NCBI GenBank assembly: GCA_006212015.1
Contig: SDAY01000007.1
Span: 1 to 41,176, forward strand
Direction of reading: 5' to 3'
Length of the DNA stretch: 41,176 nucleotides
DNA from: Halothiobacillaceae bacterium
Lineage (GTDB): Bacteria > Pseudomonadota > Gammaproteobacteria > Halothiobacillales > Halothiobacillaceae
Shown here: piece after piece, positions 1 through 41,176 of the stretch
Numbering within the stretch: position 1 is the stretch's first letter
Layout of the letters: each line of letters begins with the position of its first letter
The notes under the pieces: model-generated
Database searches by the model: none
What the model saw: the letters and a program-made list of their open reading frames with translations, nothing else
What the model was told of the DNA's origin: nothing
Translations under genes and position numbers: made by a program

Positions 1-1130
1 GGCGGCTCCAGATGGCGGCGCAGGATGCGCATCACCGGGGTGGCCTGCAGCCGCAGCACGGCGGGCAGGGTGAAGGCGAGCGTCATCACCGGTCCGGCCA
101 GCAGCCCAAGCCAGGCGGGCGTGAGGCTGGCGGGCGGAAGATCGTCGGGGATCAGGTCGTGCAGGACGAGGGGCAGGAGCGGTTGCATGGCATAGCCGAT
201 GGCGACACCCAGCAGGCTGCCGAGGATGGCGGTCGGCAGGAGGGAGAGCAGTGCCCCGGCGGCGATGAAGCGGCCGGAGGCGCCGAGGGCGCGCAGGGCG
301 GCGGCCGCATCGAGCTGCGCGCGAAGCCGGTCCTGCATGCCGATGGCGACGGCCAGTCCCGCCAGCAGCAGGGCGATCAGCCCGCTGACCCGCAGCAGGC
401 CCTCGGCGCGCTCGAGCGCATCGCGCAATTCAGGTCGGGTGTCATGCAGACCCTCGATCCGCAAGCCGCGCTCGGGGTGCAGTCGCGCGTAGTCCGCAAA
501 CGCCGCCAGGGCCTCGGGCTTGCCGCCGAGGTGGAGGCGATGGGAGGCGCGGCTGCCAAAACCCAGCAGGCCGCTGGCGGGCAGGTCGGCCTCGGCAATC
601 ATCACGCGTGGTCCGATGGCGAAGAAGCCCGGCGAAAGATCCGGCTCCTGATCAAGGCGGCCGGCCACGCGCAGGGTGATCTGGCCAAGGTTGAAACGGT
701 CGCCTTCGGCAAGATGGAGGGCGTTGAGCGCATCGGTCACCAGCCAGGCCTCACCGGCCGGGGGCGCGGCGGCAAGCTTGTCGTTGACGCGAAGCTGGCC
801 GAGCAGGGGATAATCCGGCCCCACGGCCTTCACCTCGACCAGCCGGCTTTTGTCCCCCGCGATGATCATGCTCGGAAAGCGCGTGGTCCTGGCGCTCCGC
901 AGGCCGAGGCGGTCGGCCTCGTCCTTGAAGTGGGGTGGAATCGCGCGGTCGGCGATGATGACCAGGTCCCCGCCCAGGGCCTCCGCGGCGCCATGGGCCA
1001 GGGCAAGGCTGACGCGTTCGGCAAAGGCGCTGACCGCCACGAGGGCCGCGATGCCGACCGCCAGGGCGGCGATCATGCCCCAGGCCGGCCGACGCTGCCG
1101 GCGTGCGTACCAGAGGGCGGCGGTATTCAT
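1..1130 (-). CDS. ABC transporter permease, FtsX/YbbP-like (partial, 3' end outside window)
   Basis: The minus strand is open from an ATG at 1130 to the window edge, giving about 376 N-terminal residues of a larger protein; YbbP-type permeases are usually near 800 residues. The product begins MNTAALWYARRQRRPAW and runs into a hydrophobic segment (GMIAALAVGIAALVAV). A soluble periplasmic-type region follows, then further membrane segments near the truncated end (LIALLLAGLAVAMAM and a later Leu/Pro-rich helix). This is the FtsX/MacB-type layout of lysophospholipid or lipoprotein exporters. The start codon overlaps the stop of the ATPase gene in an ATGA junction (1127-1130), so the two are translationally coupled and probably form one transporter. 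The substrate is unknown. Family membership is inferred from topology and neighbours. Confidence 0.8.
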   Translation of the reverse strand, partial: MNTAALWYARRQRRPAWGMIAALAVGIAALVAVSAFAERVSLALAHGAAEALGGDLVIIADRAIPPHFKDEADRLGLRSARTTRFPSMIIAGDKSRLVEVKAVGPDYPLLGQLRVNDKLAAAPPAGEAWLVTDALNALHLAEGDRFNLGQITLRVAGRLDQEPDLSPGFFAIGPRVMIAEADLPASGLLGFGSRASHRLHLGGKPEALAAFADYARLHPERGLRIEGLHDTRPELRDALERAEGLLRVSGLIALLLAGLAVAIGMQDRLRAQLDAAAALRALGASGRFIAAGALLSLLPTAILGSLLGVAIGYAMQPLLPLVLHDLIPDDLPPASLTPAWLGLLAGPVMTLAFTLPAVLRLQATPVMRILRRHLEP

Positions 1131-1798
1131 GATTCGATCAACCGTCCGTGATCCAGGCGAAGCAGGCGGTCGCAGCGACAGGCGAGCGCCGGGTCGTGGG
1201 TGACCAGCAGCAGGGCCGTGCCGCGCTCGCGGTTCAGCTCGAACAGCAGGTCGATGATGCGGGCGCCCGTGTCCTGGTCGAGGTTGCCCGTGGGCTCGTC
1301 GGCCATCAGAAGGGCGGGCTCGGCGGCAAAGGCGCGGGCGATGGCGACCCGCTGCTGTTCGCCGCCGGACAGCTGTGCGGGATAGTGGCTGGTGCGATGG
1401 GTCAGGCCGACGGCATCGAGCAGCGACCTGGCGCGTGTGCCGGGGTGATCGCGGCCCGCCAGGCGCAGGGGGAGTTCGACATTCTCCTGCGCGGTCAGTC
1501 CGGGAAGCAGCATGAAGGACTGAAATACGAATCCGATCATGCGACTGCGCAGCGCTGCGCGCTCGTCCTCGGACAGTTGCCCGATGGACTGGTCATCCAT
1601 CCAGATGTCGCCTTCCGAGGGGGTATCCAGCGCGGCAAGCAGGCTCAGCAGGGTCGTCTTGCCCGAGCCTGATGCGCCCACGAGCGCGACCCGCTCGCCG
1701 GGGTGCAGCTGGATATTGATATCCTCCAGCAGTCTGAGGGGGCCGTTGGGCGTGATGATGGTCTTGCCCAGGCCGTGGGTGCGCAGGAGTGCTTGCAT
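1127..1798 (-). CDS. ABC transporter ATP-binding protein, YbbA/LolD-like
   Basis: A 223-residue nucleotide-binding subunit of the MacB/LolD/YbbA class. Walker A is GASGSGKTT (about residues 41-49), the Q-loop lies in FVFQSFMLLPGLTAQENV, the signature is LSGGEQQR, Walker B is LLMADEPTGNLD, and the switch His is in LLVTHD. The DEPTGNLD form is typical of this class. The start was set at 1798 (MQALLRTHG) because it matches YbbA-type N-termini; an in-frame ATG at 1864 exists but would add an atypical leader. It overlaps the FtsX-like permease gene downstream (ATGA). It is divergent from tesA with overlapping start codons, and ybbA/tesA divergence is also the E. coli arrangement. The likely role is energising a periplasmic lipid or lipoprotein export system; the substrate is not shown by the sequence. 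Confidence 0.9.
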   Translation of the reverse strand: MQALLRTHGLGKTIITPNGPLRLLEDINIQLHPGERVALVGASGSGKTTLLSLLAALDTPSEGDIWMDDQSIGQLSEDERAALRSRMIGFVFQSFMLLPGLTAQENVELPLRLAGRDHPGTRARSLLDAVGLTHRTSHYPAQLSGGEQQRVAIARAFAAEPALLMADEPTGNLDQDTGARIIDLLFELNRERGTALLLVTHDPALACRCDRLLRLDHGRLIES

Positions 1799-2474
1799 GA
1801 AATCGTTCTTGAAGAGGCTTGCGCCGGGTAGGCCGGCGCTGTGGCTGGCGGTTCTGCTTATCATGCCACCCGTTTGGGCGGATGATGTGCTGTTGATTGT
1901 GGGGGATAGCCTGAGCGCGGGTTATGGCGTCACGCGGGAGCGGGCCTGGCCGTCGCTGCTGGAGCGGCGCCTGGCAAGCCATGCCATCAAGGTGCGCGTG
2001 GTCAACGCAAGCATCAGCGGGGAAACGAGCGCATCGGGTCGTGCCCGTCTGCCCGCCTTGCTTGTGCGGCACCGTCCGCGCTGGGTGTTGATCGAGCTCG
2101 GTGCCAACGATGGCCTGCGAGGGCTGTCGCTGGAGTCCTTGCGGCAGAGCATTGAGGCCATGCAGCGCATGGTGATCGATGCGGGCGCATGGCCCATCCT
2201 GGCGGGCATGAAGCTTCCACCGAATTATGGGCCGGGCTACGCGGGCGGATTTGAAAAAATCTATGCCGCGCCCGTGCCGGGCGGGTTGCTCATCCCCTTC
2301 CTGCTGGAGGGGGTGGCGGGTCAGCCGGATCTCAATCAGGCCGACGGTATCCATCCCAACGCGGAGGGGCATCAGCGTGTCCTCGAACATGTCTGGCTGA
2401 CACTTGAGCCGTTGTTCATGACCAGCACGCAGGTTGAGGGTAAAAACCAAACGGTGTTAGACTCCCAAAAATGA
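1797..2474 (+). CDS. tesA: Periplasmic SGNH-hydrolase, thioesterase/lysophospholipase TesA
   Basis: A 225-residue GDSL/SGNH esterase, the multifunctional acyl-CoA thioesterase I/protease I/lysophospholipase L1 family. A signal peptide (MKSFLKRLAPGRPALWLAVL..., cleavage after VWA near residue 28) directs it to the periplasm. The nucleophile is Ser38 in VGDSLSAGYG. The oxyanion Asn lies in ELGANDGLRG, and the Asp-His pair in DGIHPNAEGH. AGGAG lies seven bases before ATG 1797 and supports that start; a longer upstream open frame is antisense to the ABC gene and was not used. The start codon overlaps that of the divergent ABC ATPase. The 3' end overlaps the ATG of the first atp gene. Confidence 0.93.
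   Translation: MKSFLKRLAPGRPALWLAVLLIMPPVWADDVLLIVGDSLSAGYGVTRERAWPSLLERRLASHAIKVRVVNASISGETSASGRARLPALLVRHRPRWVLIELGANDGLRGLSLESLRQSIEAMQRMVIDAGAWPILAGMKLPPNYGPGYAGGFEKIYAAPVPGGLLIPFLLEGVAGQPDLNQADGIHPNAEGHQRVLEHVWLTLEPLFMTSTQVEGKNQTVLDSQK
2434..2463 (+). promoter_or_regulatory. Candidate sigma-70 promoter of the atp operon
   Basis: TTGAGG (2434-2439) and TAGACT (2458-2463) are separated by 18 bases, within the end of tesA. The predicted start, about seven bases after the -10, would fall at or next to the ATG of the first atp gene (2471). That gene has no visible Shine-Dalgarno. The match is moderate and was judged by eye. Confidence 0.4.
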
Positions 2475-2689
2475 GTAATAAACCCTCGTTGGGCCTGCCG
2501 CTCATGGGCGCCGGTAACATCTTCATCTCGATGATCGCCGCCGGCTTCGTCCTCGGCTATGTGGTCGATGGCTGGCTCGATACGCGCCCATGGTTCATGT
2601 TGGGACTGGGGGCGCTGGGCGTGATCGGTGGATACCAGAAGGCACACCTTCTCTTGAGGCTGCAGGATGGCTCCCGGAACAAAGGTTGA
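2471..2689 (+). CDS. atpZ: AtpZ/AtpI-family small membrane protein (ATPase gene 1 type)
   Basis: A 72-residue protein with two hydrophobic hairpin segments (about residues 15-33 and 40-56). They are separated by a DGWLDTRPW turn and followed by GGYQKAHLLLRLQ. This is the pattern of AtpZ/'ATPase gene 1' proteins (G-x-x-DxW/L-x-T-x-PW ... G-x-x-x-x-x-x-L). AtpZ and AtpI of some bacteria assist c-ring assembly or Mg2+/Ca2+ supply to the F1Fo synthase. It overlaps tesA by four bases at its start and atpI by 23 bases at its end. No Shine-Dalgarno is visible, so translation may be coupled to tesA or leaderless. An alternative start at the Met codon at 2504 would remove 11 residues. Family membership is fairly clear; function is inferred from position. 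Confidence 0.75.
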   Translation: MSNKPSLGLPLMGAGNIFISMIAAGFVLGYVVDGWLDTRPWFMLGLGALGVIGGYQKAHLLLRLQDGSRNKG

Positions 2690-3038
2690 ACTTCTGGCCC
2701 GCCAGCTGATGGTGGGCCAGCTCGTGGTCACCCTGCTGCTCGCGGCGACGTGGGGTGTGCTCGGTCATTATATTGAAGGACTCGCCGTGGTATACGGTGG
2801 TCTGGTCAGCATGCTGCTGGCCTGGTTGCACAAGCGCGGCGTACGCAAGGCTGAAGAGCGTGCCGCAAGCGACCCGAAGGGCAGCATGCTTGTTCTATAT
2901 GTGGGTGCGGTTGTGCGCTTCCTGCTCCTCATCGGCACACTTGCCGTTGGCATGGGGCTTCTGAAGCTGCCGGCGCTCCCGCTGTTCGCAGGATTCGTGC
3001 TCGCTCAACTGGGTTTCCTGGTTGTTGCGCGCCGCTAG
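2667..3038 (+). CDS. atpI: ATP synthase subunit I
   Basis: A 123-residue integral membrane protein with four hydrophobic segments (roughly residues 14-34, 38-52, 72-97 and 103-120). It has the Arg/Lys-rich cytoplasmic loop HKRGVRKAEERA, typical of proteobacterial AtpI. AtpI is a non-structural factor that helps assemble the c-ring. It follows the AtpZ-like gene with a 23-base overlap; GAGG lies about eight bases before the ATG. Having both this protein and an AtpZ homologue in one operon is less usual than having AtpI alone. Confidence 0.85.
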   Translation: MAPGTKVELLARQLMVGQLVVTLLLAATWGVLGHYIEGLAVVYGGLVSMLLAWLHKRGVRKAEERAASDPKGSMLVLYVGAVVRFLLLIGTLAVGMGLLKLPALPLFAGFVLAQLGFLVVARR

Positions 3039-3047
3039 TTTTCTTAA

Positions 3048-3896
<849 letters not shown>

Positions 3897-3960
3897 GTCG
3901 CTGATGACAACCGCTTTCCCAACCCTTCACCTTAAACAAAATCCGTAAGGAGAACCGACG

Positions 3961-4254
3961 ATGAACGCTGACATGATCGCGATGATTTATGCCTACACCG
4001 CAGTAGGCGTGGGCGTGATTCTTGCTGCCGCAGGCCTGGGCTCTGCAATTGGCTGGGGCCTGATCTGCTCCAAGACTCTCGAAGGTATTGCACGTCAGCC
4101 GGAAATGCGTCCGCAGCTGATGGTCAACATGTTCATCTTCGCCGGTCTGATGGAGTCCTTCCCGTTCATCATCCTGGCATTCGCCATGTGGTTCCTGTTC
4201 GCCAACCCGTTCGTGGGCGCTCTCCAGGCTGCCATCCAGGCTGTCGGCGGCTAA
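3961..4254 (+). CDS. atpE: F1Fo ATP synthase subunit c (Glu-type)
   Basis: A 97-residue, two-helix proteolipid of the rotating c-ring. The polar loop is IARQPEMRP. The ion-binding carboxylate is Glu65 in [10 protein letters not shown], where E. coli has Asp61. Ser66 follows, as in sodium-binding rings, but the position equivalent to the sodium-ligating Gln32 is Trp32 and the Tyr70 position is Ile, so proton coupling is the likelier reading. A strong TAAGGAG (3946-3952) ends eight bases before the ATG, consistent with the need for many c copies. The helix 1 segment is Gly/Ala-rich ([18 protein letters not shown]). Confidence 0.96.
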
Positions 4255-4328
4255 GACGCGATGAATCCTTGCGTGCGAACGATGGGTTCGCGCGTGGTTT
4301 TCCCGTGTCCCAAGAGAGGTAGGCAACC

Positions 4329-4799
4329 GTGAACATTACGGTCACCCTGATTGCCCAGATGATTGCCTTCGTGGCGATGATCTGGCTGGTGAACAAGTTT
4401 TTGTGGGCTCCGCTGTCCGCCATGATGGAAGCACGTCGTCAGCGTATCGCTGACGGCCTGTCCGCTTCCGAGCGCGGCAAGCACGAGCTCAAGCTGGCCG
4501 AGGAGCGTGCGGTTCAGGTCATCAAGGAAGCCAAAGAAAAGGCAACCGAGATGCTGGCCCAGGCCAACGGTCGCAGCAACGAGATCATTGACGAAGCCCG
4601 CAACAACGCGAAGACCGAAGCCGAGCGCATCCTTACCGGAGCGCAGGCCGAGATCAATCGCGAAGTCGAGCGCGCCAAGCAGGAACTCGCCAAGCAGGTT
4701 GCCGTGCTCGCGGTGACTGGTGCCGAGCGCATCCTGAAGCGCGAAGTGGACGCCAAAGCACACGAAGCGTCGCTCGCCGACCTCGTGGCTCGCGTCTAA
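4329..4799 (+). CDS. atpF: F1Fo ATP synthase subunit b
   Basis: The 156-residue peripheral-stalk subunit: one N-terminal membrane helix (about residues 5-24) and a long, charged, alanine-rich coiled coil. The sequence after the helix, [22 protein letters not shown], is the conserved proteobacterial b-subunit junction. Length equals that of E. coli b. The start is GTG at 4329, with an AGAGG-type site upstream. It lies between atpE and atpH in the standard order, with 9 bases separating it from atpH. Confidence 0.96.
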
Positions 4800-4808
4800 G
4801 GGGGCACC

Positions 4809-5345
4809 ATGTCCGAGATCGCAAAAGCCGCCCGCGCCTATGCCCGCGCCATCTTCGAGGTGGCAGGGGCAAAGGGTCAGCAGGCCAAGTGGTCCGAGAT
4901 GCTGGCTTTTTTGGCGGCAGTTGCTGCTGATGCCGACATGGGGCGCATGATTGCGTCCCCGTCGATCAGCCGCGACAAGCTGGCTGAACTCATGCTGAAG
5001 GTCGCAGAAGGCAAGCTTGGCGCGGAAGGTGAAAACCTCGTGCGCCTGCTTGCCGAGAATGCGCGCCTCGCAGCCCTGCCGCTGATCGCGGCAGAGTTCG
5101 AGGAACTCCGTCGGGCCGCTGAAGGCCGGATGGATGTGCGTGTGGTATCCGCCAAGCCGCTCAGTGCTGCGCAGCAAGCTCAACTTGCTTCAGCACTTGG
5201 CAAGCGTCTGGGCAAGGTCATTACCCTGGCCAATGAAATTGATGAGTCCCTGATTGGCGGTGCCGTTGTGTACGCCGGGGACTTGGTCATCGACGGTTCA
5301 ATGCGGGGTCGCCTGCAGGACCTGGCTAACGCTGTGGTCCGCTAA
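4809..5345 (+). CDS. atpH: F1Fo ATP synthase subunit delta
   Basis: The 178-residue stalk subunit joining b to the top of F1. The N-terminal helical domain begins with the typical [12 protein letters not shown] motif. The C-terminal domain ends with the family hallmark in [21 protein letters not shown] followed by [11 protein letters not shown]. It is tightly spaced after atpF and is followed by atpA after 11 bases with an AAGGAG site. Confidence 0.96.
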
Positions 5346-5356
5346 GGAGTATTTCC

Positions 5357-6895
<1,539 letters not shown>

Positions 6896-6907
6896 AAGGG
6901 GACTGTC

Positions 6908-9198
<2,291 letters not shown>

Positions 9199-9210
9199 CA
9201 GGAGGCTGTC

Positions 9211-9657
9211 ATGGCCATGACCATCCATGTGGATATCGTGAGTGCCGACAAGCCCGTCATGAGTGGCCAGGCGACCTTTGTGGTCGCCCCCACCACGATG
9301 GGTGAAGTGGGCATCACGCCAGGCCACACCCAGTTGCTTGCCTCCCTGAAACCCGGTGAAGTTCGCATCACCGATGAACAGGGCAAGACCAGCCACTACT
9401 TCGTGTCTGGTGGCGTGATCGAGGTCCAGCCTCTTCAGATCACCATTCTCGCTGACAGCGCTCTCCGCGAGGAAGATGCCGCCGCCGTGGAGCTGGCGAC
9501 CGAAGAGGCGCGTCTCAAGGCGCTTGAAACGAAGGGCGCGATCCCCGCGTCGGCTGAGGTGGATTATTTCCGTCTGCAGAACGAGCTCATCGAGGGCGCC
9601 GAGCGTCTTCGCTGGATTCGCGAGATTCGCGGAACCCGCCCGCACATCTCTCAGTAA
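9211..9657 (+). CDS. atpC: F1Fo ATP synthase subunit epsilon
   Basis: A 148-residue protein with an N-terminal beta sandwich (MGEVGITPGHTQLLASLKPGEV, YFVSGGVIEVQP) and a C-terminal helical hairpin (EDAAAVELATEEARLKAL). It regulates and couples F1 to the c-ring. The start at 9211 is preceded by AGGAGG with six-base spacing; a second Met two codons later is less well placed. It is the last gene of the operon and is followed 20 bases later by a strong terminator. glmU, which follows atpC in many gammaproteobacteria, lies about 30 kb further on here. Confidence 0.96.
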   Translation: MAMTIHVDIVSADKPVMSGQATFVVAPTTMGEVGITPGHTQLLASLKPGEVRITDEQGKTSHYFVSGGVIEVQPLQITILADSALREEDAAAVELATEEARLKALETKGAIPASAEVDYFRLQNELIEGAERLRWIREIRGTRPHISQ

Positions 9658-9677
9658 TCACGTCATCTGACGAAGCT

Positions 9678-9704
9678 AAAAAAGGAGGCCTGGCCTCCTT
9701 TTTT
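9678..9704. terminator. Bidirectional intrinsic terminator after atpC
   Basis: A perfect 13-base inverted repeat (AAAAAAGGAGGCC, one base, then its complement) ends in a run of six T. Because the stem itself begins with six A, it can terminate transcription from both sides: the atp operon from the left, and read-through of the decarboxylase gene from the right. Confidence 0.93.
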
Positions 9705-9731
9705 GTTGCCCGCGATGTGGCGGCAATGAAA

Positions 9732-9749
9732 CGGGGGCCGAAGCCCCCG
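9732..9749 (-). terminator. Intrinsic terminator of the decarboxylase gene
   Basis: A seven-base-pair stem with a TTCG tetraloop as read on the minus strand (CGGGGGC-TTCG-GCCCCCG), followed by TTT. It sits just after the stop codon of the decarboxylase gene. Confidence 0.75.
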
Positions 9750-9755
9750 CGTCAT

Positions 9756-12008
9756 TCAGTCCTTCACGCAGTCGATGTGGTAGACGATCCTGCCGTCGAC
9801 ATCCTCGGCGACCAGGCCGTGGACATCGGTCTCGAAGCCCGGCAGCTGCTTGTTGAACTCGCGGGTGAACTTCAGGTAGTCCACGATGGTCTTGTTGAAG
9901 CGCTCCCCCGGGATGAGCAGCGGGATGCCCGGCGGGTAGGGGGTCACCAGGCTCGCGGTGATCCGGCCTTCCAGCTCGTCGATGGGCACGCGCTCGATCT
10001 GGCGGTGCGCCATCTTGGCCCAGGCATCGGCCGGACGCATGGCGGGCACGATGTCCGAGAGGTACATCTCGGTGGTCAGGCGCGCGACATCGTATTCCTT
10101 GTACATGCCGTGCAGCTTGTCGCACAGGTCCTTCAGGCCCATGCGCTCGTAGGTGGGATGCTTGGTGATGAACTTGGGCAGGATGCGCCAGAGCGGCTGG
10201 TTCTTGTCGTAGTCGTCCTTGAACTGCTGCAGGGCGGTGACCAGGCTGTTCCAGCGGCCCTTGGTGATGCCGATGGTGAACATGATGAAGAAGCTGTAGA
10301 GGCCGGTCTTCTCCACCACCACGCCATGCTCGGCGAGGTACTTGTTGACGATGCCCGCCGGGATGCCCCAGTCGGCGAAATCGCCCTCCATGTCCAGGCC
10401 CGGGGTGATGACGGTCGCCTTGATCGGGTCGAGCATGTTGAAGCCCTCGACCAGCGGGCCGAAGCCGTGCCAGCGGTCGCCCTTCTTGACCATCCAGTCG
10501 TCCCGACCGCCGATGCCCTCGGCCGGCAGCTCGTCCGGACCCCAGACCTTGAACCACCAGCCCGCGCCCCACTCCGCGTCCACCTTGCGCATGGCGCGGC
10601 GGAAATTGAGCGCCTCCATCAGCGACTCGTCGACCAGCGCGGTGCCGCCCGGCGGCTCCATCATGGCCGCCGCCACGTCGCAGGAGGCGATGATGGCGTA
10701 CTGCGGCGAGGTGGACGAGTGCATGAGGTATGACTCGTTGAAGATGTCGCGGTCGAACTTCTCGTTCTCGCAGTCCTGCACCAGGATCTGCGAGGCCTGC
10801 GACAGGCCCGCCAGCAGCTTGTGGGTGGACTGGGTGGAGTAGACCAGGGAGTCCTTGCAGCGCGGGCGACCCTCGCCGATGGCGTGGTAGTCGCCGTAGA
10901 AGTCGTGGAAGGCTGCGTGCGGCAGCCAGGCCTCGTCGAAGTGCAGGGTCTCGATCTTGCCGTCCAGCAACTCCTTGATCGTCTCGACGTTGTAGAGCAC
11001 GCCGTCGTAGGTCGACTGGGTGATGGTCAGGATGCGCGGCTTCTTGTTGGCCACATGGCGGGCGAACGGATGGGCCTCGATCTTCTTCTGGATGTTCTCG
11101 GGCGCGAATTCCTCCAGCGGGATCGGGCCGATGATGCCGAAGTGATTGCGGGTCGGCGTGAGGAACACCGGGATCGCGCCGGTCATGACGATCGCGTGCA
11201 GGATCGACTTGTGGCAGTTGCGGTCCACCACCACGATGTCGCCCGGCGACACCACGCTGTGCCAGACCATCTTGTTCGAGGTGCTGGTGCCGTTGGTGAC
11301 GAAGTACAGGTGGTCGGCATGGAAGATGCGGGCGGCGTTGCGCTCGGAGGCGGCGACCGGGCCGGTATGGTCGAGCAGCTGGCCGAGCTCCTCGACCGCG
11401 TTGCACACGTCGGCGCGCAGCAGGTTCTCGCCGAAGAACTGGTGGAACATCTGGCCCACCGGGCTCTTGAGGAAGGCCACGCCGCCGGAATGGCCGGGGC
11501 AGTGCCAGGAATAGGAGCCGTCCGCCGCGTAGCCGGTCAGGGCGCGGAAGAAGGGCGGGGCGAGGGTGTCCAGATAGGCCTTGGACTCGCGGATGATGTG
11601 GCGCGCCACGAACTCCGGCGTGTCCTCGAACATGTGGATGAAGCCGTGCAGCTCCTTGAGCACATCGTTCGGGATGTGGCTGGAGGTGCGGGTCTCGCCG
11701 TAGAGGAAGATCGGGATGTCCGCGTTGCGGAAGCGGATCTCCTCGACGAAGCTGCGCAGCTGGCGCACCACGTGCAGTTCTTCCTCCGGCACGCCGGAAT
11801 TGAACTCCTCATCGTCGATGGAGAGGATGAAGGCGGAGGCCCGGCTCTGCTGCTGGGCGAAGGTCGAAAGATCGCCATAGCTGGTGACGCCCATGACCTC
11901 GACGCCTTCGCCCTCGATGGCCTTGGCCAGGGCGCGGATGCCAAAACCGCTCGCGTTCTCGGAGCGGAAGTCTTCGTCGATGATGACGATGGGGAAGCGA
12001 AATCTCAT
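9756..12008 (-). CDS. PLP-dependent lysine/ornithine/arginine decarboxylase (LdcA-like)
   Basis: A 750-residue fold-type I decarboxylase with the three parts of the Orn/Lys/Arg family: an N-terminal wing (FPIVIIDEDFRSE...), a large PLP domain and a C-terminal domain (TPYPPGIPLLIPGERF). The PLP lysine is about Lys397 in TQSTHKLLAGLSQAS, and HFDEAW provides the cofactor-pairing Asp. Other conserved blocks are SWHCPGHSGGVAF, NGTSTSNK and VDRNCHKSILH. Length and many segments resemble the constitutive lysine decarboxylase LdcA of Pseudomonas. Whether it uses lysine, ornithine or arginine cannot be read from the sequence. ATG 12008 was chosen because AAGGG sits eight bases upstream and homologues begin here; an in-frame ATG at 12098 would add 30 atypical residues. 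There is no neighbouring antiporter gene, so an acid-resistance operon is not indicated; polyamine synthesis is a fair inference. Confidence 0.92.
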   Translation of the reverse strand: MRFRFPIVIIDEDFRSENASGFGIRALAKAIEGEGVEVMGVTSYGDLSTFAQQQSRASAFILSIDDEEFNSGVPEEELHVVRQLRSFVEEIRFRNADIPIFLYGETRTSSHIPNDVLKELHGFIHMFEDTPEFVARHIIRESKAYLDTLAPPFFRALTGYAADGSYSWHCPGHSGGVAFLKSPVGQMFHQFFGENLLRADVCNAVEELGQLLDHTGPVAASERNAARIFHADHLYFVTNGTSTSNKMVWHSVVSPGDIVVVDRNCHKSILHAIVMTGAIPVFLTPTRNHFGIIGPIPLEEFAPENIQKKIEAHPFARHVANKKPRILTITQSTYDGVLYNVETIKELLDGKIETLHFDEAWLPHAAFHDFYGDYHAIGEGRPRCKDSLVYSTQSTHKLLAGLSQASQILVQDCENEKFDRDIFNESYLMHSSTSPQYAIIASCDVAAAMMEPPGGTALVDESLMEALNFRRAMRKVDAEWGAGWWFKVWGPDELPAEGIGGRDDWMVKKGDRWHGFGPLVEGFNMLDPIKATVITPGLDMEGDFADWGIPAGIVNKYLAEHGVVVEKTGLYSFFIMFTIGITKGRWNSLVTALQQFKDDYDKNQPLWRILPKFITKHPTYERMGLKDLCDKLHGMYKEYDVARLTTEMYLSDIVPAMRPADAWAKMAHRQIERVPIDELEGRITASLVTPYPPGIPLLIPGERFNKTIVDYLKFTREFNKQLPGFETDVHGLVAEDVDGRIVYHIDCVKD

Positions 12009-12067
12009 GGACGACCCTTGCCGGCGAAATAAATGAAAACTGCGGTTGGGCGCAGATGTATCAGCGA

Positions 12068-12098
12068 ATTGTACAGCCTCGAACAGGCCCCCGCTCAA
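12068..12098 (-). promoter_or_regulatory. Candidate promoter of the decarboxylase gene
   Basis: On the minus strand TTGAGC (12093-12098) is followed after 19 bases by TACAAT (12068-12073), with TG immediately before the -10 (extended -10 type). The leader to ATG 12008 would be about 50 bases. The spacer is slightly long, so support is moderate. Confidence 0.4.
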
Positions 12099-12260
12099 GC
12101 GTGAATCATGCCGTGGCCTTGTGGCATGTATATGTCATGGAACGGATCACCGCTCTCATGAGTCAGGTGATGGAATGAAAGTCTTGAAGCATTGTCCGAG
12201 GCAAAAGCCGCGATTTTTCCGGCCAACGTCGCCCATACACCAAGAGAACGAGAATCTTCC

Positions 12261-13004
12261 ATGAATCGATGGATTGCGCTGCTGGCGCTTGCCCTTCCCG
12301 CAAGCGCCATGGCTGACATGACGGGTGTCTATCAGTTGATTGACGAACACCGGAAGGATGCCGGCACCCTGACCATTCAGATGAAGGACGAGCAGCGCAT
12401 CCGCTACGACATGCAGGGTGCCGGCGGGCCGGGGCAATCCGGCTCGACCCTGCTCATCAGTGGCAAGCTGTACATGGTCACCCCGCAGGGCGAGGTGATG
12501 GACATGGACATGATGGGGGCGGTGGCCGGCGCCTTCATGACCCCGCAGGCCAGGCAGGCCATGCAGAAGGCGCCGAAGGTCGAGGCCGCCGGGCGCAGCG
12601 AGACGGTCGCGGGCATCAAGGGCGAGGTCTGGCGCTGGACGGAAGGCCGGCACGCGGGCGAGGTCGTGCTCTCCGCCGATCCCCGCGCGCGCCAGCTCGG
12701 ACGCGCGATGGAACAGCTGGGTGATCGCATGGAGAGGGCCTTCGGCGATGCGCAGGCCTCGCTCGCCTATCGCCAGTTGCGCGACGCGCCCGCGCTTCGC
12801 GGCAAGGGCGTGCTGAGCGCGATGGAGACGAACGGCGGCGGCATGCGCCTGCTGCGCGTGGACGAGGCCGCGCTGCCCGCCGAACGCTTCGTCCTGCCGA
12901 AAAAGCCCGGCGCGATGGCCCTGCCCGGTCTGCCGAACGGTCTCCCCGACATGAACGACCCGCAGATGCAGCAGATGCTCAGGGGGCTGATGCAGCAGCG
13001 CTGA
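12261..13004 (+). CDS. Secreted protein of unknown function with Met-rich C-terminus
   Basis: A 247-residue protein not assigned to a known family. It has a signal peptide (MNRWIALLALALPASAMA, cleavage before DM). A predicted beta-rich region follows (LTIQMKDEQRIRYDM, GSTLLISGKLYMVTPQGEVMDMDMM), loosely reminiscent of DUF4412-type periplasmic proteins. A basic/acidic helical middle comes next (ARQLGRAMEQLGDRMERAF). The tail is rich in Met, Gln and Pro (MNDPQMQQMLRGLMQQR). ATG 12261 was preferred to an upstream in-frame start at 12192 because it begins the signal peptide; the ribosome site is weak. It converges on mtfA and overlaps it by 26 bases at the 3' ends, with no terminator between them. 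The region 12009-12260 upstream holds no gene that I can support. Confidence 0.7.
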   Translation: MNRWIALLALALPASAMADMTGVYQLIDEHRKDAGTLTIQMKDEQRIRYDMQGAGGPGQSGSTLLISGKLYMVTPQGEVMDMDMMGAVAGAFMTPQARQAMQKAPKVEAAGRSETVAGIKGEVWRWTEGRHAGEVVLSADPRARQLGRAMEQLGDRMERAFGDAQASLAYRQLRDAPALRGKGVLSAMETNGGGMRLLRVDEAALPAERFVLPKKPGAMALPGLPNGLPDMNDPQMQQMLRGLMQQR

Positions 13005-13752
13005 GCGGGCCGCCATAGAAGCGGCCCAGCAGGTCGGACACCGCCGGATAGGCGGCGTGCAGGGTCTCGGGCTGCTCGAAGTACAGCTCGCTGGTCACCG
13101 CGAAGAATTCCTCCGGGGCCTCGGCGGCGTAGGGGTCGATGGGCGCCTCCTCGTGCCGGTCGAGGCGGCGGTTCAGGTCCGCGAAGGCCGCGCTGAAGGC
13201 GGCCGTCCATGCCTCGGCGCGCATGCCTGGCGGCAGCGGCGGGAAGCCGTTCGGCACGCCGTTGCCCATGTCCAGCACATGCGCGATCTCGTGGATGACC
13301 ACGTTGTAGCCCTCGCCATGCCCCGAGGCCTCCACGTCCGTCCATGCCAGCACGATGGCGCCATGACCCCAGGACTCGCCGCCGCGTACCTCGCGACGGC
13401 GGTGCACCACACCGGCCTCGTCCATCTCCTCGATCTCCGGCACGAAGGCATCGGGATAGACGATGACCGTGCGGATAGCGTCCAGCGCGTCCTCGGGCAG
13501 GCGCAGGGCCGGCAGGCAGGCCAGCGCGGCGATGCGGGCCTTCATCGCGGGCGTCAGCGCGAAGCCATCGACGGGGCTGAAGGGCGTGCGGTGCAGGAAC
13601 AGGGTGGCGCGCTCGCGCAGCCGTTCAAGCTCGGGCGCGGCGAGTCGTCGCAGGATGAGCGCGCCGGCCAGGGCCGCCGACCAGTCGGCGTCCCCGATGG
13701 GGTGGCGCTCAAGGATGCGCCGGCGCCACCAGGCCCTCAGTCTTCCAGGCAT
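12979..13752 (-). CDS. mtfA: MtfA-type zinc metallopeptidase (DgsA anti-repressor family)
   Basis: A 257-residue M90-family peptidase. The zinc motif is His154-Glu155...His158 in VVIHEIAHVLDM, and a downstream glutamate in EAPEEFFAV serves as the likely third ligand. SWGHGAIVLAWTDV and the N-terminal RRRILERHPI are typical. In E. coli MtfA binds the glucose repressor Mlc/DgsA and thereby affects ptsG; whether a target exists here is unknown. The start at 13752 (MPGRL) fits the family; the open frame extends further upstream but only antisense to conserved glucosidase sequence. It overlaps the 3' end of the upstream GH1 gene by 16 bases, suggesting co-transcription with sugar genes. Confidence 0.88.
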   Translation of the reverse strand: MPGRLRAWWRRRILERHPIGDADWSAALAGALILRRLAAPELERLRERATLFLHRTPFSPVDGFALTPAMKARIAALACLPALRLPEDALDAIRTVIVYPDAFVPEIEEMDEAGVVHRRREVRGGESWGHGAIVLAWTDVEASGHGEGYNVVIHEIAHVLDMGNGVPNGFPPLPPGMRAEAWTAAFSAAFADLNRRLDRHEEAPIDPYAAEAPEEFFAVTSELYFEQPETLHAAYPAVSDLLGRFYGGPLSAAASAP

Positions 13753-15098
13753 TCGCCGTTCGTGGCCACGACCTCGGCGAACAGCCTCGCGCTGTCCTTG
13801 GGCGTGCGCGTCTGGGTGGCCGGGTCCACATGCACCAGACCGAAGCGCCTGGAGTAGCCGAAGCTCCACTCGAAATTGTCCAGCAGTGACCAGGCGAAGT
13901 AGCCGCGCAGGTTCACGCCCCGTTCGATGGCGTTCGAGGCGGCTTGCAGGTGGGTGCGCAGGTAGTCCATGCGCGGCTGATCGTGCAGGCGGCCCTCGAC
14001 CACGGGCGGATCGTCAAAGGCCGCGCCGTTCTCGGTCACGTACAGCGGGATGCCGCCGGTGCGCTCATGCAGCCAGACCAGCGTGTCGGTCAGGCCCGGC
14101 GGGTAGACCTCCCAGCCCATCGCGGTATGCGGGTTGGGCTGGCGCACCGTCTCGGTGTCGAGGAAGCCGCCGGCCCTGTGGCGCACCACGGCGCGGCTGT
14201 AGTAGTTCACCCCCAGCCAGTCGATCGGTTCGCGCAGCGGGGCGGTCGATTCGGACAGCACTTCACGCCAGGCCTCGCCCTCGGGTCCGCCCATGGCCTC
14301 GATCAGCTCCTCCGGCCACTCCCCCCGGAACACCGGATCGACGAACAGGCGGTTCATGTACCCTTCCGCGCGGATGCGCGCGGCGTGGTCCATGGCATGA
14401 TTTCTGGCATCGTCGCTTGCGGCGTACTTGGGTTCGATGTTGACCACCAGCCCGATGCGGTGGCGGCCGTTGGCGCGGTAGGCGCGCACGCCCTCGGCAT
14501 GGGCGCGCAGCAGGTTGTGGGCGACGGTCGGCGCCAGCGCGAGGTTGCGCAGGCCGGGCGGGTGGGCGCCGGCGACATGGCCCTCGTGCATGATCACCCA
14601 GGGCTCGTTGAGGGTGCACCAGTCCTGCACCTGGCCGTCCAGCGCGCCGACCATGATCTCGGTGAAGTCGGCGAAGCGCAGGGCCGTGTCGCGGTTCAGC
14701 CAGCCGCCGGCATCCTCCAGCGCGGCGGGCAGGTCCCAGTGGTGCAGGGTGGCGAAGGGCTGGATGCCCTGGGCCAGCAGCGCGTCCACCAGCCGCTTGT
14801 AGAAGTCGAGGCCCCTGGCGTTGACCTTGCCGCGCCCCTCGGGCTGGATGCGCGCCCAGTTGAAGCTGAAGCGGTAGGCGTCCACGCCCAGTCGCTTGAT
14901 CAGCGCCACGTCGTCCTTGAAGCGGTGGTAGTGGTCGCAGGCCAGGTCGCCGTGGTCGCCATTGAGGATGCGCCCCGGCTCATGGGCGAAGCGGTGCCAG
15001 TTGCTCGGTCCGGCGCCATCGGCCAGCGGCGAGCCTTCGATCTGATAGGCGGAGGTGGCGACACCCCAGGTGAAGTCGGATGGAAAGCGCGTGCTCAC
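13737..15098 (-). CDS. GH1 family beta-glucosidase
   Basis: A 453-residue glycoside hydrolase family 1 enzyme. The N-terminal signature is FPSDFTWGVATSAYQIEG. The acid/base Glu165 lies in TLNEPW and the nucleophile Glu356 in YVTENG. The terminal substrate-binding block is SLLDNFEWSFGYSRRFGLVHVD. There is no signal peptide, so it acts in the cytoplasm on imported oligosaccharides, releasing glucose from the non-reducing end. The start is GTG 15098 with AGGAGG six bases upstream. Neighbours are mtfA (overlapping, downstream), a HisC-like gene, an orphan sugar-type ABC ATPase and a secreted glycoamylase-like protein. The sugar linkage cannot be read from sequence alone. Confidence 0.94.
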   Translation of the reverse strand: MSTRFPSDFTWGVATSAYQIEGSPLADGAGPSNWHRFAHEPGRILNGDHGDLACDHYHRFKDDVALIKRLGVDAYRFSFNWARIQPEGRGKVNARGLDFYKRLVDALLAQGIQPFATLHHWDLPAALEDAGGWLNRDTALRFADFTEIMVGALDGQVQDWCTLNEPWVIMHEGHVAGAHPPGLRNLALAPTVAHNLLRAHAEGVRAYRANGRHRIGLVVNIEPKYAASDDARNHAMDHAARIRAEGYMNRLFVDPVFRGEWPEELIEAMGGPEGEAWREVLSESTAPLREPIDWLGVNYYSRAVVRHRAGGFLDTETVRQPNPHTAMGWEVYPPGLTDTLVWLHERTGGIPLYVTENGAAFDDPPVVEGRLHDQPRMDYLRTHLQAASNAIERGVNLRGYFAWSLLDNFEWSFGYSRRFGLVHVDPATQTRTPKDSARLFAEVVATNGECLED

Positions 15099-15180
15099 GA
15101 GGGCCTCCTGCGGCGCGGGACGGATGGCGCATTATCGCCATGTTGAGGGTATTCGAGCCATAGGGATCGCGGTTGACGCG

Positions 15181-15220
15181 TTCCCCTCCCCAGCCCTTCC
15201 CGCACGCGGGGAGAGGGCAG
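15181..15220. repeat. CCCTC...GAGGG palindromic element, intergenic copy
   Basis: A GC-rich imperfect palindrome (CCCTTCCCGCACGCGGGGAG with a CCCCTCCCCAG flank) between the GH1 and hisC-like genes. It is nearly identical to the copy inside glmU at 40339-40376 and related to the copies inside the MalK-like gene (16609-16653) and modC (29593-29645). Confidence 0.8.
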
Positions 15221-15233
15221 GATTGCGTGAGGC

Positions 15234-15286
15234 GTAGGTGCGAATTCATTCGCACGACATGCTTGTGCGAATGAATTCGCACCTAC
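15234..15286. repeat. REP doublet (REPIN-like), AATTC-stem type
   Basis: A perfect 22-base inverted repeat (15234-15255 and 15265-15286) around a nine-base loop. Each arm begins with a GTAGG head and is itself a hairpin: GTGCGAAT, TC loop, ATTCGCAC. This is the architecture of REP sequences in inverted pairs, normally mobilised by a RAYT (TnpA-REP) transposase elsewhere in the genome. It lies between the 5' end of the GH1 gene and the 3' end of the hisC-like gene. The doublet at 28503-28564 has the same layout with a different stem. Confidence 0.85.
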
Positions 15287-15291
15287 AGGCT

Positions 15292-16302
15292 CTATGTCGG
15301 GGCGAGCAGCGGGCGCAGGGCAGCCATGAAGCGGGCGTTGTCCTCCGGCAGGGCGGTGGTGACGCGCATGAAGCCTGGGCCGAGCGCGGGGTCGTTGAGC
15401 GGCTTGAGCAGGATGTCCTGCGCCTTCAACTTGTTGGCCAGTTCGCCCGCGTCAAAGGGGGCGAAGTCGGCGAGGAAGAAGTAGGTCGCGGTCGGGTAGG
15501 TGCGCACGCCCAGGGCGCGCAGCTCGGCGGCGAGCGCCTCGGTCCATGCGCGCAGGTCCTTCACCCGGGCATGGATGTGGTCCTCGTGCAGCAGGGTGGC
15601 GATGGCCGCCGCCTCGCTCGGGCGGGCCAGCGGGTAGGCGTCGTTGTGCGTGTTGAGGTCGTCGGCGATGGACTCGGGCAGGATCGCGTAGCCGACGCGG
15701 AAGCCCGCGAGGCTGTGGGCCTTGGAGAGGGTGCGGGTCACCAGCAGGTTGGGGTGATCGGGCACCCGCTGCGCGACCGACTGGCCCGCCAGGCCGATGA
15801 AGGCCTCGTCGACCAGGAACAGGGTGTCCGGGTGGCGGCGCAGCAGGTCCGGCAGCGGCGACATGTCGAACACGCCGCCGTTGGGGTTGTTCGGATTGAC
15901 GATCACCGCGAGGGTGGTGCCCGGCGGGATGACGAGATCGGCCAGATCGAAGGCGAACCCGCGCTCGGGCGAGAGGCGCGTCTCCGTGTAGTGGCGCGCG
16001 ATCTCGGGAAACAGCACATAGGTCGGTGTCAGCAGGTGGACCTGCTGGCCGAAGCGGTCGAACAGCTGGCGCAGGATCAGTTCGGAGCCCGCGTTGATGT
16101 GGATCAGGCGCTCGGGCACCCCGAGTTGCGCGCCGATCAGGCGGCGCAGCGGGGCGGACCAGGCCTCGGTGTAGTAGTTGCTGCGCGGTACTTCCGCCTG
16201 CGCCGCGGCGATGGCCTCGTCGATCGGCGGCAGGGGGTTCTCGCACAGCAGCAGCTTGATGCCGGTGAAGACGCCGCCGCCCTTTTCGCTGCGTGATGTC
16301 AT
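15292..16302 (-). CDS. HisC-like class I/II aminotransferase
   Basis: A 336-residue fold-type I PLP enzyme. The substrate and cofactor motifs are VNPNNPNGG (136-143), the PLP-pairing Asp165 in FLVDEAF, the Schiff-base Lys194 in TRTLSKAHSLAGFRVGYA, and a C-terminal Arg in FMRVTTALPEDNARF. This pattern is that of histidinol-phosphate aminotransferase and its close relatives, such as threonine-phosphate decarboxylase CobD. No other his or cob genes are nearby, so the substrate is uncertain and it may be a paralogue. GAGG lies seven bases before ATG 16302. It follows the MalK-like gene by 53 bases on the same strand. Confidence 0.85.
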   Translation of the reverse strand: MTSRSEKGGGVFTGIKLLLCENPLPPIDEAIAAAQAEVPRSNYYTEAWSAPLRRLIGAQLGVPERLIHINAGSELILRQLFDRFGQQVHLLTPTYVLFPEIARHYTETRLSPERGFAFDLADLVIPPGTTLAVIVNPNNPNGGVFDMSPLPDLLRRHPDTLFLVDEAFIGLAGQSVAQRVPDHPNLLVTRTLSKAHSLAGFRVGYAILPESIADDLNTHNDAYPLARPSEAAAIATLLHEDHIHARVKDLRAWTEALAAELRALGVRTYPTATYFFLADFAPFDAGELANKLKAQDILLKPLNDPALGPGFMRVTTALPEDNARFMAALRPLLAPT

Positions 16303-16355
16303 GGTGTACCTCGGGATGGGGGTTTACCCGAGGTTAGTCCATAGCCGGGCAGGCG

Positions 16356-17396
16356 TCAGTTGAGGGCCAGGCCCGCGGCATCGAACAGGTGGGGCGGGCC
16401 CTCGACGGCGAGCGTGAGGGGCGCGCCATGGGGAAAGTCGTGCAGACCGGCCATGCGCACGATGATGGGCGTGCCCATGCCTTCGAGATGCGCGTGCAGC
16501 AGCGTTTCATGCCCCAGGAATTCGGCCATGTCGACGGTGGCGGGCAGGCCGGTCTCGTTGGCCTGGGCGAGGCGCAGGTTCTCGGGGCGGATGCCGAGGG
16601 TGACGCATGTCCCCCTCTCCCCCGGCCCCTCTCCCGCGAGGGGCGAGGGGAGTCCATGGGCCGGGATCAGGTTCATCGGCGGCTGGCCGATGAAGCCCGC
16701 GACGAAGGTGTTGGCGGGGCGCTCGTACAGCTCGCGCGGCGGGGCGACCTGCTGCAGCCGGCCGGCGTTGAACACCGCGACGCGATGACCGAGGGTCATG
16801 GCCTCGGTCTGGTCGTGGGTCACGTAGAGCATGGTGGCGCCGAGGGCGCGCTGCAGCTCGGCGATCTCGGCGCGCACCTGCACCCGCAGCTTGGCGTCGA
16901 GGTTGGAGAGCGGCTCGTCGAGCAGGAACACGGAGGCCTCGCGCACCAGCGCCCGGCCCATCGCGACGCGCTGGCGCTGGCCGCCGGAGAGCTGGGCGGG
17001 CTTGCGTTCGAGCAGGTCGCCGAGGTGCAGCATGTCCGCCGCCCAGGCGATCTTCCTCGCCTGCTCGGCGGCCGGCATGCGGCGCATCTTCAGCGGGAAG
17101 GCGAGGTTCTCGCGCACGCTCATGTGCGGGTAGAGCGCGTAGTCCTGGAACACCATGGCCACGTCGCGCGCCTTGGGCGCGAGCTCGTTGACCCGCCGTC
17201 CGCCGATGCGCAGCTCGCCCGCGCTGATGTCCTCCAGCCCGGCCAGCATGCGCAGCACGGTGGACTTGCCGCAGCCGGAGGGGCCGACCATGACCAGCAG
17301 CTCGCCATCCTTCGCGCTCAGGTCGAGGCCGTCGATGGTCGCCTGCTGACTGCCCGGATAGACCTTGCGAACCTTGTCGAATACCACCTCGGCCAT
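16356..17396 (-). CDS. Orphan carbohydrate ABC transporter ATPase, MalK/UgpC/MsmK-like
   Basis: A 346-residue ATPase of the sugar-importer class. Walker A is GPSGCGKST (about 38-46), the signature LSGGQRQR, Walker B FLLDEPLSNLDAKLR, and the switch region LYVTHDQTEAM. The C-terminal regulatory OB-fold domain carries GIRPENL. No permease or binding-protein gene accompanies it, so it probably energises importers encoded elsewhere, as MsmK does. At about residues 248-262 a repeat-derived peptide (LPSPLAGEGPGERG) is inserted in frame in the loop before GIRPENL. The start at 17396 follows the stop of the glycoamylase-like gene by eight bases, with GAGGAAGG in between. The open frame extends far upstream but is antisense-free noise in another frame of that gene. 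Confidence 0.9.
   Translation of the reverse strand: MAEVVFDKVRKVYPGSQQATIDGLDLSAKDGELLVMVGPSGCGKSTVLRMLAGLEDISAGELRIGGRRVNELAPKARDVAMVFQDYALYPHMSVRENLAFPLKMRRMPAAEQARKIAWAADMLHLGDLLERKPAQLSGGQRQRVAMGRALVREASVFLLDEPLSNLDAKLRVQVRAEIAELQRALGATMLYVTHDQTEAMTLGHRVAVFNAGRLQQVAPPRELYERPANTFVAGFIGQPPMNLIPAHGLPSPLAGEGPGERGTCVTLGIRPENLRLAQANETGLPATVDMAEFLGHETLLHAHLEGMGTPIIVRMAGLHDFPHGAPLTLAVEGPPHLFDAAGLALN
16609..16653. repeat. CCCTC...GAGGG palindromic element inside the MalK-like gene
   Basis: On the coding strand it reads CCCTCGCCCCTCGCGGGAGA followed by GGGGCCGGGGGAGAGGGGG. It contributes LPSPLAGEGPGERG to the protein and keeps the frame open. It shares a 19-base G-rich half with the copy in modC, but is read in a different frame. 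Confidence 0.85.
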
Positions 17397-17404
17397 GGCC
17401 TTCC

Positions 17405-19405
17405 TCACTGAAAGAAATCTTCCGCGCCCAGCAGGGGCAGGGCGCGGCGGATGATGGGGTCGGCCGCGAAATAGCGCTGGATCAGATGGGGGCGCAGGTG
17501 GTTGGCAAGACCCAGGAACATCATCCCCTGATCCAGCGCGAGGTACTTGTAGGCGACCTTGCCGGTGGTCGGGTTGACCGCGTCGTAGAAGCCGAATGGT
17601 CCATAGACCGCGTAGCGCCGGGCCAGCTGGCGCAGGTTCCGGGCGGCCTCCGCCGGGCGCGCCATGGCGGCAAGGCCCGAGGCATGCGGGGTGACCACAG
17701 CCTCCGAATAGCCCTTCACGCCGAGGATGGCAACGCCGTATTCGCCATAGCCGCCATCCGGGTTGGCGCTGGGCGACATGCCCCAGACCGGCAGGTTGAG
17801 CTCTTCCTGCGCATAGCGGCGCTGGACATCGACATGGGCGATGGCATTCGGTCCCAGGCTGTTGGGCGCATGGGCCTCGCCGTCGAGCACGATGCCCGGC
17901 ATCATCGCCTCGAACATGCTGCCGCCCCAGGAGGGCAGGTAGCGGATGCCGCGCCATTCGTAATAGCCGCCATCGACCTTGTAGCCGTTGATGACCCGGG
18001 GGGCGCGGCCCAGTGGGGTCATGCTCTGCCATGTCCAGTCGACCGGGAAGGTGCGCGCCAGCTTGAACCAGTGCGATTCCGGCACGTCGCCCTTGCCGAT
18101 GGCGATCAGGCTGCCCAGGCGCGGTTCGGAGTAGAGCAGGCCGTACACGCTCGGCGAGCGCTCCTGGCGCTGGACGTGGAAGCCGTGCCGCATCTGGCCG
18201 ACGTCGGCGTCGTAGAAGAAGGCGTAGTCCTCCCGCTCCAGCAGGGCGCTGATGGGCTTGTGCAGGCCGGGCGCCGCCATGCGCGCCACCATCAGCCCGG
18301 CGGTCAGCCAGGACGAATCCACGAAGGAGACGAAGTGGCTGGTGCGCTCCAGCGTGGTGGTGTCGTAGTAGTTGTAGAAGAAGCCGTGGAAGGTCTCCAT
18401 CCTCTCCAGCGACCGCACCACGCGCAGCAGGCGCGCCTCGGCCTCCCTCGGGGCGATGTAGCCCAGGTCGCGCGCGGCGACCACGGACATCAGGTAGAGG
18501 CCGATGTTGGTGACATTGGTGTAGTCGCCGACCGAGGGCGGGCCGTCGGGGTGCAGGGCGACGGTGTCGAAGGGCAGGCCGCTCGGGCGGTCGCGCAGGC
18601 CATCGAGACCCTGCCAGGTGTCCCGCGCCACGCGTTCGAGCAGCGCCTCGTCGTCCGGCGGCAGCTCCTCGCGGCGCACCAGCGGCGGCGCGGGGAGCTC
18701 GACGGCGCGCGCGCGGATGGAGGTGCGCGCCAGTTGCTCGCCGCCGCGCGCCATCTCCCAGGCCTTCTTGCCGGGGGCGACGGAGGAGTCCTCGTGCTCG
18801 CCTATGCGCCTGCCCGTGCGGACCAGCTCGATCTCGTCCAGGTAGAAGGCGCCCTCGCGCCCCGGCGAGCATTCGGGCGGCAGGATCAGGCCGAGAGCGA
18901 CCGGCCGGACGCCCTCGGCGACGCCGCTGAGCGGATTGAGGGGGACGAGCATCTGCCGCCATTCCCGCTCGATGCCGACGATCGTGTAGCCCCCCAGGCC
19001 ATGGGAGGCGGGCGATTGGCCCTCGCCGAGCAGGCGGACGCGCAACTGGCTGGGGAAGGCCTGCTTGCGGTCGCCGCGTATCCGCAGGCTCAGGTGGTCG
19101 TACTGGGCGAGATCCACCTCCGGCAGCCGGATCAGCAGGCCCAGCGCCCCCTCCAGGCCCTCGGCGAAGCCGTAGTCGACGCGCAGGGAATAGCCCCTCG
19201 GGCCGAAGCGCCCGGCCTTGGTCATGCCCATCCTGACCAGCGGCTTGCCGCCGACCTGGGCGGGCCAGGGGGTGACGCGGTTGACCAGGGCCTTTCCGCC
19301 ATTGAAGTCGGCGATGACGGCATGGGGCAGCACGGCGGCCGCCCGGCCCGTTGCCGGCGCGGCCAGCCCCAGCAGGGCGGCGAGCAGCAGACCGTGGGGC
19401 TTCAT
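17405..19405 (-). CDS. Secreted glycoamylase-like (DUF3131-type) protein with N-terminal carbohydrate-binding-like domain
   Basis: A 666-residue exported protein. The signal peptide is MKPHGLLLAALLGLAAPATG. A beta-rich CBM11-like domain follows (about 30-190: VIADFNGG...YLDEIELVR). A large alpha-barrel-type domain starts with RDTWQGLDGLRDRPSGLPFD and contains TSHFVSFVDSSWLTAGLM, LPSWGGSMFEAMMPG and VVTPHASGLAAMARP. The WGGSMFE block and the TxPHA(S) block are those of the 'glycoamylase' family, which includes GH144 endo-beta-1,2-glucanases and the hydrolase part of cyclic beta-1,2-glucan synthases. Action on a beta-glucan in the periplasm or outside is a reasonable inference; it is not proven. 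It lies between glyS (37 bases upstream) and the MalK-like ATPase. A GTG at 19429 is an alternative start. Confidence 0.78.
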   Translation of the reverse strand: MKPHGLLLAALLGLAAPATGRAAAVLPHAVIADFNGGKALVNRVTPWPAQVGGKPLVRMGMTKAGRFGPRGYSLRVDYGFAEGLEGALGLLIRLPEVDLAQYDHLSLRIRGDRKQAFPSQLRVRLLGEGQSPASHGLGGYTIVGIEREWRQMLVPLNPLSGVAEGVRPVALGLILPPECSPGREGAFYLDEIELVRTGRRIGEHEDSSVAPGKKAWEMARGGEQLARTSIRARAVELPAPPLVRREELPPDDEALLERVARDTWQGLDGLRDRPSGLPFDTVALHPDGPPSVGDYTNVTNIGLYLMSVVAARDLGYIAPREAEARLLRVVRSLERMETFHGFFYNYYDTTTLERTSHFVSFVDSSWLTAGLMVARMAAPGLHKPISALLEREDYAFFYDADVGQMRHGFHVQRQERSPSVYGLLYSEPRLGSLIAIGKGDVPESHWFKLARTFPVDWTWQSMTPLGRAPRVINGYKVDGGYYEWRGIRYLPSWGGSMFEAMMPGIVLDGEAHAPNSLGPNAIAHVDVQRRYAQEELNLPVWGMSPSANPDGGYGEYGVAILGVKGYSEAVVTPHASGLAAMARPAEAARNLRQLARRYAVYGPFGFYDAVNPTTGKVAYKYLALDQGMMFLGLANHLRPHLIQRYFAADPIIRRALPLLGAEDFFQ

Positions 19406-19442
19406 GCGGCGGGGCGGGCGGAGCGGCACGGTCGGTCAGCCG

Positions 19443-21545
19443 TCAGATCGCGCCGCCCAGCACCGAGATGTCCGCCACCTTGAGGAACAGCGCGCGCAGG
19501 CGGTTCAGCAGGGCGAGGCGGTTGTCGCGCAGGGCGGCGTCCTCGGCCATCACCATCACGCCGTCGAAGAAGGCATCCACGGCCTCGCGCAGGTGGGCCA
19601 GCCGGCCCAGCGCGGCGGTGTAGTCGCCGGCGGCGAACAGCGGGGCCAGCTCGGCCTCGAGCCGCCGCACGCGCGCGGCCAGCTCGCGCTCGGCGGGCTC
19701 GGCCAGCAGGGCCTCGTCGATGGCGGTGGGAAGGTCGCCTTCGACTTTCTTGAGGATGTTGCCGATGCGCTTGTTGGCGGCGGCAAGGGCTTCGGCCTGG
19801 GGCAGGGCGAGGAAGTCGTTGACTGCCTGGGCGCGGCGCTCGAAGTCCAGCGGGCGCGTCGGGCGGGTGGCCAGCACGGATTCAAAAACATCGGCACGAA
19901 TGCCACGATCCAGCGCGTAGGCGCGCATGCGGTCGAGCATGAATTCGAAAAGGTTGCTCACGGCAAGGGGGTTCCCATCACGGAGCACCACGGCATCTTT
20001 GCTGGGAAATTTTGCCTCATAAGCAAAGCCAAGTAGCGCGTGCATGTCCAAATCGAGATTTTTTTCGATCAGGATGCGCAACACACCAAGCGCGGCACGG
20101 CGCAGGGCAAACGGGTCTTTCGAGCCGGTCGGCTCCATGCCGGCTATGGCAAAAATGCCGACCAGGGTGTCCAGCCGCTCGGCCAGGGCGAGGGCCTGGC
20201 CGACGGTGGTCGCAGGCAGCGCGTCCCCGGCACGGCGCGGCATGTAGACCTCGTCCAGCGCCTGCGCGACCTCGGCATGCTCGCCGTCATGACGCGCGAG
20301 GTAGCGGCCCATGACGCCTTGCAGTTCGGGGAACTCGCCGACCATGCCGCTCATCAGGTCGCACTTGGCGAGCAGGGCTGCGCGCGCGGTGCGTTCCATG
20401 TCGGCGCCGGTCAGTCCCGCGATGTGGCGGGCCAGGCGGACCACGCGCTCGGTCTTGTCGAACTGGGTGCCGAGCCGCTGCTGGAACACCACGGTCTTGA
20501 GGCTGTCGAGCTGGGCGGACAGCGGCTGCTTGCGATCCTCGCGCCAGAAGAATTCGGCGTCGGAGAAGCGCGGGCGGATGACGCGCTCGTTGCCCATGCG
20601 CACGGCGGCGGGATCCGTGCTGTCGATGTTGGCGACGGTGATGAAGTGCGGCAGCAGCTCGCCGGCCTCGTCCAGCAGCGGGAAATAGCGCTGGTTGCCC
20701 TGCATGGTGGAGATCAGGGCCTCCTTGGGCACGGCGAGGAAACGCGGCTCGAAGTTGCCGGTCACCACGCGCGGCCATTCGGTCAGCGCGCTTACCTCGT
20801 CGAGCAGGTCCTCATCCAGCACGGCGCGGCCGCCAAGCTCACAGGCGGCGGCCTCGACCTGGGCCTTGATCATGGCGCGGCGGGCGGCGAAATCGGCGAT
20901 GACATGGCCGGTGCCTTCCAGCAGCGCGGCGTATTCGCCGGGCGCGGGCACGATCAGCGGGTCGGGGTGATGGAAGCGGTGGCCGCGGGTGCGCCGGCCG
21001 GTCTGCACGCCGTAGATCTCGGCGTCGATCACCTCATCGCCGAACAGCAGCACGATCCAGTGCACAGGGCGCACGAAGGCGACCTCGCCCGCGCCCCAGC
21101 GCATGCGCTTGGGGATGGGCAGCTCGTCCAGCGCCTGGGCGAGCATGTCCGGGATCAACGCCTGCGCGGGCTGTCCGGGCTGCATGGCGCGGTGGACCAT
21201 CCACGCGCCCTTGTCGGTGGTCAGTTCCTGCAGGTCGTTGACGGTCACGCCGCAGGAGCGGGCGAAGCCTTCCAGGGCCTTGCTCGGGCGGCCTTCACCG
21301 TCGAAGGCGGCGTTCACGGCCGGGCCGCGACGCTCGACCTCGCGGTCGGCCTGGCGCCCGGCCACGCCCCGCACCAGCAAGGCGAGGCGGCGCGGCGCGG
21401 CATAGACGGTATGGCCCTGCGGCGCGAGGCCCGCGTCATGCAGGCGGCGAGTGATGCCGTCGGCCAGCGCGTTGGCGAGGGTGGTGAGGGCCTTCGGCGG
21501 CAGCTCTTCGGCGCCGATTTCGATGAGGAGGTCGTGGGTATTCAT
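19443..21545 (-). CDS. glyS: Glycyl-tRNA synthetase beta subunit
   Basis: The 700-residue beta chain of the alpha2beta2 glycyl-tRNA synthetase. It begins with the conserved LLIEIGAEELPPKAL, and contains GPAVNAAFD, RPVHWIVLLFGDEVI, ALISTMQGNQRYFPL, the HD-like MEPTGSKDPFALRRAALGVLRI and the C-terminal anticodon-binding DALR-like region ending with VMVMAEDAALRDNRLALL. The ATG overlaps the stop of the upstream TOPRIM gene (ATGATGA at 21548-21542), so glyS is translationally coupled to that gene rather than to glyQ. No Shine-Dalgarno is visible. In most proteobacteria glyS directly follows glyQ. Confidence 0.97.
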   Translation of the reverse strand: MNTHDLLIEIGAEELPPKALTTLANALADGITRRLHDAGLAPQGHTVYAAPRRLALLVRGVAGRQADREVERRGPAVNAAFDGEGRPSKALEGFARSCGVTVNDLQELTTDKGAWMVHRAMQPGQPAQALIPDMLAQALDELPIPKRMRWGAGEVAFVRPVHWIVLLFGDEVIDAEIYGVQTGRRTRGHRFHHPDPLIVPAPGEYAALLEGTGHVIADFAARRAMIKAQVEAAACELGGRAVLDEDLLDEVSALTEWPRVVTGNFEPRFLAVPKEALISTMQGNQRYFPLLDEAGELLPHFITVANIDSTDPAAVRMGNERVIRPRFSDAEFFWREDRKQPLSAQLDSLKTVVFQQRLGTQFDKTERVVRLARHIAGLTGADMERTARAALLAKCDLMSGMVGEFPELQGVMGRYLARHDGEHAEVAQALDEVYMPRRAGDALPATTVGQALALAERLDTLVGIFAIAGMEPTGSKDPFALRRAALGVLRILIEKNLDLDMHALLGFAYEAKFPSKDAVVLRDGNPLAVSNLFEFMLDRMRAYALDRGIRADVFESVLATRPTRPLDFERRAQAVNDFLALPQAEALAAANKRIGNILKKVEGDLPTAIDEALLAEPAERELAARVRRLEAELAPLFAAGDYTAALGRLAHLREAVDAFFDGVMVMAEDAALRDNRLALLNRLRALFLKVADISVLGGAI

Positions 21546-22195
21546 CATGGGTAAATTCTTTGTAGCCATTCTTCTAAGCCCATCATCCACGGGTGCGTGG
21601 AATCAAGCTTTTTGTGCATATCTCCGTAGCCAAATGTTGGCTTTTTTTGCCAAGCAAGCCACGTATAAGTCTTGGCTTTGTCATGCCACCTAGTGTTTTG
21701 GATGTGATTGCATGGATGGTGGGCAAGGGATGCCTGAGCCAAATCCAAGCATGGCTTTTGCTCGGCAGAGCAAGATTCGATGAAGAACCTTTCAATGGCT
21801 CCACTATCCTGATGGCTTGGCATAAGCCAAACGCCAACAGGATTGATTACTCCGCTGGAGTGTATGAAGGCATCGCCCGTGCAGCCGAGGGGGTGAGGCT
21901 GAAAATCTTTGTTGGCGAATGCTTGTCTAATTTTACTGATTTGGTCTATGAAGTTGTCATCCGCATCAGCAACAAAGGCGAGGTGAGTGACTTCACCCGT
22001 TTTGATGCGGTCAAGCTCTTCTGGAATGAGTGTTAGTAGATGACTAATCCCGTTGCCTGTATGACCCAAGTCACTGGGCTTGTAAATCTGTATATCTACG
22101 CTGGTAAGGCCTAGTCTTTTATCAAGCATGGTTTTGAAGAAGAACTTCTCTTGTTCGCCTTCAACGATCAGTCTGCGGGAGGCTTGATTGGTCAT
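21545..22195 (-). CDS. TOPRIM-domain protein, DUF3226-like, partner of the adjacent ATPase
   Basis: A 216-residue protein with TOPRIM hallmarks: the glutamate Glu12 in LIVEGEQEKFF and Asp77-x-Asp79 in HLAFVADADDN. GVWLMPSHQDSGAIERFFIE follows, closely resembling the GIW-MP-N-x-x-G-x-LEDF segment of DUF3226 proteins. TOPRIM centres bind Mg2+ and in OLD, Gabija and PARIS systems act as nucleases. The start overlaps the ATPase stop in an ATGA (22192-22195), and the stop overlaps the glyS start. Base composition is clearly lower in GC than in the flanking gly genes, suggesting acquisition. The C-terminal part (RWHDKAKTYTWLAWQKKPT...) is typical of DUF3226/OLD-type TOPRIM partners. Activity is inferred from motifs only. 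Confidence 0.8.
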   Translation of the reverse strand: MTNQASRRLIVEGEQEKFFFKTMLDKRLGLTSVDIQIYKPSDLGHTGNGISHLLTLIPEELDRIKTGEVTHLAFVADADDNFIDQISKIRQAFANKDFQPHPLGCTGDAFIHSSGVINPVGVWLMPSHQDSGAIERFFIESCSAEQKPCLDLAQASLAHHPCNHIQNTRWHDKAKTYTWLAWQKKPTFGYGDMHKKLDSTHPWMMGLEEWLQRIYP

Positions 22196-23382
22196 CGAAT
22201 GTCCCTTCCCATGTCAACCAAGTCCTTTAGTCGATCCTCTTCGTATCTTGTAACGACGGCTTTCCCATCAATGATTGATTGGCCAAGATGGTAGGCGCAG
22301 CCAAGCTCAGGATGGTTCGTGGCTGATTCTGCAAATGAAGCGATACAGTCGCTACTGTGAGTGGTTGCAAAAACCTGGATATCAAATTCAGATGAAAGTG
22401 CGAATATAAAGTCCCAGACTTGTTTTTGCATGCTGTAATGCAACCCGTTCTCAAATTCATCGATTAATAGAAAGCCATGGCGACAATTAACGATGGTGAG
22501 AGCTATTTGAAACAGGCGGCTTACCCCGTCGCCAAGGCTGCCCAAGGATATCGGGCGAGATGATGATGAGAGTCTAGCCATAGGGCGACGAGCCGTTCTT
22601 GGTCGATACCTGTCTACGCTGTCCGTTTCAACGAAGGCAAGATCCACAACATCGTTATCGATGATTTTAATCATATCGATAACTTTTCTTTCCCGTTCTG
22701 TCAGGACAACAAGATCCCATGAAGAGGATAGTGTTTCATTATCAATGAAGGTTGTGGGTACATAACCAAACGGGGTTGAGTTTGCCCGTCTTGATACGGG
22801 GCCTCGCCCTCGCATGATTAACGTATCATTGTCGATGTCTTGGCTGGCTAGAGTAAACTTCGATGCTTCGCCCGAGGCATGATCCGTGTGCGTGGCCTCT
22901 AGGGCGTAAAATACGGGGTAGCCATCTGATGTGTAATTTCTTATATCTTCGATGGATATGATGCGCCGTACCCATTTTGTTCTAACCGAGGGTTCATGTT
23001 CAAGGTCTTGGTCTGCTATATCAACCTCGGTTCTGATAAAAGGAATGGCCTGGATTTTTATATGAAGGCGCTCAGAGTCGCCGATTGATATGCCTTGTCC
23101 ATATTCAGGGAACGACCTGCCGTGGAAGAAGTTTTCTAGGAAATCAGCCTCATATCGAGTCGCGGATTCCCTGCCTCTGATGATTTCTTCATGCTCATGG
23201 GCAAGTCCAAGCATTACGTTTGGATCTCCTTGAGAAGATAAAACCTGCAGGGCTTCCAGTACGCTAGTCTTTCCCGAGCTATTTCTGCCGACTAATAGAT
23301 TCACCCGCCCAAGCTTCTCAAGCTTGAGGCTGCTGAGGCCGCGAAACCCATTGATTTCCAGGTTGTTGAGCAGTAACGACAT
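22192..23382 (-). CDS. AAA/ABC-type ATPase of the OLD/AriA-like class
   Basis: A 396-residue ATPase. It has the N-terminal FxGFRGL motif (INGFRGLSSLKLEKLGRVNL), Walker A GRNSSGKTS (about 32-40), an ABC-like signature in SLGSLGDGVSRL (about 281-289), Walker B GFLLIDEFENGLH (Asp308-Glu309) and a switch His342 in FATTHSSDC. This is the SMC/RecF/OLD-like class found in the ATPase half of split OLD and PARIS (AriA) systems. GGAGGG lies about six bases before ATG 23382. The gene is 17 bases downstream of glyQ and overlaps its TOPRIM partner by four bases. Sampled lines are about 40-50% GC, against about 65% in glyQ. There is no membrane segment, so it is a cytoplasmic protein. Confidence 0.85.
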   Translation of the reverse strand: MSLLLNNLEINGFRGLSSLKLEKLGRVNLLVGRNSSGKTSVLEALQVLSSQGDPNVMLGLAHEHEEIIRGRESATRYEADFLENFFHGRSFPEYGQGISIGDSERLHIKIQAIPFIRTEVDIADQDLEHEPSVRTKWVRRIISIEDIRNYTSDGYPVFYALEATHTDHASGEASKFTLASQDIDNDTLIMRGRGPVSRRANSTPFGYVPTTFIDNETLSSSWDLVVLTERERKVIDMIKIIDNDVVDLAFVETDSVDRYRPRTARRPMARLSSSSRPISLGSLGDGVSRLFQIALTIVNCRHGFLLIDEFENGLHYSMQKQVWDFIFALSSEFDIQVFATTHSSDCIASFAESATNHPELGCAYHLGQSIIDGKAVVTRYEEDRLKDLVDMGRDIR

Positions 23383-23399
23383 GCCAATCCCTCCAGAAA

Positions 23400-24311
23400 T
23401 TAACTCTTACGCCCCATCGGAAAGCCCAGTCGCTCACGCGAGGCGTAGTAGGCCTCGGCCACGGTGCGGGCCAGTTCGCGCACGCGCAGGATGTAGCGCT
23501 GGCGCTCGGTGACGGAGATGGCGCGGCGCGCGTCGAGCAGGTTGAAGGTGTGCGAGGCCTTGAGCACCTGCTCGTAGGCTGGCAGCGGCAGGGGGATGTC
23601 GAGCGCCATCAGGCGCCTGGCCTCCTTCTCGCACTGGTCGAACAGGCCGAACAGGAAATCCACGTCGGCATGCTGGAAGTTGTAGGTGGACTGCTCCACC
23701 TCGTTCTGGTGGTAGACGTCGCCGTAGGTGATGACGCCGTTCGGGGTCCTGGCCCACACCAGGTCGTACACGCTTTCCGCGTTCTGCATGTACATCGCCA
23801 GGCGCTCCAGGCCGTAGGTGATCTCGCCGGTCACCGGGCGGCAGTCGAGCCCGCCGATCTGCTGGAAATAGGTGAACTGGGTCACTTCCATGCCGTTCAG
23901 CCAGACCTCCCAGCCCAGACCCCAGGCGCCGAGGGTGGGGGATTCCCAGTTGTCCTCGACGAAGCGGATGTCGTGGGTCAGCGGGTCGAAGCCGAGCATG
24001 CGCAGCGAGCCGAGGTAGAGCTCCTGGATCGCAAGCGGGGAGGGCTTCATCACCACCTGGAACTGGTAGTAGTGTTGCAGGCGGTTGGGGTTCTCGCCGT
24101 AGCGGCCATCGGTGGGGCGGCGCGAGGGCTGCACGTAGGCGGCGTTCCAGGGCTCCGGGCCGATGGCGCGCAGGAAGGTGGCGGGGTGGAAGGTGCCGGC
24201 CCCCACCTCCATGTCCAGCGGCTGAAGTACGGCGCAGCCCTGGCGGGCCCAGTAGTCCTGCAGGGCGAGGATCAGGCCCTGGAAGGTGGAGAGGTCGTAG
24301 GCGGCAGGCAT
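23400..24311 (-). CDS. glyQ: Glycyl-tRNA synthetase alpha subunit
   Basis: The 303-residue catalytic alpha chain. Conserved class II aminoacyl-tRNA synthetase blocks are plain: [82 protein letters not shown] and [13 protein letters not shown]. It ends in GFPMGRKS. It charges tRNA-Gly together with GlyS, but here the two are separated by an ATPase/TOPRIM pair of 1.8 kb. It is the first gene of this operon. Confidence 0.98.
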
Positions 24312-24339
24312 GGCGTTCTGTGTTCGGTGAAGTCGCGCA

Positions 24340-24345
24340 AGTATA
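24340..24345 (-). promoter_or_regulatory. Candidate -10 element of the glyQ operon
   Basis: TATACT on the minus strand (five of six consensus bases), about 29 bases before the glyQ ATG. The -35 region 17 bases further upstream is poor, so this is tentative. Confidence 0.35.
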
Positions 24346-24375
24346 AGCGCAAGCGCGCATGGAGGGGTTAGCAGC

Positions 24376-24480
24376 CTACAACTCGATCTGCGAGCCGATG
24401 TCCACCACCCGGTGGGTCGGCAGGTGGAAGAACCCGGTCGCGTCGGCGGCGCTGCTTCGTTCGCGCACGCGATTGCGCGG
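24376..24480 (-). pseudogene. Remnant of kup (potassium transporter) 3' end
   Basis: On the minus strand about 33 codons read [20 protein letters not shown], then [13 protein letters not shown], then stop (TAG at 24376-24378). The FF-H/x-LP-x-RVV-x-x-G-x-QIE/VE(L/I) ending is the C-terminus of Kup-family K+ uptake proteins. Nothing upstream continues the transporter; the outer-membrane protein gene begins within about 20 bases. I read it as the stub left by a deletion or rearrangement between glyQ and that gene. Recognition is by eye on a short stretch. Confidence 0.62.
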
Positions 24481-24498
24481 GGGCCGGGTCGACGCGCC

Positions 24499-25431
24499 TC
24501 AGAACCGGTAATTCATGCGCACCGCAAGGGTGTTGATGTGCAGGTCATGGGCTGGCGGGAGCTCGGTGGCCAGGTGGTGGCCGAGCATCAGTTGCAGGTC
24601 AAGGCTCTTCGTCTGCTTGCCGAGCGCCAGAAGATAGCTGCGTCTTAGCTCGGTGGCGTGGTGCGACACCTTCAGCCCCTCGTCCGCGACCTCGAAGACG
24701 CGGCTGCCGACGATGCCGAGCATGCCAAAGTAGCCGTTCTTGCCCAGCCTCAACCCGAATTCCGGCGCCAGGTAGGTGCTTTCTGCGTTTTGAATGTATT
24801 TCGTATTCCTTTCGCGGTCCAGGCTGATGTATTTGACGCCGGCTTTGATGGACAGCTTCATGTCTTGAATGGACATGGATGTGCCCAGGGCGAGGTCAAG
24901 CTGGGATGCGTCGAAGAAATCGTAGTCGCTGAAGTGCACGCCCAGGTGCGTCGACAACCGCCCAGGCAGGCCGCGGACATGCAGGGCGGCGCTGTAGATC
25001 CTGCCGTCATCCGTGGGCGCCAGGTTGTCGTTGATCCGCAGGTAGGTTGCGGACCCGTTGATGTTTTCCCCGAAGGCATAACCCAGCGTCAGGCTTGGCT
25101 TGGTGACCCTGAGATCAGGGCTCTCGAAGCGGTCGGCGGTGGCGTACTGGTAGCCAAGTCCCAGGCTGAACCGATCAAAGGTTCGGCTCAGGCCCAGGTC
25201 GTGTTCAAGGCCGCTGCGCTTTTCGACCGAACCGCTGTAGTCCTTGTAAAGGGACATGGCGCTGAATGCCAGATCACGGTCGGCCGATGCCAGCGGCGAG
25301 GCCAGCAGCAGGCCGAGGAGAAGCTTGCTCGGTAGCGCATTCTTGTTTCGGCGGGCGACATGCCCATGCCCGGAGGGGCGGCATAAGGGGCTGGGGCGCA
25401 CGGATTTATCTTCGGCAGGCGGGGTAGTCAT
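24499..25431 (-). CDS. Outer-membrane beta-barrel protein of unknown function
   Basis: A 310-residue protein. A signal-like segment ([16 protein letters not shown], cleavage before DRDL) is followed by alternating amphipathic strands ([74 protein letters not shown]). The chain ends in an aromatic residue (VRMNYRF), the usual C-terminal signal for outer-membrane insertion. No specific family is recognised. The only in-frame ATG lies at 25431, giving a long 35-residue basic leader before the hydrophobic core; a tempting pair of ATGs about 90 bases downstream is out of frame. The true start may be non-canonical. It faces pdxH divergently across 169 bases with no recognised gene. Confidence 0.7.
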
Positions 25432-25600
25432 GGCGATTGCGGCGACGAACGACAGCGATTCTCATTTAATGATCGAGGGATTGTCAGGTCAAGAGTTTGT
25501 TAATGGACGATCACCTTGCCTTATGGGTTGGGCAGGTGCGAGGTGGACGGCCTTCTTGCTATGGTTGAGGCCTGTCTTGGCAATAAATCGGAGTCCAGCC

Positions 25601-26257
25601 ATGTCTCAGGCGCATGAAGAGATCGACCACCGCAGCACGAGGCGCGAGTTCCTGCACGGCGAGCTGCATCGCGGCGACCTGCTGCAGGAGCCGCACGCCA
25701 TGCTGGCCCGCTGGCTGAAGGACGCCGAGGCGGCGGGCAACTTCGACGTGACCGCGATGGCGCTGGCGACCGCCACGCCGGAAGGTCGCCCGTCCTTGCG
25801 TTGGGTGCTGCTCAAGCACTTCGACGCCAACGGCCTGTGCTTCTATACCGACGGGCGCAGCCGCAAGGGCCGGGATCTGGCGGCCAATCCGCACGCCTCG
25901 CTGGCCTTCTACTGGCCGGAGAACGACCGCCAGGTGCGGGTCGAGGGGCGCATCGAGCGGCTCCCCGAGTCGGACAACCAGGCCTATTTCGACCAGCGCC
26001 CGCTCGGCAGCCGCCTGGCCGCCGCCGCCTCGCACCAGAGCCAGCCCCTGGCGAGCCGCGAGGCGCTGGAGGCGCGCATCGAGGAACTTAAGCGGCAGTA
26101 TCCGGCGGGCGACGTGCCGCGCAACCCGGACTGGGGGGGCTACCGCCTGATCCCCGATATGTACGAGTTCTGGCAGGGGCGCGAGAGCCGCCTGCACGAC
26201 CGCTTCACCTACACCCGCACCGACCGGGGCTGGGCGATCCAGCGGCTGATGCCCTAA
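25601..26257 (+). CDS. pdxH: Pyridoxamine/pyridoxine 5'-phosphate oxidase
   Basis: The 218-residue FMN enzyme that makes pyridoxal 5'-phosphate from PNP or PMP. Conserved blocks are PSLRWVLLKHFDANGLCFYT with RSRKGRDLAANPHASLAFYW (FMN and substrate binding), VRVEGRIERL, and the C-terminal dimerisation region WGGYRLIPDMYEFWQGRESRLHDRF...W.IQRLMP. ATG 25601 is supported by GGAG upstream; earlier in-frame starts lie in poorly conserved sequence. The stop codon is immediately followed by a multi-hairpin repeat. Confidence 0.96.
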   Translation: MSQAHEEIDHRSTRREFLHGELHRGDLLQEPHAMLARWLKDAEAAGNFDVTAMALATATPEGRPSLRWVLLKHFDANGLCFYTDGRSRKGRDLAANPHASLAFYWPENDRQVRVEGRIERLPESDNQAYFDQRPLGSRLAAAASHQSQPLASREALEARIEELKRQYPAGDVPRNPDWGGYRLIPDMYEFWQGRESRLHDRFTYTRTDRGWAIQRLMP

Positions 26258-26354
26258 CAGGATGCTGAAAAACCTCATCCATGAGTTTTTCGTGCAGGAC
26301 ATCCATGTCCCGCCTTAGCAGGCTGCTGAAGTAAGTATTTCAGCAGCCTGCTAA
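26258..26354. repeat. Modular multi-hairpin element, short copy
   Basis: Starts right after the pdxH stop. It contains three consecutive hairpins: GAAAAACCTCAT/ATGAGTTTTTC (one bulge), GGACAT-CC-ATGTCC, and a perfect 16-base-pair stem TTAGCAGGCTGCTGAA/TTCAGCAGCCTGCTAA with a seven-base loop. The outer ends CAGGATGCTGAAA and TTTCAGCAGCCTG form near-perfect terminal inverted repeats. A longer relative lies at 39349-39515. It may also serve as the pdxH transcription end. Confidence 0.85.
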
Positions 26355-26391
26355 AATCGTGGCGTTTTCAGGCCGTTTCGCGTGGAGGTGC

Positions 26392-27003
26392 ATGATGGGC
26401 GAACCCGCATTCAAGATCGATCCCGACCGGCGCTACACCTATGCCGATTACCTGACCTGGCCGGATGAGTTCCGCTGCGAACTGATCGAGGGCAAGGTCT
26501 ACATGATGTCGCCCGCGCCCAGCGTGACGCATCAGGACGCGGTGGGCGAGGTGTTTCGCCAACTGGCCAACCAGCTCAAGGGCGCGTCCTGTCGGCCGCT
26601 GATCGCCCCGCTGGATGTGCGCCTGCCCAGGCTTGGGCGCAGGAACGACAGCGATGAGACGGTCGTGCAGCCCGACGTGATGGTGGTCTGCGACCCGGCC
26701 AAGTTCGATGCGCGCGGGGTCAAGGGTCCGCCGGACTGGGTGATCGAGGTCATTTCGCCCAAGACAGCCTCCCGCGACCAGATCCTCAAGCGGCGCATGT
26801 ACGAGGCCGCCGGGGTGCGCGAGTACTGGATCGTCCACCCCATCGACCGCGTGCTGACCGTCTACGTCCTGCATGACGGCGCATACGGTGCACCGGAGCT
26901 GTTCGAGCTGACGGGGCGCACCGCCTCGTCCATCCTGCCCGAGGTCGTCGTGGATTGGGACGCGCTGCCGCCCGCGCCCCGGGATGATGCCGGCGACGCA
27001 TGA
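26392..27003 (+). CDS. Uma2-family (DUF820) putative endonuclease
   Basis: A 203-residue protein of the Uma2 restriction-endonuclease-like family, common in cyanobacteria and high-GC bacteria. The N-terminal YTYADYLTWPDEFRCELIEGKVYMM is typical. The PD-(D/E)xK core reads QPDVMVVCDPAKF...PDWVIEVISPKT, then RDQILKRRMYEAAGVREYWIVHP. GGAGG is five bases before ATG 26392. The stop overlaps the ung ATG in an ATGA, so the two are co-translated. The biological role of the family is unsettled. Confidence 0.88.
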   Translation: MMGEPAFKIDPDRRYTYADYLTWPDEFRCELIEGKVYMMSPAPSVTHQDAVGEVFRQLANQLKGASCRPLIAPLDVRLPRLGRRNDSDETVVQPDVMVVCDPAKFDARGVKGPPDWVIEVISPKTASRDQILKRRMYEAAGVREYWIVHPIDRVLTVYVLHDGAYGAPELFELTGRTASSILPEVVVDWDALPPAPRDDAGDA

Positions 27004-27680
27004 ATCCCGACCTCTTTCAGCTCGAACCCTCGTGGCAGGCCGCGCTGGCCGATGAGTTCGACCAGCCCTGCATGGTCGGGCTGCGCGCCTTCCTCGCCGC
27101 CGAGCTGAAGGCGGGCAAGCGCATCCACCCCAATCCGGACGAATGGTTCAATGCCTTCAAGCACACCCCGCTGGACGAGGTGCGGGTGGTGATCCTGGGG
27201 CAGGATCCCTACCCCACGCCGGGCCACGCGCATGGCCTGTGCTTCTCGGTGCGGCCGGAGGTGCGGCCCTTGCCCAAGTCCCTGCAGAACATCTTTCGCG
27301 AGCTGGAGGACGATCTCGGCATCCGCAACGGCTGCGGCAGTCTGATCCCCTGGGCCGATCAGGGCGTGCTGCTGCTCAACGCGGTGCTGACGGTGGAGAG
27401 CGGCAAGTCCGCCAGCCACCACGGCAAGGGCTGGGAACGCTTCACCGACCGCGTGGTGCGGGTGCTGGACGCGCGGGAGCGGCCGCTGGTGTTCGTGCTG
27501 TGGGGGCGGCCCGCGCAGCGGAAGGGGGCGCACATCGACCGTAGTCGCCATCGGGTGCTGGAAGCGCCGCATCCCTCGCCGCTCTCCGCCCATCGCGGCT
27601 TCTTCGGCAGCCGGCCGTTCTCGAAGATCAATGCCTTCCTCGAGCAGCAAGGCCAGCCGCCGATCGACTGGCGGACCTGA
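27000..27680 (+). CDS. ung: Uracil-DNA glycosylase, family 1
   Basis: The 226-residue enzyme that removes uracil from DNA. The water-activating Asp69 lies in VVILGQDPYPTPGHAHGLCFSV. The conserved uracil-pocket Asn is in LLLNAVLTVE. The catalytic His is in EAPHPSPLSAHRGFFGSRPFS. The usual YHGPG segment is YPTPG here, a known variation. The start overlaps the upstream Uma2-type gene by four bases. Confidence 0.96.
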   Translation: MNPDLFQLEPSWQAALADEFDQPCMVGLRAFLAAELKAGKRIHPNPDEWFNAFKHTPLDEVRVVILGQDPYPTPGHAHGLCFSVRPEVRPLPKSLQNIFRELEDDLGIRNGCGSLIPWADQGVLLLNAVLTVESGKSASHHGKGWERFTDRVVRVLDARERPLVFVLWGRPAQRKGAHIDRSRHRVLEAPHPSPLSAHRGFFGSRPFSKINAFLEQQGQPPIDWRT

Positions 27681-27693
27681 GCGCCATTCCGTG

Positions 27694-27728
27694 TAGAATG
27701 CCCTCGCTATAGCCCATCGGATATAACG
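27694..27728 (+). promoter_or_regulatory. Promoter -10 with ModE-like operator upstream of modA
   Basis: TAGAAT (27694-27699) is a good -10. The interrupted palindrome CGCTATAG-N8-ATATAACG (27705-27728) follows. It resembles the E. coli ModE operator (CGCTATATA-N6-TATATAACG) and covers the expected start point of the modA transcript, the position from which molybdate-loaded ModE represses. The -35 region is weak, and no modE gene is in the window. Confidence 0.6.
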
Positions 27729-27730
27729 GC

Positions 27731-28480
27731 ATGCGGAGCATCGTCTTTTTCTTTCTCGTCATGCTGACCGGCGCGGCGCGGGCCGACACCCTCACCGCCG
27801 CCGTGGCGGCCAACTTCACCAAGACCGCCGAGGAGGTCGGCGCGGCCTTCAGGGCGAAGACCGGGCACGAGGTGCGGTTCGCCTTCGGCCCGAGCGGCAA
27901 GCTGTACGCGCAGATCACCCATGGCGCACCGTTCGACCTGTTCTTCTCCGCCGACACCGAAAAGCCCGAGGCGCTGGTGAAGGAAGGACGGGTCAAGGAC
28001 GGCAGCTACTTCGTCTACGCGCGCGGCGTGCTGGCGCTCTACAGCCCGACCCTGCCGGTGAAGGATGATTACAGGGCCGTGCTGGAGAAGGGCGGTTTCA
28101 GGCACATGGCCATCGCCAACCCGAAGACCGCCCCCTACGGCACGGCCGCCGAGCAGGTGCTGGTGGCGATGGGCTTGCACGATGCCCTCAAGCCCCGGCT
28201 GGTCTTTGGCGAGAGCATCGCGCCCACCTTCCAGTACGTGCAGACCGGGAACGCGCAACTGGGCTTTGTCGCCCTCTCGCAACTGGTCGATCCGCAGAGC
28301 CCGGCGCACGGCAAGGGCGAGTACTGGCTGCCGCCGCAGGCCATGTACGCGCCGATCGATCAGGCGGCGGTCATCCTCAAGCGCGCGGAGAACAACCCGG
28401 TGGCGCAGGCGTTCATGGATTTCCTGCGCTCCGACGAGGGCCGCAAGGTGATCGAGAACTACGGGTACTCCATTCCATGA
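27731..28480 (+). CDS. modA: Molybdate ABC transporter, periplasmic binding protein
   Basis: The 249-residue molybdate/tungstate-binding protein. The signal peptide is MRSIVFFFLVMLTGAARA. The mature part begins LTAAVAANFTKTAEEVGAAF; ligand-binding segments include FGPSGKLYAQITHGAPFDLFFSAD, NPKTAPYGTAAEQVL and QTGNAQLGFVALSQL. It ends in VIENYGYSIP, as in other ModA proteins. It is the first gene of modABC, whose reading is interrupted after modA by a REP doublet. Confidence 0.94.
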   Translation: MRSIVFFFLVMLTGAARADTLTAAVAANFTKTAEEVGAAFRAKTGHEVRFAFGPSGKLYAQITHGAPFDLFFSADTEKPEALVKEGRVKDGSYFVYARGVLALYSPTLPVKDDYRAVLEKGGFRHMAIANPKTAPYGTAAEQVLVAMGLHDALKPRLVFGESIAPTFQYVQTGNAQLGFVALSQLVDPQSPAHGKGEYWLPPQAMYAPIDQAAVILKRAENNPVAQAFMDFLRSDEGRKVIENYGYSIP

Positions 28481-28502
28481 GCCGGCAAAACAACGCGGTC
28501 AA

Positions 28503-28564
28503 TGTAGGAGCGGCCCTCGGGCCGCGATAACCACGCTCATCGCGGCCCGAGGGCCGCTCCTACA
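28503..28564. repeat. REP doublet (REPIN-like), GGCCC-stem type, between modA and modB
   Basis: A perfect 26-base inverted repeat (28503-28528 and 28539-28564) around a ten-base loop. Each arm carries a GTAGG head followed by a hairpin GCGGCCC-TC-GGGCCGC. Architecture matches the doublet at 15234-15286 although the stem sequence differs. The very stable structure within the mod transcript may modulate modA relative to modBC mRNA. Confidence 0.88.
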
Positions 28565-28574
28565 AACCCCGGAC

Positions 28575-29276
28575 ATGTCCATGATCGAACTCTTCGGCAT
28601 TGGCGTCAGCCTGCAGCCCCTCTGGCTGACCCTCAAGGTCGCGGCGCTGACCACCCTCATCCTGCTGCTGCTCGGCACACCGCTGGCATGGTGGCTGGCG
28701 CGCATGCAATCCTCGTTCAAGATCGTGCTGGAGGCGCTGGTGGCCCTGCCGCTGGTGCTGCCGCCGACCGTGCTCGGCTTCTACCTGTTGATCGCGCTCA
28801 ATCCGGACGGCCCGCTGACCCAGGCCCTGCGCCTGTTCGGCTTCGAGGGGCAGCTGACCTTCAGCCTGACGGGGCTGGTGATCGGCTCGGTGTTCTATTC
28901 CCTGCCGTTCGCGGTGCAGCCCCTGATGCACGCCTTCGAGGCCCTGCCGACGCGCCTGCTGGATGCCGCCGCGACCCTGCGCGCCGGCGTGCTGGATCGC
29001 TTCTTCACCGTGGTCCTGCCGCTGGCGCGGCGCGGCTTCCTCGTCGCCATGACGCTGACCTTCGCCCATACCGTGGGCGAATTCGGCGTGGTGCTGATGG
29101 TCGGGGGCAACATCCCCGACGCGACGCGCATGGTCTCCATCGCCATCTTCGATCATGTCGAATCGCTCGAATACGCCGAGGCGCACCTGCTCTCCGGCAT
29201 GATGCTTGTGTTCTCGGTGGTCGTGCTGACGCTGGTCTATGGCCTCAATCGGCGCTTTGCCGTGAAGGTGGGTTGA
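28575..29276 (+). CDS. modB: Molybdate ABC transporter permease
   Basis: A 233-residue inner-membrane permease with five or six hydrophobic segments. The ABC-permease EAA-type loop reads EALPTRLLDAAATLRAGVLDRFFTVVLPLARRGF. The typical ModB block is ALVALPLVLPPTVLGFYLL, then HTVGEFGVVLMVGGNIP. An in-frame Met at 28581 is an alternative start; no clear ribosome site is seen for either. It lies four bases before modC. Confidence 0.94.
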   Translation: MSMIELFGIGVSLQPLWLTLKVAALTTLILLLLGTPLAWWLARMQSSFKIVLEALVALPLVLPPTVLGFYLLIALNPDGPLTQALRLFGFEGQLTFSLTGLVIGSVFYSLPFAVQPLMHAFEALPTRLLDAAATLRAGVLDRFFTVVLPLARRGFLVAMTLTFAHTVGEFGVVLMVGGNIPDATRMVSIAIFDHVESLEYAEAHLLSGMMLVFSVVVLTLVYGLNRRFAVKVG

Positions 29277-29280
29277 GGCC

Positions 29281-30396
29281 ATGCTGAAGGGGCATCTCAC
29301 CCTCAGGCAGGGTCGTTTCCTGCTCGATGCCGGCCCGTTCGAGATCGACACGAGGGGCGTCACCGTCCTTTTCGGACGCTCCGGTTCGGGCAAGAGCACC
29401 TTGCTGCGCGCCATCACCGGGCTGGACAGGCACGCGCGAGGCCAGCTCGAATTCCATGGCGAGCGCTGGCAGGACGGCGCCTGGCAGCTGCCGACGCAGC
29501 GGCGCGACATCGGTTTCGTGTTCCAGGACGCGGCCCTGTTCCCGCACCTGAGCGTGCGCGGCAATCTCGACTACGCCCTCAGGCGCGCGCCTTTATCACC
29601 CATCCCCCCAGGCGGGGGAGGGGCCGGGGGAGAGGGGGGGCGGCGAGCGCTTCCGTTTGATCTTGTCACCCTCGCCGCCCGCGTCGGCATCGCCGACAAG
29701 CTCGACCGCGACGTGCTCTCGCTTTCCGGCGGCGAGAGGCAGCGCGTCGCCATCGCCCGCGCCCTGCTGTCCCGCCCGCGCCTGCTGTGCATGGACGAGC
29801 CGCTGTCCGCGCTGGACTGGCGTGCCAAGGCCGAGCTGCTGCGCCTGATCGACGAACTGGCGCGCGAGGTCGGCGTGCCCATCCTCTACATCACCCACGC
29901 CCCGATCGAGGTCGAGCGCCTGGCGGATCGGGTCGTGTTCATGGCCGACGGGCGCATCGAGCACATCGAGACCCTGCGCGAGGCGCTCGCCCGGCCCGAC
30001 TCGCCCCTGTTCGACGAGGAAGGGCCGGTGTCGGTGCTGGAGGGCGAGACCGGCGCCACCGATGAGGACGGCCTGACCCCGTTCGGCAATGATCGCGTTC
30101 GCTTGCGCCTGACGGGGGGCTGCGCGCGCGGCAGCCGGGCCACGCGCCTGCGCATCCTCGCCCGCGACGTCAGCCTGTCGCTGGATGACCCGGCGCGGAT
30201 CAGCATCCTCAACCACCTGCCGGTCACGGTCGAGCGCATCGATCCGGAGCACGAGGGCCGGGTGACGGTGGCCTGCCGCCTGGCCGACGGGCAGCTCCTG
30301 CTGGCGGAGATCACGGCCTATTCCCTGCGCCGGCTGGGCCTTCATGCCGGGGCGGCGGCCTATGCCCTGATCAAGTCCGTGGTGCTGATGGATTAG
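29281..30396 (+). CDS. modC: Molybdate ABC transporter ATPase with Mop domain and repeat-derived insertion
   Basis: The 371-residue ATPase of the molybdate importer. Walker A is GRSGSGKST (about 32-40), the Q-loop FVFQDAALFPHLSVRGNL, the signature LSGGERQR, Walker B LLCMDEPLSALDW, and the switch His in LYITHAP. A C-terminal Mop-type molybdate-sensing domain follows (ARDVSLSLDDPARISILNHLPVTVERI...). At about residues 104-122 a Gly/Pro-rich stretch (LSPIPPGGGGAGGEGGRR), absent from E. coli ModC, comes from a palindromic repeat inserted in frame between the Q-loop and the signature helix region. The reading frame stays open and the motifs are intact, so the protein is probably functional. Confidence 0.93.
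   Translation: MLKGHLTLRQGRFLLDAGPFEIDTRGVTVLFGRSGSGKSTLLRAITGLDRHARGQLEFHGERWQDGAWQLPTQRRDIGFVFQDAALFPHLSVRGNLDYALRRAPLSPIPPGGGGAGGEGGRRALPFDLVTLAARVGIADKLDRDVLSLSGGERQRVAIARALLSRPRLLCMDEPLSALDWRAKAELLRLIDELAREVGVPILYITHAPIEVERLADRVVFMADGRIEHIETLREALARPDSPLFDEEGPVSVLEGETGATDEDGLTPFGNDRVRLRLTGGCARGSRATRLRILARDVSLSLDDPARISILNHLPVTVERIDPEHEGRVTVACRLADGQLLLAEITAYSLRRLGLHAGAAAYALIKSVVLMD
29593..29645. repeat. CCCTC...GAGGG palindromic element inside modC
   Basis: The coding strand reads CCCATCCCCCCAGGCGGGGG followed by AGGGGCCGGGGGAGAGGGGG. It shares the 19-base G-rich half with the copy in the MalK-like gene but is translated one frame over (GGGGAGGEGG instead of GEGPGERG). Confidence 0.82.
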
Positions 30397-30410
30397 GCGC
30401 ATCAAAATCG

Positions 30411-30427
30411 TGCGCCAATGTTGTGCG
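30411..30427 (+). promoter_or_regulatory. NtrC (GlnG) enhancer site upstream of glnA
   Basis: TGCGCCAATGTTGTGCG matches the dyad TGCACCA-N3-TGGTGCA at most positions. It lies about 100 bases before the sigma-54 promoter start, the usual enhancer distance. A second dyad, ATGATGC-N14-GCATCAT (30438-30465), lies between; its spacing does not fit NtrC well and its binder is unknown. Confidence 0.6.
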
Positions 30428-30499
30428 TTGCCCCAAAATGATGCTCACCGGCCGGCGTGCATCATGTCGGCAGGCGGTGCTCGCCGGGCCATGATTTTG

Positions 30500-30515
30500 T
30501 GGCACGCTTCATGCT
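30500..30515 (+). promoter_or_regulatory. Sigma-54 promoter of glnA
   Basis: TGGCACG-CTTC-ATGCT matches the RpoN consensus TGGCACG-N4-TTGCW except for one base. The GG (-24) and GC (-12) have the correct spacing. Transcription would start near 30526 and give a leader of about 70 bases before the glnA ATG. The upstream NtrC-like site and the glnLG genes downstream agree with nitrogen control. Confidence 0.85.
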
Positions 30516-30596
30516 TCAATTGCGCGCATGGCCCGCAAGGGTAAACTCCACCTGTTTTCACCTACACCCCATCGCCACCTTTGGAGGCCGTCACCC

Positions 30597-32006
30597 ATGA
30601 CTCCCAGCGACGTCGAAAAGATGATCAAGGAAAACGGTGTCAAGTTCGTTGACTTCCGTTTCACCGACACCCGTGGCAAGCAGCAGCATGTCACCTACCC
30701 GGCCAACCGCGTCGACGAAGAAGTCTTCGAAAACGGCGTCATGTTCGACGGTTCCTCCATCGCTGGCTGGAAGGGCATCAACGCCTCCGACATGATCCTG
30801 ATGCCGGACGCCTCCACCGCGCTGATGGACCCGTTCTCCGAAGAGCCGACCCTGATCCTCGTCTGCGACGTGATCGAGCCGGACACCATGCAGGGCTACA
30901 CGCGTGACCCGCGCTCCATCGCCAAGCGCGCCGAGGCCTACCTGAACGCCACTGGCCTGGCCGACAAGGCCTTCTTCGGCCCGGAAAACGAATTCTTCAT
31001 CTTCGACGACGTCCGCTGGGGCGCCGACATGTCCGGCTGCTTCGTCAAGCTGGACTCCTCCGAGGCCGCCTGGAACACCGAGAAGGCGTATGCCGACGGC
31101 AACATGGGTCACCGTCCGGGCGTGAAGGGCGGTTACTTCCCGGTTCCGCCGGTCGACAACCTGCACGACATCCGTCAGGCCATGTGCCTGGTGATGGAGG
31201 ACATGGGTCTGACCGTCGAGGTGCACCACCACGAAGTGGCCACCGCCGGCCAGTGCGAGATCGGCGTGGGCTTCAACACCCTGGTGAAGAAGGCCGACGA
31301 GGTCCAGACCCTCAAGTACATCATCTGGAACGTCTCCCACACCTACGGCAAGACCGCGACCTTCATGCCCAAGCCGATCGTGGGCGACAACGGTTCCGGC
31401 ATGCACGTGCACATGTCGCTGTCCAAGGACGGCAAGAACACCTTCAACGGTGACCAGTACGCGGGCCTGTCCGAGACCGCGCTGTACTACATCGGCGGCA
31501 TCATCAAGCACACCCACGCCCTGAACGCGCTGTGCAACCCGTCGACCAACAGCTACAAGCGTCTGGTGCCGCACTTCGAGGCCCCGGTGAAGCTGGCCTA
31601 CTCCGCCCGCAACCGCTCCGCCTCGATCCGCATCCCGTTCGTCTCCAGCCCGAAGGCGCGCCGCATCGAGGTCCGCTATCCGGACAGCACCGCCAACCCG
31701 TACCTCGCCTTCGCGGCCCTGCTGATGGCCGGCCTGGACGGCATCAAGAACAAGATCCACCCGGGCGAGGCGGCCACCAAGAACCTGTACGACCTGCCGC
31801 CGGAAGAGGAGAAGGCCATCCCGGAAGTCGCCTTCTCCCTGGAGCAGGCCCTGTCCGCGCTGGATGCCGACCGCGAGTTCCTCAAGCATGGCGGCGTGTT
31901 CACCGACGATCTGATCGACGCCTACATCGAACTGAAGCAGACGGAAGTTCAGCGCGTGCGCATGACCACCCACCCGGTCGAGTTCGACATGTACTACAGC
32001 CTGTAA
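30597..32006 (+). CDS. glnA: Glutamine synthetase type I
   Basis: The 469-residue, dodecameric, ATP-dependent enzyme that makes glutamine from glutamate and ammonia. Conserved motifs include [63 protein letters not shown] and [10 protein letters not shown]. The adenylylation tyrosine (Tyr398 in [10 protein letters not shown]) indicates the GSI-beta type controlled by GlnE. ATG 30597 follows GGAGG by ten bases and gives exactly the E. coli length; an upstream in-frame ATG overlaps the sigma-54 transcript start and was rejected. Codon use is strongly biased. Confidence 0.98.
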
Positions 32007-32030
32007 GTCACGGACCTGCTCGCTGCCACA

Positions 32031-32055
32031 AGCCCCGCCCCGCGCGGGGCTTTTT
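32031..32055 (+). terminator. Intrinsic terminator after glnA
   Basis: AGCCCCG and CGGGGCT form a seven-base-pair stem over a seven-base loop (CCCCGCG), running into a stretch of five T. It lies 25 bases past the glnA stop and separates glnA from the DUF4124 and glnLG genes. Confidence 0.88.
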
Positions 32056-32084
32056 GCTGCCCGTCATCCGGCGATGGCCACGCG

Positions 32085-32113
32085 TTTACATCCCGCAAGC
32101 CATGGCCTAATGT
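32085..32113 (+). promoter_or_regulatory. Candidate sigma-70 promoter of the DUF4124 gene
   Basis: TTTACA (five of six) and TAATGT are separated by exactly 17 bases. The predicted start falls at or next to the ATG at 32121, which has no Shine-Dalgarno. The -10 match is weak. Confidence 0.4.
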
Positions 32114-32120
32114 AGTTCGC

Positions 32121-32708
32121 ATGAAAACCGCGCTCATCGCCATGACCCTGCTTTTCACCTTGGCTGCCCAGGCGACCGAGGTCTATCGTTATGTCGACGA
32201 AAAGGGCGGCGTGGTGTTCACGGATGCCCCGCGCAAGGGCGCGGAGAAGCTCAATGTCGAGGCGGCGCCCTCCACCAGCGTGGTGGTGCCGGCCCTGCCC
32301 GCCACGGCGGCGCCCGCCCCGTCGCCCGCGGCGGGCAAGCCCGACATGGCGGCCTTCACGGGTTACCAGGATTTCAGGATCACCCAGCCCGCGCCGAACG
32401 AGCCGTTGCTCAATACCGCGGGGGAGGTGGACGTCAGCCTGAACCTGCATCCCGCCCTGCGCGCCGATCTCGGCCACGGGCTGACCGTGCTGCTGGACGG
32501 CCAGCCGGTGGCGCAGAATTCGAGCCGCCTGAATGTGGCGCTGAACAACGTGGATCGGGGCGAGCATGTGATCGAGGCCTTCGTGTCCGACGCGAGCGGC
32601 CAGGTGCTGATCCATGCCGCGCCGGTGCGGTTCAGCCTGCAGCGGCCCAGCCTGCTGATGCCGGGGCGGCAGCCTCAGGGCCTTCCCCCCATCCCCCCGC
32701 CCCGTTGA
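32121..32708 (+). CDS. DUF4124-domain periplasmic protein
   Basis: A 195-residue exported protein. A signal peptide (MKTALIAMTLLFTLAAQA) precedes a DUF4124 motif (TEVYRYVDEKGGVVFTDAP). An Ala/Pro linker and a C-terminal beta-sandwich-like region follow (ITQPAPNEPLLNTAGEVDVSL...GLTVLLDGQPV...RGEHVIEAFVSDASGQVL), similar to Ig-like folds. The tail is Pro-rich. Genes of this kind often sit between glnA and glnL in gammaproteobacteria. The function is unknown. Confidence 0.82.
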   Translation: MKTALIAMTLLFTLAAQATEVYRYVDEKGGVVFTDAPRKGAEKLNVEAAPSTSVVVPALPATAAPAPSPAAGKPDMAAFTGYQDFRITQPAPNEPLLNTAGEVDVSLNLHPALRADLGHGLTVLLDGQPVAQNSSRLNVALNNVDRGEHVIEAFVSDASGQVLIHAAPVRFSLQRPSLLMPGRQPQGLPPIPPPR

Positions 32709-32788
32709 TCGGGGCACGTCTTTTCCCCGGCCGGCCTTCCGCTTGCGCCATCATGGAGCAATGGGTCATGTGCCTCGCGGTTTCTGCA

Positions 32789-32804
32789 TGGCCTGACTCT
32801 TGCT
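32789..32804 (+). promoter_or_regulatory. Candidate sigma-54 promoter before glnL
   Basis: TGGCCTG-ACTC-TTGCT matches the RpoN consensus at the GG/GC core and at TTGCT. It would start transcription near 32816, just at the first glnL ATG (32817); a second in-frame ATG at 32826 would then be usable. It could provide nitrogen-regulated expression of glnLG. No enhancer site was identified nearby. Confidence 0.4.
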
Positions 32805-32816
32805 CTTGATCTGGTC

Positions 32817-33904
32817 ATGAAGCCCATGCCTGACAACGTCATCCCTGCCCGCCTGCTTGAGCACCAGAGCATGGCCCTGCTCGTGCTCGATGCACGCCTG
32901 CGGGTGCTCTACATCAATCCTTCCGCCGAAAACCTGCTCGGCGTCAGTCTGCGCCAGGCCTTGAGCCTGCCGGTCCGCGCCATCCTTCCGGGGGAGTCGA
33001 CCTTCCCCGATGTCCTGTCCCAGTCGATGGAAAGCGGCCACCCCTGCACCTTCCGCGAAATGACCCTGCATGCCGCCGGGCGCGACGTGATGGTGGACTG
33101 CGCCGTCAGCCCGCTGATCGATCCCGAGCTTGGCGATGGGCTGCTGATCGAGATGATGGATGTCGACCGGCACATGCGGATTGCCCGCGAGGAACATCTG
33201 CTGGCCCAGCAGCAGGCGTCGCGTACCCTTTTGCGCGGACTCGCGCACGAGATCAAGAACCCCCTCGGTGGCCTGCGCGGCGCGGCCCAGCTGCTGCACA
33301 GCGAGCTGGCGGACGAGGGGTTGCAGGAATACACCGAGGTGATCATGCGCGAGGCCGATCGCCTGCGCGCCCTGGTCGATCGCATGGTCGGCCCCCATGT
33401 GCTGCCGAAGAAACACATGCTCAACCTGCATGAGCCGCTGGAGCATGTGCGCCGGCTGGTCCGGCTTGAGATGCAGGATTCGAGCGTCCAGATCGTCAGC
33501 GACTACGACCCGAGCATCCCCGACCTTTATGCCGACCCGGACCTGCTGATCCAGGCGATGCTCAACATCGTGCGCAACGCCATGCAGGTGATGGAGGGGC
33601 AGGGCGATGCCCGCATCGTCATTCGCACCCGCGTGCTGCGCCAGTTCAACGTCGGCAGCACGCGCCACCGGCTGGTCGCCCGCATCGACATCGAGGACAA
33701 CGGCCCCGGAATACCGCCGCAGCTGCAAGACACCCTGTTCCTGCCCATGGTCAGTGGCCGCGAAGGGGGAACCGGGCTCGGCTTGGCCATCAGCCAGTCC
33801 CTGATCGCCCAGCATGGCGGTCTGATCGAGTTCACCAGCCATCCTGGCCAAACCACGTTCACCATGCTTCTGCCCCTGCTCACGACTTCGACGGAGATTT
33901 CATC

Positions 33905-33908
<4 letters not shown>
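32817..33908 (+). CDS. glnL: Nitrogen regulation sensor kinase NtrB
   Basis: The 363-residue cytoplasmic histidine kinase/phosphatase of the Ntr system. It has an N-terminal PAS domain (SMALLVLDARLRVLYINPSAENLLG), phospho-acceptor His144 in RGLAHEIKNPLGG, an N box (NIVRNAMQVM), G1 (DIEDNGPGIP) and G2 (GREGGTGLGLAIS). It phosphorylates GlnG when nitrogen is scarce and is controlled by PII. It overlaps glnG by four bases (ATGA). Confidence 0.95.
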
Positions 33909-35428
<1,520 letters not shown>

Positions 35429-35494
35429 ACCGGCCCTTGATCCGGCGGTCTTCTAACGCGAAGATGAAGCCCACATCCCACGAGGCCGCCGGTC

Positions 35495-35857
35495 ATGACC
35501 CGTTTGCCCATCCTGATGCTTGCAACGCTGCTGGCACCTGCGCTGACCGCTTGCGTGGGCCATGAGTCGCCGGCTGCTCCCCCCGTCCCTGTCGCTGCGG
35601 GCCAGGCTGCAGCCACCCAGTTCATGCTCAAGTTTCGCGATGGCCGTGACGAACAGGCGGTCCGTGCAGCCCTGCCCGACCTGGGCCAAGCGGCGGGCCT
35701 TATGTTGACCTATGTGCGCCCCATGTCCGGCCAGGCTCATGTCCTGCGCTTCCCGTTTGATGCCACAAACGCGCAGATCGAACAGGCCCTGCACCGTTTG
35801 CGGGCCCATCCCGCCATCGACTATGCCGAACCCGACCGTCGAGTGAAGATTCAATGA
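35495..35857 (+). CDS. Stand-alone subtilase propeptide (I9-like) lipoprotein
   Basis: A 120-residue exported protein. The signal sequence ends in a lipobox-like LTAC (MTRLPILMLATLLAPALTAC), suggesting a lipoprotein. The remainder reads QFMLKFRDGRDEQAVRAAL...LMLTYVRPMSGQAHVLRFPF...IEQALHRLRAHPAIDYAEPDR. This has the order of subtilisin prodomains: an opening (L/I)xVKF strand, LxxxRxMS in the middle and a final AEPD. Such proteins can act as folding helpers or inhibitors of their protease. It overlaps the subtilase ATG by four bases, which supports a functional pair. Confidence 0.72.
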   Translation: MTRLPILMLATLLAPALTACVGHESPAAPPVPVAAGQAAATQFMLKFRDGRDEQAVRAALPDLGQAAGLMLTYVRPMSGQAHVLRFPFDATNAQIEQALHRLRAHPAIDYAEPDRRVKIQ

Positions 35858-37410
35858 AGACACGGCTCATCCCCGCCGCGCTGGCCGCAGCGGCACTCGC
35901 GCTTGCGCCACCGGCCATGGCCCGCCCGGGCGAGAGGGTCACCCAGATCATCGTCAAGCCCAGCGACTTCCACGCCGCCCATGCCCAGCGCCTGAGCCCG
36001 GCGGCGATGGCGCCGTTCGTGCAGTCGGCGGGGATCGGGCTGGAGCATGTGCGCTCGCTCGGCATGCAGACCCAGGTCCTGCGCCTGCCCCGGCCGATGA
36101 GCGTGGACGAGGCCCGCGCCTATGCCGCCCGGTTGGTCGCGGATGGGGTGGTTCTTGATGCGGGGCCGGATGCGCGGGTATATCCGGCACAGGTGCCGAA
36201 TGACCCCGATTACTCCAAACAGTGGCATTTCGACACGCTGGTCACGGGCAGGTCATCGGGCCAGAACAGCTATGGCCTGAACCTGCCGCCCGCATGGGAT
36301 GTGACCACGGGTGGCAGCCAGGTCGTCGTGGCGCTGATCGACACGGGTATCCGCCCGCACATGGATATCGACGCGGACATTCTCGACCCGACGGGCCGGG
36401 TGGTGCCGGGCCATGACTTCATTTCAGATGTTCCCACGGCCAATGATGGCGATGGCCGGGATGGCGATCCGCGCGATCCCGGTGACTGGGTCACCTCGGC
36501 TGATGCGGGCACGGCTGATTTTTCAGGGTGCCATGTGCAGGACAGCTCCTGGCATGGCACCCATCTGGCCGGCCTGCTTGCCGCCGCGACCAACAATGGC
36601 AGCGGTGTGGCCGCGATTGACTGGAACGCCCGTCTGCAGCCCGTGCGGGTGCTTGGCAAGTGCGGTGGCCTGATCTCCGACGTGATCGACGGCCTGCGCT
36701 GGGCGGCCGGCTTGCCGGTTGGCGGAGCGCCAGCCAATGTCACGCCGGCGCGTGTCCTGAACATCAGCTTCAATGGCTTCGGCCCATGCGGTAGCGCCCT
36801 GCAGGCGGCCATCGACGAGGTCCGTGCCCAGCGAGCGGTGCTGGTCGTCGCGGCGGGCAACGAGGGGGGCAGCGCAGCCAGCTACTTCCCCGGCAACTGC
36901 AGCGGCGTCATCAATGTCACGGCCACGGACCGGCAGGGGCGGTTGCCGTCCTACAGCAATACCGGCAGCGTGGTGACCCTCGCCGCGCCGGGCGGGGATG
37001 ATCTCGACCACGCCGCAGGGGCCATCTATTCAACCCAAAATGATGGCACCACCACACCAGGGGCGGATTCCTACGCCTGGATGATCGGCACCAGCATGGC
37101 CACCGCGCATGTCTCCGGGGTGGCGAGCCTGATCCTGGCGGTCAACCCGGGCCTTGGCCCGGATGAAGTGCGCGATATCCTGCGCCAGACGGCCACCCCC
37201 TTCCCAAGCTACAGCGGCTGCACCACCCTCACCTGCGGGGCGGGCATGGTCCGCGCCGACACGGCCGTGCAGGTGGCGGGGGGCTATGTTCCGCCACCGC
37301 CACCCGCGCCCGCAACCGATGGTGGCGGTGGCGGCAGCCTGGGGCTGCTGCCGCTGGCCGGACTGGCGGGCCTGGCCTTGCTGCGTCGCCGTCAGGCCCG
37401 CCCTCGATAA
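35854..37410 (+). CDS. Subtilisin-like (S8) serine protease with GlyGly-CTERM anchor
   Basis: A 518-residue secreted protease. It has a signal peptide (about 1-23), its own propeptide-like region (about 28-115) and an S8 domain. The catalytic triad is Asp163 (VVVALIDTGIRP), His234 (SWHGTHLAG) and Ser414 (GTSMATAHVSG), with oxyanion Asn336 (VAAGNEGG). Paired Cys residues in the catalytic domain suggest disulphides. A Pro-rich linker (YVPPPPPAPATDG) leads to a GGGGGSLGLLPLAGLAGLALL helix and RRR tail, the GlyGly-CTERM pattern recognised by rhombosortase. The rhombosortase gene overlaps it convergently at the 3' end by 19 bases. Confidence 0.93.
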   Translation: MKTRLIPAALAAAALALAPPAMARPGERVTQIIVKPSDFHAAHAQRLSPAAMAPFVQSAGIGLEHVRSLGMQTQVLRLPRPMSVDEARAYAARLVADGVVLDAGPDARVYPAQVPNDPDYSKQWHFDTLVTGRSSGQNSYGLNLPPAWDVTTGGSQVVVALIDTGIRPHMDIDADILDPTGRVVPGHDFISDVPTANDGDGRDGDPRDPGDWVTSADAGTADFSGCHVQDSSWHGTHLAGLLAAATNNGSGVAAIDWNARLQPVRVLGKCGGLISDVIDGLRWAAGLPVGGAPANVTPARVLNISFNGFGPCGSALQAAIDEVRAQRAVLVVAAGNEGGSAASYFPGNCSGVINVTATDRQGRLPSYSNTGSVVTLAAPGGDDLDHAAGAIYSTQNDGTTTPGADSYAWMIGTSMATAHVSGVASLILAVNPGLGPDEVRDILRQTATPFPSYSGCTTLTCGAGMVRADTAVQVAGGYVPPPPPAPATDGGGGGSLGLLPLAGLAGLALLRRRQARPR

Positions 37411-37961
37411 CTCCAGCCCCGCCAGAGCAGGGCGGCCAGGGCGCCGCTGATGGCGCCGAACTGGTGGGCGGCATGAACGACGGGGGCGCCGATCAGGTCG
37501 GCTGTCCCGCTGCCGAACTGCGTTTCCAGCACCAGCTTGAGCAGCAAGCCCAGCCCAGCCAGGAGCCTGAAGCCCGTGCTGACGGCGGTCGCCAGCACGA
37601 TGCCGGCGGCAAACAGGCCGTGCAGCGCGCCGGACGCGCCGCTGTACCAGGCAAGCTCCGGCGCCGTGAGCCACAGGCCGAGGCCAACCATCAGCGCGCT
37701 GCCCGAGAACACCGCCGCCAGCACGCGCCAGGCGCCGAGTTCGCGTCCCCATACCGCCATCACGCCCGCCAGCCCGACCAGGTTGAGGGCGAGATGCGTG
37801 GCATGGATGTGGACAAGGCTGCCGGTCAGCACGCGCCAGACCTGCCCGTCGCCGATGGCCGCGCGGTCATAACCCCAGGCGTCCGGGCCGCCGGCCCCTT
37901 GCAGAAGGCACCAGGTCGCGGCCAGCGCCAGGGGGGCGAGCCATGCGCGGGGAAGGTTCAC
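37392..37961 (-). CDS. Rhombosortase (rhomboid-family GlyGly-CTERM peptidase)
   Basis: A 189-residue intramembrane serine protease with about six hydrophobic segments. The nucleophile is Ser110 in WYSGASGALHGL, the base most likely His166 in VVHAAHQFGAISG, and the upstream rhomboid motif is HATHLALNLVGL. Rhombosortases cut the GlyGly-CTERM of exported proteins before surface attachment or release, and one such target is encoded convergently next door. The start is GTG 37961 with GAGG upstream. Confidence 0.92.
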   Translation of the reverse strand: MNLPRAWLAPLALAATWCLLQGAGGPDAWGYDRAAIGDGQVWRVLTGSLVHIHATHLALNLVGLAGVMAVWGRELGAWRVLAAVFSGSALMVGLGLWLTAPELAWYSGASGALHGLFAAGIVLATAVSTGFRLLAGLGLLLKLVLETQFGSGTADLIGAPVVHAAHQFGAISGALAALLWRGWSYRGRA

Positions 37962-37991
37962 GCCGCGCCTCGCCGGAGGATGGCGGGCGCT

Positions 37992-38515
37992 TCAGTCATG
38001 GGCCGCATACACCGCGTCGATGTCCCCGGCGTGGCGCGCCATGATGGCCGGGCGCTTGAGCTTGAGCGTGGGGGTCATCAGCCCGTCCTCGATCGTCCAT
38101 GAATGCTCGATCAGGACGGCGCGGCGCAGCTTGGCGTAGCCGGGAAAGGCAGCGATGGCGCGGTTGGCGCGCGCCAGCACGGCCTTTTCCAGGCGCCGGT
38201 CGCGCAGGGCGTCGGGCGTCGGGGGAGGCGGGCCGTGGCGATCCATGGGCTGCCGGTTCCGCGAGCGTGCTGGATGGCTTCACTTCGTTCGCAATGACGA
38301 CTTCCGAGGTGTTCTTCGCTTCCCCGCGCGCCGGGGGCCAGCCGCTCCGAGCCTAGCGCGGCCCGCAGTCGCGCCACGCGCTCGTCCATCTGGCGCCAGC
38401 TCAGGTCGATCCACGCCTTGCTGTCACGGTCGAAATGGCGGTAGGCGGCGGCATGCGGGGTCGCGCGCACGCGCTCGCGGAAAAGGCCGTCGAGGGTTTC
38501 AGGTACGGTCAGCAT
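37992..38515 (-). pseudogene. Long-chain acyl-CoA synthetase, internally deleted
   Basis: Two ends of an AMP-forming acyl-CoA synthetase are joined. The N-terminus (ETLDGLFRERVRATPHAAAY, then DLSWRQMDERVARLRAAL) is intact from ATG 38515 for about 60 codons. The C-terminus (RAIAAFPGYAKLRRAVL...TIEDGLMTPTLKLKRPAIMARHA) ends at 37992 in another frame. The whole middle, including the ATP-binding and substrate motifs (several hundred codons), is gone. The junction holds a dispersed repeat translated as GSRHCERSEAIQ, a well-known peptide of REP-like elements. It cannot encode an active enzyme. Confidence 0.85.
38270..38300. repeat. GTCATTGCGA...ATCCAG element at the deletion junction
   Basis: CTGGATGGCTTCACTTCG followed by TTCGCAATGACGA, the minus-strand form of the dispersed GTCATTGCGAnCGAAG...CATCCAG family. 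It lies exactly where the acyl-CoA synthetase lost its middle. A relative with two diverged halves is at 39555-39665. Confidence 0.75.
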
Positions 38516-38548
38516 TCAGGCAACCCCCGTTTGGTGCTATGTTTCAAT

Positions 38549-38565
38549 GCTTGAAACTTTCAAGC
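38549..38565. promoter_or_regulatory. Perfect palindrome, candidate operator upstream of the ParA-like gene
   Basis: GCTTGAAA-C-TTTCAAGC, overlapping a second dyad TTTCAA-N3-TTGAAA on its left. It lies 14 bases before the ParA-like ATG and 34 bases before the start of the divergent acyl-CoA synthetase remnant. A TetR- or GntR-type regulator would suit such a site; its identity is unknown. Confidence 0.45.
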
Positions 38566-38579
38566 TTTGAGGATGGGTC

Positions 38580-39317
38580 ATGCGCATACTTGCCTTGTAC
38601 AGCGTCAAGGGCGGGGTAGGCAAGACCACGGCGGCGGTCAACCTCGCCACCCTCTCCGCCCTGCACGGGCGGCGCACCCTGTTGCTCGACCTCGACCCGC
38701 AGGGCGCGGCGACCTGGCTGATGGAGGGCGGGCTGCCCGCGGGCGGGGTGCGCCAGGCGCTCAAGGGCAAGGACCTCGACCAGCGCCTGATGGAGACGCG
38801 CTACCGCAATCTTTCGCTCTGGCCGAACGGGCCGGATTGGGCGGACATGGCGCTCGAGATGGCCGGGATGAAGCATGCCGGCGAGCGCCTCGCCCGCCTG
38901 CTCGAACGCATGGGCACGCGCTTCGACCATGTCGTGCTCGACTGCCCGCCGGGCCTCGGCCTGATGGCGGACAACATCTTCGAGGCGGCGGACGACCTGC
39001 TCGTGCCGCTGATCCCCGCGCCGCTGTCCCTGCGTGCCGCCCAGCAGGTGCGCGAGGCGCTGGCGGCGCGCAAGGATGCCCCGGTCATGCAGGCCTTTCT
39101 CGCCATGGTGGACCGCAGGCGCGGGCTGCATCGCGATTTTCTCGCAGCGCATCGGGCCGATCTCCCGGAACTGCTGCCGGCGGCCATCCCCGCCAGCAGC
39201 GAGATCGAGCGCCAGACCGTCACCCGCGTGCCCATCGTCCATGCCCAGCCGCGCTCCGAACTGGCGCAGGCCTACTACCAGCTGTGGCGTGCCGTGCACG
39301 TGCCGCTGGCGGATTGA
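38580..39317 (+). CDS. ParA/MinD-type ATPase, orphan
   Basis: A 245-residue deviant-Walker ATPase. Walker A is YSVKGGVGKTTAAVN with the signature Lys10. The A' box is LLLDLDPQGAATW, and Walker B lies in HVVLDCPPGLGLMADN. The rest resembles ParA/BcsQ-like positioning ATPases: it alternates DNA- or membrane-bound states with ATP hydrolysis. There is no parB, minC or cellulose gene beside it. GAGG lies before the ATG. Its original neighbour, the acyl-CoA synthetase, is broken. Confidence 0.86.
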   Translation: MRILALYSVKGGVGKTTAAVNLATLSALHGRRTLLLDLDPQGAATWLMEGGLPAGGVRQALKGKDLDQRLMETRYRNLSLWPNGPDWADMALEMAGMKHAGERLARLLERMGTRFDHVVLDCPPGLGLMADNIFEAADDLLVPLIPAPLSLRAAQQVREALAARKDAPVMQAFLAMVDRRRGLHRDFLAAHRADLPELLPAAIPASSEIERQTVTRVPIVHAQPRSELAQAYYQLWRAVHVPLAD

Positions 39318-39348
39318 TAAGATGTCTCCGCTATCCATGCAGGAATAG

Positions 39349-39515
39349 CAGGATGCTGAAAAACCTCATCCATGAGTTTTTCAGCCATACCAAGTCCGGT
39401 ACACGCCCGGACTTGGTATGCGAAAATCAATCACTTACGTGATTGATTTTCGTGCGGGACATCCATGTCCCGCATTATCAGGCTGATGAAATACTTATTT
39501 CAGCAGCCTGATAAT
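39349..39515. repeat. Modular multi-hairpin element, long copy
   Basis: Five hairpins in a row: GAAAAACCTCAT/ATGAGTTTTTC; CATACCAAGTCCGG/CCGGACTTGGTATG; GAAAATCAATCAC/GTGATTGATTTTC; GCGGGACAT/ATGTCCCGC; and TTATCAGGCTGATGAAA/TTTCAGCAGCCTGATAA (one mismatch). The outer ends match those of the copy at 26258-26354, which lacks hairpins two and three. Confidence 0.88.
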
Positions 39516-39554
39516 GCGCGCCCATCGAGTTCAGGGCGCATGCTCAAGGATCTC

Positions 39555-39665
39555 GTCATCGCGAGGGCCGAAGGCCTGCGGCGATCCAGAGGCCGTTGGC
39601 GTGTGGATCGCCTCCCACCACGGCCTTGGGCCGCGTGGCCAAAGGCAAGATCGCTTGCAATGACG
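39555..39665. repeat. GTCATTGCGA...ATCCAG repeat pair upstream of glmU
   Basis: The left half GTCATCGCGAGGGCCGAAGG...GATCCAG and the right half GGATCGCC...GATCGCTTGCAATGACG face each other, with internal GGCC-rich hairpins. Together with the multi-hairpin element it fills the 403-base gap 39318-39720; I see no gene in that gap. Confidence 0.7.
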
Positions 39666-39720
39666 GTGAGCGAGGATGTCCTCTCCTGCCCTTCCAACCC
39701 CATACAAGACACGAATCCCC

Positions 39721-41176
39721 ATGCCCCTGCACGTCATCATCCTCGCCGCCGGTCAAGGCACCCGCATGCGCTCCGCCCTGCCCAAGGTCCTGCACCCCAT
39801 CGCCGGGCGCCCCATGCTCGAGCATGTGCTGGACGCCGCCGAAACACTCGCCCCCGAACGCGTGCATGTCGTCATCGGCCATGGCGCGGAGCAGGTGCGC
39901 GAGCGACTCGCGCATCGCGCGGTCTCATGGGCGGTACAGACCGAGCAGCTCGGCACCGGCCATGCCGTCATGCAGGCCATGCCCGAGGTGCCGGACGATG
40001 CCGAGGTGCTGATCCTCTACGGCGACGTGCCGCTGATCCGCCCGGCCACCTGCCAGGCCCTGCTCGACGGACTGAGGCAGGCCGATCTCGCCCTGCTGAC
40101 CGTCGAACTGGCCGACCCGCGCGGCTACGGCCGCATCCTGCGCGATGCCCTGGGGCGGGTCGTGGGCATCCGCGAGGACAAGGACTGCGCCGCCTCGGAG
40201 CGCGCCATCCGCGAGGGCAACACCGGCCTCATGGCCGTGCGCGCCCGGGCGCTGCGCCACTGGCTGGCGGGCCTGTCGCGCGACAACGCGCAGGGCGAGT
40301 ACTACCTGACCGACGTGGTCGGCATGGCGGCGGGGGCGCTCCCCTTCCCAGCCCTCCCCGCACGCGGGGAGCGGGCAAAAAGCGGCGCGGAGGCGAGTGC
40401 GAACGGGACGCTCGGCGAAGGGGCGACGCACGGAGAAAGGGGCATGGTCACCGCCATCGTCGCCCAGGATGAAAACGAGGTGGCCGGGGTCAACAACCGC
40501 GCCCAGCTCGCCCAGCTCGAGCGCGTCTACCAGGCCCATCAGGCGCGCGTGCTGATGGACGAGGGCGTGACCCTGGCCGACCCGGCGCGGCTGGACGTGC
40601 GCGGCCGCGTGACTGCGGCGCGCGATGTCTTCATCGACGTCAACGTGGTGCTGGAGGGCGAGATCGTGCTGGCGCCGAATGTCCACATCGGGCCCGGCTG
40701 CGTGCTCAGGGACGTGCGTCTTGCGGAAGGCGTGAAGATCCGCGCCCACAGCATCCTCGAAGGGGCCGCCATCGGCGCGGGCGCCATCGTCGGCCCCTTT
40801 GCCCGCATCCGCCCCGGCACCGAACTTGCCGAGGGCGTGCATGTCGGCAACTTCGTCGAGGTGAAGGCCAGCCGGATCGGCACGGGCAGCAAGGCCAACC
40901 ACCTCAGCTACATCGGCGACGCCGAGATCGGCGCCGGCTGCAACATCGGCGCGGGCGTCATCACCTGCAATTACGACGGCGCCAACAAGCACAAGACCGT
41001 CATCGGCGATGATGTCTTTGTCGGCTCCGACACCCAGCTCGTCGCCCCGGTCACGGTCGGCTCCGGCGCCACCATCGGCGCGGGCAGCACCATCACCAAG
41101 CCGGTGGCCGAGGGCGCGCTGGCGCTCTCGCGCACGCCGCAGATCAGCCGGGAAGGCTGGAAGCGGCCGCGCAAGC
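39721..41176 (+). CDS. glmU: Bifunctional UDP-N-acetylglucosamine pyrophosphorylase/GlcN-1-P acetyltransferase (partial)
   Basis: 485 codons are in the window and only the extreme C-terminus is missing (it ends EGWKRPRK). The N-terminal uridylyltransferase domain begins [29 protein letters not shown] and includes [16 protein letters not shown] and EGNTGLMAV. The C-terminal left-handed beta helix has hexapeptide repeats ([25 protein letters not shown]) and the acetyltransferase block [22 protein letters not shown]...[19 protein letters not shown]. Between TDVVGMAA and [18 protein letters not shown] there are about 37 extra residues (205-241, starting [15 protein letters not shown]), partly encoded by a palindromic repeat. 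E. coli GlmU lacks them. It supplies UDP-GlcNAc for peptidoglycan and LPS. Confidence 0.95.
40339..40376. repeat. CCCTC...GAGGG palindromic element inside glmU
   Basis: CTCCCCTTCCCAGCCCTCCC followed by CGCACGCGGGGAGCGGGC. It is nearly identical to the intergenic copy at 15181-15220 and lies in the opposite orientation, relative to the gene, from the copies in the MalK-like gene and modC. It encodes [13 protein letters not shown]. Confidence 0.85.

Follow-up and report, generated by a model that had tools for sequence, protein, structure and literature searches.

A candidate PDC-M38 immune cassette of split OLD-like type lodged between glyQ and glyS in a Halothiobacillaceae bacterium

We analyzed a window of 41,176 nucleotides from a Halothiobacillaceae bacterium (assembly GCA_006212015.1, contig SDAY01000007.1), in which two genes encoding an ATPase and a TOPRIM protein lie between the genes for the two subunits of glycyl-tRNA synthetase. 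All four genes are on the minus strand, in the order glyQ, ATPase, TOPRIM, glyS, and both cassette genes are intact. The features are as follows.

23400..24311, minus strand: glyQ, glycyl-tRNA synthetase alpha subunit, a host gene (Pfam PF02091, E 3.9e-148)
23383..23399, minus strand: 17-bp gap between glyQ and the ATPase gene, with a strong Shine-Dalgarno sequence, GGAGGG, for the ATPase gene (anti-SD duplex -9.8 kcal/mol)
22192..23382, minus strand: ABC/OLD-type ATPase, PDC-M38A, 396 aa (Pfam and PADLOC profiles, AlphaFold2 model, conserved motifs)
22192..22195, minus strand: stop/start overlap of the ATPase and TOPRIM genes, ATGA (ORFs)
21545..22195, minus strand: TOPRIM protein, DUF3226 / PDC-M38B, 216 aa (Pfam and PADLOC profiles, model, conserved residues)
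21545..21548, minus strand: TOPRIM stop codon (TGA, 21547-21545) overlapping the glyS start (ATGATG; sequence ccATGATGAAT)
19443..21545, minus strand: glyS, glycyl-tRNA synthetase beta subunit, a host gene, without a Shine-Dalgarno sequence of its own (anti-SD duplex -1.5 kcal/mol)

A first-pass annotation of this DNA had placed the pair between glyQ and glyS on the same strand, and the ORFs confirm its coordinates, the 17-bp gap, the ATGA overlap, and the stop/start overlap. It had also described the cassette as having no promoter of its own within an essential operon; we scored sigma-70 promoters only, and no consensus site was found on the cassette strand, which agrees with that description. 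The single sigma-70-like site is on the opposite strand, and the count is below that of shuffled sequences. No defence island was recognized around this copy when the ORFs were inspected by eye.

As judged from the sequence, the cassette is a recent horizontally acquired insertion. Its GC content is 0.47, compared to 0.67 to 0.69 for glyQ and glyS, and its GC3 is approximately 0.5, compared to approximately 0.9. In three congeners (G001, G002, and G003), the junction is empty, with glyQ and glyS overlapping by 4 bp (ATGA). The ATPase-TOPRIM pair was absent from all 70 glyQ loci read in relatives; thus it is not the conserved, vertically inherited glyQS component whose discovery the first-pass annotation had said would count against an immune module. 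A single-sequence search through 95 further genomes surrounding the host gave no TOPRIM relatives, and a profile search found the family in 8 of 369 genomes of the class, the source genome included. The source glyQ product ends in GRKS, followed directly by the stop codon, whereas the congeners' products carry a tail of approximately 10 residues after FPM. We looked for transposon-like ends or a target-site duplication and found short imperfect repeats only, none of them at the boundaries. A phage origin was likewise rejected: the TOPRIM protein had no match in 50,697 phage records, and only four relatives come from viral contigs.

The ATPase carries a Walker A motif (GRNSSGKT, with K38), the signature SLGDG, a Walker B motif (LLIDE, with E309), H342, and a C-terminal D-I-R. 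K38, E309, and H342 are invariant among 61 ATPase sequences. The protein matches Pfam AAA_15 (E 1.4e-25) and AAA_21. For the pair, no NCBIfam equivalog scored above its cut-off. In PADLOC-DB, its best match is PDC-M38A (PDLC04611, E 4.3e-100, residues 5 to 396 on model positions 2 to 383 of 383), and the second is an AbiLi model (E 9e-49). AriA models match partially (E 1.2e-25, with the best stretch at residues 260 to 347), the E value of PDC-M38A being lower by over 70 orders of magnitude. An AlphaFold2 model built from the alignment of 61 ATPases (pLDDT 89.1) has a fold of the SMC/Rad50/OLD class, and its structural matches include PtuA (Z 17.3) and GajA (Z 17.0). The last residues are predicted to be poorly ordered (mean pLDDT 63).

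The TOPRIM protein matches Pfam DUF3226 (PF11536, E 3.5e-32) and PADLOC PDC-M38B (PDLC04623, E 2.1e-39, residues 7 to 215 on model positions 4 to 218 of 219). With PADLOC searched to E 10 and Pfam to E 1, these were its sole profile matches, and none of the AriB/DUF4435, AbiLii, or RloB models matched. The metal-site residues are conserved across relatives (E12 in 69 of 69, D77 in 68 of 69, and D79 in 66 of 69), as are E135 and K173. Glu12, Asp77, and Asp79 had been pointed out in the first-pass annotation and stand as numbered, but its Walker A Lys39 is Lys38. The AlphaFold2 model of the TOPRIM protein (alignment of 69 TOPRIMs, pLDDT 89.9) is most similar in structure to PH0156 of Pyrococcus (2p62; Z 11.7, 189 residues, 3.4 A), followed by OLD Toprim domains (Z 8.6 to 9.8), AriB (7.1 to 7.8), retron Eco2 (6.7 to 7.6), and GajA (6.8). 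A likeness to TOPRIM nucleases, without which the earlier reading would have failed, is seen in the matches to OLD Toprims and AriB. Because Toprim Z scores of 7 to 8, such as those for AriB and GajA, are close to what a shared common fold yields, we give the conserved E12, D77xD79, E135, and K173 as much weight as the fold.

Given that the two proteins match PDC-M38A and PDC-M38B over almost the full length of the models, and do so much more strongly than they match any AriA, GajA, or PtuA model in PADLOC-DB, the pair is, on profile evidence, a member of the catalogued PADLOC candidate system PDC-M38, with every sequence feature tested in agreement. The gene order, with A directly upstream of B, and the overlap are also the same as in relatives. 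What differs is the setting: PDC-M38 relatives reside in defence operons or on plasmids, whereas the glyQ-glyS copy stands alone within a tRNA-synthetase operon. The first-pass annotation was right that this is an ATPase-TOPRIM pair of the OLD/PARIS kind, with profile matches far beyond chance and a Toprim fold that matches OLD and AriB; its suggestion of a possibly undescribed subtype is superseded by the fit to PDC-M38, and this is not a categorically new system. Our literature search found no paper naming DUF3226 or PDC-M38 and no published test of either.

The hallmarks of the OLD superfamily, namely the catalytic motifs of an ABC ATPase and a TOPRIM fold with an E...DxD site, are present, and three kinds of known system resemble the pair. 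PARIS (AriA and AriB, OLD class 4) is likewise a split ABC ATPase and Toprim nuclease, but its AriB/DUF4435 profile is unmatched here and its AriA match is partial. AbiL of Lactococcus (AbiLi and AbiLii) is likewise a two-gene ATPase and TOPRIM-like effector system, and an AbiLi model ranks second to PDC-M38A for our ATPase, but AbiLii is RloB-like and the effector here is DUF3226. OLD class 1, Gabija GajA, and retron Eco8 combine the same two domain types in one polypeptide, whereas we find two genes with no adjacent GajB or reverse transcriptase; the ATPase-TOPRIM fusion in one chain that marks OLD classes 1 to 3 is replaced by two separate ORFs. Membership in PARIS, AbiL, or the fused OLD classes is rejected because the effector family or the domain fusion fails in each case.

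Scanning GTDB for the TOPRIM peptide GVWxMP gave 482 relatives, of which we kept the best 80. An ATPase gene lies directly upstream of the TOPRIM gene in 78 of these 80 loci; the two without an adjacent upstream ATPase are L102, at a contig edge, and L137. Among 81 adjacent ATPases (L088-L171, including those on viral contigs), the last residue is arginine in 80, and the last three are E-V-R or E-I-R in 75; in the window, the corresponding residues are encoded at 22195-22203. More distant ATPases mostly keep a (E/D)-(V/I/F)-R tail, as in a Klebsiella plasmid homologue (WEVR) and L011 (MDVR), with exceptions in L007 and L009, which carry GE after the motif, and L008, which ends in TFR. We considered whether the EVR tail is a by-product of the CGATGA gene overlap and ruled this out, since the tail is kept in overlapping and non-overlapping pairs alike. 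Conservation of this degree suggests a tail that likely serves to dock the TOPRIM partner or a different subunit. The C-terminal arginine offers a new way into the mechanism and, together with the TOPRIM metal site, provides two directly testable points on an uncharacterized, widespread family.

Relatives of the pair are mobile and occur in varied contexts. The ATPase tree mixes phyla, with Pseudomonadota needing at least six changes on the starred branches. The plasmid records that carry ATPase relatives number 124; Klebsiella accounts for 109, and many are approximately 4 kb in size. An annotated DUF3226 gene adjoins the ATPase gene in six of the seven plasmid regions opened, and the seventh (L015) has an unannotated ORF, cut by the start of the record, that resembles a TOPRIM C-terminus. 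On L172 and related Klebsiella plasmids, a divergent ATPase-DUF3226 pair makes up nearly half of cryptic plasmids of approximately 4 kb, found in many isolates. At least eight loci of the family are inside Hma or BREX defence operons: an HmaB methylase gene is downstream of the pair in L098, L103, L104, L129, L134, L149, and L150, and in L161 a BrxC gene is upstream and a HEC-01A candidate downstream. In this BREX locus, the HEC-01A candidate (L161:6489-7688) is a second ATPase that directly overlaps the end of the TOPRIM gene, which puts two candidate systems in tandem. Core genes also flank some copies, namely mnmA and purB in L089 (7-bp overlap and 22-bp gap), secA and panC in L139 (gaps of 44 and 66 bp), a dapC-like aminotransferase gene and dapD in L163 (gaps of 312 and 38 bp), and purL, upstream of the pair, in L007; these are individual examples rather than a measured enrichment over random insertion. 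In L089, we asked whether the pair had replaced hflD between mnmA and purB, and this was not borne out: hflD is present elsewhere in that genome, so that insertion and earlier rearrangement are indistinguishable there.

Taken together, we regard it as reasonably probable that the pair is a candidate PDC-M38 immune cassette, split and OLD-like, that came in by horizontal transfer and took up its place at the glyQ/glyS junction. By analogy, it is most likely a split module of ATPase sensor and TOPRIM nuclease that would act in immunity or abortive infection in the manner of PARIS or AbiL, while belonging to neither. In PARIS, a hexamer of AriA sequesters AriB, a tRNase, until triggered (PMC12409363); in Escherichia coli, TOPRIM_OLD toxins of AbiL-like pairs are neutralized by ATPases of this kind, and AbiL itself confers abortive infection (PMC10440598). 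These are the split ATPase/Toprim systems of known behavior, and the simplest reading is that PDC-M38 would work likewise. The ATPase would oligomerize as a sensor and restrain the TOPRIM protein, probably by means of the (E/D)-(V/I)-R tail at its C-terminus, until an infection cue such as a phage protein, a DNA end, or a nucleotide change released or activated its partner. The TOPRIM protein would then act as a two-metal nuclease, its target being either tRNA, as for AriB, or DNA, as for OLD and GajA (PMC10568477), and cleavage would stop the phage from growing, most likely through abortive infection. The cassette would be expressed at the basal level of the aminoacyl-tRNA synthetase operon, with translation of glyS coupled to it. 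Not every OLD-family ATPase serves in defence, as Cran1 illustrates (PMC12796447).

The pair could instead be a toxin-antitoxin (addiction) module, with the TOPRIM protein as toxin and the ATPase as antitoxin, so that its loss is costly and phage defence is incidental. The frequency of the family on tiny plasmids is consistent with this, as are the ATPase-neutralized toxins of AbiL-like pairs, and coupling to glyS would also penalize loss. However, addiction does not predict the residence of relatives in Hma and BREX defence operons, and toxin-antitoxin and abortive infection overlap as categories; we judge this reading unlikely. We hold much the same doubt, slightly stronger, about direct DNA-cutting immunity of the OLD/Gabija type, in which the pair would break down or nick the DNA of phages or plasmids while the host survives. 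OLD Toprims, whose class cleaves DNA as GajA does, score best among relatives that have a solved structure and a known activity class, but the ATPase and Toprim of the pair are separate proteins, an arrangement shared with PARIS and AbiL, whose Toprim is a released toxin, and no DNA-binding element was recognized in the pair. An assembly error that fused foreign DNA to glyQ and glyS is conceivable in a draft of 227 contigs that may be a metagenome bin, yet both junctions fall at gene boundaries on the correct strand, with a stop/start overlap and within a 41-kb contig, which makes a chimera very improbable. The position between glyQ and glyS with overlapping start and stop might also point to a lineage-specific accessory of glycyl-tRNA synthetase or translation control, but the empty junctions of congeners largely refute this reading, the pair is unmatched in 95 relatives, and its own relatives occur in unrelated contexts, leaving it scarcely credible.

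The insertion appears to have had a consequence for glyS. In the three congeners with an empty junction, the glyS Shine-Dalgarno sequence forms an anti-SD duplex of -10.3 to -10.8 kcal/mol. The corresponding values in the source genome are -9.8 for the ATPase gene, -6.9 for the TOPRIM gene, and -1.5 kcal/mol for glyS. Because glyS lacks a Shine-Dalgarno sequence and its start overlaps the TOPRIM stop, it is probably translated by ribosomes finishing the TOPRIM frame, that is, by coupling. We also considered that the ATPase gene had captured the ancestral glyS Shine-Dalgarno sequence; the spacing is alike, yet the similarity to congeners is no better than that of shuffles, since 718 to 1,275 of 2,000 shuffles keeping the Shine-Dalgarno sequence and ATG reach the observed value. 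We offer, as a speculation that is probably wrong, that PDC-M38 cassettes persist by inserting exactly at housekeeping stop/start junctions, where the following essential gene comes to rely on translation of the cassette. In this reading, the insertion cost glyS its Shine-Dalgarno sequence, and a frameshift or nonsense mutation in the immune genes would starve glyS; the placement would serve as an addiction device, and the ATPase (E/D)-(V/I)-R tail would be the switch that holds the nuclease. If true, placement would guard an otherwise easily lost immune module against loss. Both the location within an essential operon and the apparent capture of glyS translation are out of the ordinary. Two points go beyond what is known of such systems: the probable coupling of glyS, along with the occurrence of the family next to further core genes, and the C-terminal arginine of the ATPase. 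Empty sites in congeners make this a clear instance of a candidate immune cassette that has entered an essential operon away from any recognized defence island, and defence searches based on islands would overlook such copies.

The survey of glyQ-glyS intervals that the first-pass annotation had proposed did not find the pair in relatives and brought other inserts to light. One further congener, G004 (L051, G004:C231:2800-7800), carries a different insert of 415 bp at the glyQ/glyS junction, between inverted CCACAGAG-type repeats, which encodes a 121-aa PDDEXK_3/GxxExxY protein (PF13366, 7e-40). The junction has thus been struck twice within one genus, and in both occupied genomes the last codons of glyQ differ from those of the other congeners. 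As in the source genome, glyS in G004 has no strong Shine-Dalgarno sequence (-3.1). In a distant relative (L070, G038:C36), the glyQ-glyS interval is 661 bp and contains an ORF that, named by eye, is glutathione S-transferase-like.
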